The notes under the pieces: generated by a model
Database searches by the model: none
Told to the model about the DNA's origin: nothing
What the model saw: the letters and a program-made list of their open reading frames with translations, nothing else
Source of the DNA: Bacteroidota bacterium
Lineage (GTDB): Bacteria > Bacteroidota > Bacteroidia > 2-12-FULL-35-15
Length of the DNA stretch: 64,000 nt
Assembly (NCBI GenBank): GCA_029237775.1
Contig: JAQZBR010000003.1
Span: 124,001 to 188,000 of the forward strand
Direction of reading: 5' to 3'
Shown: piece after piece, positions 1 through 64,000 of the stretch
Position numbering within the stretch: position 1 is the first letter of the stretch
Layout of the letters: each line of letters begins with the position of its first letter
Translations under genes and position numbers: made by a program

Positions 1-42
1 CATAGGTATATTTTACTTAAATTCGCAGTTCAAATATTGCGT

Positions 43-579
43 ATGAGTAAGGTAACTTTAAAAGATAAAACATTCAGGGTAAATATTCCGGGAACCGAAA
101 TAAATAAGGCTGTTGGCGAGGTGGCTCATCGCATAAATACTGAATTGAAAGATAAGAAACCATTGTTCCTTGCTGTACTGAATGGTTCGTTCATGTTCGC
201 TTCGGATCTTATGAAAAAATTGACCATCGATTGTGAGATCTCCTTCGTAAAAGTTTCATCCTATCATGGTACTTCCACAAGCGGAAGTGTAAAGCAGCTG
301 ATCGGACTAAATGAAGATATAAAAGGGAGAACTGTTGTTATCATTGAAGATATAGTTGACACAGGACTCACTATTGAAGCAGTTGTGCAGCAGCTTGAAG
401 CAATGGAGCCTGCGGAAATAAAGATCGCAACATTGCTATACAAACCTGAAGCTTACCGCAAACGGATCGAGCTTGATTACGTGGCAATCGTTGTTCCGAA
501 TGATTTTCTTGTAGGTTACGGATTGGATTATGACGGACTGGGTAGAAACCTTCCGGATATTTATGTACTCGATAATTAG
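43..579 (+). CDS. hpt: hypoxanthine phosphoribosyltransferase
   Basis: Salvages hypoxanthine (and usually guanine) to IMP/GMP with PRPP in the cytoplasm. The 178-residue length is normal for the family. The PRPP-binding loop EDIVDTGLT lies near residues 102-110, preceded by hydrophobic strand TVVII, and the C-terminal FLVGYGLDYDGLGRNLPDIY segment matches the family's closing motif. I start at the ATG at 43; an in-frame TTG at 37 would add only two residues (TTG-CGT) and is less likely. It lies 102 bp upstream of adk, so two nucleotide-metabolism genes head this plus-strand series. The protein is complete and has no odd features. Confidence 0.93.
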   Translation: MSKVTLKDKTFRVNIPGTEINKAVGEVAHRINTELKDKKPLFLAVLNGSFMFASDLMKKLTIDCEISFVKVSSYHGTSTSGSVKQLIGLNEDIKGRTVVIIEDIVDTGLTIEAVVQQLEAMEPAEIKIATLLYKPEAYRKRIELDYVAIVVPNDFLVGYGLDYDGLGRNLPDIYVLDN

Positions 580-681
580 GAATCAGTAATTAGTCAAATG
601 GGTTAACTAACGCACGACCCATCTGCATTTATTATAGCTTGGCCTATTAACTCAATTAACCATTAACCAATAACTAAACCT

Positions 682-1914
682 ATGTTAAACATCGTATTAT
701 TCGGCCCTCCGGGTGCAGGTAAAGGAACTCAATCCGAAAAATTAATTTCAGCTTATCAATTGGTGCATCTTTCAACAGGCGATCTTTTGCGCAGCGAAAT
801 AACTGCCGGAACGGAACTTGGTCTGGAAGCAAAGAAATTAATGGATGCCGGGATCCTGGTACCTGACGAGGTTGTTATTGGGATGATCCGTTCTAAGCTG
901 GATCAGAATCCTGATGCTAAAGGGTTCATCTTCGATGGTTTCCCACGGACTACTGCTCAGGCTGAGGCCCTCGATGCTTTGCTGAAAGAGAAAAATACAG
1001 GGATTTCCATGATGCTTGCACTTGAAGTAGACGATGAAGAATTAACAAAACGTTTATTATTACGCGGTGAGAGCAGTGGCCGTCCTGACGATCAGAACGA
1101 AGAGATCATCCGCAAACGTGTTAGTGAGTACAATACAAAAACAGCTCCTTTAAAAGATTATTACATGGCTCAGAACAAATATCGTTCGGTGCATGGAATC
1201 GGAAGTATTGATGAGATCTTCGAAGGGCTTTGTAACGCGATCAATTTTACTCAGAGCGAAAAAACTCCTAAAGCACCGGAAGCTGAAGGGGTTGTTGCGA
1301 AGGTTGTGGAGATGGTGAAGAATGTATTCACTAAAAAGGAAGAAGCACCGGTTTCGAACAAGCCGGTTACTAAAAAGAAAGTTGGCAAAGCTGCTCCGAA
1401 AAAAGTGGAGATTGCTGCTAAGCCTGCTGCAAAGAAAGAAGTGAAGCCTGCGGCAAAAGCTCAGGTGAAGCCGGCAGCTAAAAAAGCCATAGCTAAGAAA
1501 AAAATAAAAACAGCGGCTAAAGCTGTTCGTCCGGCTATATCAAAAACCGCAAGCTCTAAGAAAGGCGCTGCCAAAAAAATTGTTGCGAAAAAAGTAGCAG
1601 CTAAAAAGACAAGCGCTAAAAAGGTGGTTAAAAAAGCAGTTAAAAAGCTTGTGAAAAAAGTTGCGGCTAAAAGACCTGTCGCTAAGAAGTTAGTTAAGAA
1701 GGTTGTTAAGAAAGTCACTGCTAAAAAGACGATCAAGAAGGTTGTCAAAAAGGTAAGCGTGAAAAAGACAGTTAAGAAAGCAGTCAAAAAAGTAGCTAAG
1801 AAAATTGCTCCGAAAAGATCATTTAAAAAAACTGTTAAGAAAATGATCAAGCGTTCCGCAAAAAAAGCAGCTCCTAAAAAGGCTGTTAAAAAAAGTGGAA
1901 AAAAGAGAAGATAA
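682..1914 (+). CDS. adk: adenylate kinase with long lysine/alanine-rich tail
   Basis: Catalyses ATP + AMP = 2 ADP. The core (about residues 1-190) is a standard short-LID adenylate kinase: P-loop GPPGAGKGT at 8-16, STGDLLR at 31-37, FDGFPRT at 84-90, LID arginines after RGESSGRPDD (128-137), and RKRVSEY at 144-150. The family is normally about 190-215 residues; this protein has 410. From about residue 215 it becomes an extremely basic, low-complexity tail built from KK-V-V-KK / A-KK-T-like units with almost no acidic residues, resembling histone H1/HC1 or AlgP tails, and ends in AAPKKAVKKSGKKRR. The frame is open throughout with no frameshift visible. The tail may bind nucleic acid or another polyanion (inference). 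The catalytic assignment is secure; the tail's role is unknown. Confidence 0.93.
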   Translation: MLNIVLFGPPGAGKGTQSEKLISAYQLVHLSTGDLLRSEITAGTELGLEAKKLMDAGILVPDEVVIGMIRSKLDQNPDAKGFIFDGFPRTTAQAEALDALLKEKNTGISMMLALEVDDEELTKRLLLRGESSGRPDDQNEEIIRKRVSEYNTKTAPLKDYYMAQNKYRSVHGIGSIDEIFEGLCNAINFTQSEKTPKAPEAEGVVAKVVEMVKNVFTKKEEAPVSNKPVTKKKVGKAAPKKVEIAAKPAAKKEVKPAAKAQVKPAAKKAIAKKKIKTAAKAVRPAISKTASSKKGAAKKIVAKKVAAKKTSAKKVVKKAVKKLVKKVAAKRPVAKKLVKKVVKKVTAKKTIKKVVKKVSVKKTVKKAVKKVAKKIAPKRSFKKTVKKMIKRSAKKAAPKKAVKKSGKKRR

Positions 1915-1935
1915 GTTCTGTTGAGTCTGGCGCAG

Positions 1936-1956
1936 ATCCTGAAACAAGTTCAGGAT
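1936..1956. repeat. perfect 8-bp inverted repeat (REP-like hairpin) between adk and obg
   Basis: ATCCTGAA (1936-1943), loop ACAAG, TTCAGGAT (1949-1956). The arms are perfectly complementary. No T-run follows, so it is not a canonical terminator. It resembles short dispersed hairpins seen in other bacterial genomes, but no second copy is visible in this window. Confidence 0.5.
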
Positions 1957-1988
1957 GACCGCCCAATATAAAGTTAGTACAGTAGGGT

Positions 1989-3017
1989 ATGGATACAAAT
2001 TTTGTTGATTATGTAAAAATATGTTGCCGCTCCGGTAAAGGTGGCGGTGGTTCGGTGCATCTGCACAGAAGTAAGCTTACTGCCAAAGGTGGTCCTGACG
2101 GTGGTGATGGAGGACGGGGCGGACATATCATTCTTCGAGGCAATAAGCAGTTCTGGACATTGATCCACTTAAAATACCGTAAACATGTGATCGCGGAAGA
2201 TGGAGGCAGTGGCGGAAGTGCAAGGATGACAGGGAAGGAAGGTAAAGACGAGATCCTTGAAGTTCCTTTGGGAACAATCATCAAAGATGCTGAAACAGGA
2301 GAAATAGAAGGAGAGGTATCTGAAGACGGGCAGGAAATAATCATTGTTCCGGGTGGAAGAGGAGGATTAGGTAATGACCATTTTAAATCTTCAACCAACC
2401 AGACACCACGTTATGCACAGCCGGGAGAAGACGGAAGGGTGGAGTGGAAGATCCTTGAATTAAAAGTGCTTGCTGATGTCGGACTTGTCGGGTTTCCTAA
2501 TGCAGGAAAATCTACTTTGTTATCAGTCGTGTCTGCAGCCAAGCCTGAGATCGCGAATTATCCTTTTACAACGCTTGTTCCTAATTTGGGAATTGTAAAA
2601 TACCGTGATTACAAATCCTTTGTAATGGCCGACATTCCAGGGATCATAGAGGGTGCCCATGAAGGTAAAGGAATAGGATTGCGTTTTCTTCGTCACATCG
2701 AGCGTAACTCTACTCTATTGTTTTTGATCCCAGCTGATACAAATGATATCATCAAGGAATATAAGATATTGCTTAATGAGCTGGATCAGTTCAATCCTGA
2801 ATTACTTCATAAAAAACGAATTGTTGCAATTTCCAAATGCGATATGCTTGATGAGGAACTTCTTGCTGAAATGAAGAAAGATCTGAATAAGCGCTTTAAA
2901 GAAAAAAAGACGGTTCCCCTGCATTATATCTCTGCGCAATCCGGCCAGGGAATTGTTGAACTCAAGGACGAGATCTGGAAGCAACTGAACAGTAAGGAAA
3001 ACAGTTTCGATTATTAA
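1989..3017 (+). CDS. obg: GTPase Obg/CgtA
   Basis: Ribosome-associated GTPase involved in 50S subunit maturation. The N-terminal glycine-rich Obg fold (about residues 1-158) shows the usual GGxGG turns (GKGGGGSVH at 17-25, [12 protein letters not shown] at 34-45, PGGRGGLGN at 121-129). The G domain follows: G1 GFPNAGKST at 168-176, G2 region PFTT at 192-195, G3 DIPG at 215-218. G4 reads SKCD rather than NKxD, a modest deviation also known in some Obg proteins. The C-terminal OCT domain is absent, as in many Bacteroidota Obg proteins of about 330-340 residues. The ATG start directly precedes a conserved F-x-D-x-V-K-I-like beginning. Confidence 0.95.
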
Positions 3018-3025
3018 TAGAAAGA

Positions 3026-3610
3026 ATGGTATCAGACTTCATCGATAAAATCAAAGAAATCGATACTCAACTTTTTCTGTTTTTGAACAGTCATCACAAT
3101 ATGTTCTTTGATACATTAATGTATTGGATGAGCTACAAATTTTTCTGGATTCCTTTATATGCTTTCTTTCTCTTTCTGGTTTGGAAACACTTCAATAAAC
3201 GAACATGGTTAGTTGCGATTGCAGCTGCGCTTGTTATAGTAATGTCCGACCAGATCTCAGTTCATGCTTTCAAAGATGTTTTTTTACGTTACCGGCCTTG
3301 CCATAATTTACTTATTCAATCACAAGTGCACGTGAATGGATCTTGTGGCGGAACGTATGGTTTCATATCATCGCATGCTGCAAATTGTTTTGCGCTTGCA
3401 ATGTTTCTCAGCTTGCTCTTTTACAATCGAATAAAATATTTTGGCATATCGGTTTTTATTTGGGCGGCTATTGTGTCTTACAGCCGTATTTATAATGGGG
3501 TTCACTACCCTGCTGATATTGCAGGAGGTGCTATTGTTGGGATGGGGATCGGAGCTGTGGTGTATAAGCTTTTTCTGTTAGTCGATTCACGAATTGAAAA
3601 AATAGAATAA
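3026..3610 (+). CDS. PAP2-family membrane phosphatase
   Basis: Integral membrane phosphatase of the type-2 phosphatidic acid phosphatase family, acting on lipid phosphates such as undecaprenyl diphosphate or phosphatidylglycerophosphate. The three motifs are visible: KxxxxxxRP (K83 to P91), the SxH-type motif (SSHA at about 116-119, with Ser-Ser in place of Pro-Ser-Gly) and SRxxxxxHxxxD (S153-D164). Five or six hydrophobic segments surround them. It starts 8 bp after the obg stop and is followed 14 bp later by crcB, so probably co-transcribed. The substrate cannot be read from sequence. Confidence 0.85.
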   Translation: MVSDFIDKIKEIDTQLFLFLNSHHNMFFDTLMYWMSYKFFWIPLYAFFLFLVWKHFNKRTWLVAIAAALVIVMSDQISVHAFKDVFLRYRPCHNLLIQSQVHVNGSCGGTYGFISSHAANCFALAMFLSLLFYNRIKYFGISVFIWAAIVSYSRIYNGVHYPADIAGGAIVGMGIGAVVYKLFLLVDSRIEKIE

Positions 3611-3624
3611 TACTGGAAGAGACA

Positions 3625-3993
3625 ATGAATAACCTTTTTTTCGTTTTTCTTGGTGGTGGCTTAGGAAGCTTATCACGTTATGGTATTTCTGAATTACTGC
3701 GCAATAATTTCAGATCATCTTTTCCATTGGCGACCTTATGCTCCAATATTTTGAGCTGTATCATTCTCGCTTTGGCAATAGGCTATTTTAGCGAAAAGAT
3801 TGTAATGAGCCCTTCACTCAAAACATTCATTGTAATAGGATTTTGCGGAGGCTTCAGCACTTTTTCCAGTTTTAGCTACGAGACGGTTGAACTAGTCCGT
3901 TCAGGTCAATTTCTTTTTGCGGCATTAAATATTCTGATCAGCGTAACTGTATGCCTGATGCTGATTTACTTTTTAACTAAACAATCTTTATAA
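3625..3993 (+). CDS. crcB: CrcB/Fluc fluoride channel
   Basis: Small four-helix membrane protein that exports fluoride as a dual-topology dimer. Length of 122 residues fits. Hallmarks: GGGLGSLSRYGIS near the N terminus (residues 10-22), conserved Asn in the second helix (N41), and GFCGGFSTFSSFSYE at 72-86 carrying the Thr/Ser-Phe-Ser-x-Phe pore signature. No fluoride riboswitch is recognisable upstream; the gene sits 14 bp after the PAP2 gene. Confidence 0.9.
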   Translation: MNNLFFVFLGGGLGSLSRYGISELLRNNFRSSFPLATLCSNILSCIILALAIGYFSEKIVMSPSLKTFIVIGFCGGFSTFSSFSYETVELVRSGQFLFAALNILISVTVCLMLIYFLTKQSL

Positions 3994-4018
3994 CGACATT
4001 AGCCTATTAATTAACAAA

Positions 4019-5014
4019 ATGAAAAAATTACATTTAAGATTATTTACTATTGCAGCTCTTTCTGTTGCAGCCTTTACCATTTCCTGGGGAACATTTGGTC
4101 ATGAGCACATTGATAGGGCCGCAGTTTTTGCTTTACCTGATCCTTTGCGTCCTTTTTTTTACAATCACATTGATTTCATTACACAAGAGTCAACGGTTCC
4201 GGATCTTAGAAAATATACACTGAACGACAAAGCAGAGAATCCTCGCCATTTCGTAGATCTTGAAAATTTTGGTTCGTTCGACAGTCTTCCGAAAAATACC
4301 GAAGAGCTGAAAAAGAAGTACGATGAAAAATTCCTTCAGTCGAACGGAATTTTACCATGGTATATGCATGATCTGATGGAGAAGCTTACAAAAGCATTTA
4401 AAGAAAAGAAGAAGACAGAAATCCTTTTTATCGCAGCTGATCTTGGCCATTACCTTGGCGATGCACACATGCCTTTGCATACATCTGCTAACTATGACGG
4501 ACAGCTTACCGAACAGAAAGGCATTCATGCGCTTTGGGAATCGAGAATGCCGGAAGTTTTCGGAAAGGATTATAATTACAATTCCCGTGATGCAAAGTTT
4601 ATTGATGACGTGGACAAGGAAATCTGGAGAATTATCTTTAACTCTCATAAATTAAAGGATACCTTATTGATCATTGATAAAGCATTAAGGACAGCTACTC
4701 CGGAGAATAAGCTTTTTAAAACGGATGCATCAGGAAAGGTTATCAAAAGTAAATACGGTCAAACTGTTTATTCTGATGAATACACCAAGCAATTGCACAT
4801 AGCATTAAATGGAATGGTAGAAAAGCAGATGAAAGCCTCAATTGCAGCTGTAGCAGACTTCTGGTACACCGCATGGGTGAATGCCGGTAAGCCTGATTTG
4901 TCATCTCTTGACCCTGCTGAGCTTACAAAGCAAAATGCAAAGTTGCTTAAGAAGGAGCTTAAATTATTCAAGCAGGGAAAATTATTTGGTGTTGAAAGTG
5001 ATAAAGAATTTTAA
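4019..5014 (+). CDS. exported S1/P1-type zinc phosphodiesterase (nuclease or phospholipase C)
   Basis: Signal peptide at residues 1-22, after which the mature protein would begin with Trp23-Gly (WGTFGHEHI), the arrangement in which the N-terminal Trp ligates zinc in S1/P1 nucleases and zinc-dependent phospholipase C. Further likely zinc ligands: His28, HFVDLENF, DLGHYLGDAHMPLHT and HALWESRMPE. At 331 residues it is slightly longer than S1/P1 nucleases, with a lysine-rich C terminus. Immediately upstream (14 bp) of a PafA-like phosphatase, so the pair may release phosphate from nucleic acid or phospholipid outside the cytoplasm (inference). Nuclease versus lipase activity cannot be decided here. 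Confidence 0.8.
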   Translation: MKKLHLRLFTIAALSVAAFTISWGTFGHEHIDRAAVFALPDPLRPFFYNHIDFITQESTVPDLRKYTLNDKAENPRHFVDLENFGSFDSLPKNTEELKKKYDEKFLQSNGILPWYMHDLMEKLTKAFKEKKKTEILFIAADLGHYLGDAHMPLHTSANYDGQLTEQKGIHALWESRMPEVFGKDYNYNSRDAKFIDDVDKEIWRIIFNSHKLKDTLLIIDKALRTATPENKLFKTDASGKVIKSKYGQTVYSDEYTKQLHIALNGMVEKQMKASIAAVADFWYTAWVNAGKPDLSSLDPAELTKQNAKLLKKELKLFKQGKLFGVESDKEF

Positions 5015-5028
5015 TTAAAAAAAATAAC

Positions 5029-6663
5029 ATGAGATTAATATTAAGTATTTTATTAACTGTTTTGACATTTAATTTGAGTGCGCGTAAGGCTCTCCCGCCT
5101 CCACCAGCCAAGCCTAAGCTTGTAGTGGGAATTGTCGTTGACCAGATGCGTTACGATTATATTTATCGTTACTGGGATAAATTCGGCAGCGATGGATTTA
5201 AACGTTTAGTGAACGAAGGATTTTTTTGCCGAAATACAAACTACAATTACGTTCCTACTTATACCGGTCCAGGACATGCATCGATATATACAGGAACTAC
5301 TCCTGCAGTGCACGGTATCATTGCAAACGAGTGGTATGATAATAAAACAAATAGATACATTTATTGCGCTGAAGACAATTCAGTAAGCGGAGTAGGCAGT
5401 ACATCTAATGAAGGGAAAAGATCTCCTTTGAATAATTTCACTTCTACAATAACAGATGAACTTCGGATCTCTTCTAATATGAAATCCAAAGTGATAGGAA
5501 TTGCACTTAAAGATCGTAGCGCGATCATGCCGGCCGGACATACTGCAAATGCAGCCTATTGGTATGATGGAGGAAACGGAAATTTTATTTCCAGTACTTA
5601 TTATATGAAGGAGCTTCCCGCCTGGTTGGCGGAATTCAATAAAAAAGAACTTGCGAAAAAATATCTTTCTCAACCATGGAACTTACTGCTTTCAGCGGAT
5701 CAGTATAGTGAAAGTATTGCAGATGATAACAAGTATGAAGGCCTCCTAAAGGGCGAAAGTAAACCTGTTTTTCCGCATGATCTGCCCGGACTTATGGCAG
5801 CGAATAACGGACTTAATCTCATCCGCAACACACCGTTTGGAAATTCTTTAACGAAGGATCTCGCTATCGAAGTGATAAAGAATGAGAACATGGGAAAATC
5901 AGGAGCAACGGATTTTCTCGCTGTTTCTTTTTCTTCTCCTGATTATATCGGCCATACCTGGGGGCCCAATTCTGTCGAGCAGGAAGATGACTATCTGCGT
6001 TTAGATAAAGATCTTGCAGAGTTACTTAAGTTCCTCGACACTCAGCTTGGAAAGGATAATGTACTTGTTTTTCTGACCGCAGATCATGCAGCACCTGAAG
6101 TGCCATCCTATTTAATTGATCTAAAAATACCGGCAGGATATGTTAACGAAGGAAAGATGAATTGGGAGCTGAAAAACTATTTAAAACAGGTGTATGGAGA
6201 TTCACTTGTGTTATCTATGTCGAATCAGCAGGTGTTTTTAAATCATAAAGTGATCGATGAAAAAAAGCTGGACTTATCAAAAGTTCAGGATGACGCAGCG
6301 TCATTTATCAGAAAGATGGAAGGGGTTTCAGAGGTTGTTACAGGCTTGACCATGAATAATACATCGTTCACGGAAGGTTCAAGGTATCTGATGCAAAAAG
6401 GATATCATGCTCAACGATCCGGAGATGTACTGATCAACTATCTGCCTTCCTGGGTTGATTATCAACGGACCGGTACTACTCATGGTTCACCATATAGCTA
6501 CGACACGCATGTTCCATTGATATTTTACGGATGGAACATTAAGCCCGGAAGTTCATCCGAACAGGTTTATATAACGGACGTTGCAGCAACACTTGCAATG
6601 ATGCTGAACATTCAGTTTCCAAATGGTTGCACCGGTAGGCCAATTCCTTTTTTAGTTAAGTAA
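5029..6663 (+). CDS. PafA-type alkaline phosphatase
   Basis: Exported alkaline-phosphatase-superfamily monoesterase. Signal peptide at about 1-20. Metal and nucleophile motifs: VVDQMRYDY with Asp38, and YTGPGHASIYTG with Thr79 as likely nucleophile (Thr rather than Ser is typical of PafA). ALKDRSAIMPAGH supplies the Lys/Arg pair that marks PafA-like enzymes, and SSPDYIGHTWGP and TADHAAPEVP give the remaining Zn ligands. The length of 544 residues matches. PafA enzymes of Bacteroidota are constitutive and not repressed by phosphate; no Pho-box-like site was looked for in detail. Confidence 0.9.
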   Translation: MRLILSILLTVLTFNLSARKALPPPPAKPKLVVGIVVDQMRYDYIYRYWDKFGSDGFKRLVNEGFFCRNTNYNYVPTYTGPGHASIYTGTTPAVHGIIANEWYDNKTNRYIYCAEDNSVSGVGSTSNEGKRSPLNNFTSTITDELRISSNMKSKVIGIALKDRSAIMPAGHTANAAYWYDGGNGNFISSTYYMKELPAWLAEFNKKELAKKYLSQPWNLLLSADQYSESIADDNKYEGLLKGESKPVFPHDLPGLMAANNGLNLIRNTPFGNSLTKDLAIEVIKNENMGKSGATDFLAVSFSSPDYIGHTWGPNSVEQEDDYLRLDKDLAELLKFLDTQLGKDNVLVFLTADHAAPEVPSYLIDLKIPAGYVNEGKMNWELKNYLKQVYGDSLVLSMSNQQVFLNHKVIDEKKLDLSKVQDDAASFIRKMEGVSEVVTGLTMNNTSFTEGSRYLMQKGYHAQRSGDVLINYLPSWVDYQRTGTTHGSPYSYDTHVPLIFYGWNIKPGSSSEQVYITDVAATLAMMLNIQFPNGCTGRPIPFLVK

Positions 6664-6678
6664 AACTTCAGTTATCTG

Positions 6679-7854
6679 ATGAAACAAAAGATTTTTACAC
6701 GGACAGTCTGGATCTTATGTTTTATAAGTTTTTTTAATGATATCGGAAGTGAGATCCTTATTCCGGTTATGCCCATATATTTAAAGACGATTGGTTTTAC
6801 AGCTTTATGGATCGGCATTCTGGAAGGTATTGCTGAAGCGGTAGCAGGTATTTCCAAAGGATATTTCGGAAAGCTTTCAGATCAAAAAGGCAGGAGGTTG
6901 CCGTTTGTTCAATGGGGATATATTCTGAGCGGATTCTCAAAGCCCTTGCTTGCGTTGTTTACATATCCTGTGTGGGTTCTGTTTGTACGCATCGGGGATA
7001 AGCTCGGAAAGGGCCTGCGCACAGGAGCACGGGATGCAATGTTATCATCTGAAACGATCAAGGAGCATAAAGGAAAAGTTTTCGGATTACACAGAGCCAT
7101 GGATACTGCGGGTGCTGCCATAGGGCCATTACTTGCTTTGCTATTTCTTTATTACTATCCCGGGGAATATAAAACCTTGTTTCTTCTGACATTTATTCCG
7201 GGAATAGCAGTGGTCGCACTTACCTTATTTATTAAAGAAAAGCCAATCGCGCCATCACCGGATTTGAAGAAAGGGAACTTCTTTTCGTTCTTTCTTTATT
7301 GGAAGGTAGCTCCGGCTGAATATAAAAAGCTCGTAACTGGATTGTTGCTTTTCGCACTTTTCAATAGCTCAGATGTATTCCTGTTACTGATGGCAAAAAC
7401 TGCCGGGATGGACGATCTGCATATCATAGGTGTATATGTGTTTTATAATCTTGTGTATGCGCTGTTCGCATATCCCTTAGGTTCTTTCGCGGATAAGATT
7501 GGGATGAAGAAGACTTTTATTTTTGGGCTGATACTTTTTGTGATCGTGTATAGCGGAATGGCCTTTTTACAGAATGAAACAATGATGTACGTTCTGTTCT
7601 TTATTTATGGAATTTATGCAGCAGCGACAGATGGTATTTCAAAAGCATGGATAACGAATACGATCCCTCATTCGGAAACTGGAACTGCTATTGGATTTCA
7701 TGCAAGCTGCGGAAGTATAATAGCAATGATTTCAAGTACTCTTGCAGGGCTTATCTGGACACTTTATAATCCTTCGGCTATGTTTTTGTTTTCAGCGGCA
7801 GGAGTGATATGCACCATTGTTTATCTTCTTTTTCGAAAGGAAAGAATCAAATAA
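6679..7854 (+). CDS. major facilitator superfamily transporter
   Basis: A 391-residue polytopic inner-membrane protein with about 12 hydrophobic segments. The MFS loop-2/3 signature appears as GYFGKLSDQKGRRLPFVQWG near residues 61-80, and a related GSFADKIGMKK occurs at the start of the second half, consistent with 6+6 topology. DKLGKGLRTGARDAM is characteristic of a Bacteroidota MFS subgroup. Substrate unknown. Fifteen bp after pafA-like gene and last gene of the plus-strand series, which converges on 7863. Confidence 0.82.
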   Translation: MKQKIFTRTVWILCFISFFNDIGSEILIPVMPIYLKTIGFTALWIGILEGIAEAVAGISKGYFGKLSDQKGRRLPFVQWGYILSGFSKPLLALFTYPVWVLFVRIGDKLGKGLRTGARDAMLSSETIKEHKGKVFGLHRAMDTAGAAIGPLLALLFLYYYPGEYKTLFLLTFIPGIAVVALTLFIKEKPIAPSPDLKKGNFFSFFLYWKVAPAEYKKLVTGLLLFALFNSSDVFLLLMAKTAGMDDLHIIGVYVFYNLVYALFAYPLGSFADKIGMKKTFIFGLILFVIVYSGMAFLQNETMMYVLFFIYGIYAAATDGISKAWITNTIPHSETGTAIGFHASCGSIIAMISSTLAGLIWTLYNPSAMFLFSAAGVICTIVYLLFRKERIK

Positions 7855-7862
7855 ACTATTGG

Positions 7863-8147
7863 TTATTTAGCTAAAACATCATCCCATTCCCGAATTTTGT
7901 CAAAGAGGGATTTAGCGTACGAACATACAGGTTTTATTGTAAGCTTATTAGCTCGCGCGAATTCAACGGATTTGGTCACGAGCTGCTTCCCAATCCCTTT
8001 ACCAGATAGTTTTTTATCAACCTCAGTATGATCGATCACCAATGTCGAAGAATCAGACATATGATATCCTAACTCAGCGAGATGTTCGTTTTCCTCTTCA
8101 ACATAAAAAACTCCTTTTGAGCCAACTGTTAACTGTTTAATCTCCAT
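7863..8147 (-). CDS. small GNAT-like N-acetyltransferase (YjdJ/COG2388 type)
   Basis: A 94-residue single-domain protein. The acetyl-CoA-binding loop is KLSGKGIGKQLV, followed by helix KSVEFARANKL and strand TIKPVCSYAKSLFDK, the order seen in the short COG2388 acetyltransferase-like family. Target unknown. It ends 8 bp from the convergent MFS gene and starts one base after the FMN reductase stop, so it is probably translated from the same transcript. Confidence 0.8.
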   Translation of the reverse strand: MEIKQLTVGSKGVFYVEEENEHLAELGYHMSDSSTLVIDHTEVDKKLSGKGIGKQLVTKSVEFARANKLTIKPVCSYAKSLFDKIREWDDVLAK

Positions 8148-8148
8148 C

Positions 8149-8703
8149 TTATTTCATTTTATTAAATGCTTCCGCAAACCATGTTAGTTCTTTGATGAAC
8201 GCACCGGCACGTTTATCGGTAGCCTCTTTATTGAAAGCATTTCCATGATCATCAAAATTCTTCTCTACTAATGGAACCGGAAATGTTGCGCAAGGCACTG
8301 CTTTGATTTTCAAAAAAACAGTTTGAAGCAATGACATGGCATTAACACCTCCAAAATTTCCGGATGAAACACAGACAAGTCCGATAGGCTTTCTGTGCCA
8401 TTCATCATATAGCAGATCGATAGCATTTTTTATGCTGGCGGAATATCCTCCGTTGTATTCGGGGAAGACAACAATTACAATATCAGCATTTTTGATCTTT
8501 TCGGAAAATAATAAAGAAGACTTGTCAGGATCAGGTGTTTTGGATAAGCGTTCTTCCAAAACAGGAAAATTAAATTCTTTCAGGTCGAGAATCTCGGCTT
8601 CGCCCAATTTGTTTTCCTTAATGAAATTATTGAAATAGTTAGCTACATTATGGCTTTGACGTCCAATCCTTATACTACCTGATATTATCGCGATCTTTAG
8701 CAT
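8149..8703 (-). CDS. NADPH-dependent FMN reductase family protein
   Basis: Flavodoxin-like quinone/FMN reductase of 184 residues. The FMN phosphate loop is SGSIRIGRQSHNVA at about residues 9-22; PEYNGGYSASIKNAIDLLYD and VSSGNFGGVNA are the conserved flavin-binding segments. Cytosolic. Its ATG overlaps the TAA stop of the threonine aldolase gene by one base (TAATG), pointing to translational coupling. The physiological electron acceptor is unknown. Confidence 0.85.
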   Translation of the reverse strand: MLKIAIISGSIRIGRQSHNVANYFNNFIKENKLGEAEILDLKEFNFPVLEERLSKTPDPDKSSLLFSEKIKNADIVIVVFPEYNGGYSASIKNAIDLLYDEWHRKPIGLVCVSSGNFGGVNAMSLLQTVFLKIKAVPCATFPVPLVEKNFDDHGNAFNKEATDKRAGAFIKELTWFAEAFNKMK

Positions 8704-9722
8704 TATTGTATTTTCTTTAAAACTGTTTCTACTTTCTCCAGCATGTTATCATCAAAGTCCAGATGCGTTACCAGACGAACGGCTTGTCTGCCAAACCCGG
8801 TTGCTTTAATATTTTCTTTTGCTAATTTTTGAACAAACTGCTCAGGGATAAGTTTATCATTAAGATTAAAAATGATAATGTTAGTATCAACCGGAAGGAC
8901 ATTCTCAACAAAGCCAAGCTTGCTCATTGTTTCTGACAGGCGTTTAGCCCTGGCATGATCTTCCTTTAGACGGTTAACATGATTATCAAGGGCATAGATG
9001 CCTGCAGCGGCAAGAAATCCCGCCTGACGCATGCCACCTCCAAACACTTTTCTGATGCGTCTTGCGTTCCTGATCATCTCTTTATCGCCAAGCAAGAGTG
9101 AGCCAACAGGCGCGCCTAAGCCTTTTGAAAGACAGACGGAAATTGAATCAAAGATCTTTCCAAGCTCTGCGGGCGCGTAATCGCTCTCTACAATTGCATT
9201 GAAAATACGTGCACCATCCAGGTGATATTTTAGCTTGTGTTTTTTGCAAGTATCAGAAAGCTCCTGCATCTGTTTCAGTGAATAAAAGCTTCCTCCTGCG
9301 CGGTTTCCCGTGTTTTCAATTGATACAAGACTCGTGCGCGTAAGCCAGTCGAAGGAAGGATTAATGTTCTCTTCTACCTGCTTTGCAGAAATTCTACCCC
9401 TTTCACCGTGTATAAGCTTTGCCTGAACGCCAGAGTTAAAAGCGATGCCGCCACCTTCAAAATTATAGATATGAGCAGTCGCGTCACAAAGGAGCTCATC
9501 TCCGGGCTGAGTATGAATTTTTATAGCGATCTGGTTAGTCATCGTTCCGGAAGGACAAAATAAGCCGGCTTCCATTCCAAACAACTTTGCCGTTTTTTCT
9601 TCCAGTGCATTTATGGTAGGATCTTCATTAAAGACATCGTCACCCACTGGAGCGCTGAACATGGCTTCAAGCATGCCTTTGGTTGGTTTTGTAACCGTAT
9701 CGCTTCTAAGATCTATTGTCAT
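8703..9722 (-). CDS. ltaE: low-specificity L-threonine aldolase
   Basis: PLP enzyme cleaving threonine/allo-threonine to glycine and acetaldehyde. The 339-residue length is typical. It begins [14 protein letters not shown], the family's hallmark opening; [10 protein letters not shown] (about 167-176) and the PLP lysine in [14 protein letters not shown] (K200) are present, as is [20 protein letters not shown]. First complete gene of a three-gene minus-strand unit with the FMN reductase and GNAT-like genes. Confidence 0.92.
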
Positions 9723-9765
9723 TTTATATTAGTGTTCGTTAATTTCAAATTCTAAAGTTGAAAGG

Positions 9766-10407
9766 TTATAATTTCCTTGCTATCATGAGTCCGTCTCTCA
9801 GCGGAAGAAGCATCTTTTCAACCCTTTTATCGGAATGCACTTTCTTGTTAAAAGCATCTATTAAAAGTGTGTCTGTATCACGGTTGGTGTTTAGATCCAA
9901 TATTTTCCCGCTCCACAGAACATTATCGGCTATGATAAATCCTCCTGGTCTTACTTTATCAAAAACCAGATCATAATAGTTTGAGTAATTCTTTTTATCA
10001 GCGTCAATAAAAACGATGTCAAACTTTTCATTGATCTGAGGAATCAGTTTCATTGCATCACCCACGATATGTTTGATCTTTTCGTGCAAACCGGCTTCCT
10101 TAAAAAAGCTATTTACAGTATTTTCAAGCTCTTCATTAACATCAAGAGTGTAAAGCCTGCCTTCGGTTGTTAAACCACTTGCCAGACAAATGGCTGAGTA
10201 CCCTGTGTAGGTGCCGATCTCAAGTACGCATGAAGGTTTGATCATTTGGCTGATCATACTTAGAAAATTACCTTGCATATGGCCGGAAAGCATTCTGGGT
10301 TGCATCACCTTTGCATGAGTTTCCCTGTTTATTTTTTTAAGTATGTCACTTTCCGGTTGTGAGTGCAATAAAGAGTAATCTTCAATTGCTTTATCTATGA
10401 ATTCCAT
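9766..10407 (-). CDS. SAM-dependent O-methyltransferase (class I, CCoAMT-like)
   Basis: Methyltransferase of about 213 residues. Motif I is VLEIGTYTGYSAICLA; DIVFIDADKKNYSNYY and GGFIIADNVLWSGKI are the metal/substrate motifs of the caffeoyl-CoA O-methyltransferase-like family, common in bacteria as TrmR/YrrM-type tRNA or small-molecule methyltransferases. I start at the ATG at 10407 (MEFIDKAIEDY...); an upstream ATG at 10440 would add 11 residues that do not look family-like. Faces away from the PorE-like gene, leaving about 250 bp of shared upstream DNA with no clear motif. Confidence 0.85.
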   Translation of the reverse strand: MEFIDKAIEDYSLLHSQPESDILKKINRETHAKVMQPRMLSGHMQGNFLSMISQMIKPSCVLEIGTYTGYSAICLASGLTTEGRLYTLDVNEELENTVNSFFKEAGLHEKIKHIVGDAMKLIPQINEKFDIVFIDADKKNYSNYYDLVFDKVRPGGFIIADNVLWSGKILDLNTNRDTDTLLIDAFNKKVHSDKRVEKMLLPLRDGLMIARKL

Positions 10408-10659
10408 TTCCTGGTAAATCTTATGAACGAAAATACACAATTAAAACATGCAATAGAAATTGTTGATCTCAATATTAAGAACGCTTGATATAAAAGGGAT
10501 GCAGGCCTTGAGGGATTCTTCAAACCATGTCGTTATTAACCTAGGTGTGTTTATAAGTTTGATTTACATGAAGTTGAGGGGTTTTTATTTATATTCAATT
10601 TAGTGCAACATATTCACTCCGCTTTTGAGGGAATCTCTTATTTGGTAAAAAAAATATTT

Positions 10660-13470
10660 ATGAAAAAAATAATATTTCTAATCTCGTTTGCTTTGTTGTT
10701 ACTGGGCGCATTACCCATGGCAGCGCAAAAAGGGGCGGCACCGGATCTTAAGAGCCTGACCAAAGAAGAAAAAGCAAAGCTTGATAACGCGGAATATTTT
10801 TTCAACGATCAGAATTATTTACGTGCACTTCCTTTATTTGTTGAGTTGAGAGATAAACATCCCACAGATTTATATTTTACATATCGCACGGGAGTTTGTT
10901 TGCTGTATAAGAGTGATGAGAAGCAGAAGTCTGTTGATTTACTTAATGAAGTAGCGAAAGAAGCCCCGGACGCACCTGACATCGATTTCTTCCTTGGTCG
11001 GGCTTATCACCTGAATTACAAGTTTGACGAAGCCATTGCTTCATTTAATAAATATCTCACAACAGCACCTCCGATCAACCAGCGTCTGCTTACTGAAAGA
11101 TATATCGAAAACAGTAAGAATGGAAAGGCCTTTGTTGAAGTTAAGGTGAAGTGTGAAATAGAAAACGCAGGTAATGTTATCAATACCGAAAATCAGGAAT
11201 ATGTACCGGTTATCTCTTCGGATGAATCGGTTTTGATCTTTACGTATATGGGGCCGAATAGTACAGGCGGTCTAATGGACGATGATTTTAATCCGGATCC
11301 TCAGGGGAATTATTACGAAGATATTTTTATATCACATAGATTGGGCGATGAGTGGTTGACACCTGAAGGTATCGGAACAAACATCAATACGAAGAATCAT
11401 GACGCGAGTATAGCTTTATCTTCTGACGGGCAGAAATTATTTATTTTCCATAGTACCGCAAAAGATGGTGGAGATATTTATATGAGTGAATTGAAGGGTG
11501 AGGTTTGGGGAGTGCCTGTGCCGCTTGGACCGGAGATCAATACAAAATACTGGGAAGGAAGTGTTTCCTTATCAGCGGATGAAAGGCGTTTATATTTTGC
11601 GAGTGAGCGACCGGGAGGATCTGGTGGAAAAGATATTTATGTAAGTCAGAAAATGGCTGATGGAACCTGGGGCAAGGCAGAAAACCTGGGGCCAACAATT
11701 AACACTCAATTTAATGATGATTCCCCGTTCATACATCCGGATGGAATTACTTTGTTTTTCAGTTCAGAAGGACATAAGAGCATCGGTGGTTATGATATCA
11801 TGTATTCTGCTTTTAAAGATGGAAAATGGTCATCGCCTACTAATCTGGGGTATCCGATCAACACGACAGAGGATGAGCGTTTCTATGTTTTAACTGCGGA
11901 CGGTGCTCACGGTTATTTTTCCTCCGACAGAAAAGGGGGCCAGGGACAGCAGGATATTTATACTGTAACTCCGGGATATTTTGGCGAGGCACCGATCCTT
12001 GCGTTAGTAGTGGGTACGGTAACAGCAGATGATAAGCCAGTGGATGCAACCATCAGCGTGACCAATGTTGATACAGGTGAAAAGCAGGGGACTTATCATT
12101 CTAATTCATCTTCCGGAAAATATATCATAGCATTGACACCGGGTAATAATTATAAGGTTGCGATTGAGGTTGAAGGTTATGAAGCACAGTATCAATATGT
12201 GAATGTGAAATCATTGGATACGTACGTTCAGGTTCAGAAAGATTTTAAATTTCAGAAAGGCGATCCGACTGGTGATGGCCTTGCAGTGAAGGATTCTTCC
12301 AATGTGATCCAGGATCAGATCAATCAGCAGATCAAAAAATACAACGAAGAAAAGAAGGCTGAAGTTTATGAAGCTCGTGTATACCAGGATCTGTTAAAGA
12401 AATACGGTGATCAGAAGAAAGAATGTGTAACCTATAACATTGAGTTAGGTACGTTTGAAAACCCGGCTGATTTTAACTCTGAAAAGCTTGCCGGGGTTGA
12501 TAGCATTAAAAAACGTACTGACGAAAAAGGGAATACCACTTTCTTCGTTAGTGGATTTAAATCTTTGCTTGACGCGGAAATAATGCGTTACCAGGTGATT
12601 CAGAAGGACACTTCCTTGAAGAATGTTATCGTTACAGTTGATTCATGTAACAAAAGAAGATTGGTGCAGCAGTATTTTGCAAATGAATACACACGTAAAG
12701 ATTACAACGCTCCCGCTGAGACAAAAGTTATAAAAAATAAAAAAGGAATTGTTGCCCTCACCGGAGATGAAGTGAATGGAATGGTGAAAGATAACGGTAA
12801 ATCCGAGATTGCCGGACTTACTTATAAAGTAGAAATTGCTGCAGTTGATAAAGAAGAAGATTTTAAGCTTGGCTATTTAAGTAAGTATGGTAAGATAGAT
12901 AAGAAGGTTTATCCTGATGGGAAGATCCGTTATACATTCGGGCCTTTTAATACACTTGCTGAAGCTGACGCATTTAAAAAGAATCTCGTTGAAAAAGAGC
13001 CTGAAGCTTCTAAGTCAATTGTTACTGTATTCTTTTTTGGACAGAGAAAAACATTGGAAGAGTTTAACAATCCTTGTGATCCGGGTGCAAACGGAGATTT
13101 CTCAGCTTTCGTAGGGAAGGATCTGAATGATAAGCAAATTTATAATAAGCTTATTGAACAGGCAAGCAATATATGTTCTGAAGGACTTGTATTCCGTGTG
13201 CAGATCGGTGCTTACCGTAAGCCTCAGAATTTTAAGCACAAGAATCTGAATTCTTTGGAGCCGCCTCCTGCTTTGGTTTTACCTTATCCTGATGGCATCA
13301 CGCGTTTCACAATGCGTGAGTTCAAAACCATTAAAGATGCTGAAGCATTTCGTCAGGAGTGTATCAGATTGGGAACAAAAGATGCGTGGATCACGGCAAT
13401 GTATCAGGGGAAGAGGATGTTGTTGCAGGAGTTGATCGCGAATAACTTCTTTAACAAAAGCATTAATTGA
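10660..13470 (+). CDS. PorE-like TPR/PD40-propeller/CRD protein with three SPOR-like domains
   Basis: Exported 936-residue protein, start chosen at the ATG giving a signal peptide (MKKIIFLISFALLLLG, cleavage after MAAQ); an earlier ATG-less extension from 10603 is not needed. Order: TPR-like helices (about 20-150); a PD40/WD40-like propeller (about 165-440) with repeated SADERRLYFASE-, HPDGITLFFSSE- and SDGQKLFIF-type blades; a carboxypeptidase-regulatory-like domain (about 445-520); then three SPOR-like units beginning with YNIELGTFENPADF, YKVEIAAVDKEEDF and FRVQIGAYRKPQNF. The TPR-propeller-CRD order is that of PorE of the T9SS, where a C-terminal OmpA domain binds peptidoglycan; here SPOR-like domains take that place. 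A T9SS periplasmic bridge role is inference. A shorter paralogue lies at 13734. Confidence 0.82.
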   Translation: MKKIIFLISFALLLLGALPMAAQKGAAPDLKSLTKEEKAKLDNAEYFFNDQNYLRALPLFVELRDKHPTDLYFTYRTGVCLLYKSDEKQKSVDLLNEVAKEAPDAPDIDFFLGRAYHLNYKFDEAIASFNKYLTTAPPINQRLLTERYIENSKNGKAFVEVKVKCEIENAGNVINTENQEYVPVISSDESVLIFTYMGPNSTGGLMDDDFNPDPQGNYYEDIFISHRLGDEWLTPEGIGTNINTKNHDASIALSSDGQKLFIFHSTAKDGGDIYMSELKGEVWGVPVPLGPEINTKYWEGSVSLSADERRLYFASERPGGSGGKDIYVSQKMADGTWGKAENLGPTINTQFNDDSPFIHPDGITLFFSSEGHKSIGGYDIMYSAFKDGKWSSPTNLGYPINTTEDERFYVLTADGAHGYFSSDRKGGQGQQDIYTVTPGYFGEAPILALVVGTVTADDKPVDATISVTNVDTGEKQGTYHSNSSSGKYIIALTPGNNYKVAIEVEGYEAQYQYVNVKSLDTYVQVQKDFKFQKGDPTGDGLAVKDSSNVIQDQINQQIKKYNEEKKAEVYEARVYQDLLKKYGDQKKECVTYNIELGTFENPADFNSEKLAGVDSIKKRTDEKGNTTFFVSGFKSLLDAEIMRYQVIQKDTSLKNVIVTVDSCNKRRLVQQYFANEYTRKDYNAPAETKVIKNKKGIVALTGDEVNGMVKDNGKSEIAGLTYKVEIAAVDKEEDFKLGYLSKYGKIDKKVYPDGKIRYTFGPFNTLAEADAFKKNLVEKEPEASKSIVTVFFFGQRKTLEEFNNPCDPGANGDFSAFVGKDLNDKQIYNKLIEQASNICSEGLVFRVQIGAYRKPQNFKHKNLNSLEPPPALVLPYPDGITRFTMREFKTIKDAEAFRQECIRLGTKDAWITAMYQGKRMLLQELIANNFFNKSIN

Positions 13471-13686
13471 TCAGGAAATAATTTCCTGAACGCGGCCCAC
13501 CTGACGGGTGTCCAGCATAACTTTAATTCCCCTGGAATGAAAAGCCGCACTCGTTAGAATAGCGCGAACTATTCCACGTGTCCGTTTACCTGTCCGCTGA
13601 TCTTTTTTTAGCACAATATCTACTTCCTGGCCAAGGTGAATGTTTTCCCTGAACATGTTGGGTGTATGTGGTGCTTTGAGATTCAT
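13471..13686 (-). CDS. ywbE: YwbE family protein (DUF2196)
   Basis: Small cytosolic protein (71 residues) of unknown function, recognised by LGQEVDIVLKKDQRTGKRTRGIV and HSRGIKVMLDTRQVGRVQEI, the conserved body of the YwbE family (small beta fold, possibly RNA-binding like other KOW/S1-type folds, which is speculative). The family start usually lies just before the (N)IHxGxxV stretch, so the internal ATG at 13656 is an alternative start. It lies antisense between two PorE-like paralogues, its stop abutting the first gene's stop. Confidence 0.8.
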   Translation of the reverse strand: MNLKAPHTPNMFRENIHLGQEVDIVLKKDQRTGKRTRGIVRAILTSAAFHSRGIKVMLDTRQVGRVQEIIS

Positions 13687-13702
13687 TAAATGTAAAATTA
13701 AC

Positions 13703-13710
13703 TATTTTTG
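13703..13710 (+). promoter_or_regulatory. candidate Bacteroidota -7 element (TATTTTTG) before second PorE-like gene
   Basis: TATTTTTG fits TAnnTTTG, 23 bp before the ATG at 13734. A TTTG at 13675-13678 is 24 bp upstream, slightly beyond the usual 19-21 bp spacing. It would give the second PorE-like gene its own promoter despite the first paralogue upstream. Confidence 0.35.
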
Positions 13711-13733
13711 AGCAGGCTATCAATTTCCAACAC

Positions 13734-15713
13734 ATGAAAAAAGCTATACTCTTCCTGTTATTTTTGATGTACACTGCAATTACGTTTTCACAAGGTGCTA
13801 TGAAAACGCGTAAGTGGCGGAAGTCAGAGCTTGATACGCTTGTAAAAGCTCAGGCCCTTTTTGAAGATCAGAATTATGTAATGGCGCTTCCGCTCTTCGA
13901 GAAGATGCAACAAAATCATCCGAAAGAGATGTATCTGAAATACATTCTTGGTATTTGTGGTTTGTACAGAAGTGATTATCATGAGCGGGCTTTAGAGCTT
14001 CTTCTCCAGGTTTATGAAAAAAATAAAAAAGCTGCCGACATTGAATATGATATCGCAAGGGCATACCACTACAATTATAAGTTTGATGAAGCGCTGGTGA
14101 TGATAGATAAATTTGTAAAGAAGAAAGGCACTTCGGAAAGCGGAAAAAAAGATGCACAGCAGCTTGTTGAATATTGCAATAATGCGAAAAAGTTAGTGGC
14201 TTCGCCTGTGGATGCCCAGATCACTAATGCCGGAAATATTATCAATACCGTAAATTCTGAGTATGTGCCGGTTATCTCCTCTGATGAACAGGTAATGATA
14301 TTCACCTATAGGGGTGACGAAAGTACAGGTGGCAAACAAAATGCTTCCAATCAGCCTGATGAAATGGGAATTTATTATGAAGATGTATTCGTGACCCATA
14401 TGGAGAACGGAAGCTGGGTTACACCTTCCGGTATAGGCTCCAACATTAATACAAACGTGCATGATGCTGCCATTGCCATCTCCAATGACGGACAAAAATT
14501 ATTTATTTTCCGCGATAACGGTTTTGACGGTGGTGATATTTATTTAAGCAAACTAAAAGGCGATAGCTGGAGTGAACCCGAGAAATTAAAAGGTGAGGTT
14601 AATTCTTCCTCCTGGGAAGGTAGTGCCTCTTTATCTGCGGATGAAAGAACATTGTATTTTTCAAGTGAAGCTTCCGGTGGTTCCGGAGGGAAGGATCTTT
14701 ATAAGGCCAATCTAATGCCTGACGGATCATGGGGAAACATAAGGAATCTGGGGCCGACAATCAATACGTCATTGGATGATGATGCACCATTTATTCATCC
14801 TGATGGGAAAACATTACTTTATAGCTCGAAAGGCTTAAACAGCATGGGTGGTTTTGATATTTTTAAAACTCAGTTGAATGTCGCAGATTCATCATGGTCT
14901 ACTCCTGAAAACATGGGTTATCCGATCAATACTCCCGATGATGATATTTATTTTGTGCTTGCTGCAAATGGAACAAGGGGGTATTATGCTTCCGGTAAGT
15001 CGGGTGGATATGGCTTGCAGGATATTTATTCAGTTGATGTGAGTAAAGTGATGAAGCCTGCTCCAGTGTTTATGTTGAGTGGTATCACAACGGTGGATAA
15101 AAAACCGGTGGAGGCAGATCTTAAGGTTATTGTTGAGTCAACCTCTTCAGTTTATAAAGAATTTAAATCAAACTCTCTCTCCGGTGCTTATCTCGTAAAC
15201 TTACCTCCGGGTGCTAATTATAAGGTTACTTTTTCATTAAAGGATTATCCTTCTCAAACGATAAGTGTTGAAGCGCTCGCTTTGAAAGATTTCACTGAAA
15301 AAAAAGTCAATGTAAATTTCGAAATGCCTAAGGATACAATTCCTAAGACTGATTCTTTATTGGCTAAATCAGATTCTGCGAAGGCCAAAGCTGCTGGACC
15401 AATTGATATCGGGAATTCTTCAAAGGAAGGGCTTGAATTTAAAGTTCAGATCGCGGCTTACAACCTGCCAAAGAATTATAAATACGATAAGCTGAAAGGT
15501 TTAGGAAAGGTAGAGAAGCTGTTGCTCGAAGATGGCATTACGCGGTTTACGATAGGTGGGGCTTTTAAAACATTAAACGAAGCAATCGCTCATAAGGAGA
15601 AAGTTCGGGCAGCGGGGCAATCGGATGCATTTGTCACAGCAATCTATAATGGTAAGCGTGTTTATCTGGAAGAGCTGGAAAAGCTTGGCCTGATACCTCC
15701 ACAAACAAAATAA
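13734..15713 (+). CDS. PorE-like TPR/PD40-propeller/CRD protein with one SPOR-like domain
   Basis: Exported 659-residue paralogue of the gene at 10660. Signal peptide MKKAILFLLFLMYTAITFSQ. The same order is seen: TPR-like helices (30-150), PD40-type propeller (about 165-435) with SADERTLYFSSE and HPDGKTLLYSSK blades, carboxypeptidase-regulatory-like domain (about 440-520), then a Ser/Lys/Ala-rich linker (LLAKSDSAKAKAAG) and a single C-terminal SPOR-like domain (FKVQIAAYNLPKNYKY ... NGKRVYLEELEKLG). Segments such as NAGNxINT and EYVPVISSDE are shared almost word for word with the larger paralogue. Lipobox Cys is absent, so a soluble or surface-associated periplasmic protein is likely. Confidence 0.82.
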   Translation: MKKAILFLLFLMYTAITFSQGAMKTRKWRKSELDTLVKAQALFEDQNYVMALPLFEKMQQNHPKEMYLKYILGICGLYRSDYHERALELLLQVYEKNKKAADIEYDIARAYHYNYKFDEALVMIDKFVKKKGTSESGKKDAQQLVEYCNNAKKLVASPVDAQITNAGNIINTVNSEYVPVISSDEQVMIFTYRGDESTGGKQNASNQPDEMGIYYEDVFVTHMENGSWVTPSGIGSNINTNVHDAAIAISNDGQKLFIFRDNGFDGGDIYLSKLKGDSWSEPEKLKGEVNSSSWEGSASLSADERTLYFSSEASGGSGGKDLYKANLMPDGSWGNIRNLGPTINTSLDDDAPFIHPDGKTLLYSSKGLNSMGGFDIFKTQLNVADSSWSTPENMGYPINTPDDDIYFVLAANGTRGYYASGKSGGYGLQDIYSVDVSKVMKPAPVFMLSGITTVDKKPVEADLKVIVESTSSVYKEFKSNSLSGAYLVNLPPGANYKVTFSLKDYPSQTISVEALALKDFTEKKVNVNFEMPKDTIPKTDSLLAKSDSAKAKAAGPIDIGNSSKEGLEFKVQIAAYNLPKNYKYDKLKGLGKVEKLLLEDGITRFTIGGAFKTLNEAIAHKEKVRAAGQSDAFVTAIYNGKRVYLEELEKLGLIPPQTK

Positions 15714-15716
15714 CAA

Positions 15717-16598
15717 TTGAATACTCAATTAAGGTCAGAGCTTCAAAGGCTTCTACAGGCTTATTTCAAAGATGATTTTTCCATCAATGTTATAAATACA
15801 TTAAGTGGAGGCAGTATCAATAACGCCTACCGGATCGATGCTTCTGACAAAAGATCTTTTTTTGTAAAGGCAAACAATGCTCTTTTATTTCCGGATATGT
15901 TTGAAGCGGAAAAAAAGGGATTAGAGTTGTTACATAGTAAATCGGAGGTGAAAATACCTGAAGTGCTTTTTTCAGGTATATATGAAGAGGAAAGTTTTCT
16001 TGTCCTCGAGTTCATTAAAGAAGGTAAGGGAAATAATCATTCGTATCAAATTTTTGGCAGATCACTTGCTGCACTGCACCGTAACAGTAATAGTTATTTC
16101 GGGCTGGATCATAACAATTATATAGGTTCTCTTCAACAGAGCAATATTCAGCACATTACGTGGTCTGAGTTTTTTATTCAGGAGCGTTTATCGCCACAGT
16201 TAAAGCTGGCCTACGATGACAAAAAAATAAGTAATGCTTTCTTACGTAATTCGGAAAAGCTTTATAAGAAATTAAATCATTTATTGCCTGTCGAAGCTCC
16301 TGCTTTACTTCATGGTGATTTGTGGAGCGGTAACTATATGACCACTGAGGATGGGTCGCCTTGTTTCTTTGATCCCGCAGTTTATTACGGACACAGGGAA
16401 GTTGATATTGCCATGACCAGATTATTCGGAGGTTTCCCCGAGATTTTCTACGAAGCGTATAATGATGAATTACCTTTCGAAAATGACTGGCGTAATCGAA
16501 TGGATATTTATAATCTTTATCCGATCCTCGTGCATGTGAATCTGTTCGGTGGTACATATGTCAGACAGGCAGAATCGATCATTCAGCGATATACATAA
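15717..16598 (+). CDS. fructosamine kinase family protein
   Basis: Aminoglycoside-phosphotransferase-fold kinase of the fructosamine-3-kinase group, which phosphorylates sugar adducts on protein amines to promote deglycation. Residues 29-40 (LSGGSINNAYRI) form the nucleotide loop; HGDLWSGNYM at 199-208 is the catalytic loop and FFDPAVYYGHREVDIAMT at 217-234 the metal-binding segment, both diagnostic. Length of 293 is typical. The start is a TTG three bp after the previous stop; no ATG exists before residue 61, so a non-ATG start seems required. Probably co-transcribed with the PorE-like gene. Confidence 0.88.
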   Translation: MNTQLRSELQRLLQAYFKDDFSINVINTLSGGSINNAYRIDASDKRSFFVKANNALLFPDMFEAEKKGLELLHSKSEVKIPEVLFSGIYEEESFLVLEFIKEGKGNNHSYQIFGRSLAALHRNSNSYFGLDHNNYIGSLQQSNIQHITWSEFFIQERLSPQLKLAYDDKKISNAFLRNSEKLYKKLNHLLPVEAPALLHGDLWSGNYMTTEDGSPCFFDPAVYYGHREVDIAMTRLFGGFPEIFYEAYNDELPFENDWRNRMDIYNLYPILVHVNLFGGTYVRQAESIIQRYT

Positions 16599-16601
16599 AA
16601 A

Positions 16602-16624
16602 AAGGAGATGAATTCCATCTCCTT
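16602..16624. terminator. bidirectional hairpin terminator
   Basis: AAGGAGATG (16602-16610), loop AATTC, CATCTCCTT (16616-16624): perfect 9-bp stem between convergent genes, only 3 bp after the kinase stop. Seven A residues precede it (16597-16603), giving a U-run for the minus-strand transcript; TTCTT follows on the plus strand. Confidence 0.8.
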
Positions 16625-16645
16625 CTTAAAATGTAACATTCAGAA

Positions 16646-17932
16646 TTATTCAATAATGATCTTCTTGATGAGTTGTTTCTTACCATTGGTCAAGCGAGCC
16701 ATATAAATTCCTCTGGCATTGTCACTGAGGTCGATCTGGGTTGTGGAAGAGAGCTCTGTTTCTAAGATTTTATTTCCCAGAATGTCAAATATCTGAAGAA
16801 TTGATTTTTCATTGTTTGACCATTTGATCATAAATTTTCCTGTTCCGGGATTTGGATAAATACTTACAGTATCAAGTGATTCTGTTTCGACTACCGATGT
16901 AGTAGTTCCGAATTTAACTAAAGTGCCACTACTTCCAACTGCGTATCCAACACCGTTTTCAAAATCAGCTTTTAGTATTGCGCAACTGGAGCATGTATCT
17001 GTGTAGTCAACAGTCCAGTTGGAACCACCATTAACTGTGCGGTAAATCTTTCCGGCATTTCCGAAAGCATATCCTTTTGAAGCGCTTTCAAAATAAGCAT
17101 CATTCATATAATCAGGCATTGCGGAGTTGATGACCTGGCTGCTGAATGTATAGGATGTATCACCGGGCGAAGGTATTGATCGGTTGAAGTTATACATTCT
17201 CACCATTCCATTGGTAGCAGAAGGTGCCCACCCGCTGTATTGATTTGTGAATGCATAGGAAGTATCAGGACTCACAAAGCACATTGTTGTAAGTGCATGG
17301 GAATTTGGAAAAGAAAATGGATCACCCGGATACCAGTTATCGCCACCATCTTCAGTGCGGAAAAAATAAGCGGAATAACCTATAAATCCTGAAATATTAC
17401 CTGACAGATGTCCAGTTTGAGCATCTGCAAAATGTAAAAGATCGGTTGACGTAGTACCTGCAATATTATTTAGAAGAATATCCCATGAATTACCAAAATC
17501 CTGAGTTGACAAAAGCTTGCTGGTAGAAGCAAAAACTGTATGCAGAGGATCATTCATTTCTAAATCAATACGGTGATTGAGGCCGGGGTCAGAACCCAAA
17601 AGCGACCAGTTCACACCTCCGTTGGTTGTGCTGTAAATCATACCCGAGGCCGTTGCGAAGTCATAAGTGCTCACCATGATCGTATCGGGACCTGTCACTT
17701 GTACATTATAAATATCTGCGGAAATAGCTCCGTTATTGATATCTGTCCAGGTACTTCCTGCATTGCTTGTTAAAAGAATTGTGCTGTGATTACCAACGAT
17801 GACACCGTAATTTTCATCGAGAAAATCGACATCGTTTAATGTTTCAGGAGTTGTGGAATTAATGCGTGTCCACTGTGCGTTGCAGATCCCTGTAATAAAT
17901 AAAGCTGAAAGGATCAGTAAATTTCTTTTCAT
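16646..17932 (-). CDS. T9SS type A cargo protein with Ycf48/BNR-like propeller
   Basis: Secreted protein of 428 residues. Start at 17932 gives a clean signal peptide (MKRNLLILSALFITGICNAQ). Repeats of the Asp-box type occur (TSNAGSTWTD, TTNGGVNWSL, TEDGGDNWYP, TVNGGSNWTV), typical of Ycf48/sialidase-like beta-propellers. The last 75 residues are a type A T9SS sorting domain: SIYPNPGTGKFMIKW, ILQIFDILGNKI, ARGIYMARLTNGK and KKIIIE. It would be exported by Sec, then T9SS, and attached or released at the surface. Biological target unknown. Confidence 0.88.
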   Translation of the reverse strand: MKRNLLILSALFITGICNAQWTRINSTTPETLNDVDFLDENYGVIVGNHSTILLTSNAGSTWTDINNGAISADIYNVQVTGPDTIMVSTYDFATASGMIYSTTNGGVNWSLLGSDPGLNHRIDLEMNDPLHTVFASTSKLLSTQDFGNSWDILLNNIAGTTSTDLLHFADAQTGHLSGNISGFIGYSAYFFRTEDGGDNWYPGDPFSFPNSHALTTMCFVSPDTSYAFTNQYSGWAPSATNGMVRMYNFNRSIPSPGDTSYTFSSQVINSAMPDYMNDAYFESASKGYAFGNAGKIYRTVNGGSNWTVDYTDTCSSCAILKADFENGVGYAVGSSGTLVKFGTTTSVVETESLDTVSIYPNPGTGKFMIKWSNNEKSILQIFDILGNKILETELSSTTQIDLSDNARGIYMARLTNGKKQLIKKIIIE

Positions 17933-17997
17933 AAATAATTTGTGGTTAAAGGTTATTAATTTATGAGGGACGGACATGCATCTAAAAAGTTACAATA

Positions 17998-19941
17998 CTA
18001 TTTCAATTGTTCTGCTTTCTCCAGATATGGTTTTCCCTTTTCAGGATTTCCCATATTAACATAAGTGGCTCCGAGGAATTTATAAGCCGATTTGTACTGA
18101 GGATTCAGTTGAATCGCTTTTTCGAAGTTAGGTATAGCTTCATTGAACATTTTATTTGCATTCTCAATTTCATTTCGCGACTTATAAACTTCACCCATCG
18201 CACCGTATGCACTGCCAAGATTAAAAGGAGGATCAGCATCAAGCGGATCTATCGTCATTGCTTTTTTAAATTCTTCTGCGGCAGCCATATAATTTCCGGA
18301 TGAGAATAAGGCTGTGCCAGCATTGTTGTGGTACATGGCTTTGCTCGGATTTAATGTCAGTGCCCTTAAATATTCCTTATATGCAGTTTCATAATCGTTA
18401 AGCTCATAACTGATCCTGCCATTGAGGTAATGCGCATCAGGAAACAGCTCATAAATCTTCAATGCGCGCCTTATATAGCCTTGTGCCTGTAAAAGTCGTG
18501 CCTTTCGTGCTTCCGGACTTAACTTTTTCAGCTCTTCTTTATTGATCAGATAATCCGTATAGTACATTAGCATATGGGCGCTTTCAGGAACCTTCTCTAT
18601 ATCAGCTTTGAATAATGTACCGTTACTTTTCCAATCTTTATTACGTGCAAACGTTTTTACAGAAAATAAAAGTGTAATTGTTGCGCATACAATTACGAAG
18701 CCTTTGCCGGAACGGAATGTTTGCACGAATTGAGTTGACAGATCACGATAATCAAGTTTGAACAATTTACTGAACAGCCAGGCGAGCGCTAAACAAAATG
18801 CAATGGAAGGAAAGAACAACAGTCGTTCAGCAAGATGAGTTCCAATGATCATAAAGATATTGGAAGCAATTGCCATACTTACCAGGTAGAATAAAATGCA
18901 GAAGGAGAGAATATGTTTTTCCCTGAATTTTTTGATCGCATAAATGAGCATTCCAAGATGTACAAGGAGTGAAAATAAAAGCTTTGGATCGCCCATACCG
19001 CTTACCAACGGAATTGTATTGTAGGAATAATCACTCGATAAAGGATGAGGAAAGATCAGCAATAAAAGATATTTGCTCATGATGAAAATTGCGGTTGCCT
19101 TTCGCAGGATCGTATCGGTGGTGGCCATCAGTGAATTGTCGATCACCGGAATATTTGTAAGGGCTATGCCTCCAATAATACTTTTGTGGAGGAAGAGGTA
19201 AAGAATTGCTGTGACAGCAACACTGAGGGTAAGCTTTATGTTTTCTCTCCATGCTTTCTCTGTGAAGAACCAGATAAATAAAGGAGCTATAGCAACATAT
19301 ACGATTGCAGATTCCTTCGAAAGCAAGGCAAGAAAAAAGCAAAGAACATAACCAACAAAGAACAATGCTTTCTTAGACTCTAAATATTTATAAAGGGAAT
19401 TGAGAGAAAAGAGTATAAACAACATGGCAAGGATCTCATCCCGGCTTTTAATGTTTGCGACAACCTCTGTATGAATAGGGTGAGCGGCAAAAAGCAGCAC
19501 TGTGAAAAATAAAATATGGATATTTATCCCGGTCCAACGGAGCAGGACAATGAAAAGAACTGCGCAGCAAAAGGCATACAACATCACATTCATGAAATGC
19601 GACAGAAAAGGATTTTCGGGTGAGAGTTGCCATTCTACAGCAAACATTGCTTTAGAGAGCGGTCGGTAAAGATCATTTTCAGAGTTTATATTTCCTGCAC
19701 GATAAGCTGATGTGAAAATCTCTTTGAGTGAAGATGTGCCACCCTGAGTCATGCGATTATCCTTTATGATAGAAGTATCATCAAGAACATATCCGTGATT
19801 TAAAGTGTTGGAATATAAAAGAAAAGCGAAGACAGCTAATAGCAAAGCAAAACGATATATCACTTTTTTTTCTACCTGTAGCTGAACTTTTTGCGCTTTA
19901 GGAATTTTATTCGCGACTGCTGCTTGCTTATTCTTTTTCAT
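17998..19941 (-). CDS. TMTC-like membrane protein: GT-C-type N-terminal region with C-terminal TPRs
   Basis: A 647-residue inner-membrane protein. About ten hydrophobic helices span residues 28-440. The first periplasmic loop holds YVLDDTSIIKDNRM, similar to the acidic Asp-Asp loop of GT-C glycosyltransferases, and HPIHTEVVANIKSRDEI is the HPxHTE-type signature seen in TMTC/DUF1736 proteins. The C terminus (about 480-645) holds TPR units (ALTLNPSKAMYHNNAGTALF, AMTIDPLDADPPFNLGSAYG, AIQLNPQYKSAYKFLGATYV). TMTC proteins are O-mannosyltransferases in animals; the bacterial role is not established. Lies between a T9SS cargo gene and an acyl-CoA ligase. Confidence 0.8.
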   Translation of the reverse strand: MKKNKQAAVANKIPKAQKVQLQVEKKVIYRFALLLAVFAFLLYSNTLNHGYVLDDTSIIKDNRMTQGGTSSLKEIFTSAYRAGNINSENDLYRPLSKAMFAVEWQLSPENPFLSHFMNVMLYAFCCAVLFIVLLRWTGINIHILFFTVLLFAAHPIHTEVVANIKSRDEILAMLFILFSLNSLYKYLESKKALFFVGYVLCFFLALLSKESAIVYVAIAPLFIWFFTEKAWRENIKLTLSVAVTAILYLFLHKSIIGGIALTNIPVIDNSLMATTDTILRKATAIFIMSKYLLLLIFPHPLSSDYSYNTIPLVSGMGDPKLLFSLLVHLGMLIYAIKKFREKHILSFCILFYLVSMAIASNIFMIIGTHLAERLLFFPSIAFCLALAWLFSKLFKLDYRDLSTQFVQTFRSGKGFVIVCATITLLFSVKTFARNKDWKSNGTLFKADIEKVPESAHMLMYYTDYLINKEELKKLSPEARKARLLQAQGYIRRALKIYELFPDAHYLNGRISYELNDYETAYKEYLRALTLNPSKAMYHNNAGTALFSSGNYMAAAEEFKKAMTIDPLDADPPFNLGSAYGAMGEVYKSRNEIENANKMFNEAIPNFEKAIQLNPQYKSAYKFLGATYVNMGNPEKGKPYLEKAEQLK

Positions 19942-19985
19942 AAAAAAACAGATCTCAGTTTCTCTTTTCTTCTTTGTTTTTTAAA

Positions 19986-20006
19986 TTGCCTATTGCCTAT
20001 TGCCTA
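19986..20006. repeat. three tandem copies of TTGCCTA
   Basis: Three exact, adjacent 7-bp units in the 107-bp gap between the TMTC-like gene and the acyl-CoA ligase stop; a degenerate GCCTGTTGC/TTGCCTACTGC continuation follows at 20032-20052. Short enough to vary by slippage; no function evident. Confidence 0.6.
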
Positions 20007-20048
20007 TGGTTCGCTGTGCCGTTCTGAAATCGCCTGTTGCAAAATTGC

Positions 20049-21824
20049 CTACTGCTTCTCTTCCTTATATATTTTATCGATCAGCTCTTTATTTGCTTCC
20101 ATGATCACTTTACGCTTTAGCGACATTTTGGGTGTCATCTCATTTTTTTCAATGCTCCATTCGCGCGGTAAAAATTCAGGACGTTTAATGGTCTCGTATT
20201 GAGCAAGAGTTGCGTTCACCTTTTCAATCGATTGAAGAATACGGTTGCGGATCACCGGGTTTTTTATTATTTCTTCATTGCTCGTATATTCGATCTCTTT
20301 ACGCTTGCAATATTCTTTCAGGAAAGCGAAGGCAGGAACAATCAGGGCAGAAGCGAATTTCTGATTTTCTCCTATCACCATTACCTGTTCAATGAATTGA
20401 GATTCCTTTAATTTATTTTCGATCATTACAGGAGCAATGTATTTTCCACCTGAAGTTTTAAAGATCTCTTTTTTTCTGTCTGTGATCTTTAAGAAACGGT
20501 TCTCTACCATCACACCTATATCACCTGTATGGAACCAACCATCGCTGTCGATCGCTTCTGCGGTAGCATCCGGACGATTATAATATCCAAGCATCACATT
20601 AGGGCCTTTGATAAGGATCTCTCCATCTTCAGCGAACTTTACAGTTACACCTTCGATCACCGGGCCAACAGTTCCAAATCGGATACTGTCGGGCAGGAAG
20701 CTATTTACTGCAATAACCGGAGAAGTCTCAGTAAGGCCATAGCCCTCAAGTACTTTTATCTGTGCAGAGTTAAACACTCTCGCTAAGCGTGGCTGTAAAG
20801 CTGCCCCACCTGACGCAACTGCAACCACATTTCCACCGAGGGCTTCTCTCCATTTGGAGAAGATGATCTTGTTGGCTAACTTTAATTGCATTTCATAGAA
20901 CCATCCGTTTGCTCCGTTCACTTCATAACGCAAGCCAAGATCGAGTGCCCAGAAGAATAATTTTTTCTTGATACCTGTTTGCTGATCACCTTTCGCAACG
21001 ATCTTATCATATACTTTTTCAAGAAGCCGTGGTACAGTTCCAAAGATCTGCGGCTTCACCTCTTTAAGATTATCACCGATCGTGTCAATGCTTTCCGCGT
21101 AGTAAACAGAGACTCCCAAATAAAAATACAGGGTGCTTAACATTCTTTCATAAACGTGATTCAGAGGAAGGAAGCTCAATGCCTTCCAGTCGCTTTTAAA
21201 TGGTGCAAGAACCTGGCAGGCGATTGAATTACTGATCAGGTTGTTGTGTGAAAGCATTACACCTTTAGGATTTCCTGTTGTACCGGAAGTGTAAAGAATT
21301 GAAAACATGTCGTTGGCAGAAATGCTATTCTTGATTGCTTCGATCTCTTTTGCTTTAGGATTCTTTTTGCCTTCTTCAACAAGCTCAGTCCAGTGCCTCG
21401 CACCGTCCACCTTATTGAATGTATAAATGCCTTTTACGGACGGAACTTTATCGGCAACAGATTTTACTTTTTTATAAAGCTCTGCTGTTGAAACAAAAAT
21501 GTATTTGATCTTCGCATCATTCAGAATGAAGGTAAGATCGTGCTCGCTAATTGTAGGATAAATAGGAACGCTAATGGTCCCTGATTGTTGGATCGCAAAA
21601 TCCGCGAAATTCCATTCGGGACGGTTGTTTGCAATGATCGCTATCTTGTCGTTCTTTTCAACCCCGAGATTGTGGATGCCATATGAAAGGTTGTTTACAT
21701 TATCAATAAACTGCTGGGTTGAATATTTAACCCATGTGCCATTTCCTTTAGCAGCGAGGGCATCCGGCTTGTTATACTTTTCTATAAGCTGCGGTAAGAT
21801 GTCGAAAATACGTGTAACTGCCAT
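20049..21824 (-). CDS. long-chain fatty acid--CoA ligase (AMP-forming)
   Basis: Activates fatty acids to acyl-CoA via acyl-AMP. The 591-residue protein has the ANL-superfamily signature SILYTSGTTGNPKGVMLSHN (A3), GYGLTETSPV (A5), DGWFHTGDIG (A7) and ITDRKKEIFKTSGGKYIAP (A8/hinge with catalytic region). The C-terminal part RKVIMEANKELIDKIY is typical of the FadD15/bacterial long-chain subgroup. Probably membrane-associated in the cytoplasm. It has its own likely promoter (21947-21976) and a leader of about 115 nt that contains a half copy of the ACCAC-type repeat. Confidence 0.92.
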   Translation of the reverse strand: MAVTRIFDILPQLIEKYNKPDALAAKGNGTWVKYSTQQFIDNVNNLSYGIHNLGVEKNDKIAIIANNRPEWNFADFAIQQSGTISVPIYPTISEHDLTFILNDAKIKYIFVSTAELYKKVKSVADKVPSVKGIYTFNKVDGARHWTELVEEGKKNPKAKEIEAIKNSISANDMFSILYTSGTTGNPKGVMLSHNNLISNSIACQVLAPFKSDWKALSFLPLNHVYERMLSTLYFYLGVSVYYAESIDTIGDNLKEVKPQIFGTVPRLLEKVYDKIVAKGDQQTGIKKKLFFWALDLGLRYEVNGANGWFYEMQLKLANKIIFSKWREALGGNVVAVASGGAALQPRLARVFNSAQIKVLEGYGLTETSPVIAVNSFLPDSIRFGTVGPVIEGVTVKFAEDGEILIKGPNVMLGYYNRPDATAEAIDSDGWFHTGDIGVMVENRFLKITDRKKEIFKTSGGKYIAPVMIENKLKESQFIEQVMVIGENQKFASALIVPAFAFLKEYCKRKEIEYTSNEEIIKNPVIRNRILQSIEKVNATLAQYETIKRPEFLPREWSIEKNEMTPKMSLKRKVIMEANKELIDKIYKEEKQ

Positions 21825-21880
21825 AATTGTTTAAGTTTTATAAAGGATTAAAATTTTAATTGAACATCGGTTTTCAAGTA

Positions 21881-21910
21881 ACTTAGTACCTTAGTGACTT
21901 AGTGGTAACC
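21881..21910. repeat. half copy of the ACCAC(G/T)-AGGCAC inverted-repeat family
   Basis: The minus-strand reading GGTTACCACTAAGTCACT continues as AAGGTACTAAGT, matching the ends of the elements at 29860-30358, 32001-32092 and 60718-60869 in the order ACCACTAAG-CACTAAG-ACTAAG. No inverted partner is visible within 300 bp. It lies in the probable 5' leader of the acyl-CoA ligase gene. Confidence 0.5.
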
Positions 21911-21946
21911 TTTCTTCCTTAGCCGTAAATACCTATCTTTACCTTT

Positions 21947-21976
21947 CAAAAATATAATAATTTAGCGGTTCTGCAA
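21947..21976 (-). promoter_or_regulatory. candidate Bacteroidota promoter for acyl-CoA ligase
   Basis: On the minus strand a TTG (21976-21974) is separated by 19 bp from TATTTTTG (21954-21947), fitting TTG/TTTG-N19-21-TAnnTTTG. Transcription would begin near 21941, leaving a leader of about 115 nt before the ATG at 21824. A near match on the plus strand (TACCTTTC, 21940-21947) might serve the divergent gene. Confidence 0.5.
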
Positions 21977-21992
21977 TTTTTAACACCAGCAA

Positions 21993-22991
21993 ATGCATAC
22001 AAAACTAACACAAGCTTTAGGGATAGATTTTCCAATGATCATGGCGCCAATGTTCCTTGTCAGTAACGAGGCCATGTTAAAAGCCGGAATGCATGCAGGT
22101 ATCGCAGCAACATTTCCAAGTCTTAATTACCGAAACGAAGGTGAGCTTGAGTCTTTGCTTGACAGAATGAATGAGGAAAAAGAAAAGCTCCGGGGAAAAG
22201 GGACCTACGGAATTAACCTGATAGTGCAGAAGACAAATCCTTTATATGAAAAACATTTAAAGATTTGTGTGGAAAAGAAAGTTCCTTTTTATATTACTTC
22301 CCTCGGGAATCCAAAACAGGTAATAGATTTAGCGCATAGCTACGGAGCGAAGGTTTTTTGTGATGTTACGAATATTGAGCATGCTAAAAAATGTCATGAA
22401 CACGGTTGCGATGGATTTATCGCGGTGGGGCAGGGTGCAGGCGGGCACGCAGGCCCGAATACTTTACAGGTATTGGTGCCATCACTTCATCATCATTTTC
22501 CGGATAAGATCGTAATTGCTGCCGGTGGAATTGCAGGTGGTGAAGGCATATTATCCATGCTTGCGCTCGGTGCGGCAGGGGTTTCGGTGGGGACGAGATT
22601 TATTGCAAGTCTGGAAGCCGGTGTGAGCAACGATTATAAAAATGCTATTGTTAACTCAAAAATGCATGACATAGTGCTCACAGAGAAGATCTCAGGGACT
22701 CCCTGCACGATCATAAACACTCCGTTTGCGAAAAAAATCGGTTATACGCAAAACTGGTTCGAAAAAATGCTTTCCAATAATTCCACAACGAAAAAGTATT
22801 TCAAGATGTGGGTACAGCTTAGTGGAATGAAGAAGCTTGAGAAATCAATCCACCCCGGTAATTATCAAACATTATGGTGTGCCGGACAAAGTGTAGAGTT
22901 GATTGATGATATACTTCCCTGCGCGGAGATCATCAGAAGGATGAAGGAACAGACCTTTCACGCCTTCGAAAAACTCTCCAAAGTAATTTAG
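21993..22991 (+). CDS. nitronate monooxygenase / FMN-dependent 2-nitropropane dioxygenase family
   Basis: TIM-barrel flavoenzyme of 332 residues. IDFPMIMAPMFLVSNEAM near the N terminus, GYGINL-type segment GTYGINLIVQK, AVGQGAGGHAG and the phosphate-binding IAAGGIAGGEGILSMLALGAAGVSVGT (around residues 170-196) match the NMO/FabK-like family. It could oxidise alkyl nitronates or act as a flavin reductase; substrate cannot be set from sequence. Divergent from the acyl-CoA ligase gene. Confidence 0.85.
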   Translation: MHTKLTQALGIDFPMIMAPMFLVSNEAMLKAGMHAGIAATFPSLNYRNEGELESLLDRMNEEKEKLRGKGTYGINLIVQKTNPLYEKHLKICVEKKVPFYITSLGNPKQVIDLAHSYGAKVFCDVTNIEHAKKCHEHGCDGFIAVGQGAGGHAGPNTLQVLVPSLHHHFPDKIVIAAGGIAGGEGILSMLALGAAGVSVGTRFIASLEAGVSNDYKNAIVNSKMHDIVLTEKISGTPCTIINTPFAKKIGYTQNWFEKMLSNNSTTKKYFKMWVQLSGMKKLEKSIHPGNYQTLWCAGQSVELIDDILPCAEIIRRMKEQTFHAFEKLSKVI

Positions 22992-23147
22992 AGATTCCCA
23001 CTGTGTTTAGAATGTTATTTAGTGAAATCAATTGGTAATACATTTGAATGGGAGTGATTTCCCCTGTTTTTCATTCGATTTAAAGAGTTGATTTGTCGGT
23101 GTATTGCAGTATTCATCCGTTAGATGACGTAAAAATAGCGACTAATA

Positions 23148-23178
23148 TTTGTTTTGTATTTCAAAAGGTGTACTTTTG
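23148..23178 (+). promoter_or_regulatory. consensus Bacteroidota promoter upstream of a small-RNA-like unit
   Basis: TTTG (23148-23151), 19 bp, TACTTTTG (23171-23178): an exact match to TTTG-N19-21-TAnnTTTG. It is the best promoter in the window, yet no ordinary gene begins close behind it; the next start codon of a recognisable gene is 190 bp away and beyond a terminator. Confidence 0.7.
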
Positions 23179-23184
23179 CAATGG

Positions 23185-23258
23185 AATTAATAATTAGATT
23201 TAGTTTAGAGAGATTTTATCTAATTAGGCCCGTCTTCTGCAAAGTAGGCGGGTTTTTT
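23185..23258 (+). ncRNA. candidate small RNA (about 75 nt, two hairpins)
   Basis: Expected transcript starts about 6-7 nt after the -7 element. Hairpin 1: TAATTAGAT (23191-23199) pairs perfectly with ATCTAATTA (23218-23226) around an 18-nt purine-rich loop. Hairpin 2 (23229-23252) is followed by six T residues and forms the terminator. I cannot match it to a named RNA family. It could instead be an attenuated leader of the AAA ATPase gene 105 bp beyond the T-run. Confidence 0.5.
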
Positions 23259-23263
23259 ATTTT
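23229..23263 (+). terminator. intrinsic terminator of the small-RNA-like unit
   Basis: CCCGTCT (23229-23235) pairs with AGGCGGG (23246-23252) with one G-U pair, 10-nt loop, then TTTTTTATTTT at 23253-23263. Confidence 0.75.
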
Positions 23264-23368
23264 GCTGATTCAGTAAGCAGATTACTCAGATTTTCACAGA
23301 ATTAAACCTCAAACCTACTTTTCTGCCTTTTTTATTTTATTTTTAGATAAGAATAAACCCCACTGTTT

Positions 23369-25990
23369 ATGGCAAAGAATTATAAGTTCAAAGACATGAA
23401 AGTCTATTCATCCGATGAATGGATGGCGAACGCAACTAAAAAATACCGAACCGTTTTCGATCGTGCAGAAACAACTTACTTAAGAACAGAATTTGCTTTT
23501 TATAATAAGCTTTTTGATGAGCAGGACTGGCAAGTGAAGATCAATCTGAAATGTTTTGAAATAACAGGCGGTACACGAAAAGAGCTGTGCTCGCTGGATT
23601 ATGATCAGACCATCTCGATGAATGATAATGTTGTTTACGTACGCGATGGCTGGGGAAATGCAATCGAAGGTGCCTATTGGTTTCGTGGCGAGTACCTGTG
23701 GGAAGGCTACATTGATGGTGAACTGGTTGGCTCAAAAAAATTCTTTGTCGAAGAAGTGGGTAAAGTTACTACAAGCAGCAACCCTTATTTCAGTGTTGAT
23801 TCTGTTAAACTTTTTTCCGGACCGTTTGACGGATGGAACATCAAAGACAGAACCTATTACAAAAAACTGAACCGCAATCAGACACCTTATCTCTGGGTTG
23901 AATTTAAGATCAGAACGAAAACAGCTGCTGCCTGGAATTATGAATTCTTCTTTAACTTTTATGATGATGCGGGACAGGCAAAAGGACAAACTCTTCGTAC
24001 CGGATTTATCGAAGCTAATAAAAATGAATTGATCTACACCTTCGATGCAGGTTGGGGAAGTGAATCTGCGGGTTCCTGGAAGGATGATAAATACACGGTT
24101 GAAATCGTTTTCATGGATACGCTCGTTGCGCTAGTGCCATTTGAAATTGGTAATGACAGCGAAGAAGGAACGATGACTCCGTTTGTTTCCATTGAAGAAG
24201 GATTGAGCACAGCTGCTAAAACTGCAGAAGTGATGCCTGTTGTGGAAGAAGAGACCATCGAGCAATTACTGGCTAAGCTGGATGAACTGATCGGCATGGA
24301 CGCAGTGAAAAAGAATATCCGGGATCATATCAATTATATAAATTTCATAAAGCTCAGAAAGGAAAAAGGATTTACGGATGGTGGCAGGATCAATCTGCAC
24401 AGCGTATTCACCGGAAATCCCGGAACAGGAAAAACCACTGTAGTGAATATGCTCGGTAAGCTTTATAAAAAGATGGGACTTCTCAGTAAAGGGCACGTAA
24501 AGGAAGTGGACAGATCTGATCTGGTTGCTCAATACATCGGGCAAACCGCACCAAAGGTGAAGAAAGCAATTGAAGAAGCAAAAGGAGGAATTTTATTTAT
24601 TGATGAGGCATACTCGCTTACGCGTGCGAAAGAAGATTCAAACGATTTCGGGCATGAAGTGCTGGAGATTCTGATCAAAGAGATGAGTGATGGGACAGGC
24701 GACATCGCGATCATGTGTGCCGGTTATCCAAAAGAGATGCAGCATTTCGTAGATGCGAATCCTGGACTAAAATCAAGGTTTAATCATTACTTCCATTTCG
24801 ATGATTATATGCCGGAAGAAATGTTTGCGATCGCTGAGCTTGCGGCTTCAAAGAAAGGAGTGATCATAACAGATGCTGCAAAGAATTTCATGCAGGAAAT
24901 GCTGGTTGAAGTCTATCGCACAAGAGACAATTCATTCGGAAATGCTCGTTACGTTTATTCGCTAGTTGATGAAGCCAAAATGAATTTAGGATTGCGTTTG
25001 ATGAGTGCACCAAATGTTTCTGAGATGAGCAACGAACAACTATCAACCATTGAGCTTGCCGACATGCAGAAAGTGTTTGCCTCACAAGGCAAAAAGAAGC
25101 TGAGCCTGGAAGTGAATGAAAAATTACTGAAGGAAGGATTAGCCGAGCTTAACAGCTTAACGGGAATGAACAATGTGAAAGAAGAGATCAATGAACTGGT
25201 GAAACTAGTGCGATTCTATAAAGAGACAGGAAGGGATGTACTCAATAAGTTTTCATTGCATAGTATATTTACAGGAAACCCGGGGACGGGAAAAACAACC
25301 GTTGCACGGATAGTTGCCAAGATCTACAAAGGGCTGGGTCTACTTGAACGCGGTCATATCGTAGAAGTTGACCGGGAATCATTGGTGGCGGGATATATCG
25401 GCCAGACTGCAATTAAAACAGGGGCGAAAATAGATGAAGCACAGGGAGGTATCTTATTCATCGATGAAGCATATGCTCTGGCAGGAAAAAATTCAAATGA
25501 AAGTTTCGGACAGGAAGCGATACAAGTGATCTTAAAAAGAATGGAAGATCTGCGCGGACAATTTGGAGTAATTGTGGCAGGTTATACCGATAACATGCAC
25601 GAGTTCATTGAATCCAACCCTGGATTAAAGTCCCGCTTCGACCGTACATTCCACTTCGGGGATTATACTCCTGAGGACATGACTTCGATTGCGTTGAATT
25701 TACTGGCAAAAGAAAAGATAACACCTGATGTAGAGGCGTATGATCATTTAAAATCTTACTTCGCACACATACATGTACATCGGGATAAACATTTTGGCAA
25801 TGCACGTACAGTGCGGCAGGTAATTGCTGAGGCGATCAAGAATCAGAATTTACGGTTAGCAGAGATTCCTTCTTCTGAACGCACGCCACTGCACCTTGCA
25901 ACTCTTACCTTAAGTGATGTCAAGGAATTCGAGATAGGTAATCCACAACGGACTGCCGGTGGAAGCTTGGGGTTTAAGATTGGAGGATAA
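23369..25990 (+). CDS. double AAA+ ATPase (CbbX/EccA-like) with duplicated N-terminal beta domain
   Basis: An 873-residue cytosolic ATPase without signal peptide. Two AAA+ modules of the CbbX/SpoVK/EccA type: first with Walker A GNPGTGKT at 349-356 and Walker B ILFIDEAY near 408; second with GNPGTGKT near 635 and ILFIDEAY near 695. Each has the pore-side EVDRxxLVxxYIGQTA stretch and an ANPGLKSRF/SNPGLKSRF arginine-finger region. Residues about 10-128 and 140-262 look like two copies of one beta-rich domain: both hold T-Y/P-YLxxEF, a DxxW-type strand and GWGxxxxGxWxxxxYxxE/Gxx endings. I do not recognise that domain. No Rubisco or type VII genes are nearby, so the client is unknown. Confidence 0.83.
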   Translation: MAKNYKFKDMKVYSSDEWMANATKKYRTVFDRAETTYLRTEFAFYNKLFDEQDWQVKINLKCFEITGGTRKELCSLDYDQTISMNDNVVYVRDGWGNAIEGAYWFRGEYLWEGYIDGELVGSKKFFVEEVGKVTTSSNPYFSVDSVKLFSGPFDGWNIKDRTYYKKLNRNQTPYLWVEFKIRTKTAAAWNYEFFFNFYDDAGQAKGQTLRTGFIEANKNELIYTFDAGWGSESAGSWKDDKYTVEIVFMDTLVALVPFEIGNDSEEGTMTPFVSIEEGLSTAAKTAEVMPVVEEETIEQLLAKLDELIGMDAVKKNIRDHINYINFIKLRKEKGFTDGGRINLHSVFTGNPGTGKTTVVNMLGKLYKKMGLLSKGHVKEVDRSDLVAQYIGQTAPKVKKAIEEAKGGILFIDEAYSLTRAKEDSNDFGHEVLEILIKEMSDGTGDIAIMCAGYPKEMQHFVDANPGLKSRFNHYFHFDDYMPEEMFAIAELAASKKGVIITDAAKNFMQEMLVEVYRTRDNSFGNARYVYSLVDEAKMNLGLRLMSAPNVSEMSNEQLSTIELADMQKVFASQGKKKLSLEVNEKLLKEGLAELNSLTGMNNVKEEINELVKLVRFYKETGRDVLNKFSLHSIFTGNPGTGKTTVARIVAKIYKGLGLLERGHIVEVDRESLVAGYIGQTAIKTGAKIDEAQGGILFIDEAYALAGKNSNESFGQEAIQVILKRMEDLRGQFGVIVAGYTDNMHEFIESNPGLKSRFDRTFHFGDYTPEDMTSIALNLLAKEKITPDVEAYDHLKSYFAHIHVHRDKHFGNARTVRQVIAEAIKNQNLRLAEIPSSERTPLHLATLTLSDVKEFEIGNPQRTAGGSLGFKIGG

Positions 25991-26058
25991 GCTTATGGCG
26001 CTTAGCAGCTAATTATGGTCTGGTATTACTGCATTGCAAATAACAAAAATGACTTAAA

Positions 26059-26418
26059 ATGAAACCAAGAGAAGTTTTAGAAAAGTGGTTAGACGCATTT
26101 AATCGAGGAGATACTGAAACGATTTCAAATCTTTATGCTGATAACGCAACAAACCATCAAGTGGCTACTGAACCAATAATTGGTAAAGAAGCAATAAGAC
26201 ACATGTTCGCAACCGAATTTGCAAATGCTGAAATGGTTTGCATTCCGGAGAATATATTTGAGGACGGTGACTGGGCCATTTTGGAATGGAAAGACCCAAA
26301 GGGTCTTCGTGGTTGCGGCTTCTTTAATATTAAGGACAATAAAATTATTTTCCAACGGGGTTACTGGGACAAACTTTCATTTCACAAGCTTCACAACATT
26401 CCATTACAGATTAGGTAA
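26059..26418 (+). CDS. NTF2-like / SnoaL-fold protein
   Basis: A 119-residue cone-shaped alpha+beta fold protein. It opens with PREVLEKWLDAFNRGDTETISNLYADNATNHQ, the helix-loop pattern of nuclear-transport-factor-2-like polyketide cyclase relatives, and continues with GKEAIRHMFATEF and WDKLSF strands. Such proteins are small-molecule-binding enzymes or unknown; no catalytic set can be read. First of five small plus-strand genes between 26 and 28.5 kb. Confidence 0.78.
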   Translation: MKPREVLEKWLDAFNRGDTETISNLYADNATNHQVATEPIIGKEAIRHMFATEFANAEMVCIPENIFEDGDWAILEWKDPKGLRGCGFFNIKDNKIIFQRGYWDKLSFHKLHNIPLQIR

Positions 26419-26480
26419 TTGTTTTTCTCATATCAATAACATGACGATACAACGATAAATCTTAACAAATATTTAATATT

Positions 26481-26939
26481 ATGAAAAAGTTGCAATTCAA
26501 AGTAAATATCAATGCACCTGTAATCAAGGTATACAATGTTATGCTTGGCATTAACAGTAAATCAACGTATGAACAATGGACTGCTTTGTTTAACCCGACA
26601 TCCACGTATGAAGGGTTTTGGAACAAAGGAAATAAAATTCTATTTATTGGAGAAGATGAAAAGGGAGAAAAGGGAGGCATGGTTTCCAGGATAGTTGAAA
26701 ACATTCCCAACCGATTCGTTTCAATTCAACATTATGGTCTTATAAAAGCTGATAAGGAGATTACAGAAGGACCGGAAGTGGAAAAATGGGCAAACGGATT
26801 TGAAAACTATACTTTCGAAGAAAACAATGGGATAACAACTGTTACCGTTGACTTAGACACAACAGAAGATTTTTTGGGTTACATGAATGAGACATACCCT
26901 AAAGCGCTTGATAAGTTAAAAGAACTTTGCGAGAAATAA
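26481..26939 (+). CDS. SRPBCC-fold protein (AHSA1/START-like)
   Basis: A 152-residue helix-grip protein. FKVNINAPVIKVYNVMLG is the usual first strand and helix; STYEGFWNKGNKILFIGEDEKGEKGGMVSRIVENIPNRFVSIQHYG supplies the antiparallel strands (listed here only as landmarks at about residues 36-86), and the C-terminal helix is YPKALDKLKELCEK. Binds hydrophobic ligands in related families. Ligand unknown. Confidence 0.78.
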   Translation: MKKLQFKVNINAPVIKVYNVMLGINSKSTYEQWTALFNPTSTYEGFWNKGNKILFIGEDEKGEKGGMVSRIVENIPNRFVSIQHYGLIKADKEITEGPEVEKWANGFENYTFEENNGITTVTVDLDTTEDFLGYMNETYPKALDKLKELCEK

Positions 26940-27002
26940 TCATTGAATTGAATCTCATAAATACTTTTAAAACAATCCTTACGGATAAAAATCTATATCA
27001 AA

Positions 27003-27608
27003 ATGAAAATCGAAGCATCAAGTCCTGAAGAGTATTTATCACAATTACCTCCGGACAGAAAAGAGGCAATGACCAAATTGCGAAAAGAGATGATCAGCAA
27101 TCTGCCTGCTGGGTTCCAGGAACGAATGAGTTACGGGATGATCGGATATGTTGTTCCGCACAGTATCTTTCCGAAAGGATATCATTGCGATCCAAAACTG
27201 CCATTGCCCTTTGTTAATATTGCGAACCAGAAAAACTTTGTTGCTGTTTATCACATGGGGATCTATGCTGATTCTAAATTGCTGGAATGGTTCAGGAAAG
27301 AGTATCCAAAGCATACGGATGCAAAACTAGATATGGGTAAAAGCTGTATCCGTTTTACAAAGCCGGAAAAGATCCCCTTTAAGCTGTTCGGAGAATTAAT
27401 GTCTAAGATGTCGGTTAAGGATTGGATCAATGTGTATGAATCCAATTTTGAAGACACTCCTGAAAACCGTGCTAAGCGTACCGCTTTAAGAGGGGAGTCA
27501 GTTGCAAAAAATGCCGCAAAAAAGGCTGTAAAGAAAACCGCAGTAAAGAAGCCTGTTAAGAAGAACGCTCCAAAGAAAGCGGTCAAAAAATCACTGAAGA
27601 AAAAATAG
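27003..27608 (+). CDS. DUF1801 protein with histone-H1-like basic tail
   Basis: Residues about 1-155 form a DUF1801 (YdhG-like) domain: SPEEYLSQLPPDRKEAMTKL, ERMSYGMIGYVVP, FVNIANQKNFVAVYHMGIYA and DMGKSCIRFTKPEKIPFKLF. The family fold resembles YjbR/FrataxIn-type small alpha/beta proteins; function unknown. From about residue 165 the chain becomes a lysine/alanine tail (KNAAKKAVKKTAVKKPVKK) ending NAPKKAVKKSLKKK, nearly the same as the end of the adenylate kinase at 682-1914. The stop abuts the next gene's ATG. Confidence 0.83.
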   Translation: MKIEASSPEEYLSQLPPDRKEAMTKLRKEMISNLPAGFQERMSYGMIGYVVPHSIFPKGYHCDPKLPLPFVNIANQKNFVAVYHMGIYADSKLLEWFRKEYPKHTDAKLDMGKSCIRFTKPEKIPFKLFGELMSKMSVKDWINVYESNFEDTPENRAKRTALRGESVAKNAAKKAVKKTAVKKPVKKNAPKKAVKKSLKKK

Positions 27609-28148
27609 ATGGCTGTTCTTTTAGCGATGCTTCGCGGTGTCAATGTTGGCGGTAAAAAAGTTCCGATGGCCGAGCTGCGTGAACTATATTCAGAAATGAA
27701 ACTTGAAAATGTCCGTACTTACATCCAAAGCGGGAACGTTATTTTTGAATCAAAAGAAGATAATCCGGAAAAGCTTGCTGCACAACAGGAGAAAAAGATC
27801 AAAGCGACATTCGGTTTTGATGTTCCCGTTGTTATTAGAAATAAAAAGGAGCTTGGCTCAGTTATTAAGGGCAATCCATTTCTGAACGAAAAGAACATTG
27901 CGGAGGAAAGGTTATATGTGACTTTTTTAAAAGAGATGCCGTCAAAGGAGCTTTTAGAAAAGATCACGGTTCCTTCAGGCACAAGCGACCGTTTTGAGAT
28001 CATCGGAAAGGAGATCTATTTGTATTGTCCGGGTGGCTACGGTGAAACGAAATTGAATAATAATTTTTTTGAGAAAAAGCTTAAGGTTGATGCGACTACG
28101 CGGAATTGGAGAAGCACGAATGAGTTGTTTAAAATGATGCAGGAATAA
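27609..28148 (+). CDS. DUF1697 domain protein
   Basis: A 179-residue cytosolic protein that opens VLLAMLRGVNVGGKKVPMAELRELY, followed by VRTYIQSGNVIFES, the conserved beginning of DUF1697. Later landmarks are FGFDVPVVIRNKKEL, LYVTFLKEMP, YCPGGYGETKLNNNFFEKKL and ATTRNWRSTNELFKM, so the domain is complete. Function unknown. The ATG follows the upstream DUF1801 stop without a gap, so the two are probably translated together. Confidence 0.9.
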   Translation: MAVLLAMLRGVNVGGKKVPMAELRELYSEMKLENVRTYIQSGNVIFESKEDNPEKLAAQQEKKIKATFGFDVPVVIRNKKELGSVIKGNPFLNEKNIAEERLYVTFLKEMPSKELLEKITVPSGTSDRFEIIGKEIYLYCPGGYGETKLNNNFFEKKLKVDATTRNWRSTNELFKMMQE

Positions 28149-28160
28149 ATTTAGAGTATC

Positions 28161-28511
28161 ATGGAACCAAAAATTCAAAAGTTCATAGCGGCACTTCCCG
28201 AAGCTAAGCGTGAGGTTGCTTTACAGGTAAGAGATTTAATGCTTGCGGCACATCCATCACTCACGGAGGATATAAAATGGCGTAATCTTACATTCATTTA
28301 TGGTAAGACCAATATTGCATTCGTTTATAGCTACGCAGGCCTTGATTATATGAATCTCGGCTTCATGCAGGCAACATCTTTAACAGATCCGAAAGGCTTG
28401 TTCGAGGGGACAGGGAAGGGCATGAGACATATCAAGATCAAAACACCAAAAGATATTCCTGCGGCACAAATAAAAAAATGGGTGAAAGAAGCAGTAGCTC
28501 TTAATTCTTAG
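28161..28511 (+). CDS. DUF1801 domain protein
   Basis: A 116-residue stand-alone DUF1801-type protein: IQKFIAALPEAKREVALQVR, LTEDIKWRNLTFIYG, NIAFVYSYAGLDYMNLGFMQ and GTGKGMRHIKIKTPKDIP. It lacks the basic tail of the DUF1801 protein at 27003. Convergent with, and overlapping by 4 bp, the CAP-domain gene. Confidence 0.82.
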   Translation: MEPKIQKFIAALPEAKREVALQVRDLMLAAHPSLTEDIKWRNLTFIYGKTNIAFVYSYAGLDYMNLGFMQATSLTDPKGLFEGTGKGMRHIKIKTPKDIPAAQIKKWVKEAVALNS

Positions 28512-29110
28512 TTAGCGAAGTCCATCACGCAATTCCATTCGTGTTTTTTGTGTGGCTGGATGCTCGTCCCGATGAATTTGAATTCGGGATCAAGAATGTT
28601 CTCGCGGTGTCCGAGACTTTTAATCCCCTCGTCTATCAGCAGGCTCATCACAACATCCAGCGCTTTTTTATTTCCATAATCACAATTCTCGGCCATCGTC
28701 CCGCCAAAGTTTTTTCTTATTTTACTGATGCGTTCGGTGTAATTCTCGTGTCCTATCTTTCCTTCCTTACCAAATTTTGTCGCGTGAGCTTTTGCGAATT
28801 CATATAATTTCTGATCTGGCATAAGGACATTTAAGGGTTTTGTCGTTTCCAGGGTTTTGATTAGTGAGCGGGTATAGGTATCTTTTTGTTTCGTAGAATC
28901 AAGGTACTGTCTTAGATATGTTTCTCCGAAAAGTTTGGGATCGAGTCGAACAAGATTGATATACAGGATCACTGCTTTTTCTTCTTTTGTGAGATATTTT
29001 AAATCAGCGGCTGTATTCGCTTTTCTGGTCACTTCGTCCTTCCATCGCAGGTTCTTCTGCGCGAAGGTGGACAGTGAAAAGAAAATTAAGAGCAGAAAGC
29101 TTAATCTCAT
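28508..29110 (-). CDS. exported CAP (SCP/PR-1) domain protein
   Basis: A 200-residue protein with signal peptide MRLSFLLLIFFSLSTFAQ. Residues about 70-200 show the CAP pattern: ILYINLVRLDPKLFGETY, YEFAKAHATKFGKEGKIGHE, GGTMAENCDYG and SLGHRENILDPEFKFIGTS, with the usual pair of histidines (GHE and GHREN). CAP proteins are periplasmic or secreted, with no single biochemical role. Its coding end overlaps the convergent DUF1801 gene by 4 bp. Confidence 0.85.
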   Translation of the reverse strand: MRLSFLLLIFFSLSTFAQKNLRWKDEVTRKANTAADLKYLTKEEKAVILYINLVRLDPKLFGETYLRQYLDSTKQKDTYTRSLIKTLETTKPLNVLMPDQKLYEFAKAHATKFGKEGKIGHENYTERISKIRKNFGGTMAENCDYGNKKALDVVMSLLIDEGIKSLGHRENILDPEFKFIGTSIQPHKKHEWNCVMDFAN

Positions 29111-29159
29111 CTTTATGATTTTTTTATCAGAACGAAATTTGTGATTGATAAATCGCGCT

Positions 29160-29906
29160 CTAAAGCCGCAGTCCTAAAGTGACAGCAATATTGTTATCAC
29201 GGAAGTTGATATTGTTAGAATCATCATTTCCAGGATAGTGTATTCTTGAAAAGCCGCGTTTAAAAGTTACTTCGAAGAAGATAGCTTTGGATGAGGCCCT
29301 GTAATTTTTTTGCACTCCCAGCCCTCCATGATAAAAGGCATTAAAGCCGGGGAGAAGAAGTTCATGCTCAAAACCTATTGAGCCTTTACCATCGAAAGGA
29401 GTTGTTTCGGTTGAATCATTGATGATGACTACATAAGATCCAAAAATATATCTGAAGCCGATGCCACCGAACAAATAAGGCGTTGCGGCACTTTCCTTGT
29501 CGCTGTTAAACGCAAGCTTTAATCCTATTGGCAGCTGCGCTTCATTGTATCTGATCTCATGCGTATAAGCAAAAGATTCATCATACAAATAAGTAAATCC
29601 GGGCTTTTCGTAATAACCATGAAAGGTGAGTCCTTGGCTAAGATATTCCAGTCCGCATATAAAATTTGTTTTTCTTCCGAGAATGAGCTCTGCTTTGTAA
29701 GCGACATTCGCCCCTATTTTTGCTTTTGTCCCGATTGAAAAATGCGGATCATTTTTATATAAAGTGAATACAGCACCTGCACTCATGCGATGGCGAAGCT
29801 TTGCATCTTTGCGGCCCTCTTGTGAATAGGACAGAAGAGGTAGTACGAGTAAAATAAATTTCACCACGGAGGCACAGAATGCACGGAGGTTCACAAAGAA
29901 TTTCAT
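29160..29906 (-). CDS. outer-membrane beta-barrel protein with repeat-derived signal peptide start
   Basis: A 248-residue protein. After the signal peptide (ILLVLPLLSYSQ) the mature part alternates hydrophobic and polar residues as in 8-stranded OmpA/PorT-like barrels (KLRHRMSAGAVFTLYK, NFICGLEYLSQGLTFHGYYE, FGGIGFRYIFGSY, GFNAFYHGGLGVQKNY) and ends NNIAVTLGLRL, a typical C-terminal strand. The first residues MKFFVNLRAFCASVVK are the translation of the ACCACGGAGGCAC repeat at 29860-29900, so the start codon and signal n-region come from a mobile repeat. ATG overlaps the GxxExxY stop (ATGA), suggesting coupling. A GTG inside the repeat (MVKFILLV) is an alternative start. Function unknown. Confidence 0.75.
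   Translation of the reverse strand: MKFFVNLRAFCASVVKFILLVLPLLSYSQEGRKDAKLRHRMSAGAVFTLYKNDPHFSIGTKAKIGANVAYKAELILGRKTNFICGLEYLSQGLTFHGYYEKPGFTYLYDESFAYTHEIRYNEAQLPIGLKLAFNSDKESAATPYLFGGIGFRYIFGSYVVIINDSTETTPFDGKGSIGFEHELLLPGFNAFYHGGLGVQKNYRASSKAIFFEVTFKRGFSRIHYPGNDDSNNINFRDNNIAVTLGLRL
29860..29900 (+). repeat. left inverted repeat of the GxxExxY element
   Basis: TTCACCACGGAGGCACAGAA then TGCACGGAGGTTCACAAAG. Translated on the minus strand it gives FFVNLRAFCASVVK in the adjoining outer-membrane protein gene. Confidence 0.75.
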
Positions 29907-30325
29907 TGTAATGGTAGTTTTGAAAATTCTTCAGTGACTAATGATACGACCGATCGCGAAATATTCATCGTATGAAAATTAATCAATAGACCTTTCGGCT
30001 TATTAGTTAATTTTAGATATGTTAGTAGCTGTGCTTCAAACACCGGTATTAATGCTTCGACAGCCTTCAGCTCAATAATAATATGATCATTAACAAGGAG
30101 ATCAAGTTTTAAAGGAGTACCCAGGCTTCTGTTTTTATAACTGATAGGGACAGCGACCTGCGATTTAACATCCAGGTTGTTTAATCTTAACTCTTCAATA
30201 AAACACCCATGATAAACAGATTCTAATAACCCCGGTCCGACCTGTTTATGAACTTCGATAGCGCATCCAATGATTTTGAATGATAGTTCATTTAGTCCTT
30301 TTTGTGTAACCACTTTTTTCTCCAT
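29903..30325 (-). CDS. GxxExxY protein (PD-(D/E)XK nuclease-like family)
   Basis: A 140-residue protein. The name-giving motif is GLLESVY within GPGLLESVYHGCFIEEL; LDLLVNDHIIIELKAVE supplies the Asp and Glu-x-Lys of a PD-(D/E)XK core (Pfam PDDEXK_3). The C-terminal part KGLLINFHTMNISRSV (LLINF) is also typical. I start at the ATG at 30325; an in-frame ATG at 30365-30367 adds MNLFTTEARRTLSN, which is translated repeat end and overlaps the amidohydrolase gene. Function unproven; a nuclease acting in element maintenance is inference. Overlaps the downstream gene by ATGA. Confidence 0.85.
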   Translation of the reverse strand: MEKKVVTQKGLNELSFKIIGCAIEVHKQVGPGLLESVYHGCFIEELRLNNLDVKSQVAVPISYKNRSLGTPLKLDLLVNDHIIIELKAVEALIPVFEAQLLTYLKLTNKPKGLLINFHTMNISRSVVSLVTEEFSKLPLQ

Positions 30326-30326
30326 G

Positions 30327-32063
30327 TTACTTAGTGTTCTCCGTGCCTCCGTGGTAAACAAGTTCACCGTTAACGTAAGTTGAAATAACCCTCACCTTCG
30401 GCACACTATCCAATTCACACTTCATAATGTCCTTATCCAGAATTACAAAATCAGCGTATTTTCCTTTTTCAATGCTTCCTTTTTTATCATCTTCATAATT
30501 CGCGTAAGCTCCCCAGATCGTCATGCCGCGCAGAGTGTTTTCGCGAGATAAAGCATTCTCGATTTGAAAGCCTCCTTCCGGAAAACCTTTAAGGTCTTTA
30601 CGTGCAGTCGCAGCATAGAATGTGTACATCGGATTGATATTTTCAACCGGAAAGTCCGTTCCTAAAGCAATCCTTCCGGATGCTTTGAGAATATCATTAT
30701 ATGCATAAGCATTTTTCATCCGTTCTTTGCCGATACGTTCCTCGGCCCAATACATATCTGAGCTTGCATGAGTCGGCTGAACCGAAGCTATCAGGTTTCC
30801 GTTCTTGCTCATCTCCTCGAGTAGCTTCAGATCTTCAGGCGAACAGATCTGGAAATGTTCTAGTCTCCAGCGGATGTTTTTAAAATTCGTTTTTGACGTT
30901 GAGTCCGAGATCTTGCATTCTTTCATAGTCGCTGAGTAGAGCTTAAGAAAGAATCTCACTGCTGAGTCACCAATGCAATGCGTATTCATCTGAAAGTTTT
31001 TGTCAGCCATGTTGATGGCTGCGCTGTCATAATGTGCTTTTGCATGCAGGAAAAAACCGCTGGTTTCTGGTTTATCAGAATATGGCTGCAGTAGACAAGC
31101 TCCGCGGGATCCTAATGCTCCATCACCATAGAATTTAAATGAGCGCACAGTTAGCCTCGGTGTAACATAAACACTGTTCTTGAAATAATAATCTTTGTTT
31201 TCTTTATTATCACTAAGCATTGCATACAAACGCATTTTTAGATCATCAGATTTTTGAAGGTCGTCAATGGCATTGATGATGTTTTTATCAAGACCTGCAT
31301 CATCAACAGTAGTGAGTCCTACCGAGAAGCAATTCTCTTGAGCAGTCAGTAAATATTTTTTTATAGCCTCTTTCGTTGCTTTCGGGATCACATTTTTAAC
31401 AAGGTCAACGGCATTGTCAACTAGAATCCCCGTTAGCTTCCCGTTTTTCATTTCAATAACACCGCCACTGATCTTGGTTTCAGGCGTTATTCCTGCTTCA
31501 CGTAAGCCAGCAGTATTAACAAGCGCAGCATGACCATCAATTCTCTCGAGGAAAACAGGTTTGTCAGGAAATAGTGAATCCAGGCTCTTCAGATCTGGAT
31601 ATTCTTTTTTTGTCCAGTCGTTCTGATCCCATCCTCTTCCAATGATCCATTTGTTGTTCGGATCGTTCTTGAATTCTTTGATCCTTGTGATCACCTCACT
31701 GAAAGATTTTGTCGCAACAAGATTTATTTCGTACAAACCTTTACCATAATGGTAAAAATGACAATGTGAGTCTATGAAGCCCGGATAAACTGCTTTACCC
31801 TCAGCATCAATATTTTCTTTCGCTTCGTATTTCTGACTGATCTCTTCGTTGGATCCCACAGCTATGAATTTTCCGTCTTTTATAGCAAAGCTTTGGGCAT
31901 TGCTGAAAGTGGAATCAACAGTATAGATCACTGCATTATGTACGATGAGGTCTGCTTTTTCCTTGGATTGTGAGCAAGCGATGAGAAAAATTAAAAATAT
32001 ACCACTAAGGCACTTAGGCCACAAAGTATTGATCTCTGATCTCTTATTTTTTAGCTTTTTCAT
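30327..32063 (-). CDS. amidohydrolase family lipoprotein (YtcJ-like)
   Basis: Metal-dependent hydrolase of the YtcJ/amidohydrolase-3 type, 578 residues. Lipoprotein signal with lipobox LIAC (Cys near residue 30). Metal-site landmarks: VYPGFIDSHCHFYHYGKG, WIIGRGWDQNDW, LERIDGHAALVNTAGL, MNTHCIGDSAVRFFL, RLEHFQICSPEDL and GTDFPVENINPMYTFYAA. The end EKGKYADFVILDKDIM and VISTYVNGELVY is normal; the following HGGTENTK comes from the GxxExxY element's repeat. The first 21 residues (MKKLKNKRSEINTLWPKCLS) are encoded by another repeat pair at 32001-32092. So both termini of this protein are element-derived. Substrate unknown. Confidence 0.85.
   Translation of the reverse strand: MKKLKNKRSEINTLWPKCLSGIFLIFLIACSQSKEKADLIVHNAVIYTVDSTFSNAQSFAIKDGKFIAVGSNEEISQKYEAKENIDAEGKAVYPGFIDSHCHFYHYGKGLYEINLVATKSFSEVITRIKEFKNDPNNKWIIGRGWDQNDWTKKEYPDLKSLDSLFPDKPVFLERIDGHAALVNTAGLREAGITPETKISGGVIEMKNGKLTGILVDNAVDLVKNVIPKATKEAIKKYLLTAQENCFSVGLTTVDDAGLDKNIINAIDDLQKSDDLKMRLYAMLSDNKENKDYYFKNSVYVTPRLTVRSFKFYGDGALGSRGACLLQPYSDKPETSGFFLHAKAHYDSAAINMADKNFQMNTHCIGDSAVRFFLKLYSATMKECKISDSTSKTNFKNIRWRLEHFQICSPEDLKLLEEMSKNGNLIASVQPTHASSDMYWAEERIGKERMKNAYAYNDILKASGRIALGTDFPVENINPMYTFYAATARKDLKGFPEGGFQIENALSRENTLRGMTIWGAYANYEDDKKGSIEKGKYADFVILDKDIMKCELDSVPKVRVISTYVNGELVYHGGTENTK
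30329..30358 (-). repeat. right inverted repeat of the GxxExxY element
   Basis: Minus-strand reading TTTACCACGGAGGCACGGAG then AACACTAAGT. In the amidohydrolase frame it encodes the final YHGGTENTK and supplies the TAA stop. Confidence 0.75.
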
Positions 32064-32092
32064 TAAATCTTATTGTCCTTAGTGACTTAGTC
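32001..32092. mobile_element. short gene-less inverted-repeat element at the amidohydrolase start
   Basis: ACTAAGGCACTTAGG... (32004-32026) and the inverse complement of 32069-32091 agree at 18 of 23 positions; the left end begins ACCACTAAGGCAC at 32001. The roughly 40 bp between them hold the amidohydrolase start codon (32063). MITE-like relative of the GxxExxY element (inference). Confidence 0.5.
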
Positions 32093-32109
32093 CGTAGGCC
32101 TCCTACGGA
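32091..32109. repeat. 8-bp perfect palindrome beside the amidohydrolase leader
   Basis: TCCGTAGG (32091-32098), loop CCT, CCTACGGA (32102-32109), 12 bp after the SDR stop in the direction of transcription. No T-run follows, so it is not an obvious terminator; it may be part of the adjacent element. Confidence 0.45.
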
Positions 32110-32120
32110 GTTGTAAAAAA

Positions 32121-32873
32121 TTATTTTCTGATTGTAGTAGTTGCATTCGCCTGAACGCTTGGCATGATGATGATATCGTTAATGTTTACATGAGCCGGAC
32201 GAGTTGCCACCCAATAAACAGTTTCAGCGATGTCTTCAGCTTTTAAAGGTTGCATTCCCTTGTATACATTTTTGGCGCGGTCGTTATCACCTTTAAAACG
32301 GACGATTGAAAATTCAGTATCAACCATTCCGGGATTGATTGCTGTCACTTTGATATTGTGAGGAAGTAGGTCAATTCGCATTCCTTTGTTCAATGCATCA
32401 ACAGCGTGTTTTGTGGCGCAATAAACATTTCCGTTTGCATACACCTCTTTACCTGCAATAGAACCAATATTCACGATATGGCCAAAACCATTACTGATCA
32501 TGATTGGAGTAACATTGCGGGTCATGTATAAAAGCCCTTTCACATTGGTATCGATCATACGTTCCCAGTCTTCGATAATTCCTTCCTGTATATTGTTAAG
32601 TCCAACAGCTAAGCCGGCATTGTTCACTAATACATTTATCTTTTTCCAGTTTTCTGGAATCGAGGAGATGGCGCTTTCAACCTGTTTGAGATCGCGGACG
32701 TCAAAGTTCAGGTCAAGAACATCGATCTTATATTTCGATTTCAGTTCCGAGGAAAATTCCTGCAACCTCTCTTTTCTTCTTCCGGTGATGATGATATCAT
32801 AACCGTTCTTAGCGAATATTTCTGCTGTAGCTTTTCCTATCCCTGCGGTTGAGCCCGTAATAAATGCGATCAT
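32121..32873 (-). CDS. short-chain dehydrogenase/reductase (YdfG-like)
   Basis: Classical SDR of 250 residues. NAD(P) loop ITGSTAGIGKATAEIF at 5-20, followed by GRRKERLQ (Arg suggests NADPH preference); NVLVNNAGLAVG; catalytic Ser in IVNIGSIAGKE, YCATKHAVDALNKG with Tyr and Lys about residues 151-155; INPGMVDTEFSIVRF closes the pocket. It resembles YdfG-type 3-hydroxy acid/serine dehydrogenases. Exact substrate unknown. Confidence 0.9.
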   Translation of the reverse strand: MIAFITGSTAGIGKATAEIFAKNGYDIIITGRRKERLQEFSSELKSKYKIDVLDLNFDVRDLKQVESAISSIPENWKKINVLVNNAGLAVGLNNIQEGIIEDWERMIDTNVKGLLYMTRNVTPIMISNGFGHIVNIGSIAGKEVYANGNVYCATKHAVDALNKGMRIDLLPHNIKVTAINPGMVDTEFSIVRFKGDNDRAKNVYKGMQPLKAEDIAETVYWVATRPAHVNINDIIIMPSVQANATTTIRK

Positions 32874-32930
32874 ATTTTATCCTCAATATTTATTTGTTCA
32901 ATGTTCTCAAAGATACGATTTAGGCAATAA

Positions 32931-32958
32931 AAAACGCTCTGTATTAACAGAGCGTTTT
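32931..32958 (-). terminator. intrinsic terminator of the amino-acid permease gene
   Basis: AAAACGCTCTGT (32931-32942), loop ATTA, ACAGAGCGTTTT (32947-32958): perfect 12-bp stem ending in a T-run on the minus strand, 22 bp after the permease stop. Confidence 0.85.
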
Positions 32959-32980
32959 TAAGTGGCGTTAATTTATAAAA

Positions 32981-34909
32981 CTAATTTGTTTTATGTTTTA
33001 GCTTACTGTTTTTCTGACTGTATCCGAAATAGATCACGAGTCCGACCAACAACCAGATGCCGAACCCTATCCAGTTCGATACTCCAAGTTCCGCCATCAT
33101 ATATAAACAGCTTACAAGTCCTAATAAAGGGATGAGCGACAAATTAGCTCGGAAAGCCCAGATGGCTAATAAAAAGGATATCATGATGAAGATCCACATA
33201 GGGATCTTGTGTTTGAATAAGCTTAATCCTGATTCATATTTAATGTCATCATTTACCGGAAGACTTTGTACTGTTGAACTGTATTTTTCATCATTAAGCC
33301 CGCTCATATAGGTTTCCACATCGGCTCCGCTGGCAACGAATGCAGCACTGTCGCTATGCATTAAATGAGATTTTGTAGTTTCGATTTCATCAGGACTTAA
33401 CGATGTAACGATCGTTGAAGCATCGTTCATGTGTCTCTCATTGGTAAGGAAAGCAACAGTCGATTCCTTGTTAAGTGTGAAAGAAAGAACGATTCCGATG
33501 ACAAGTAACAGGGGCATAATAAATTTTGCATTGACGTATGGAGTCTTAAATTTTCCTCTTGGAATGTCTTTTTTATTCTGAAGGACGAGAACGCCAGCGC
33601 AAACCAGTACAAAAGCGAAAAGTGTTCCGATGCTGCAAAGATCGGTGACCATCGTTAGGTTCATGAACAAGGCCGGAACAGCCACAACAAAACCAACCAC
33701 AATTGTGGCGAACGATGGCGTTTTGTATTTAGGATGAATCTTAGAGAATCTCTTTGGAAGCAAGCCGTCACGGCTCATGCTCATCCAGATACGTGGCTGG
33801 CCCATCTGAAATACGAGCAAGACACTTGCCATTGCAACTACCGCGCTCACTGCAATGATGCCCGACATCCATTTCAAATTTAATTTCTGAAACACGAAAG
33901 CAAGCGGATCACCTACATTTAATTCATTGTAGCTTACCATTCCTGTTAAGACCAACGCAATGATGATATATAGAACTGTACAGATGATGATCGCCCACAT
34001 CATTCCGCGGGGAAGATCACGCTGTGGATTCCTGCACTCTTCTGCAGTTGTGGAGATCGCATCAAAACCGATATACGCAAAGAAAACTGCAGATACACCT
34101 TTTAAAACACCGCCAATTCCGTTCGGTGCAAAGGGATTCCAGTTATCAGTGTCAACATAAAAAACACCTACCGCAATAACAAGAAGGATAATACAAAGCT
34201 TGATCAAAACCATCAGGTTAGCGGCATTTCGTGATTCTTTCATACCGCGGTAAACTAACCAGGTGATGAAAATAATGATCCCTAATGCAGGAATATCGGC
34301 AATGATATGCAGTGGCCCGATGGTTGGAGAAGTGGTCCAGGCCGTATATGCAGACTGAATTCCACCGTCAAGGTTCTCAAATGTTTTTCCGCTTGCCATT
34401 AACGCAGTTGCCTGGTCGAAACCTTTTGAAGCTGTTAAATAATCCATTTGAACCCAGTGTGGAAGATGAATACCACCGCTTTCAAGAAGTCCGGTGAAGT
34501 AATCACTCCATGAGATGGCGACTGTAATGTTGCCGATACCATATTCCATGATCAGCGCCCAACCTATGATCCATGCGATCAACTCTCCGAAAGCAACATA
34601 CGAATAGGTGTAAGCGCTTCCCGAAACGGGTACCATCGAAGAGAACTCTGCATAGGCAAATGCAGCAAATCCGCAGGCAATAGCCGTAAATAAAAATAAC
34701 AGGATAACAGCGGGGCCGCCATCTGCACTTGCTTTCCCGATAGTGCTAAAAATTCCGGCACCAATGATAGCTGCAATCCCGAAAGCTGCAAGATCTCTCA
34801 CACCTAGGTGTTTTCCAAGAGCACCATGGGCATCATCTGCGCAATCTTTGTCAACCTGAGCAAGAATATCATTAACGGATTTTTTCCGGAATAAGCTGTT
34901 GAAATTCAT
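32981..34909 (-). CDS. APC-family amino-acid permease (cationic amino-acid transporter-like)
   Basis: Inner-membrane transporter of 642 residues with about 13-14 hydrophobic helices. The first helix GIAAIIGAGIFSTIG carries the broken-helix GxG substrate motif of the APC superfamily; GFAAFAYAEFSSMVPVSGSAYTY-like region at about 86-105, FFAYIGFDAISTTAEECRNPQRDLPRG (around 270-296) and QPRIWMSMSRDGLLP identify the CAT/YfnA group. A hydrophilic insert of about 85 residues (about 490-575) precedes the last three helices and is longer than usual. The stop-side terminator is at 32931-32958. Substrate presumed to be amino acids, unproven. Confidence 0.88.
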   Translation of the reverse strand: MNFNSLFRKKSVNDILAQVDKDCADDAHGALGKHLGVRDLAAFGIAAIIGAGIFSTIGKASADGGPAVILLFLFTAIACGFAAFAYAEFSSMVPVSGSAYTYSYVAFGELIAWIIGWALIMEYGIGNITVAISWSDYFTGLLESGGIHLPHWVQMDYLTASKGFDQATALMASGKTFENLDGGIQSAYTAWTTSPTIGPLHIIADIPALGIIIFITWLVYRGMKESRNAANLMVLIKLCIILLVIAVGVFYVDTDNWNPFAPNGIGGVLKGVSAVFFAYIGFDAISTTAEECRNPQRDLPRGMMWAIIICTVLYIIIALVLTGMVSYNELNVGDPLAFVFQKLNLKWMSGIIAVSAVVAMASVLLVFQMGQPRIWMSMSRDGLLPKRFSKIHPKYKTPSFATIVVGFVVAVPALFMNLTMVTDLCSIGTLFAFVLVCAGVLVLQNKKDIPRGKFKTPYVNAKFIMPLLLVIGIVLSFTLNKESTVAFLTNERHMNDASTIVTSLSPDEIETTKSHLMHSDSAAFVASGADVETYMSGLNDEKYSSTVQSLPVNDDIKYESGLSLFKHKIPMWIFIMISFLLAIWAFRANLSLIPLLGLVSCLYMMAELGVSNWIGFGIWLLVGLVIYFGYSQKNSKLKHKTN

Positions 34910-34934
34910 CTTTACAATAATGTTATGTGTGAAG

Positions 34935-34942
34935 CAAATGTA
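34935..34942 (-). promoter_or_regulatory. candidate -7 element (TACATTTG) for the permease gene
   Basis: Minus-strand TACATTTG fits TAnnTTTG, 25 bp before the ATG at 34909. No TTTG occurs at the expected -33 distance, which would fall inside the end of the upstream gene. Confidence 0.3.
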
Positions 34943-34951
34943 TTAAAATTT

Positions 34952-36283
34952 TTAAAAGAAGATCTTTCTGTAAATCGCAATCCGCTCGCAGATCTTTTCT
35001 TTGTCAAGGATAAACAGAAATGCAATAACGAGGAATGGTAAGGCGATGGTTTTATATCGTGCAACAGCACCGAGGATCGGAGTTGTTTCACCAATGATCA
35101 GGAATTGTATGATCACAAATGAAAGACAGAAGAGCACATGCTCCCATTTTATGTTTATTAATGGTTTAGCGAAGATCATGCAAAGAAGAATAATAAAAAT
35201 TATTAAAAGTGTTTCAGCACCAGCCATAAGCATCATTGGCGATCTCATTTCGGTGAGATAAGGACGAAAAAGTGTATTTTTTAAAGCAGCCGGAGCGTTC
35301 ATTAAAAAAGAAGATAACGTTGGTTCCAGTGTTTTGATCTCAATTGTGCTGCCTGCAACAGGTATAGGATTGCCGTTAGAATCAGTGAGCTCACCGGAAG
35401 CCAGCTGATTGAATTCATATTGCTTTTGTGATAATGTCACAAGTGGGTTTTGAATATTTGTGAAGGAGTCGATATGAAGTCCGACAAAACCGATAATGAA
35501 AAAAACAGAGATAAATTTCAGCAGTAAATATTTTGATGATGTTTTATAAACCCAAAGAAGAAAAATGATTCCAGGAACAATGGCAACCCAGACGTAGAAT
35601 TTGGAAAAGGCAAGAAGAAAGGCTGAAGTCAGGCAGATCAGGACTGACCTGATGTTGAATAATTTCGTTGAATGGTAAATGAGTAACCCGAGCGCGAAAA
35701 AGATCAAACCTTCTTTTAACACTCCCGAACCCCAGAAAAGAACCGAAGGCAATAGAAATACGGCAAGAATCAGCTCTTTCTTTTTATCCTGCAGGTATGG
35801 GACGAATGTTTTGTAAATAGCAGTAAGCCCTGTTAAGGAAAGAAAACAAATGAACACCGTATGCACATTGTAATAACCTAAAGAAAATAATCTTGCGATC
35901 GCATTAAAACGAATGATCGTGTGGCTATCGTTATAAATGTTGCTATCGATCTTTCTGGCCCAGTAATTCATTTCGGAATAATAGTGATCGAACTCCGGAG
36001 TATTATTCCCGATACCTGTCAGCATTTTAAGATAATCCCATGGTTTTACCCATAATGAATCTGCAATGATCTTGCTGTCGTCAAAATATTTGTAAATATC
36101 CGCGGTAGCTCTGTCTTTGTAATAAAATGTATAGATAGCCCATAATGCCACACCAGAAATGATCTTAAGAATGAAGATCATCGAAATACTTTTTTTCGAA
36201 ATGCCGTTTACCTCAAAAAACTTCATCTTGAAAATGATGAAGATAAAGAGCGCTGAATAAGCAAGTGTGAGAAGTACTTCCAT
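34952..36283 (-). CDS. polytopic membrane protein, possibly GT-C or polymerase-like
   Basis: A 443-residue protein with about 10-11 hydrophobic helices and no recognised domain. One large extracytoplasmic stretch (about 55-125) contains RATADIYKYFDDSKIIADSLW, and a second (about 270-325) holds a polar loop between helices. The arrangement of a D-rich first loop (DIYKYFDDS) resembles GT-C glycosyltransferases or EpsG/O-antigen-polymerase-like proteins, but no catalytic motif is certain. No polysaccharide genes are adjacent. Treat as an unknown membrane protein. Confidence 0.7.
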   Translation of the reverse strand: MEVLLTLAYSALFIFIIFKMKFFEVNGISKKSISMIFILKIISGVALWAIYTFYYKDRATADIYKYFDDSKIIADSLWVKPWDYLKMLTGIGNNTPEFDHYYSEMNYWARKIDSNIYNDSHTIIRFNAIARLFSLGYYNVHTVFICFLSLTGLTAIYKTFVPYLQDKKKELILAVFLLPSVLFWGSGVLKEGLIFFALGLLIYHSTKLFNIRSVLICLTSAFLLAFSKFYVWVAIVPGIIFLLWVYKTSSKYLLLKFISVFFIIGFVGLHIDSFTNIQNPLVTLSQKQYEFNQLASGELTDSNGNPIPVAGSTIEIKTLEPTLSSFLMNAPAALKNTLFRPYLTEMRSPMMLMAGAETLLIIFIILLCMIFAKPLINIKWEHVLFCLSFVIIQFLIIGETTPILGAVARYKTIALPFLVIAFLFILDKEKICERIAIYRKIFF

Positions 36284-36310
36284 TGAATTAAGATGCTTTA
36301 TCCAGTCCTG

Positions 36311-36889
36311 TTAAAGATTTTCTTCGATCAGGTTTTTCACCAGATTGTGTAATTCTTTAGAGGTATATGAACCGGTCCAGGCCTTTATGATGTTTCCGTT
36401 TTTGCCAATCAAAAAATACATCGGGTACCCGAATGTAGCTGCATAATTATCAAGCAGTATTTCCCTGTTCTGATATGTTTGCAGGATTCCCGGCATCGAA
36501 TGAGCCATGATATAGGTTTCCAGATCGCTTTTTTGATCGGTACTTACGTTGATGAATTTTACGTTCTTTTTAGAGTATTTCTCACTGAGTTTGACCAATG
36601 TCGGCATTTCCTCGATGCAGGGCTCACAGCTTTTGAACCAGAAATTAACAAAAACAAGCTGTCCTTTTAGAGATGATATTTTCAGGATCTCTTCGTTAAG
36701 TTGGTTAAAACCATATTCAGGAAAAGGACATCCCTGAAGGAATGCGAGATTGACCCTGTCTCCCCGCCAAACGGAATCTTGGTAAATAGCCTTTTGGTAG
36801 GAAAGAACGCTATCTTTATTAAAACAGGTTTTCTGGCCGAAGGTGGTTTGATACAATATGATTAGGAGAAATAAGATGTTCTTTTTCAT
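36311..36889 (-). CDS. TlpA-like thioredoxin-fold protein
   Basis: Exported 192-residue redoxin. Signal peptide MKKNILFLLIILYQTTFG. The active site is WFKSCEPCIEEMP (CxxC, with Phe-Lys in place of the usual W-A) near residue 85, preceded by GQLVFVNF and followed by KFINVSTDQK and GYPMYFLIGKNGNI (cis-Pro loop). Family members reduce disulphides in cytochrome or other periplasmic proteins. 27 bp upstream of the membrane-protein gene, so possibly co-transcribed. Confidence 0.88.
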   Translation of the reverse strand: MKKNILFLLIILYQTTFGQKTCFNKDSVLSYQKAIYQDSVWRGDRVNLAFLQGCPFPEYGFNQLNEEILKISSLKGQLVFVNFWFKSCEPCIEEMPTLVKLSEKYSKKNVKFINVSTDQKSDLETYIMAHSMPGILQTYQNREILLDNYAATFGYPMYFLIGKNGNIIKAWTGSYTSKELHNLVKNLIEENL

Positions 36890-37013
36890 TTATAGAATAT
36901 AACCGGAATTACCAATATTATTGAGTTTGTTGAAGGACAATTACCTCCAAATATAACAATTCAAACTGTTGAAAACTCAAAATAAAAAATGCCCTGAAAT
37001 GCTGCCATTTTAC

Positions 37014-37021
37014 TAAATTTG
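37014..37021 (+). promoter_or_regulatory. candidate -7 element (TAAATTTG) for purL
   Basis: Fits TAnnTTTG, 73 bp before the purL ATG. No good -33 TTTG is at the usual distance. No purine riboswitch aptamer is recognisable between it and the start. Confidence 0.3.
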
Positions 37022-37094
37022 ATCCTCACAAATGAGGTGCTTCACAGCAGGTTAAATTCAATAATTCTAAAAATCATTAATTCAACAATTGAGT

Positions 37095-39323
37095 ATGTCA
37101 GTAGCAGTACAAGGAGAAGCAACAACAGTAGAAACAGCTAAGCAATTAGGACTGTTACCCGAAGAGTTTGATAAGATCACCGAGGTGCTCGGCCGTAACC
37201 CTAATTTTGTGGAGTTGAGTATTTACTCAGTAATGTGGAGCGAGCACTGCTCTTATAAAAATTCAATCACGTGGTTAAAGACCTTACCCAAGGATGGTCC
37301 GCACATGCTTGCCAAGGCAGGTGAAGAGAATGCAGGATTAGTGGACATTGGTGACGGTTTGGGTTGTGCTTTTAAAATAGAGTCTCATAATCACCCTTCT
37401 GCACTTGAACCTTATCAAGGCGCTGCAACAGGCGTTGGCGGGATCAATCGTGATATTTTTACAATGGGCGCGCGTCCGATCGCGCAGATGAATTCACTTC
37501 GCTTTGGTGATATCAAACTTGATAAAACAAAATGGCTAGTGAAAGGTGTTGTAAAAGGTATTGGTGATTACGGTAATGCATTCGGAATCCCGACTGTTGG
37601 AGGTGAAGTCTTCTTTGATGAGTGTTATAATGTGAATCCACTTGTAAATGCATTCAGTGCAGGTATTGTTAAAGCAGGGGAGACTGTTTCAGCGACATCT
37701 TATGGTGTGGGAAATCCGGTTTATATCGTTGGTTCATCGACAGGTAAAGACGGGATTCATGGAGCAGCATTCGCTTCAAAGGACATCACTGAAGATTCAG
37801 CTAAAGATCTTCCGGCTGTTCAGGTTGGAGACCCTTTCCAGGAAAAATTATTATTGGAAGCTTCTCTTGAAGTGATCAAAACAGGCGCTGTAATAGGGAT
37901 GCAGGATATGGGTGCAGCAGGGATCACTTGCTCGACTTCTGAAATGAGCGCAAAAGGGGAACATGGAATGAATATCTGGCTTGACAAAGTTCCAACACGT
38001 CAGGCCAATATGTTGCCTTGGGAAATTCTTCTTTCTGAGTCACAGGAGCGTATGTTGATCGTGGTGAAAAAAGGGAGAGAAAAAGAGGTGGAGAAAGTGT
38101 TTGCGAAATGGGATCTTAATTGTGTGGTCATCGGTGAAGTAACAGATTCGAAACGCCTTCGCTATTTTGTGAAAGATGAGCTTGTAGCTGATATTCCTGC
38201 TGAATCGCTCGTATTAGGTGGTGGTGCCCCGATATATAAGCGTGAATACAAGGAGCCAGCTTATTTCGCGGAAAATAAAAAATTCAATATTGATAATGTT
38301 TCTGAGCCTTCGGATTATAAAAAGGTTGCAGATTTTCTGATCTCGCATCCGAATATCGCTTCAAAGCAATGGGTGTACAATCAGTACGACTCAATGGTCG
38401 GAACAGTGAACATGAGCACGAATGCTCCATCTGATGCTGCGATAGTAAATATCAAAGGAACCAATAAAGCGATCGCCCTTAAAGTGGATTGTAATTCCCG
38501 TTACGTAAACGCTGATCCTGAAACAGGTTGTGCAATTGCAGTATCTGAAGCTGCACGTAATATTGTTTGCAGCGGTGGGGAACCTTCAGCGATCACCAAT
38601 TGTCTGAATTTTGGAAACCCATACAACCCAGAAGTTTACTGGCAGTTTGTTGGTTCGATAAAAGGAATGGCAAAGGCTTGTATTAAATTTTCAACTCCGG
38701 TTACAGGTGGGAATGTAAGTTTCTATAACCAGTCTTCTTACGAAGGACCTGTATTTCCAACACCTACAATCGGAATGCTTGGGATTCTACAGGATAAGAA
38801 TAACCGTATGACACTTGATTTTAAGAATGAAGGTGATTCAATTTATCTGATCGGAAATTCAAAAAATGATATCGCTTCATCAGAATACCTTTACTCGTTC
38901 CATAAAGTAAAAGGCTCACCTGCTCCTGCATTTGATCTTAATGAAGAATTTGAGGTTCATAAAGCCGTGAAGATGCTGATCAAAGAAAAAGCTATTCAGT
39001 CTGCTCACGATTGTGCTGATGGCGGTTTATTCATTACACTGCTTGAAAGCTCAATGCCTCGCGGTTTAGGCTTCGATATCAGCTGTGATGAAAGTATTCG
39101 TAAAGATGCATTCCTTTTTGGTGAGTCTCAGAGCAGAGTGGTTGTTTCCGTTAAGAAAAAAGATGAGGATCGTTTCATTGATCTTATGATGGAAAGCAAA
39201 GCTGAATTCGCATACCTGGGTGATGTCACCGGAACAGAAATGATGATCGATGAAGAATCATTCGGAACAATTGCGGAAGCGAAGAAAATATTCGATTCGG
39301 CTTTGGGAGAACTGTTGAAGTAA
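37095..39323 (+). CDS. purL: phosphoribosylformylglycinamidine synthase subunit PurL
   Basis: ATP-dependent conversion of FGAR to FGAM in purine synthesis, small-PurL type (742 residues; needs PurQ and PurS, not seen here). Landmarks: MWSEHCSYKNSITWLKTLP near the start, ESHNHPSALEPYQGAATGVGG (around 96-115, ATP/metal site), RDIFTMGARPIA, GMQDMGAAGITCSTSEM, and ADGGLFITLLESSMPRGLGF in the second half. I start at the ATG at 37095; a TTG two codons upstream is less likely. Followed 19 bp later by a TPR gene. Confidence 0.95.
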   Translation: MSVAVQGEATTVETAKQLGLLPEEFDKITEVLGRNPNFVELSIYSVMWSEHCSYKNSITWLKTLPKDGPHMLAKAGEENAGLVDIGDGLGCAFKIESHNHPSALEPYQGAATGVGGINRDIFTMGARPIAQMNSLRFGDIKLDKTKWLVKGVVKGIGDYGNAFGIPTVGGEVFFDECYNVNPLVNAFSAGIVKAGETVSATSYGVGNPVYIVGSSTGKDGIHGAAFASKDITEDSAKDLPAVQVGDPFQEKLLLEASLEVIKTGAVIGMQDMGAAGITCSTSEMSAKGEHGMNIWLDKVPTRQANMLPWEILLSESQERMLIVVKKGREKEVEKVFAKWDLNCVVIGEVTDSKRLRYFVKDELVADIPAESLVLGGGAPIYKREYKEPAYFAENKKFNIDNVSEPSDYKKVADFLISHPNIASKQWVYNQYDSMVGTVNMSTNAPSDAAIVNIKGTNKAIALKVDCNSRYVNADPETGCAIAVSEAARNIVCSGGEPSAITNCLNFGNPYNPEVYWQFVGSIKGMAKACIKFSTPVTGGNVSFYNQSSYEGPVFPTPTIGMLGILQDKNNRMTLDFKNEGDSIYLIGNSKNDIASSEYLYSFHKVKGSPAPAFDLNEEFEVHKAVKMLIKEKAIQSAHDCADGGLFITLLESSMPRGLGFDISCDESIRKDAFLFGESQSRVVVSVKKKDEDRFIDLMMESKAEFAYLGDVTGTEMMIDEESFGTIAEAKKIFDSALGELLK

Positions 39324-39342
39324 TCAGTAAAATATAATTCAA

Positions 39343-40053
39343 ATGAAAAAGGCAGCAGTATTTATTTTTTTTATGAGTATTGCTGCTTTTTTGTTTTCGC
39401 AAAACAGTCCGGCCGAATTTTACCAAAGCGCAATTCTTAATGATGGACAAAAAGATTATGCTGCTGCACTGCACGATCTTGACAATGCTCTTTCTGTTCG
39501 TCCCGATTTCGACAGTGCATTCTGCCTGCAAGGATTTATCAATTATAAGCTGGGAGAATACAAGCTTGCTTTAAAGCAAATGGATAAAGCTATTAGGCTT
39601 AATCCCAATTATGTTGATGCCTTAAATGGAAGAGGGATCTTAAAAGCTCAGCTCAACGATTATTGCGGTGCAATTAAAGATTTCAATCGTGTGATCACTA
39701 TCAAACCATTTCATGCAAAAGCATATTATAACAGAGCCCAGGCTAAGGCACGCCTTGACGATTTTAAAGCTGCAGTATCGGATTTGGATAAAGCAATTGA
39801 ACTGGATGGCCGTTACGTGAATGCTTATTATAGCCGTGCGTACTGGAAAGATATGTCGGGCGATTATAAAGGTGCAATAGAAGACTATAGAAAAACGCTT
39901 GAGATAGACCCTAATTATCGTGAAGCTTATGTTGGAATGGCGACATCACATTATCAACATGATAATAAAACTGAAGCATGTGAAGTGTTGAAAAAGGCAT
40001 CTGAAAAAGGAAGTGTAATGGCTGAAGAGCTTATAGAAAAACTCTGTAATTGA
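39343..40053 (+). CDS. exported TPR protein
   Basis: A 236-residue protein with signal peptide MKKAAVFIFFMSIAAFLFSQ and at least five TPR units, e.g. LGEYKLALKQMDKAIRLNPN, LNDYCGAIKDFNRVITIKPF, LDDFKAAVSDLDKAIELDGR and SGDYKGAIEDYRKTLEIDPN. Likely periplasmic scaffold. Its TGA stop overlaps the TTG start of the T9SS mini-protein gene, so it may serve the same secretion/anchoring unit with the PorP/SprF gene (inference). Confidence 0.85.
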   Translation: MKKAAVFIFFMSIAAFLFSQNSPAEFYQSAILNDGQKDYAAALHDLDNALSVRPDFDSAFCLQGFINYKLGEYKLALKQMDKAIRLNPNYVDALNGRGILKAQLNDYCGAIKDFNRVITIKPFHAKAYYNRAQAKARLDDFKAAVSDLDKAIELDGRYVNAYYSRAYWKDMSGDYKGAIEDYRKTLEIDPNYREAYVGMATSHYQHDNKTEACEVLKKASEKGSVMAEELIEKLCN

Positions 40054-40616
40054 AAAAGTATTTAACACTTATATTACTTTCATCTATTCTGTTTGTTGGT
40101 GCAAGTCCAGCCCAGGATTTTCGTTTCACCCTTTCTATACGCAATTCAGATTGCAAGGGTGCTAACAATGGTGTTGCAGGTGTTTCAGTGCAACAGCTTC
40201 ATCCACCATATTCATTTCTTTGGAGCACAGGAAGTACTGCATCCGCAGTGAACGGGCTTGCTCCGGGAGCATATAGTCTGACTATTACGGATTCGCTGGA
40301 AAATGATACAATGATAGCCGTGAATATTTCGGAGAATCCGTGTGAATTAGGTCCTGATGTCGTATTTACTCCGAACAATGACGGCATTAATGATACATGG
40401 GCAATTAATAATGTTGAATATTATCCGGACAACCTGATCCTTGTCTATAACCGCTGGGGACAAAAGGTCTATGAGCGGCAAGGAAGCTACGAACCATGGG
40501 AAGGACGAGATCTTCAGGGAATTCCGTTGCCGGACGATTCTTATTTTTTTGTCATTTATCCTGCAAAAGAAGATAAAAAGAAAATTTTAAAAGGAAGTGT
40601 TTCAATTCTCAGATAA
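40050..40616 (+). CDS. small T9SS type B protein: one SprB-like repeat plus type B sorting domain
   Basis: A 188-residue exported protein starting at a TTG that overlaps the preceding TGA (TTGA); signal peptide about 1-21 (LTLILLSSILFVGASPAQ). Residues about 30-95 form one SprB-type repeat (CKGANNGVAGVSVQQLHPPY, FLWSTGSTASAVNGLAPGAY, SLTITDS). Residues about 100-188 are the type B (gliding-motility-associated) sorting domain: VVFTPNNDGINDTWAINN, LILVYNRWGQKVYER, LPDDSYFFVIYP and KGSVSILR. Its stop overlaps the PorP/SprF start by one base, a pairing expected because PorP/SprF-like proteins handle type B cargo. Confidence 0.88.
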   Translation: MKKYLTLILLSSILFVGASPAQDFRFTLSIRNSDCKGANNGVAGVSVQQLHPPYSFLWSTGSTASAVNGLAPGAYSLTITDSLENDTMIAVNISENPCELGPDVVFTPNNDGINDTWAINNVEYYPDNLILVYNRWGQKVYERQGSYEPWEGRDLQGIPLPDDSYFFVIYPAKEDKKKILKGSVSILR

Positions 40617-41569
40617 TGAAAAAACTGTTTTTATTTTTTATTGTGATCTTTTCCGCGGGCAGTTGTTTGTATTCGCAGCAAAACGTTCAGTACACGCAAT
40701 TCATGCTTAATGATTATGGCCTGAATCCCGGAGTTACAGGGAATTCCAGAGGGATTATGTTTATGGTTGGAAGAAGGGTGCAATGGTCGGGGTTTGAGAA
40801 TGCTCCGGAAACAAATTTTGCAAGTGTAACTTATGCTTTTGGAAAAAAAGGTTACAAGCGTTACTGGCATGGTGTAGGAGCTTATATTGAACAGGATAAA
40901 ACAGGTATCTTTTCTAATAAGGCAGTAGCAGGTTCTTACGCGATCCACTTAAAAGCAAGCAGTAAATATTATCTTGGTTTTGGAATTTCTGCAGGGTTGA
41001 AGTCTTTTGCGGCTACCAATTCTATTTATAACTCGGAAGATCCTGCTTTAATGAACAGGGAGAATAAAGTTGTCATTCCTGAGATTACTCCCGGACTCTT
41101 TCTTTATTCTAAAAAATTGTTTGCAGGAATTTCCGTTCGTAACCTCTATGGTAATCGCTTAAAGCAGGGCGACCGAACTATTGGCACAGGGAGCAGACTG
41201 GTGCCTGTCACATATTTTTCAGTAGGGAGAAAATTTGTTTCACCCGGGTATGATTTTATTTTCGTTCCTGCATTACAGGTGCAGACTACAATAAGTCTTC
41301 CGGTTGCGAACTTCAACTGTATGGTGTATTACAGGAAACGTGTTGGTTTAGGCGTTACATACAGGATGCACGATGCTGTATGTGCAATGGTCCAGTTCAG
41401 AATATTTTCCAATATTGTTGTTGGTTTTGCATATGATTATACTATCTCTAAATTCAAAGCTGCAAAAGCTAATTCCACAGAAATCATGGCTGGTTTCAGT
41501 CCTGTCATGAGCAACGAAAATTACGATAAGCCGGACGGTGCTGCTGATTGTCCGAGATTTGAACTTTAA
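40616..41569 (+). CDS. PorP/SprF family type IX secretion membrane protein
   Basis: Outer-membrane beta-barrel of 317 residues with signal peptide ending SCLYSQ. The family's opening is clear: QQNVQYTQFMLNDYGLNPGVTG, then GRRVQWSGFENAPETNFASV, GVGAYIEQDKTGIFSNKAVAGSYA and LGFGISAGLKSFAA; the later part holds alternating strands ending VGFAYDYTISKFKAAKANSTEIMAGF. PorP/SprF proteins anchor or aid secretion of type B cargo. Overlaps the mini-protein gene (TAATG) and is 3.8 kb from the end of the giant type B protein, a second possible client. Confidence 0.92.
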   Translation: MKKLFLFFIVIFSAGSCLYSQQNVQYTQFMLNDYGLNPGVTGNSRGIMFMVGRRVQWSGFENAPETNFASVTYAFGKKGYKRYWHGVGAYIEQDKTGIFSNKAVAGSYAIHLKASSKYYLGFGISAGLKSFAATNSIYNSEDPALMNRENKVVIPEITPGLFLYSKKLFAGISVRNLYGNRLKQGDRTIGTGSRLVPVTYFSVGRKFVSPGYDFIFVPALQVQTTISLPVANFNCMVYYRKRVGLGVTYRMHDAVCAMVQFRIFSNIVVGFAYDYTISKFKAAKANSTEIMAGFSPVMSNENYDKPDGAADCPRFEL

Positions 41570-41575
41570 AATTTT

Positions 41576-42313
41576 ATGGGAGAAGTGTTGAGAAAGATCT
41601 GGAGATTTACATGGAAGACTGCCATGTGGTTTTTCATTGTTACAGGTGGCTTGACAATTCTTTTTCGTTTTGTTCCTGTGCCCGTTACTCCCTTGATGCT
41701 GATCAGATGTGCTGAACAGAAAGTAGACGGGAAGGAAATGAAATTGAAAAAAGATTGGGTTCCTTTGGAAAAGATCTCTGGAAATCTACAATTGGCGGTC
41801 GTTTGCTCAGAGGATCAGAATTTCCTTAAACATAATGGTATTGATTTCGAGGCGATAGATAAAGCCATGGAATATAATGAAACGCATAAAAGAACTCATG
41901 GCGCCAGTACTATCAGTCAGCAAACAGCAAAAAATGTTTTTCTCTGGCCGGGCAGAAGCTGGATCCGAAAAGGTTTCGAGGTGTATTTTACATTTCTTAT
42001 AGAAGCATTATGGAATAAGCAGCGTATCATGGAGGTCTATCTTAATGTGATTGAAATGGGAAATGGTGTATACGGTGCACAGGCTGCCTCCCGGGAATTT
42101 TATGGTAAAGATGCTTCAAGACTTTCCAATGCTGAAGCTGCAGGGATTGCAGCCGTTCTTCCTAATCCCCGTAAGTTCAATGCTGCAAAGCCCAGCGCGT
42201 ATATAAATGGCAGGAAGTCGTGGATCATTCGCCAAATGGGTTATTGGGGTGGTGTATTGAACTATGAGGATAAACCTGCAAGTGACCCTGTAAAGAAAAG
42301 AAAGAAGAAATGA
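41576..42313 (+). CDS. mtgA: monofunctional biosynthetic peptidoglycan transglycosylase
   Basis: GT51 glycosyltransferase that polymerises lipid II glycan strands. 245 residues with one N-terminal membrane helix (about 15-38). Catalytic motifs: EDQNFLKHNGIDFEAI with the active Glu, GASTISQQTAKNVFLWPGRS and RIMEVYLNVIEMGNGVYGAQ; the acceptor segment AEAAGIAAVLPNPRKFNA is also present. Lysine-rich C terminus (VKKRKKK). Last plus-strand gene before the convergent giant surface protein gene, 4 bp away. Confidence 0.95.
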   Translation: MGEVLRKIWRFTWKTAMWFFIVTGGLTILFRFVPVPVTPLMLIRCAEQKVDGKEMKLKKDWVPLEKISGNLQLAVVCSEDQNFLKHNGIDFEAIDKAMEYNETHKRTHGASTISQQTAKNVFLWPGRSWIRKGFEVYFTFLIEALWNKQRIMEVYLNVIEMGNGVYGAQAASREFYGKDASRLSNAEAAGIAAVLPNPRKFNAAKPSAYINGRKSWIIRQMGYWGGVLNYEDKPASDPVKKRKKK

Positions 42314-42317
42314 TCGC

Positions 42318-45300
42318 TTATCTTACAAGAGTAACGGTGCCTCTGTACTTATGCAAATTTCCTTTAAAGTCGAGAAACTCGACCAGGTAGACATACACAT
42401 CCTGTTGCGCTATATCTCTTCCGTTGTTAGCTCGTCCATCCCATTTTCTCGCGAGATCATTCGTATGAAAGATCATGTTGCCCCATCTGTCAAAAATCCA
42501 CATATCATACTGACCGATGTTTGTTCCTTTGCCTCCAAACCCGTCATTAGTTCCAATACTTGCTGCAGGTGTAAACGCATTTGGGATGTAAAATGAAAAA
42601 TCAGGTTCCACATTGAAACAATGAACGACTGTATCCATGCAATTGTAAATATTCTGCACGGTGAGAGTAGCACAGTAGTAACCGTCTTCAGAATAATTAT
42701 GTGATGGTTCCTGAAGATAACTTACGCTTGTATCGTTAGTGTCTCCAAAATTCCAGAACCACTGAGTTGCACCAATAGACTGATCTGTAAAAAAAACTTC
42801 TGAGTTTAACGTACTCGGAGGACGTGGAGTATAAGTAAACTCCGCATCAGGAACAGGGAAGACATTTATTAGGTCGATGACTGAATCTGTTGCAGAACAT
42901 CCTTCTGATGTTGTAGCTGTGAGTGTAATGGTATACAATCCCGATAAAGAATAACAATGTTGCGGATTCTGGTCAGTTGACTGAAATGAATTGTCGCCAA
43001 AGTCCCATACCCAATTTGTGAGGGTGCCACTTTGAGCAAGACTCGCATCATTAAACTGAGTGCAATAGGTTGCGCAGCCATTTGAATCCGCCACCGTGAA
43101 ATCAATTACCGGCAAAGGGAATACAGTAATAGGTTTAGTGATGGTATCAACACAGCCGTTGTTGCTTGTAGCCACAAGGGAGGTATTGTAAGTTCCCGGA
43201 TTAAGATAAACATGAGTTGGATTTTGAAGTGTTGAAACCGGTGAGCCATCTCCGAAAGCCCATAACCATGAACTGACCGAGCCTCCGGGTAAAGTTGAAA
43301 GATCGTTGAAGGTAGTTGTTGAATACAGACAAGCATTATTACTTCCAAAATCGGCAATCGGCAAGCCATTTACTTCCACCGACTGTTGTATGCTTCCAAC
43401 GCAGCCGTTTGATGAGCTGACCGTTAACGTAACATTAAATGTTCCCGGACTTGAATACGTATAAACAGGATTTTGTGAAGTGTTAAGTGGGCTAAAGTCA
43501 CCGAAGTTCCAGGACCATGAAACAACTGTTCCGGATGAAAGCGTAGTGCCATCAGTAAAAGTAGTTGCGTTATTTACACATACCGGTGGCGCAGTAAATG
43601 AAACAACAGGTAAAGGATACACTGTAACGAGTGAAGTGTCAGCGCTCTGACATCCACTGGTAGAAGTGACAGTAAGTATTACATTATAAGTTCCGCTGCT
43701 TCCGTAGGTATGCGAAGGGTTTTGAGAATTGTTTAAAGGAGAGGTGTCACCGAAGTCCCAGGACCAGCTATTAATAGAGCTTCCTGAAACACTTGACGCA
43801 TCCGTAAACGAGGTGACTGCACTCTTACAAACATTAGTTGCTGTAAAATCAGCAACCGGTTGTCCTGAGATGATCTGATTCTGCGCAGTAGTGCTCGTGC
43901 ATCCACTATCCGAAGTCACTGTAAGAATGATCATATAAGTTCCTGCATTACTGAAAACATGCGTAGGATTTTGCTGGTTAGAAATATTACTTGAACCTGA
44001 GCCCGGATCACCAAAATTCCATGACCACCCTGTAATACTTCCACCGCTAATGCTGGAAGTACTTGTAAATAATGTGAATGAATTAACACAGGTAGGAGTT
44101 GCTGAATAACTCGCAACCGGTAATGGGTGAACAATTACGCTGTCGCTGAAAGTTGCATTGCATCCCTGCAAAGTTGTGACAGTTAAAGTCGCATTAAACG
44201 AACCTGCAGAAAAGTATGTGTGAGTAGGATTCTGCAGCACAGATAAATTGTTGGCTCCTGAAGATGGCTCACCAAAATTCCATGACCAGCCAACAATAGA
44301 ATCATTGCTTGCACTTGAAAGATCGTTAAATGATGACGTGGTATTAAAACATGCTGGTGTAGATGTGAAATCAGCTGTTACCGAAGATGGAGTGGAACTT
44401 ACAGTTAAAGGTAGTTGTTTCTGACAACCATTTTCATCGGCAACAGTAACAGTGTAATTTCCTGCCGCGAGATTAGTCGATGTTGCAGCGGTACCGCCAA
44501 CCGGTGACCATGAGTAAGTATATCCGGGGCTTCCCCCTGAAGCGTTCACTGTTGCTGTCCCGTTCGACAATCCGCATGTTGTTGAAACAGTTGTGCCTGT
44601 TAAGCTGATATCGATCGCGGGCAATACTGTTACAGAGTCATTTGTGTAGCAACCTGTGCTGTCAGCAACTGTAGCTGTATATGTTCCCGGAGCCAAACCT
44701 GAAATTGTAGAAGCGTACGTTCCATTTATCCACCAGTAATAAGTATATGGAGGTGAGCCACCGGTTCCTGTAGCTGTTGCGGTTCCGTTTGATTGTCCGA
44801 AACAAAGCGGAGAAGTAGCACTCATGTTTATTCCCACTGCCGACAATGGTTGTGTTATTGTTGCAGTTGCAGTTTTAACACATCCGATAAGGTCTGTTAC
44901 AGTAACGGTATATGTTCCGGGAGTCAGATTAGTCGCTGATGCGTTCAAACCTCCGGCAGGGTTCCAGGAATATGTATAGCCTGGCATTCCATTGCTCGCA
45001 TAAACAATCGCTGTTCCGTTGCTCCCTCCATTACAGCTGACATTAGTGGAGCTTACTGACAAGCTTATCGGAGTTTCCTGGTTGATAGTCACCGATGTGG
45101 TAGCCGAGCAGGAACTTCCTGTCGCATCAGATATAATAACAGTATACGTTCCGGCAGGCTTAGTAACAGATTGAACGGATTCTCCAGAATTCCATAAGAA
45201 TGAATATGGTGATTGTCCACCCGCTCCGCTGGCTGTGATTGTAGTAGATGCGCCCGGGCAAACAACCGGGGGAGTTCCAATGCTTGCAGTTACCGGTGTA

Positions 45301-48300
45301 TTCTGAATTACATTGACACAAGCATTGGAAATACAACCACCGCCATCCGTAACCTGTACACAATAACTTCCGGCCGTGGCAATGATCGATGGTGTTGTTG
45401 CTCCTGTATTCCATAAATATGTATAGCTTCCAAAACCGCCTGCCGCATTCGCTGTGATAGTGGTTGATTGACCAAAACAAACATTTGCAGGAGTGGGAAT
45501 GGTGGAGGTGAGTGTGCTGTTGGATGCCATTACATTAACTGATGCGCTCGCTGTACAATTATTAGCATCCGAAGCGACAACCGTATAAGTCCCTGTATTC
45601 ACTGTTATTGATGAAGTGGTGGCGCCATTGCTCCATTGATAGTTGTATGGTCCTGTTCCTCCCGATGCTGATGCAGAAATGTTTATGGTACTGTTACATG
45701 AGATCAATGCTGATGGTGATGCAGTTACTGTTAATACCGAAGGTTGAGAAATGTTGGCGGAAGATGAAGTTGCCGTGCATCCTTTTGAATCAGTAATGGT
45801 TGCAAAGTAGTTACCGGCAGGTAAGTTGTTTGCAGTTACACCTGTTTGCACCGGATTCGAATTCCATGAATAGGTATATGGTCCGGTTCCACCGGAAGCG
45901 GTTACGGATGCAGAGCCATTGTTTCCTCCGAAACAGCTAACATCCGAACTAGAGTTTATTACTCCGGATAAAGGCAAAGGTTGTGAAACACTCGCTGTCT
46001 GCTGAACCACACATCCTTTCGAATCAGTAACGGATACCGTATAATTTCCTGCTGAAAGATTTGTTGCAGTAGCGTTGTTACCGCCCGAAGGTGACCAGAG
46101 ATATGAATACCCGGGGGAGCCACCCGTTGCTGAAACTGTCAGGTTCCCATTTGTGCCGCCATTACACGAAACATTGGTAAAAGAAGTGATGCTAGCCAGT
46201 AATTGACTGGGCTGCGTGATTGTTGCTGACACATTCTGAATACATCCGTTTGCATCTGTAACTGCAATGACATAATTTCCCGCAGACAGATTGGTTGCAC
46301 TTTGACCGACACCTCCGAAAGGGTTCCAGGAATAACTGTATGGTGATGTTCCTCCTGTAGGCACTACAGTTGCTGAACCATTATTTCCGTTATTGCAGCT
46401 AACATTATTGTTAATTGTAACCGAAGCGTTGAGAGCAGTGGGTTGTATGACTGTAACAGGCATTACCTGGGAACAACCAATTGCATCCGTTACAGTTACA
46501 GTATAGGTTCCTGTTAAAAGATTCGAAGCTGTTGCAGATGATCCTCCGTAAGGCGCCCAGGAATAATAATAGGAGGGTGTTCCTCCATTTACTGCTGCAG
46601 AGGCCGTACCATTATTTCCACCGAAACAACTCACTGATGTTGACGTTGTATTCACGTTAAGTGGGGTCGCCTGCGATATCGTTGCAGAAGCTGATATATT
46701 ACATCCGATCGCGTCCGTTATCGTAACCGTATAATTTCCTGCAAGTCCTGATATCGACTGAGTGGATTGACCGTTACTCCAAAGGTAGGTGTACGGTGCC
46801 TGTCCGCCATTAACAAAAGCTGTAACAGTTGCAGTACCACCATTACATACTGTTGATGGTGTAGGAACATTTACAAGCAGCGGAGAGCTCTGGGTAACAG
46901 TGACACATGCATTTGTTGTACAGCCGCCTCCATCGGATACTGTGGCGCAATAGCTTCCTGCTCCGACTACAATGCTTGAAGTTGTTGCACCTGTATTCCA
47001 GGAATAGCTGTATCCTCCGAACCCACCAGTTGCAGCAGCAGTAAGTGTTGTGGTTGCTCCGTTACAAAGCACCGGGGGTTGAGCGACTGTTGCTGTGAGG
47101 GTACTGTTTGAAGCAATAACGCTTACTGAATTATTTGCGGAACAACCAACAGCATCGGTAACTGTGACAACATAAGTTCCTGTATAAACAATTGTAGATG
47201 AAGTTGTCGCCCCGTTACTCCATAAGTAATTCAAAGTTCCGGTACCTCCTGTAGCATTAGCAGATATGATCGCGGTAGTACTGCATGAAATAGAATTATT
47301 AGGAGAGGTGGTGACAACTATCTGTGGGTTTGCTACAATCGTGACTGTTGCTGTTGCTGCACATGCGCTTCCTCCAACGCCAGTAACAGTTACACTGTAA
47401 GTTCCCGGAAGCATATTGGTAAGTGTTTGAGTGTTTTGCCCGGTATTCCAAATGAAAGAATAAGGTGCAATGCCTCCCGTAACATTCGCAGTAAGGGTTG
47501 CAGTGGTTCCAGAGCATAAAAAGGATGGTGCAGATATAGTCACATTAACGGGAGGCGAAATGTGAATTACAACCTGATCCGATACCGCAGTGCAGGCTCC
47601 GTTGCCTGTAGAGGTCCATGTTAAAATAACTGTACCTGAACTTAATTCTGAAAAGGTTGGTGTGTAAACAGCATTTAACGCGGTGTTTGATGGAGAGAAG
47701 GTTCCGTTTCCTCCTGACCAGATCCCTCCGGCTGCACCGGAAACAGAAGCTCCTAAGGTGACGCTTGTTCCGCAGACAGTTTGGTCAGGCCCGGCATTTA
47801 CTACAGGTACTGGACTAACTGTAACCGGAACGTTCGTGATTTGTGCCGGACAAGCAGGATAATTCACATCGTAAACGATAAAAGAATACGTCCCACCTGT
47901 AGTTGCAGTGTATGTTAATCCGGTAGCTACAACTGTTCCGCCACCGTTCGGCCCGTTGGTCCACGCGTATGTATAAGGCGGTGCCCCCCCGTTAACGGTG
48001 CCCGTGAGTAAAATTCCACCTGCATTAGCACAAAATACAGCAGGATTTGGATTTACAGGGTTAAGGATTGGTGGTGAAAAATGAATTCTGATAGTGTCAC
48101 AAAATAAACCGGCAGAGATACAAGCTCCTGCGACAGGAGTTCCGCAAACAACATAATCAACATATGGTGGTGCAGTGGCTGTGCCTGTCACTACAGTTGA
48201 ATCACAACCGGTGGTGCAACTCAGGTAGGAGTTATATGCGCCTGTTGCACCCGGATAAACCGAGGTCCAGTTAATTGTAGAATTTACAAGTAATCCTGAT

Positions 48301-48794
48301 GCAAACATTATTGTACTGCAGCCGTTCCCTATCGTATCATCTGGGGAAACTGTCGGGCCTGCAATTGAAGTGATCGCATATTGATTGATATTGTTACCTG
48401 GTTTACAGAAAGTTAAAGTGTAGGGGCCCGGGCCGTTCAGGCAGATAGGTGAACCAACGGCTACCGGGGGCCCGCAGCCGATCTGATAAAATAATGCTCC
48501 CGGAGGCACTGCACCGGAAATGATCTGAAAATTTATCGCAACTGCAGTCGGGTCGAGGGTAATGCTGAATTCGATGCATTTATCCGGTGCTATTGTTCCG
48601 CAACAATTTCCAACCCTGGGAACCGCTGGTGATGCCCATGTCCCATTTGGCTGACCCGTAAGATCAACTGTAAAGAAAGGAGTTGAAGGATCGCAGTTCC
48701 CCGATTGTGCGGATACTGAATATCCCTCCAGGAGAAAAACGCTGAAAAACAGAATTCGTAAACAAAAATGAAAATTCATCTTAAGCCGCTTCAT
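42318..48794 (-). CDS. giant T9SS type B surface protein with SprB repeats and PKD domains
   Basis: Exported protein of 2158 residues, signal peptide to about residue 30 (FFSVFLLEGYSVSAQ). A unique region reaches about 410; 14 or more SprB-like repeats of about 70-75 residues follow (about 412-1466), each with C(F/N)GGxNG, GGTxPYxYxW and GxYTVTVTDxxGC; then seven PKD domains (about 1467-2063) with WSWNFGD, QNPTHTY and GTYNVTLTV motifs; the last 95 residues are a type B sorting domain (IPNAFTPAASIGTNDGFG, MWIFDRWGNMIF, KWDGRANNG, YRGTVTLVR). Probable adhesin, by analogy with SprB-type proteins. Internal block duplication is listed separately. Start may be the ATG at 48794 or 48779. Confidence 0.93.
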   Translation of the reverse strand: MKRLKMNFHFCLRILFFSVFLLEGYSVSAQSGNCDPSTPFFTVDLTGQPNGTWASPAVPRVGNCCGTIAPDKCIEFSITLDPTAVAINFQIISGAVPPGALFYQIGCGPPVAVGSPICLNGPGPYTLTFCKPGNNINQYAITSIAGPTVSPDDTIGNGCSTIMFASGLLVNSTINWTSVYPGATGAYNSYLSCTTGCDSTVVTGTATAPPYVDYVVCGTPVAGACISAGLFCDTIRIHFSPPILNPVNPNPAVFCANAGGILLTGTVNGGAPPYTYAWTNGPNGGGTVVATGLTYTATTGGTYSFIVYDVNYPACPAQITNVPVTVSPVPVVNAGPDQTVCGTSVTLGASVSGAAGGIWSGGNGTFSPSNTALNAVYTPTFSELSSGTVILTWTSTGNGACTAVSDQVVIHISPPVNVTISAPSFLCSGTTATLTANVTGGIAPYSFIWNTGQNTQTLTNMLPGTYSVTVTGVGGSACAATATVTIVANPQIVVTTSPNNSISCSTTAIISANATGGTGTLNYLWSNGATTSSTIVYTGTYVVTVTDAVGCSANNSVSVIASNSTLTATVAQPPVLCNGATTTLTAAATGGFGGYSYSWNTGATTSSIVVGAGSYCATVSDGGGCTTNACVTVTQSSPLLVNVPTPSTVCNGGTATVTAFVNGGQAPYTYLWSNGQSTQSISGLAGNYTVTITDAIGCNISASATISQATPLNVNTTSTSVSCFGGNNGTASAAVNGGTPSYYYSWAPYGGSSATASNLLTGTYTVTVTDAIGCSQVMPVTVIQPTALNASVTINNNVSCNNGNNGSATVVPTGGTSPYSYSWNPFGGVGQSATNLSAGNYVIAVTDANGCIQNVSATITQPSQLLASITSFTNVSCNGGTNGNLTVSATGGSPGYSYLWSPSGGNNATATNLSAGNYTVSVTDSKGCVVQQTASVSQPLPLSGVINSSSDVSCFGGNNGSASVTASGGTGPYTYSWNSNPVQTGVTANNLPAGNYFATITDSKGCTATSSSANISQPSVLTVTASPSALISCNSTINISASASGGTGPYNYQWSNGATTSSITVNTGTYTVVASDANNCTASASVNVMASNSTLTSTIPTPANVCFGQSTTITANAAGGFGSYTYLWNTGATTPSIIATAGSYCVQVTDGGGCISNACVNVIQNTPVTASIGTPPVVCPGASTTITASGAGGQSPYSFLWNSGESVQSVTKPAGTYTVIISDATGSSCSATTSVTINQETPISLSVSSTNVSCNGGSNGTAIVYASNGMPGYTYSWNPAGGLNASATNLTPGTYTVTVTDLIGCVKTATATITQPLSAVGINMSATSPLCFGQSNGTATATGTGGSPPYTYYWWINGTYASTISGLAPGTYTATVADSTGCYTNDSVTVLPAIDISLTGTTVSTTCGLSNGTATVNASGGSPGYTYSWSPVGGTAATSTNLAAGNYTVTVADENGCQKQLPLTVSSTPSSVTADFTSTPACFNTTSSFNDLSSASNDSIVGWSWNFGEPSSGANNLSVLQNPTHTYFSAGSFNATLTVTTLQGCNATFSDSVIVHPLPVASYSATPTCVNSFTLFTSTSSISGGSITGWSWNFGDPGSGSSNISNQQNPTHVFSNAGTYMIILTVTSDSGCTSTTAQNQIISGQPVADFTATNVCKSAVTSFTDASSVSGSSINSWSWDFGDTSPLNNSQNPSHTYGSSGTYNVILTVTSTSGCQSADTSLVTVYPLPVVSFTAPPVCVNNATTFTDGTTLSSGTVVSWSWNFGDFSPLNTSQNPVYTYSSPGTFNVTLTVSSSNGCVGSIQQSVEVNGLPIADFGSNNACLYSTTTFNDLSTLPGGSVSSWLWAFGDGSPVSTLQNPTHVYLNPGTYNTSLVATSNNGCVDTITKPITVFPLPVIDFTVADSNGCATYCTQFNDASLAQSGTLTNWVWDFGDNSFQSTDQNPQHCYSLSGLYTITLTATTSEGCSATDSVIDLINVFPVPDAEFTYTPRPPSTLNSEVFFTDQSIGATQWFWNFGDTNDTSVSYLQEPSHNYSEDGYYCATLTVQNIYNCMDTVVHCFNVEPDFSFYIPNAFTPAASIGTNDGFGGKGTNIGQYDMWIFDRWGNMIFHTNDLARKWDGRANNGRDIAQQDVYVYLVEFLDFKGNLHKYRGTVTLVR
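42605..44395 (-). repeat. seven tandem PKD-domain coding repeats
   Basis: Each unit is about 250 bp and encodes F-T-x-x-x-x-C-x-x-x-x-x-F, SxWxWxFGD and QNPxHxY. Seven can be counted between the SprB part and the sorting domain. Confidence 0.85.
45075..45745 (-). repeat. second copy of the three-repeat block
   Basis: Same order of repeat types as at 46670-47335: TASPSALISCNSTINISAS...VMASNSTLT; NVCFGQSTTITANAAGG...AGSYCVQVTDGGGC; GAGGQSPYSFLWNSGESVQS. The offset of about 1.6 kb equals seven repeat units. Confidence 0.6.
46670..47335 (-). repeat. first copy of a three-repeat block inside the SprB array
   Basis: Three successive repeats share a distinctive set of motifs: TSPNNSISCSTT..., VTDAVGCS...SVIASNSTLT; QPPVLCNGATTTLTAAATGG...AGSYCATVSDGGGC; VNGGQAPYTYLWSNGQSTQS. 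They recur in the same order at 45075-45745. Confidence 0.6.
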
Positions 48795-48821
48795 TCTGAT
48801 TTTTTATCAAATATGGACTAA

Positions 48822-48829
48822 CAAATATA
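48822..48829 (-). promoter_or_regulatory. candidate -7 element (TATATTTG) for the giant surface protein gene
   Basis: Minus-strand TATATTTG fits TAnnTTTG, 27 bp before the ATG at 48794. A matching -33 TTTG was not found at 19-21 bp. Confidence 0.35.
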
Positions 48830-49062
48830 ACCTAAAATCAGGTAAAATTATATATCTAAACACTATTCGCGGCCGATATCTTTATAGAGCCTATTTTATT
48901 ACAAATGGTTGCATTTGGACGTGAAGAATCGAATTGATATTTATTTTTTAAACATAAGGCCCGGAGCGACAAAAGGGCAAAAAATGATCAGCTAATTATT
49001 GTTAAAGCAAGCGACCCCTGTCCTAAATGGAATATATTTGCTCTGCACGGAACAGAATTCCT

Positions 49063-51474
49063 ATGACAAGAACGATTTTCTTTAGTGTTATATTCCTTTT
49101 TTCATTACTCAATACTTCTGCTCAAATCAACGGGCGTGTCGCTAATATTACCGGGGAAGCAATTTCTTATTGCAATGTTATTCTTCGTAGTCTCAAAGAT
49201 TCTTCTCTCGTAACCGGTTCTACAACCGACACAGCAGGTTATTTTTCACTTGAAATAAAAGATACCGGTTCAGTTTTTATTGAGGCGGCATTTGTAGGAT
49301 ACAGAAAGTATCTTTCTTCTCAAATTTATATTACAAGCAAAAGTCAGATCATTGCTCATGGAACTATTACTATGATCAATGACGCAACAATGCTTAAAAA
49401 TGTAGAGGTAGTGGCTCAGAAATCATTTATGGAGCATAAAGTCGACCGCACAGTTTATAATATCCAGAACAGTATAATCACGGCAGGCAATAATGGACTT
49501 GATGTTCTGAAGAAGTTACCGGGTGTGACTGTCAGCAGTAAAGAGGATATTGAAGTACGTGGTAAATCAGGGGCGCTTGTCCTGATTGACGGGAGAACAT
49601 CCTATATGTCATCTGCAGATCTCGCTAATTATTTGAAATCATTGGATGCTTCACAGATTGATAAAATCGAAGTTATAACCAACCCTTCCGCTAAATATGA
49701 TGCAAGCGGCAATGCTGTTATAAATATTGTTCTTTTCAAGGATAAGAATCTTGGACTTAACGGCAGGGTATCTTCAACAGGTGCTTTAGGGTTTTACTAT
49801 GGAACAAATGTGGGACTCAGTTTAAATTACCGAACAAAAAAACTGAACTACTTTTTCAATGGTTATCAATGGAAATTTAAAAGATACGATGCATCTTATC
49901 AGCAAAATATCTTCAGTCGGAATGAAGTTAAATATGGTGTGTTTAATGACACTACCTGGAATGTTTATGAGGGCGAGGGGTCAAGCCTTAGGGGAGGAAT
50001 TGATTATTTTATAAATACAAAACATACAATTGGTATTGTAGGTGAACTTTACAGGAACGAAGGCATAAACACGCTTTCTGATAAATCATCGTTTTACGAT
50101 GGTTATTATACACTTGACTCAACACTTTACACAAGTGCTGATAAAGAATTAGGTAACCTGGAATATAACCTGGATCTTAATTACCAATACAAGATCTCAA
50201 AGAATAAAGAACTTGCTTTGAATGCTGATTATGGCTCGTTTAAGACACATTCTACAGAGACAGACATAACGACATTTAATAATACACATGGTATAACTCC
50301 CCAGCAAAACCGTGTTTTGTTTTACAAGCTCCCCCGGGCAATTAATGTTTATGCTGCAAATTTAGATTATGAGCAAGTCGTGTTCAAGGATGTAAAAATA
50401 GAAACAGGATTGAAGGCCAGTCTTGTACATGCTGACAATACCGCAGACTATTGGAATGTTGTTAATGGGATCAATGTTCCGGATAGTGGTAAAACCAATC
50501 ATTTTATCTATTCTGAATATATTTACGCTGCTTATATTAATTTATCGAAAACAGTTAACAAGGTTGATGTGCAATTAGGTGTCAGGGCTGAGGATACTGA
50601 ATCGAAAGGTGATCAAATAAGCACTGATTCTGTTTTTACAAGAAGCTATTTAAAGTTTTTTCCCTCGTGCTTTGTGAATTGGCGGGCTGATTCAAGCAAT
50701 ACTTTTAATGTTTCCTACAGCAGAAGAATTGACCGTCCGGATTATGGAATGCTTAATCCATTTAAATTTTACAGAAATCCATATAGCTATGGTACCGGGA
50801 ATCCTTATCTGAGGCCAATGATCAGCAATAATTTCATTCTCGAACATGTGTTTAAAAGCAAATTGACCACGGGTATAGGATTTCTTCACATGGAAGACGT
50901 TATCTCTGCGGTGGTGCATCAAAGTGATTCTTCAAATGTGATCTACACAACTGATGAAAATGTAAATAAATATGATTCGTATAGTGTGAATGTTGCTTTC
51001 AATCTTGCGCCTACAAATTGGTACAGATTCAGCACTTCAATAAATGGTTTTTATGATCATTATTATGGCCCGACAAAAGAAGGTTTTTACAGTAATTCCG
51101 GTTATACTTATATAATTCACATGATGAATACTTTTAGTCTGAAGAAGGAGTGGGTGGCTGAAGTGGCATTGTTCTACAGGAGCAGGAATATTGCGGGGTA
51201 TGTTGTAAATGATCCTATTTACAACCTGAGTGCGGGAATCAGTAAGGGCTTTGGTAAGGGGAAAGGAAATATAAGATTGAATTGTGATGATATTTTATGG
51301 AGCGACAGGTTGGTTAATAAAATGAATTTTAAAGATATGAATTACAGGGGTACATTTTTTAGCGATTCAAGAAGGATCAGGCTCTCATTATCCTGGAAAT
51401 TCGGAACATCACAGTATGAACGTCAGGAAAGAAACAAGAGCGCTCAGGAAGAAAGAAACCGTATCAGTAAATAG
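49063..51474 (+). CDS. TonB-dependent receptor-like outer-membrane protein
   Basis: An 803-residue outer-membrane protein; start at 49063 gives signal peptide MTRTIFFSVIFLFSLLNTSAQ (an upstream ATG at 49027 adds 12 non-signal residues). Order: carboxypeptidase-regulatory-like domain (about 22-110: INGRVANITGEAISYCNVIL, TDTAGYFSLEI); plug (about 115-225: VDRTVYNIQNSI, VLKKLPGVTVSSKEDIEVRGKS-type stretch, IDKIEVITNPSAKYDASGNA); then an OMP_b-brl_3-type barrel to the end. No SusD gene is adjacent, so it is not an obvious glycan-uptake receptor. The C terminus overlaps the convergent Nudix gene by 11 bp. Confidence 0.88.
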   Translation: MTRTIFFSVIFLFSLLNTSAQINGRVANITGEAISYCNVILRSLKDSSLVTGSTTDTAGYFSLEIKDTGSVFIEAAFVGYRKYLSSQIYITSKSQIIAHGTITMINDATMLKNVEVVAQKSFMEHKVDRTVYNIQNSIITAGNNGLDVLKKLPGVTVSSKEDIEVRGKSGALVLIDGRTSYMSSADLANYLKSLDASQIDKIEVITNPSAKYDASGNAVINIVLFKDKNLGLNGRVSSTGALGFYYGTNVGLSLNYRTKKLNYFFNGYQWKFKRYDASYQQNIFSRNEVKYGVFNDTTWNVYEGEGSSLRGGIDYFINTKHTIGIVGELYRNEGINTLSDKSSFYDGYYTLDSTLYTSADKELGNLEYNLDLNYQYKISKNKELALNADYGSFKTHSTETDITTFNNTHGITPQQNRVLFYKLPRAINVYAANLDYEQVVFKDVKIETGLKASLVHADNTADYWNVVNGINVPDSGKTNHFIYSEYIYAAYINLSKTVNKVDVQLGVRAEDTESKGDQISTDSVFTRSYLKFFPSCFVNWRADSSNTFNVSYSRRIDRPDYGMLNPFKFYRNPYSYGTGNPYLRPMISNNFILEHVFKSKLTTGIGFLHMEDVISAVVHQSDSSNVIYTTDENVNKYDSYSVNVAFNLAPTNWYRFSTSINGFYDHYYGPTKEGFYSNSGYTYIIHMMNTFSLKKEWVAEVALFYRSRNIAGYVVNDPIYNLSAGISKGFGKGKGNIRLNCDDILWSDRLVNKMNFKDMNYRGTFFSDSRRIRLSLSWKFGTSQYERQERNKSAQEERNRISK

Positions 51475-51922
51475 GTTTAGCATTTTGGATAATTCGGAGA
51501 ATCAGGTTTATATTTTCGGCCTGACTTTCATGAGCCTTTTCTGAAATCACTGAAGGCTCAACCCAAGCCCATTTATCAATTTCAGGTTTGCCTTTTGGCG
51601 TAAGGGAATCACAAAAAAGCTTTTCTTTCTCCAGTGAAGTTTCAGTGATGACCAGAAACGATTCAAGCACTTTATTTTGCTTTTTGTATTTCACTGCAGG
51701 CAGTTGTTCCGTTTTAAGAATGCTAAGCTTCAACAGGTCAATTCCTGTTTCCTCTTTCAATTCCCGTGCTGCGGCAATAAAACTTTCTTCTCCTTCATCT
51801 TTTAAACCTTTCGGGATCGACCAGCTTTTCCAGGATGCATCAGTTGGATGGCAGATCAGGATTTTCTCTGAATGCTTATCGTACAGGTAGATTCCACACG
51901 TTATAACAGGAGTTTTTGGCAT
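51464..51922 (-). CDS. Nudix hydrolase
   Basis: A 152-residue hydrolase of nucleoside diphosphate derivatives. The Nudix box GX5EX7REUXEEXGU is exact: G at GLKDEGEESFIAAARELKEETG-type region near residues 39-61 (key residues Gly39, Glu45, Arg53-Glu54, Glu57-Glu58, Gly60). ILICHPTDASWKSWSIPKG before the box resembles diadenosine-polyphosphate or MutT-like members. Substrate unknown. Confidence 0.9.
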   Translation of the reverse strand: MPKTPVITCGIYLYDKHSEKILICHPTDASWKSWSIPKGLKDEGEESFIAAARELKEETGIDLLKLSILKTEQLPAVKYKKQNKVLESFLVITETSLEKEKLFCDSLTPKGKPEIDKWAWVEPSVISEKAHESQAENINLILRIIQNAKPIY

Positions 51923-51986
51923 ATTAATTTAAGTTTTCCATGGAGAATGCTCTCATCATCATCAATAAAAAAGTATTCCAGTTACA

Positions 51987-52310
51987 ATGATTGTCAAGCG
52001 TAATTCGAGTGAGTTCAAAGCTGTACGTGACTTCGTGAATGAATTTGTAAACGATCATTCAAAGATGAAGTATTTGAAATTATTTTCTTTAAAACCCTAT
52101 GAAAAATTAGAGAAGCGTATTTTACTGCATCGTAATAAAAAAGAAGAAGCTGTAGTTTTCGATCTTGAGTTGGAGGCTTTGCAGTTCAACCTGCTTGATG
52201 CCGGACACAAGTTATTTAAAGATGAAAAAAGCGGTTTGTATTATTTTAAAAGCTCTTCTGCCAGCAGCTCAATAGAAGTTCCTTTTCAGATCACAAAGGG
52301 TTTAGACTAA
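51987..52310 (+). CDS. uncharacterised 107-residue protein
   Basis: I do not recognise a family. No signal peptide or membrane helix; charged, with helix-like FKAVRDFVNEFVNDHSKMKYLK near the start, FDLELEALQFNLLDAGHKLF in the middle and a Ser-rich SSSASSSIEVPFQ near the end. Codon use looks like that of neighbours, and it fills a 64-396 bp gap between convergent and divergent genes, ending 4 bp into the LRR gene's stop. Confidence 0.6.
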   Translation: MIVKRNSSEFKAVRDFVNEFVNDHSKMKYLKLFSLKPYEKLEKRILLHRNKKEEAVVFDLELEALQFNLLDAGHKLFKDEKSGLYYFKSSSASSSIEVPFQITKGLD

Positions 52311-60974: not shown

Positions 60975-63029
60975 ATGAACAATAACATTTTAAAGTTTTC
61001 AGCACTAGCAGCTGTAATTACTATTGCTTCCTGTGGGGATGCAAAAAAGGACGAGCACGCGTCTGTAAAATCAGCCGGTATCGACACAAAGAATATTGAC
61101 AGCACAGTTAAACCAACTGATGATTTTTATCAGTTTGTGAACGGAAACTGGATGAAAAACAATCCAATCCCTGAAACAGAAAGCCGTTGGGGAAGTTTCA
61201 GTGAGCTCGAGGTGCAGAACAAAAATAAACTAAGAACTATTCTTGAAGAGGCTTCTGCAAATAAATCTGCGAAAGCGGGAAGCAACGAACAGAAGATCGG
61301 TGACTTCTACGCTGTGGCGATGGATTCAGTGAAACTGAATAAAGACGGTGTTGCTCCTTTAAAAGATGAGTTCGCAGTTATTGAGAATATTAAAACAACC
61401 GATGATCTTATGAAAGCAGTCGGACACTTCCATACAATCGGGGTAGGTCCGATGTTCGGTGGTTATATCGGACAGGATCCGAAAGTAAGCACCGCTTATA
61501 TCACTCAGTTGTTTCAGGGCGGTATCAGTCTTCCTGACCGCGATTATTATCTGAATAAGGATGAGCGTACACTTGGAATTCAAAAAGCCTATGTAGATCA
61601 CGTTGCAAAAATGTTCGAGCTTCTTGGAGATAAAAAAGACGTTGCTGAAAAAGAGGCGAAGGTTATTTTTAACATCGAGTCAACGCTGGCGAAAGCTTCA
61701 ATGACTAAAGTTGAACTGCGGGACCCTGAAAAACAGTACAATAAAAAGACAAACAAAGAGCTTTCAGAACTTTCTCCAAACCTTAACTGGAATTTATATT
61801 TCACTGAGCTTGGATTGAAAAATGTGGAAAATGTTGTTGTTGGTCAGCCTGAGTTCTTCAAAACACTCAACTCTTCATTGAAATCGGTTTCTATGAACGA
61901 TTGGAAAACATACATGCGTTGGAACCTGATCGATGCTATGGCGAGCAAGCTAAGCGATGATTTCGTGAATGAGCATTTTAACTTCTATGGTAAAACATTA
62001 GTTGGTATCCCTGCTTTGAAACCACGTTGGAAACGTGCGCTTGAAGCAACTGATGCTTCTTTGGGTGATGCACTTGGACAAATCTTTGTTCAGAAACATT
62101 TTACTGAAGAGAGTAAAAAACGTGTGGGTGAAATGGTCGAGAACCTTATCGCTGCTTACAGAGTTCGTATTGACAGCCGTGACTGGATGAGCCCTGAAAC
62201 AAAAAAGGCTGCAAACGGTAAGCTTGACAAAGTAATGAAGAAGATCGGTTACCCTGATAAATGGAAAGATTATTCTTCTCTGGAGATCAACCGTGAATCT
62301 TATGTTCAGAATTATATCCGTGCAAATAAATATGAATTCAATGATATGGCTTCCAAGCTTGGCAAGCCGGTTGACCGCACTGAGTGGGGAATGACTCCTC
62401 CAACTATCAATGCATATTACAATCCTTCAATGAATGAGATCGTTTTTCCTGCAGGAATTATGCAGCCGATCTTCTTTAACCCTGACGCTGATGATGCAGT
62501 GAATTATGGAATAATGGGAGCTGTTATCGGACATGAGCTTACTCATGGATTTGATGACGAAGGTTCTCAGTTCGATGCTGATGGAAATCTGAAGAACTGG
62601 TGGACTGAGCAGGACAAAGCTAACTTCAAGAAAAAAACTGACATGATCGTGAAGCAGTTCAATGATTATATAGCTATCGACAGCATGCACGTTAATGGTG
62701 AGCTGACGCTTGGTGAGAACATCGCGGATCTAGGAGGTTTAACTATTTCTTATTATGCATTCAAAAAATCTCTTGAAGGAAAGCCTGCACCTGAAAAAAT
62801 TGATGGTTTCACTGCAGAGCAGAGATTCTTCATTTCATGGGCTCAAGGTTGGAGAGGAAATATGCGTCCCGAGTTCCTGAGAAACTTAGTGCAGACAAAT
62901 CCTCACTCACCGGGTAACTTCCGTGGAAACGGACCTTTGACAAACATGCAGGAATTCTATGATGCATTTGGTGTTAAGGAAGGTGATAAGATGTATCGTC
63001 CGCAAGTAGAAAGAGCAGAGATCTGGTAA
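60975..63029 (+). CDS. M13 family zinc metallopeptidase lipoprotein (neprilysin/PepO-like)
   Basis: A 684-residue exported peptidase. Start at 60975 gives a lipoprotein signal with lipobox TIASC (an upstream ATG-like start at 60921 adds 18 residues). Zinc site HELTHGFDDEGS at about residues 519-530 and the third ligand in ENIADLGG about 580-587; NAYYNPSMNEIVFPAG precedes the HExxH helix, and the VDRTEWGMTPP and RPEFLRNLVQTNPHSPGNFR segments are family-typical. Degrades small peptides outside the cytoplasm. The C terminus is EIW rather than CxVW, as in many bacterial members. Confidence 0.93.
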   Translation: MNNNILKFSALAAVITIASCGDAKKDEHASVKSAGIDTKNIDSTVKPTDDFYQFVNGNWMKNNPIPETESRWGSFSELEVQNKNKLRTILEEASANKSAKAGSNEQKIGDFYAVAMDSVKLNKDGVAPLKDEFAVIENIKTTDDLMKAVGHFHTIGVGPMFGGYIGQDPKVSTAYITQLFQGGISLPDRDYYLNKDERTLGIQKAYVDHVAKMFELLGDKKDVAEKEAKVIFNIESTLAKASMTKVELRDPEKQYNKKTNKELSELSPNLNWNLYFTELGLKNVENVVVGQPEFFKTLNSSLKSVSMNDWKTYMRWNLIDAMASKLSDDFVNEHFNFYGKTLVGIPALKPRWKRALEATDASLGDALGQIFVQKHFTEESKKRVGEMVENLIAAYRVRIDSRDWMSPETKKAANGKLDKVMKKIGYPDKWKDYSSLEINRESYVQNYIRANKYEFNDMASKLGKPVDRTEWGMTPPTINAYYNPSMNEIVFPAGIMQPIFFNPDADDAVNYGIMGAVIGHELTHGFDDEGSQFDADGNLKNWWTEQDKANFKKKTDMIVKQFNDYIAIDSMHVNGELTLGENIADLGGLTISYYAFKKSLEGKPAPEKIDGFTAEQRFFISWAQGWRGNMRPEFLRNLVQTNPHSPGNFRGNGPLTNMQEFYDAFGVKEGDKMYRPQVERAEIW

Positions 63030-63053
63030 GTTTTTTTGTGATTGATTAGAATT

Positions 63054-63086
63054 CACCCCGGCTCGCAAAGGCCGGGGTGTTTTTTT
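63054..63086 (+). terminator. intrinsic terminator after the M13 peptidase gene
   Basis: CACCCCGGC (63054-63062), loop TCGCAAAG, GCCGGGGTG (63071-63079), then seven T residues (63080-63086). Perfect 9-bp GC-rich stem, 25 bp after the stop. Confidence 0.92.
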
Positions 63087-63217
63087 GCACTGCATTTATT
63101 TGTGCCACGGAATGCTTTTTGGGGAATTTGTTCCATTAAAAGCTTGAATTCGCCACCAGTTCCCTGATCATATGCTATTGGAACAAGGTTTGGAAGGTAT
63201 TTCGAAACTGTATACCA

Positions 63218-64000
63218 ATGGTGCAAAAGACCTCATTAGTAGTAATTAACCGTCTTCTTTTTTTTGTAGTGCTAAGTTGTGCTGTACTATATTTCGGGAA
63301 ACCTATTCTTGTCCCGGTTACTTTTTCAGTCTTCTTTGCAATGCTGTTCACCCCTTTATCTAATAAGCTGGAGCGATTTGGGATCAAACGGATTTTTACC
63401 TCCCTGCTCTCACTTATTATTATAGTGGCGATCGCTTTAGGCATAGGTTGCCTTGTTTTTGTTGAAGCGAAAAGATTAGCTGAGGATTTTCCCGCAATGG
63501 AAAAAAAGGCAGAGCTGTTTATGAATAAATCTCAGGATTATATATCCGCAAAATTAAATGTGCCTGAGAAAAAACAGGATGCACTCATTAATAAACAGCT
63601 ACGCTCTTTTCTTGAATCTTCCGGCTCGTTCTTTAAAGATTTCCTTGCCGGATCGGTTGAGATCTTCGCTTCTGCGGTGATGGTCCTCATTTTTACTTTT
63701 CTGTTTCTCTACCAGCGGGAGAAGTATGAAACTTTTTTTGTCCGGTTAATGAAAGACACTCCGGAGAAAGATGCAAAAAAATTAATTGATAATATCAGCA
63801 CAGTTGCTCAAAGTTACCTTACGGGCAGAGTTCTTTCCGTGATCATATTTACAATATTGTTCTCGATTGGTTTTCTGATCATTGGATTGAAAAGTGCTTT
63901 TTTGCTTGCATTTATTGCCGCGCTGTTAACGATAATTCCATATGTGGGATCTATTATCGGAGGATTGTTCCCATTTGCAGTGGCGCTGGTTACGAGCGAC
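63218..64000 (+). CDS. AI-2E family transporter (truncated by window end)
   Basis: The reading frame opens at an ATG at 63218 and is still open at the last base (261 codons). It has a first hydrophobic segment LLFFVVLSCAVLYFGKPILV, PVTFSVFFAMLFTPLSNKLE, and later YLTGRVLSVIIFTILFSIGF and AFLLAFIAALLTIIPYVGSI, with IPYVGSIIGG being the AI-2E family's hallmark. These are polytopic exporters or channels (some move quorum signals, most are unassigned). The C terminus is missing. Confidence 0.85.
   Translation, partial: MVQKTSLVVINRLLFFVVLSCAVLYFGKPILVPVTFSVFFAMLFTPLSNKLERFGIKRIFTSLLSLIIIVAIALGIGCLVFVEAKRLAEDFPAMEKKAELFMNKSQDYISAKLNVPEKKQDALINKQLRSFLESSGSFFKDFLAGSVEIFASAVMVLIFTFLFLYQREKYETFFVRLMKDTPEKDAKKLIDNISTVAQSYLTGRVLSVIIFTILFSIGFLIIGLKSAFLLAFIAALLTIIPYVGSIIGGLFPFAVALVTSD

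Follow-up and report, generated by a model that had tools for sequence, protein, structure and literature searches.

What kind of DNA is a small gene that fills, with no spare sequence, the interval between two mirror-image repeats? The question is raised by a member of the GxxExxY family located in a 64-kb stretch of DNA, hereafter called the window. GxxExxY and S23 (four-helix-bundle) proteins form large families of small proteins for which we know of no function. The gene (29903..30325, minus strand) encodes 140 amino acids and lies between two arms, each built of four 7-nt units of the CACNNAG type. The downstream arm (29860..29898, plus strand) opens with TTCAC and continues with CACGGAG (29865-29871), CACAGAA (29873-29879), CACGGAG (29882-29888) and CACAAAG (29892-29898); the upstream arm (30320..30358, minus strand) opens with TTTAC and continues with CACGGAG (30353-30347), CACGGAG (30345-30339), CACTAAG (30336-30330) and CATGGAG (30326-30320). 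Read inward, the units start at 29865, 29873, 29882 and 29892 on the plus strand and at 30353, 30345, 30336 and 30326 on the minus strand, and successive units are therefore 8, 9 and 10 nt apart in both arms. Positions 29860-29878 and 30340-30358 form an inverted repeat of 19 nt with 89% complementarity, which bears out the mirror-image repeats described in an earlier note on this DNA, although the arms proved longer and more regular than the 30-bp ends drawn there. Allowing at most two mismatches, ACCACGGAGGCAC occurs 5 times in the window against 0.43 expected, a count reached in 0 of 100 shuffles.

Arms and coding sequences are interlocked. The GxxExxY ATG lies inside the fourth unit of the upstream arm (CATGGAG), and this arm also supplies the last codons of an amidohydrolase gene (PF07969; 30327..32063, minus strand), whose C-terminus ...YHGGTENTK is encoded within it. 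At the other end, the ATG of a gene for an outer-membrane beta-barrel protein (PF13568; 29160..29906, minus strand) overlaps the GxxExxY stop codon, and the N-terminus MKFFVNLRAFCASVV of that protein is translated from the other arm.

The encoded protein is a true member of its family, as had been read from its sequence: it scores 138 bits against TIGR04256 (cut-off 35) and 133 bits against PF13366 (PDDEXK_3; cut-off 22). The domain search returned these two profiles only and no transposase domain. Residues E35, D75, E85 and K87 are conserved in 99%, 100%, 98% and 100% of 122 aligned sequences, respectively, and the PDB folds nearest to a structure model (pLDDT 93.9) are Cas4 and lambda exonuclease, with tRNA-splicing endonucleases further down the list. 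Conserved residues and modelled fold together support the affiliation to the PD-(D/E)XK nuclease-like proteins suggested earlier, and the protein is predicted to be a minimal nuclease of this type, with a 140-residue core and a conserved active site. While it would share fold and catalytic residues with Cas4 and lambda exonuclease, it differs from them by its minimal core, by the absence of any match to PDB sequences and by a weak Cas4 hit (E 0.043), the sole match among defence-system profiles.

The arrangement is widespread. In a sample that ranges from Bacteroidota to Gammaproteobacteria, and with arms called when their score exceeded the 99th percentile of controls, 84 of 92 GxxExxY genes have inverted cognate arms, compared with 0.4% of the matched in-locus controls; the earlier proposal, which hinged on GxxExxY genes elsewhere being flanked by such repeats, thus holds on this point. 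Chains of inward-facing units occur on both sides of 53 of the 92 genes and on the opposite strand of none (0/92). Among gene-bearing arms with at least four units ending in G, 26 of 35 display the 8-9-10 spacing, and arms whose units end in T are spaced 9-10. Each group of GxxExxY genes is marked by a unit of its own, which co-diverges with the protein: it changes 33 times on the tree against 65.8 times for shuffled labels (0 of 200 shuffles as low), a pattern that could stem in part from linkage alone. No specificity residue could be named from residue-unit associations because independent unit changes are too few. A single genome may carry several different units and many genes: as many as 11 were counted for this genus and 20 in a further genome of the class.

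The same arms also occur in pairs without a gene. In the window, the first pair consists of an arm at 32003..32026 (plus strand, CACTAAG-G-CACTTAG-GC-CACAAAG) and a more degenerate opposite arm at 32069..32092 (minus strand, GACTAAG-T-CACTAAG-GA-CAATAAG); the second combines 60724..60747 (plus strand, CACTGAG-G-CACTAAG-AA-CACTAAG) with 60840..60863 (minus strand, CACTAAG-G-CACTTAG-TT-CACTTAG). A scan of the 64 kb for the 8-9 geometry recovered exactly six arms, two gene-bearing and four gene-less; at a threshold of at least 14 of 15 matches it gave 5 hits in the window, against 0-2 for other spacings. The earlier note was right that the repeat recurs without a gene, and its count of three other places has to be amended to four arms forming two complete inverted pairs, the degenerate arm having been overlooked. 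Gene-less arms elsewhere keep the same ruler, with 8-9 in 101 of 112 and 8-9-10 in 24 of 26, the first step of 8 being built into the pattern used to fetch many of these loci and the later steps being free.

The gene-less copies are cognate to a gene of the same genome. The pattern predicted from the unit of one gene (L328 of genome G032), derived before the genomes were searched, gave 142 hits in G032, 1 in G018 and 0 in the other 34 genomes; where these copies form close pairs, 18 pairs face inward and 2 outward. Likewise, CACTAAG copies go with genomes possessing a CACTAAG gene (P 4e-4, or 6e-5 when two genomes of unknown class are left out), and the reversed pattern is absent from all 36 genomes. 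The association has exceptions: G033 has a gene with the CACTAAG unit and 0 copies of the exact pattern, and G032 has 44 CACTAAG copies, though 0 of the 3 GxxExxY genes inspected there carry this unit (four more genes lay outside this set). These data support the view, already put forward, that the gene-less copies are non-autonomous forms of the gene-bearing element. A search of Rfam with the elements returned no match.

Presence of the elements is lineage-specific. At loci homologous to the window site, seven relatives are empty and one has a gene-less palindrome only, and the element is thus not a constant feature of the locus, as it could have been. It was gained once at this site and inherited vertically thereafter, and gene-bearing copies in general appear to be mostly inherited vertically. 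Two sites in the suf operon correspond to independent insertions of different families. The comparison of filled and empty sites called for earlier confirmed lineage-specific presence, and pairs of loci at 80-89% identity displayed tandem changes in the arms and no clean gain of a whole element. The description of the gene as the coding copy of a mobile element agrees with the 92-gene survey and with these lineage-specific sites, with the qualification that movement is suggested by sequence comparison. Insertions lie at many unrelated intergenic sites, and beyond the arms these share no conserved target. Few copies occur on plasmids (8 of 72,556 records, too small a set to supply filled and empty sites for comparison) or on viral contigs (3 loci). 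Between sufB and sufC, comparison of G031 with the empty G023 displays a possible AAATAA repeat, in a context too A/T-rich to count.

We consider it probable that the window feature is one autonomous member of a family of inverted-repeat elements that sit between genes and resemble the REPIN-RAYT systems, with a PD-(D/E)XK nuclease as driver. In this reading, the autonomous form consists of the GxxExxY gene with an inward-facing arm on either side, and the non-autonomous form of the same arm pair with little or nothing in between. Each arm combines three or four 7-nt units into one composite site, with a spacing growing 8-9-10 nt (9-10 where units end in T); the protein most likely recognizes its clade's unit when set out in this graded geometry and most likely nicks or cuts DNA at arm pairs. 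Copies would then spread to A/T-rich intergenic gaps through host repair, without target-site duplication, and the GxxExxY gene, seemingly devoid of its own transcription unit, would be read with the host operon.

REPINs are thought to be driven by the RAYT transposase. REPIN-RAYT systems (REP/BIME with TnpA-REP, or 'REPtron') and the present elements share a single gene set between two short sequences in inverted orientation, numerous gene-less pairs dispersed between genes and often in tandem, a mainly chromosomal location and the lack of detected target-site duplication. The driver differs, being an HUH (Y1) transposase in REPIN-RAYT, whereas only TIGR04256/PF13366 and a PD-(D/E)XK fold are found here. 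So does the number of genes per genome, here as high as the counts given above and with several units. REPIN-RAYT repeats are palindromes with a GTAG/CGTC-type tag (PMC8266576, PMC3733652), whereas each arm described here strings CACNNAG units together in direct orientation and lacks a tag of this type.

Among other explanations, an RNA-level element is unlikely yet fares best: the arms would pair in the host mRNA with the open reading frame in the loop, the element would be processed or re-inserted through RNA, and the protein would act on RNA or with a reverse transcriptase. Where the neighbouring genes are co-directional, the GxxExxY gene is in sense with them in 91 cases against 2, a strong bias that also speaks for the nuclease-driven family; a gene that does no more than depend on transcription from the host would be expected to show it as well. 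The long hairpins into which gene-less pairs fold (z -5 to -12) are a trivial consequence of inverted repeats. The arms of one element are more alike than those of other elements of the same class (unit match 0.75 vs 0.43), which speaks for this reading, whereas the spacers between units match poorly from arm to arm (0.63 for 2 nt, 0.53 for 3 nt), and the nearest folds are mainly those of DNA nucleases. A further argument for RNA comes from S23 proteins, known with the same architecture from rRNA intervening sequences (PMC4990558). In the genus studied here, S23 genes have the same inverted-arm layout between protein genes, with 7-nt units. The sense bias extends to S23 genes, with 29 of 30. 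The 23S rRNA intervening sequences resemble our element in that the host transcript contains a small sense open reading frame bordered by inverted repeats; they differ by their rRNA site, S23 protein and tandem 7-nt units, as opposed to GxxExxY, a location between protein genes and the 8-9-10 spacing.

It is quite improbable that the GxxExxY protein controls the genes beside the arms, the dispersed copies being its binding sites rather than mobile DNA. Arms do occur within operons near the points where genes stop and start, and co-divergence of unit and protein would suit a regulator. However, the suf and amidohydrolase sites of close relatives are either empty or occupied by unrelated unit families or S23 elements, the 142 copies are private to G032, copies accumulate in tandem and mixed clusters, and the nuclease active site is conserved.

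Still less probable is an ordinary DNA transposon with its MITEs, in which GxxExxY would be a cut-and-paste transposase acting at terminal inverted repeats. MITEs and their parent insertion sequences do resemble the element by their terminal inverted repeats, short non-autonomous copies and autonomous single-gene copy without spare DNA. Yet 124 arm pairs gave no sign of a target-site duplication: the longest flanking direct repeat averages 3.91, against 3.88 +/- 0.09 for swapped partners, in A/T-rich flanks that limit power for very short duplications. The process is therefore not ordinary transposition, and the same result sets the gene-less copies apart from classical MITEs. In addition, the protein has neither a known transposase fold or domain nor a PDB sequence match, the sequence between gene-less arms mostly bears no relation to the gene (it is not a recognizable deleted version of it) and often contains a terminator-like hairpin, and plasmids and viruses seldom carry the elements. 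That a host gene came by chance to lie between two independent repeats, common as these are in such genomes, is refuted to near certainty by the 92-gene survey with its controls, the absence of spare DNA and the protein-clade-specific unit. Phage or plasmid cargo, a CRISPR-associated gene and a pure regulon were also considered and rejected.

Returning to the nuclease-driven family, two further comparisons delimit it. Homing endonuclease elements use one homologous target site, whereas the sites here are many, unrelated and intergenic. STRR and other heptanucleotide repeats (cyanobacteria; TAACTGA of Beggiatoaceae) likewise form short intergenic rows of 7-nt units, with a constant 7-nt period in place of inverted pairs, 8-9-10 spacing and a cognate gene; in the part of PMC4679880 covered here, no link of such repeats to a cognate gene was found. 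In the open-access literature searched, we found no description of the element family and nothing relevant on GxxExxY elements, the family accessions or the repeat strings. We tentatively suggest, as a proposition with nearly even chances, a new class of bacterial mobile elements in which a lone PD-(D/E)XK nuclease would read a ruler-like composite site (7-nt units in 8-9-10 nt steps) in inverted pairs and the element would spread without target-site duplication, with a sister class of the same layout around S23 proteins and 7-nt units. If true, both orphan families would gain one shared role.

The analysis points to a family of bacterial DNA elements that spread and that had gone undescribed, and offers GxxExxY and S23 proteins a likely context, as genes of intergenic inverted-repeat elements living in host operons. 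Genes of these types have been reported inside CRISPR-cas or reverse-transcriptase loci (PMC3936711, PMC8934634), where they may be operon insertions and not functional partners. Each unit class comes with its own gene, a ready system for tests of sequence recognition, and the question of the driver is therefore directly testable. The data also account for a type of short intergenic repeat that clutters many genomes and alters the ends of host proteins; in the window, the annotated N-terminus of the amidohydrolase runs into the gene-less pair at 32003-32092.

The GxxExxY gene of the window (29903-30325, minus strand, 140 aa; TIGR04256, PF13366 PDDEXK_3) lies between two inverted arms at 29860-29898 and 30320-30358. 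Read inward, both arms consist of four 7-nt units placed at steps of 8, 9 and 10 nt, CACGGAG-G-CACAGAA-TG-CACGGAG-GTT-CACAAAG in one and CACGGAG-G-CACGGAG-AA-CACTAAG-TAA-CATGGAG in the other. Since the last unit of an arm contains the ATG of the gene, the element holds no spare DNA, and the tight enclosure described in the earlier note is borne out. A scan of the 64 kb for the 8-9 geometry returned six arms forming three inverted pairs. One pair encloses the gene, and the other two, 90 and 140 bp long, are gene-less; of their four arms, three had already been noticed and the fourth had been missed. The arms of the gene encode the last residues of an amidohydrolase and the first residues of an outer-membrane protein. 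Neighbouring reading frames run into the arms at 29860-29906, 30320-30369 and 31995-32092, where translation gives the encoded proteins N- or C-terminal extensions with the motifs LCASVV, WPKCLSG and HGGTENTK, and the annotated starts of adjoining genes may therefore be artefacts of the element.

The genome of the window (4.08 Mb) carries seven GxxExxY genes, each with inverted arms of its own, and at least one such gene was found in all 35 genus relatives searched and in 18 of 23 other genomes of the class. The sample comprised one genome per species, many of them metagenome bins. The survey took in 92 different genes, drawn from genus and class and from named records that include Ignavibacteria, a Thiotrichales MAG, Thiomicrorhabdus and Nitrospinota. 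Local alignment of the 250 nt upstream with the 250 nt downstream gave a median score of 41, versus 18 for control pseudo-genes positioned within those loci. Flanking inverted repeats extend to GxxExxY genes elsewhere: 84 of the 92 exceeded the 99th percentile of in-locus controls (0.4% of controls did so), counts that are not independent because many of the genes are orthologs. Inward chains of C[AG]CNNA[GT] units occupied both sides of 53/92 genes, and 0/92 on the opposite strand; most of 34 additional loci behaved similarly. One of the seven genes of the window's genome (L026, C3:468686-469009) carries a TGA in frame and seems to be decaying, and one locus of the relative G035 (L183, C11:28053-28385) has the domain within a 591-residue open frame, possibly a fusion or read-through.

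The spacing of the units is graded. Where the units of gene-bearing arms end in G, the first step is mostly 8, the second mostly 9 and the third nearly always 10; of 35 such arms that have four units or more, 26 show the exact 8-9-10 series. Units ending in T are spaced by 9-10. Gene-less arms follow 8-9 in 101/112 cases and 8-9-10 in 24/26, the first step of 8 being fixed by the fetch pattern for many loci and the later steps free. Outward, the arms extend as TT[T/C]AC...GTAAA. The arm is a composite site, not a simple tandem repeat. We know of no composite site of graded spacing in any described element; an earlier description of these elements outside the open-access literature searched is possible.

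Units and proteins have diverged together. Mapped on the protein tree of the 92 genes, 18 unit classes (about 30 of the labels assigned by eye) required 33 changes versus 65.8 for shuffled labels, a figure that none of 200 shuffles reached. On its own, the last base (G or T) required three changes and the second (A or G) seven. Linkage accounts for part of this match, and the unit was therefore sought in trans. The unit at one locus of the relative G032 (L328), CACAAAAG, is absent at every other gene inspected; a search counted it 142 times in G032 and once in G018, and the remaining 34 genomes lacked it, a result that supports the proposal of the earlier note that gene-less copies are forms of the coding element. 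Among 100 matches listed in G032, 18 neighbouring pairs faced inward (64-321 bp across) and two outward. Copies of CACTAAGNCACTAAG number 0 to 44 per genome, those of the reversed pattern 0 in every genome. With genomes treated as independent, they are commoner in genomes that possess a gene of this unit (P 4e-4; P 6e-5 without two genomes whose genes are incompletely listed), and the CACAGAT unit shows a similar, weaker association (P 0.002, on the same treatment). The association has exceptions: G033 has a gene with the CACTAAG unit yet no exact copies, and the 44 CACTAAG copies of G032 have no matching gene among those inspected.

At the window site, an amidohydrolase followed by an outer-membrane protein, the window's genome, G009 and G028 carry the GxxExxY element; because these form one clade (100/99 support), a single gain followed by inheritance is most likely. 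The site is empty in seven relatives. In G035, whose sister G003 is empty, it holds a gene-less CACTAAG palindrome, which is an independent insertion; the supposed mobile element is thus not constant among close relatives. Across the genus, the sufA-sufB and sufB-sufC gaps of the suf operon differ in content by species (nothing; CACTAAG, CGCGAAG or CACAGAT palindromes; S23-type 7-nt palindromes; S23 genes; single arms), and a pdh operon gap shows the same interplay. Copies are tandemly amplified at loci L067 and L160; at the former (G025 C13, around 1970-2567), gene-less CACAGAT palindromes adjoin a GxxExxY gene. Intergenic gaps of G032 (L350-L369) are occupied by clusters of mixed composition, with unit families CACTAAG, CACATAAGG, CACAAAAG, CGCAGAG and GTTCAAA-type, and GCTCCGAAGGAGC palindromes and ACACAGC strings between them. 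The same terminator-like hairpin, GGAACCacaaGGGTTCC, lies inside several gene-less pairs of G035 (L208, L212, L218, L219, L224) and may point either way, suggesting that a carried terminator has been copied.

The layout is shared by the loci of S23 (four-helix-bundle, TIGR02436) genes in the window's genome (L028-L033) and the genus (L129-L158). Of 31 such loci, 28 have inverted arms of 7-nt units that exceed the threshold of the GxxExxY survey, each with its own unit. S23 proteins are known from inverted-repeat-flanked intervening sequences of 23S rRNA (PMC4990558) and from rRNA insertions of CPR bacteria (PMC11270868). It may be that a single element layout has taken either GxxExxY or S23 as its cargo or driver. 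Genes of both families have been reported beside cas genes (PMC3936711, PMC8934634), where they may represent operon insertions of these elements, not CRISPR components.

Residues E35, D75, E85 and K87 are shared by 98-100% of 122 GxxExxY sequences. A PDB sequence search gave no match; the AlphaFold2 model of the protein is confident (pLDDT 93.9, pTM 0.86), with Cas4 (SSO0001) and lambda exonuclease as closest solved folds at modest TM-scores around 0.5. From these residues and the model fold, the protein is predicted to be an active nuclease. We infer that it cuts and has a causal role. In the mechanism we prefer, the nuclease would act at the paired arms, and host repair would then follow. 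The strongest rival is an RNA-level route, because GxxExxY and S23 genes share a sense bias. Neighbours could be assigned clearly for 105 GxxExxY genes, of which 91 share the direction of co-directional genes on both sides and two are antisense, and 29 of 30 S23 genes are in sense, against a background of 79% co-directional neighbours; expression of the GxxExxY gene from the host operon is the simplest reading. REPIN-RAYT systems likewise combine a gene set within an inverted pair with a population of gene-less pairs, but their HUH transposase and tagged palindrome are absent here, so the element is not a member. A classical MITE family was rejected because no target-site duplication was detected in 124 arm pairs (longest flanking direct repeat, mean 3.91 nt versus 3.88 +/- 0.09 for swapped partners), and a homing element for want of a common target.

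Other repeats of the window include a long gene at 42742-47200, with repeats of about 230 nt and 11 copies of a 42-nt core, which probably encodes an adhesin-like repeat protein, and two genes whose ends (1573-1906 and 27506-27549) carry lysine/alanine-rich repeats resembling histone H1.

Follow-up and report, generated by a model that had tools for sequence, protein, structure and literature searches.

In a 64,000-nucleotide stretch of DNA from a Bacteroidota bacterium (the window), the gene of an outer-membrane β-barrel protein appears to take its start codon and the n-region of its signal peptide from the terminal repeat arm of a GxxExxY element. The preferred reading, with a probability of roughly 0.8, is a single GxxExxY insertion in the ancestor of three species (the window genome, G000, and its relatives G009 and G028), in which the barrel start was replaced, the arm became the n-region and the change was tolerated through cleavage. 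The element would have inserted once, where almost no gap separated the amidohydrolase and barrel genes, in an ancestor shared by the three species after the split from G032, and the ancestral barrel start would have been lost. Barrel translation would now begin at an ATG overlapping the GxxExxY stop codon, probably by termination-reinitiation, with the 3′ arm read as the n-region. The arm-derived N-terminus would be tolerated because an n-region should require little beyond positive charge and because signal peptidase would remove the arm-encoded residues, leaving the mature barrel unchanged. This reading of the tolerance leans partly on established knowledge of signal peptides. The sequences themselves show the insertion, the empty sites, the arm-derived codons, the retention in three species and the selection on GxxExxY, whereas use of the ATG, the cleavage site, reinitiation and tolerance through cleavage are inferred from them.

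Organization of the element and its neighbors

The features of the region, all on the minus strand, are as follows.

29160..29906: outer-membrane β-barrel protein (OMP_b-brl_2), 248 aa; PF13568, E 2.5e-8
29823..29858: remaining signal peptide, h- and c-region FILLVLPLLSYS, from the sequence; predicted cleavage after S28
29859..29906: arm-derived start codon and codons 2-16 (MKFFVNLRAFCASVVK), putative signal peptide n-region; arm match, with counterparts in G009 and G028
29903..29906: barrel start and GxxExxY stop overlapping as ATGA; likewise in G009 and G028
29903..30331: GxxExxY gene (PDDEXK_3), 142 aa; PF13366, E 8.1e-39; TIGR04256, E 1.7e-40; pN/pS 0.14-0.24 between species
30327..30359: arm-derived amidohydrolase C-terminus, VYHGGTENTK and stop; ancestral ends VYSSK and VYSNK, each followed by the stop, in G009 and empty-site relatives
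30330..30359: right arm of the element, + strand sequence CTTAGTGTTCTCCGTGCCTCCGTGGTAAAC; inverted match to the left arm
30327..32063: amidohydrolase (Amidohydro_3) with a lipoprotein-like signal, upstream operon gene; PF07969, E 2e-90
32001..32027: second, A-type arm (GCCTAAGTGCCTTAGTGGT), read as TLWPKCLSG in the amidohydrolase signal n-region, from the sequence

The GxxExxY protein scores 138 bits against TIGR04256 (curated cut-off 35) and 133 bits against PF13366 (cut-off 22), both above the cut-offs. The window copy is flanked by inverted arms, which are no formal criterion of either family, and the element can be described from its sequence as inverted CCACGGAGGCACGGAG-type arms that enclose a nuclease-like gene. 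As read from the DNA, both ends of the element are used by the two neighbors, one as the amidohydrolase C-terminus and the other as the barrel N-terminus. The amidohydrolase C-terminus is arm-derived (VYHGGTENTK) in the window and in G028; G009 retains the ancestral end. A search of one literature library for GxxExxY and PF13366 found only two papers that use the name GxxExxY and no account of such an element or of its fusion to neighboring genes. Across the class, GxxExxY copies carry short terminal repeats, with several arm types at their 3′ ends (CTCAGCGG, CTTAGTGG, CTATGTGG, CTCCGTGG and others).

The barrel ORF (29906..29160) translates as MKFFVNLRAFCASVVK, followed by FILLVLPLLSYSQ and EGRK, and the 5′ end of the gene reads ATG AAA TTC TTT GTG AAC CTC CGT GCA TTC TGT GCC TCC GTG GTG AAA TTT. 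An earlier note on this DNA had identified codons 1-16 as the translated left arm, and this identification is borne out by complementarity to the right arm and by the excess of the repeat over shuffles and control. The left arm (29860-29878) and the right arm (30340-30358) are inverted and 89% complementary over 19 nt. With up to two mismatches, GTGCCTCCGTGGT occurs in five copies in the window against 0.46 expected, a number that none of 100 shuffles reached, and genome-wide the repeat core pattern has eight matches versus none for a reversed control pattern. The note's further statement that ordinary signal sequence follows the arm is correct except that F17 separates the arm from the ILLVL quoted there. 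The ATGA that it reported is present in all three species, and the coordinates agree: the barrel ATG (29906-29904) and the GxxExxY TGA (29905-29903) form a 4-nt stop-start overlap.

Filled and empty sites in related genomes

Matches to the barrel protein were found in 27 of the 59 genomes searched; the named records point to uncultured Bacteroidetes, and those relatives that carry names are metagenome assemblies. The operon runs in the order transporter, SDR, amidohydrolase and barrel, with the addition of a CAP protein in some species. Only the window genome and its relatives G009 and G028, whose barrel proteins are 69-73% identical, have a GxxExxY element between the amidohydrolase and barrel genes. 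G009 and G028 share the 3′ junction ATGATTTTCTCCGTG, and the filled-site barrel N-termini are MKFFVNLRAFCASVVK in the window and MIFSVSLRSLCFSVVK and MIFSVKLRVLCASVVN in the relatives.

At empty sites, found in G032, G001, G033, G010, G007, G025, G016 and G003, the amidohydrolase and barrel genes adjoin, and in none of these eight genomes are arm residues present at the barrel N-terminus. The comparison with orthologues lacking the repeat, proposed in the earlier note, thus upholds its claim that the barrel start codon and signal n-region come from the element, since the empty-site orthologues differ in their N-termini and start elsewhere. In G033, the barrel ATG follows the amidohydrolase stop at 0 nt, and in G001, G003, G016 and G010, apparent GTG or TTG barrel starts overlap the amidohydrolase stop or lie near it; gaps of some tens of nucleotides are observed in G032, G007 and G025. 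Because the two genes already abut or overlap in several empty-site relatives, the element would have adopted a coupling that was already there and not established a new one. The junction of G035 is without the GxxExxY element but contains a separate arm pair that lacks an ORF.

Age and number of insertions

A tree of the SDR, amidohydrolase and mature barrel sequences unites the filled-site species in one clade (100/98), with the empty-site genome G032 as its sister (99/98). Between the three species, the GxxExxY gene has a pS of 0.77-0.85, near saturation, and a pN/pS of 0.14-0.24, similar to that of the mature barrel protein (0.14-0.27). Near-saturated synonymous sites and the low pN/pS, a mark of purifying selection, indicate that the insertion is old and that the inserted gene has been kept. 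The arm codons of the barrel gene give a pN/pS of 0.4-0.7 over few sites (∼11 synonymous). Their pS among the three species (codons 1-16) is 0.29-0.58 versus 0.71-0.83 for the mature gene, again over few sites, and this lower value suggests DNA-level conservation or conversion of the arms.

A rival history, in which related elements entered this junction independently three times (or twice) in place of one old insertion, is considered unlikely. Such a history would fit the differences between the arms of the species, the weak grouping of the three filled-site copies in the GxxExxY tree (86/73), the position of the G009 5′ arm after an intact amidohydrolase stop, and an operon that has demonstrably been struck repeatedly. 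It is opposed by the clade formed by the three species, by the 3′ junction common to G009 and G028, and by the shared ATGA, which does not directly precede the arm in the other sampled GxxExxY copies. Under one insertion, the different amidohydrolase ends of G009 and of G000 and G028 require a later small deletion; independent insertions are the alternative.

Probable barrel start and predicted signal peptide cleavage

The barrel start was scored with a start-context model built from 40 window genes. In this model the ATG receives 5.95 bits, more than 34 of the 40 genes, and it is again the best-scoring start in G009 and G028; these scores support ATG 29906 as the probable barrel start. The ATGA also points to reinitiation after the GxxExxY stop, that is, to putative termination-reinitiation coupling, and the note's view that the element's own gene drives barrel translation is a proposal of the same standing. 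A start at GTG codon 14 or 15, which would leave MVKFILLVLPLLSYSQ or MKFILLVLPLLSYSQ as a short signal peptide and the upstream arm as an untranslated leader, is very unlikely. Although the codon-14 GTG is found in all three species and a compact signal peptide would result, the GTG codons within the arm (codons 5, 14 and 15: -1.7, -4.4 and -11.1) score lower than any of the 40 window genes, and each species has its ATG scoring above them. Moreover, the frame and the ATG are kept, with no indels in the arm, across species whose synonymous sites are near saturation. The weakest alternative, an ancestral N-terminus that resembles the repeat by chance, has practically nothing left to it, as the repeat core is high-copy against zero matches of the control pattern and the absence of arm residues from empty-site orthologues already refutes it.

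The barrel signal peptide is predicted to be cleaved by signal peptidase I after LSYS (S28), with small residues at -1 and -3. The amidohydrolase would be cleaved by signal peptidase II before the lipobox Cys, which would remove its arm residues as well.

Recurrence in the operon

Arm-derived signal n-regions are found in the amidohydrolases of the window (TLWPKCLSGIFLIFLIACSQ), G028 (SVKLCVLCASVVIFFSLSSCS) and G035 (SKCPKCLNGYLFFLLVGLVSCS). The G005 amidohydrolase has tandem arms, SVSKCSKCLSGKIFFLLLLLSSC, directly 3′ of another GxxExxY gene, and in G011 the arm encodes part of the amidohydrolase h-region. The barrel protein of G035 also has an arm-derived signal n-region (KPKWPKCLSGKIFLLL), and those of G006 and G031 have degenerate arm forms. 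In G005 (L166/L259), this second GxxExxY copy lies at the neighboring SDR-amidohydrolase junction and is followed by the tandem arms, which are read as the amidohydrolase signal sequence.

Five arm pairs without an ORF were folded into hairpins with an ATG in or near the loop. The hairpin z values are -9.1 (G028), -6.4 (G035 barrel), -4.9 (G011) and -3.8 (G035 amidohydrolase); that of the window amidohydrolase, -1.6, is not significant. Among 28 arm-pair elements, a count biased by some loci fetched because of this operon, all cases in which the frame of a loop ATG continues across the arm into a long gene belong to this operon. A broader reading is possible but tentative: palindromic elements may act as portable start modules that repeatedly replace the starts of exported genes at zero-gap operon junctions, with the loop or the GxxExxY gene carrying the start, the 3′ arm serving as the n-region, and arm and signal segments swapped between species, as in G035.

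In the G035 barrel gene (L050), the DNA of the arm and signal segment is 85% identical to that of G031 and 51% identical to that of the close relative G003; the mature part is 84% identical to G003 and 72% to G031. The arm and signal segment thus look, at the DNA level, as if exchanged as a module.

Relation to known repeat-encoded N-termini

Repeat-encoded starts and signal peptides are already known in principle. In Yersinia, an RU-2/YPAL element fused to YPO1552, a putative exported protein, provides the first 30 residues and part of the signal peptide, and the fusion is conserved in Y. pestis and Y. pseudotuberculosis (PMC2759123, PMC2229807). As judged from sequence, the repeat described here likewise supplies a start codon and part of a signal peptide. 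Unlike YPO1552, which is 100% conserved in two very close species, the present case concerns a conserved barrel protein for which empty sites are documented; the element carries an ORF whose stop overlaps the barrel start, and arm recruitment recurs within the operon. Rickettsia palindromic elements (RPEs) are repeats fused in frame within protein genes (PMC2229807, PMC10969869). Compared by description, and with Rickettsia in a different phylum, RPEs resemble the present arms as multi-copy repeats translated in frame in a conserved protein and as tolerated selfish DNA. Unlike RPEs, the arms here belong to ORF-bearing or hairpin elements and replace the N-terminus, where they lie in a region that cleavage is predicted to remove. 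What is new is the documentation of the site before and after insertion, an element that bears an ORF and has a stop-start overlap, the apparent use of both its ends by the neighboring genes and the recurrence within a single operon.

The empty sites and the tree document how a mobile element can replace the beginning of a conserved gene with no evident damage: the acquired residues belong to a signal peptide whose removal is expected. That two neighboring junctions of the operon were affected suggests that signal n-regions are a safe harbor for insertions where genes are densely packed. N-termini in genomes of this kind can derive from repeats and are then unsuitable for homology or domain calls.

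Arms at other loci

At pattern-found loci, 75 distinct sense arms lie upstream of genes, and 30 of these are open in frame, most with an ordinary ATG soon after the arm. No clear arm recruitment outside the amidohydrolase and barrel genes was found in this set. The L118 transporter and L215 were rejected as arm-recruited starts, given plausible TTG starts after the arm; a few in-frame arms are followed by a late ATG (e.g. L120, L187 and L254). Many arms end just 3-25 nt upstream of the ATG of ordinary genes, so that arms often form the immediate leader. The window itself contains a MITE-like pair of A-type arms (60722-60865), located ∼130 bp apart and without an ORF.
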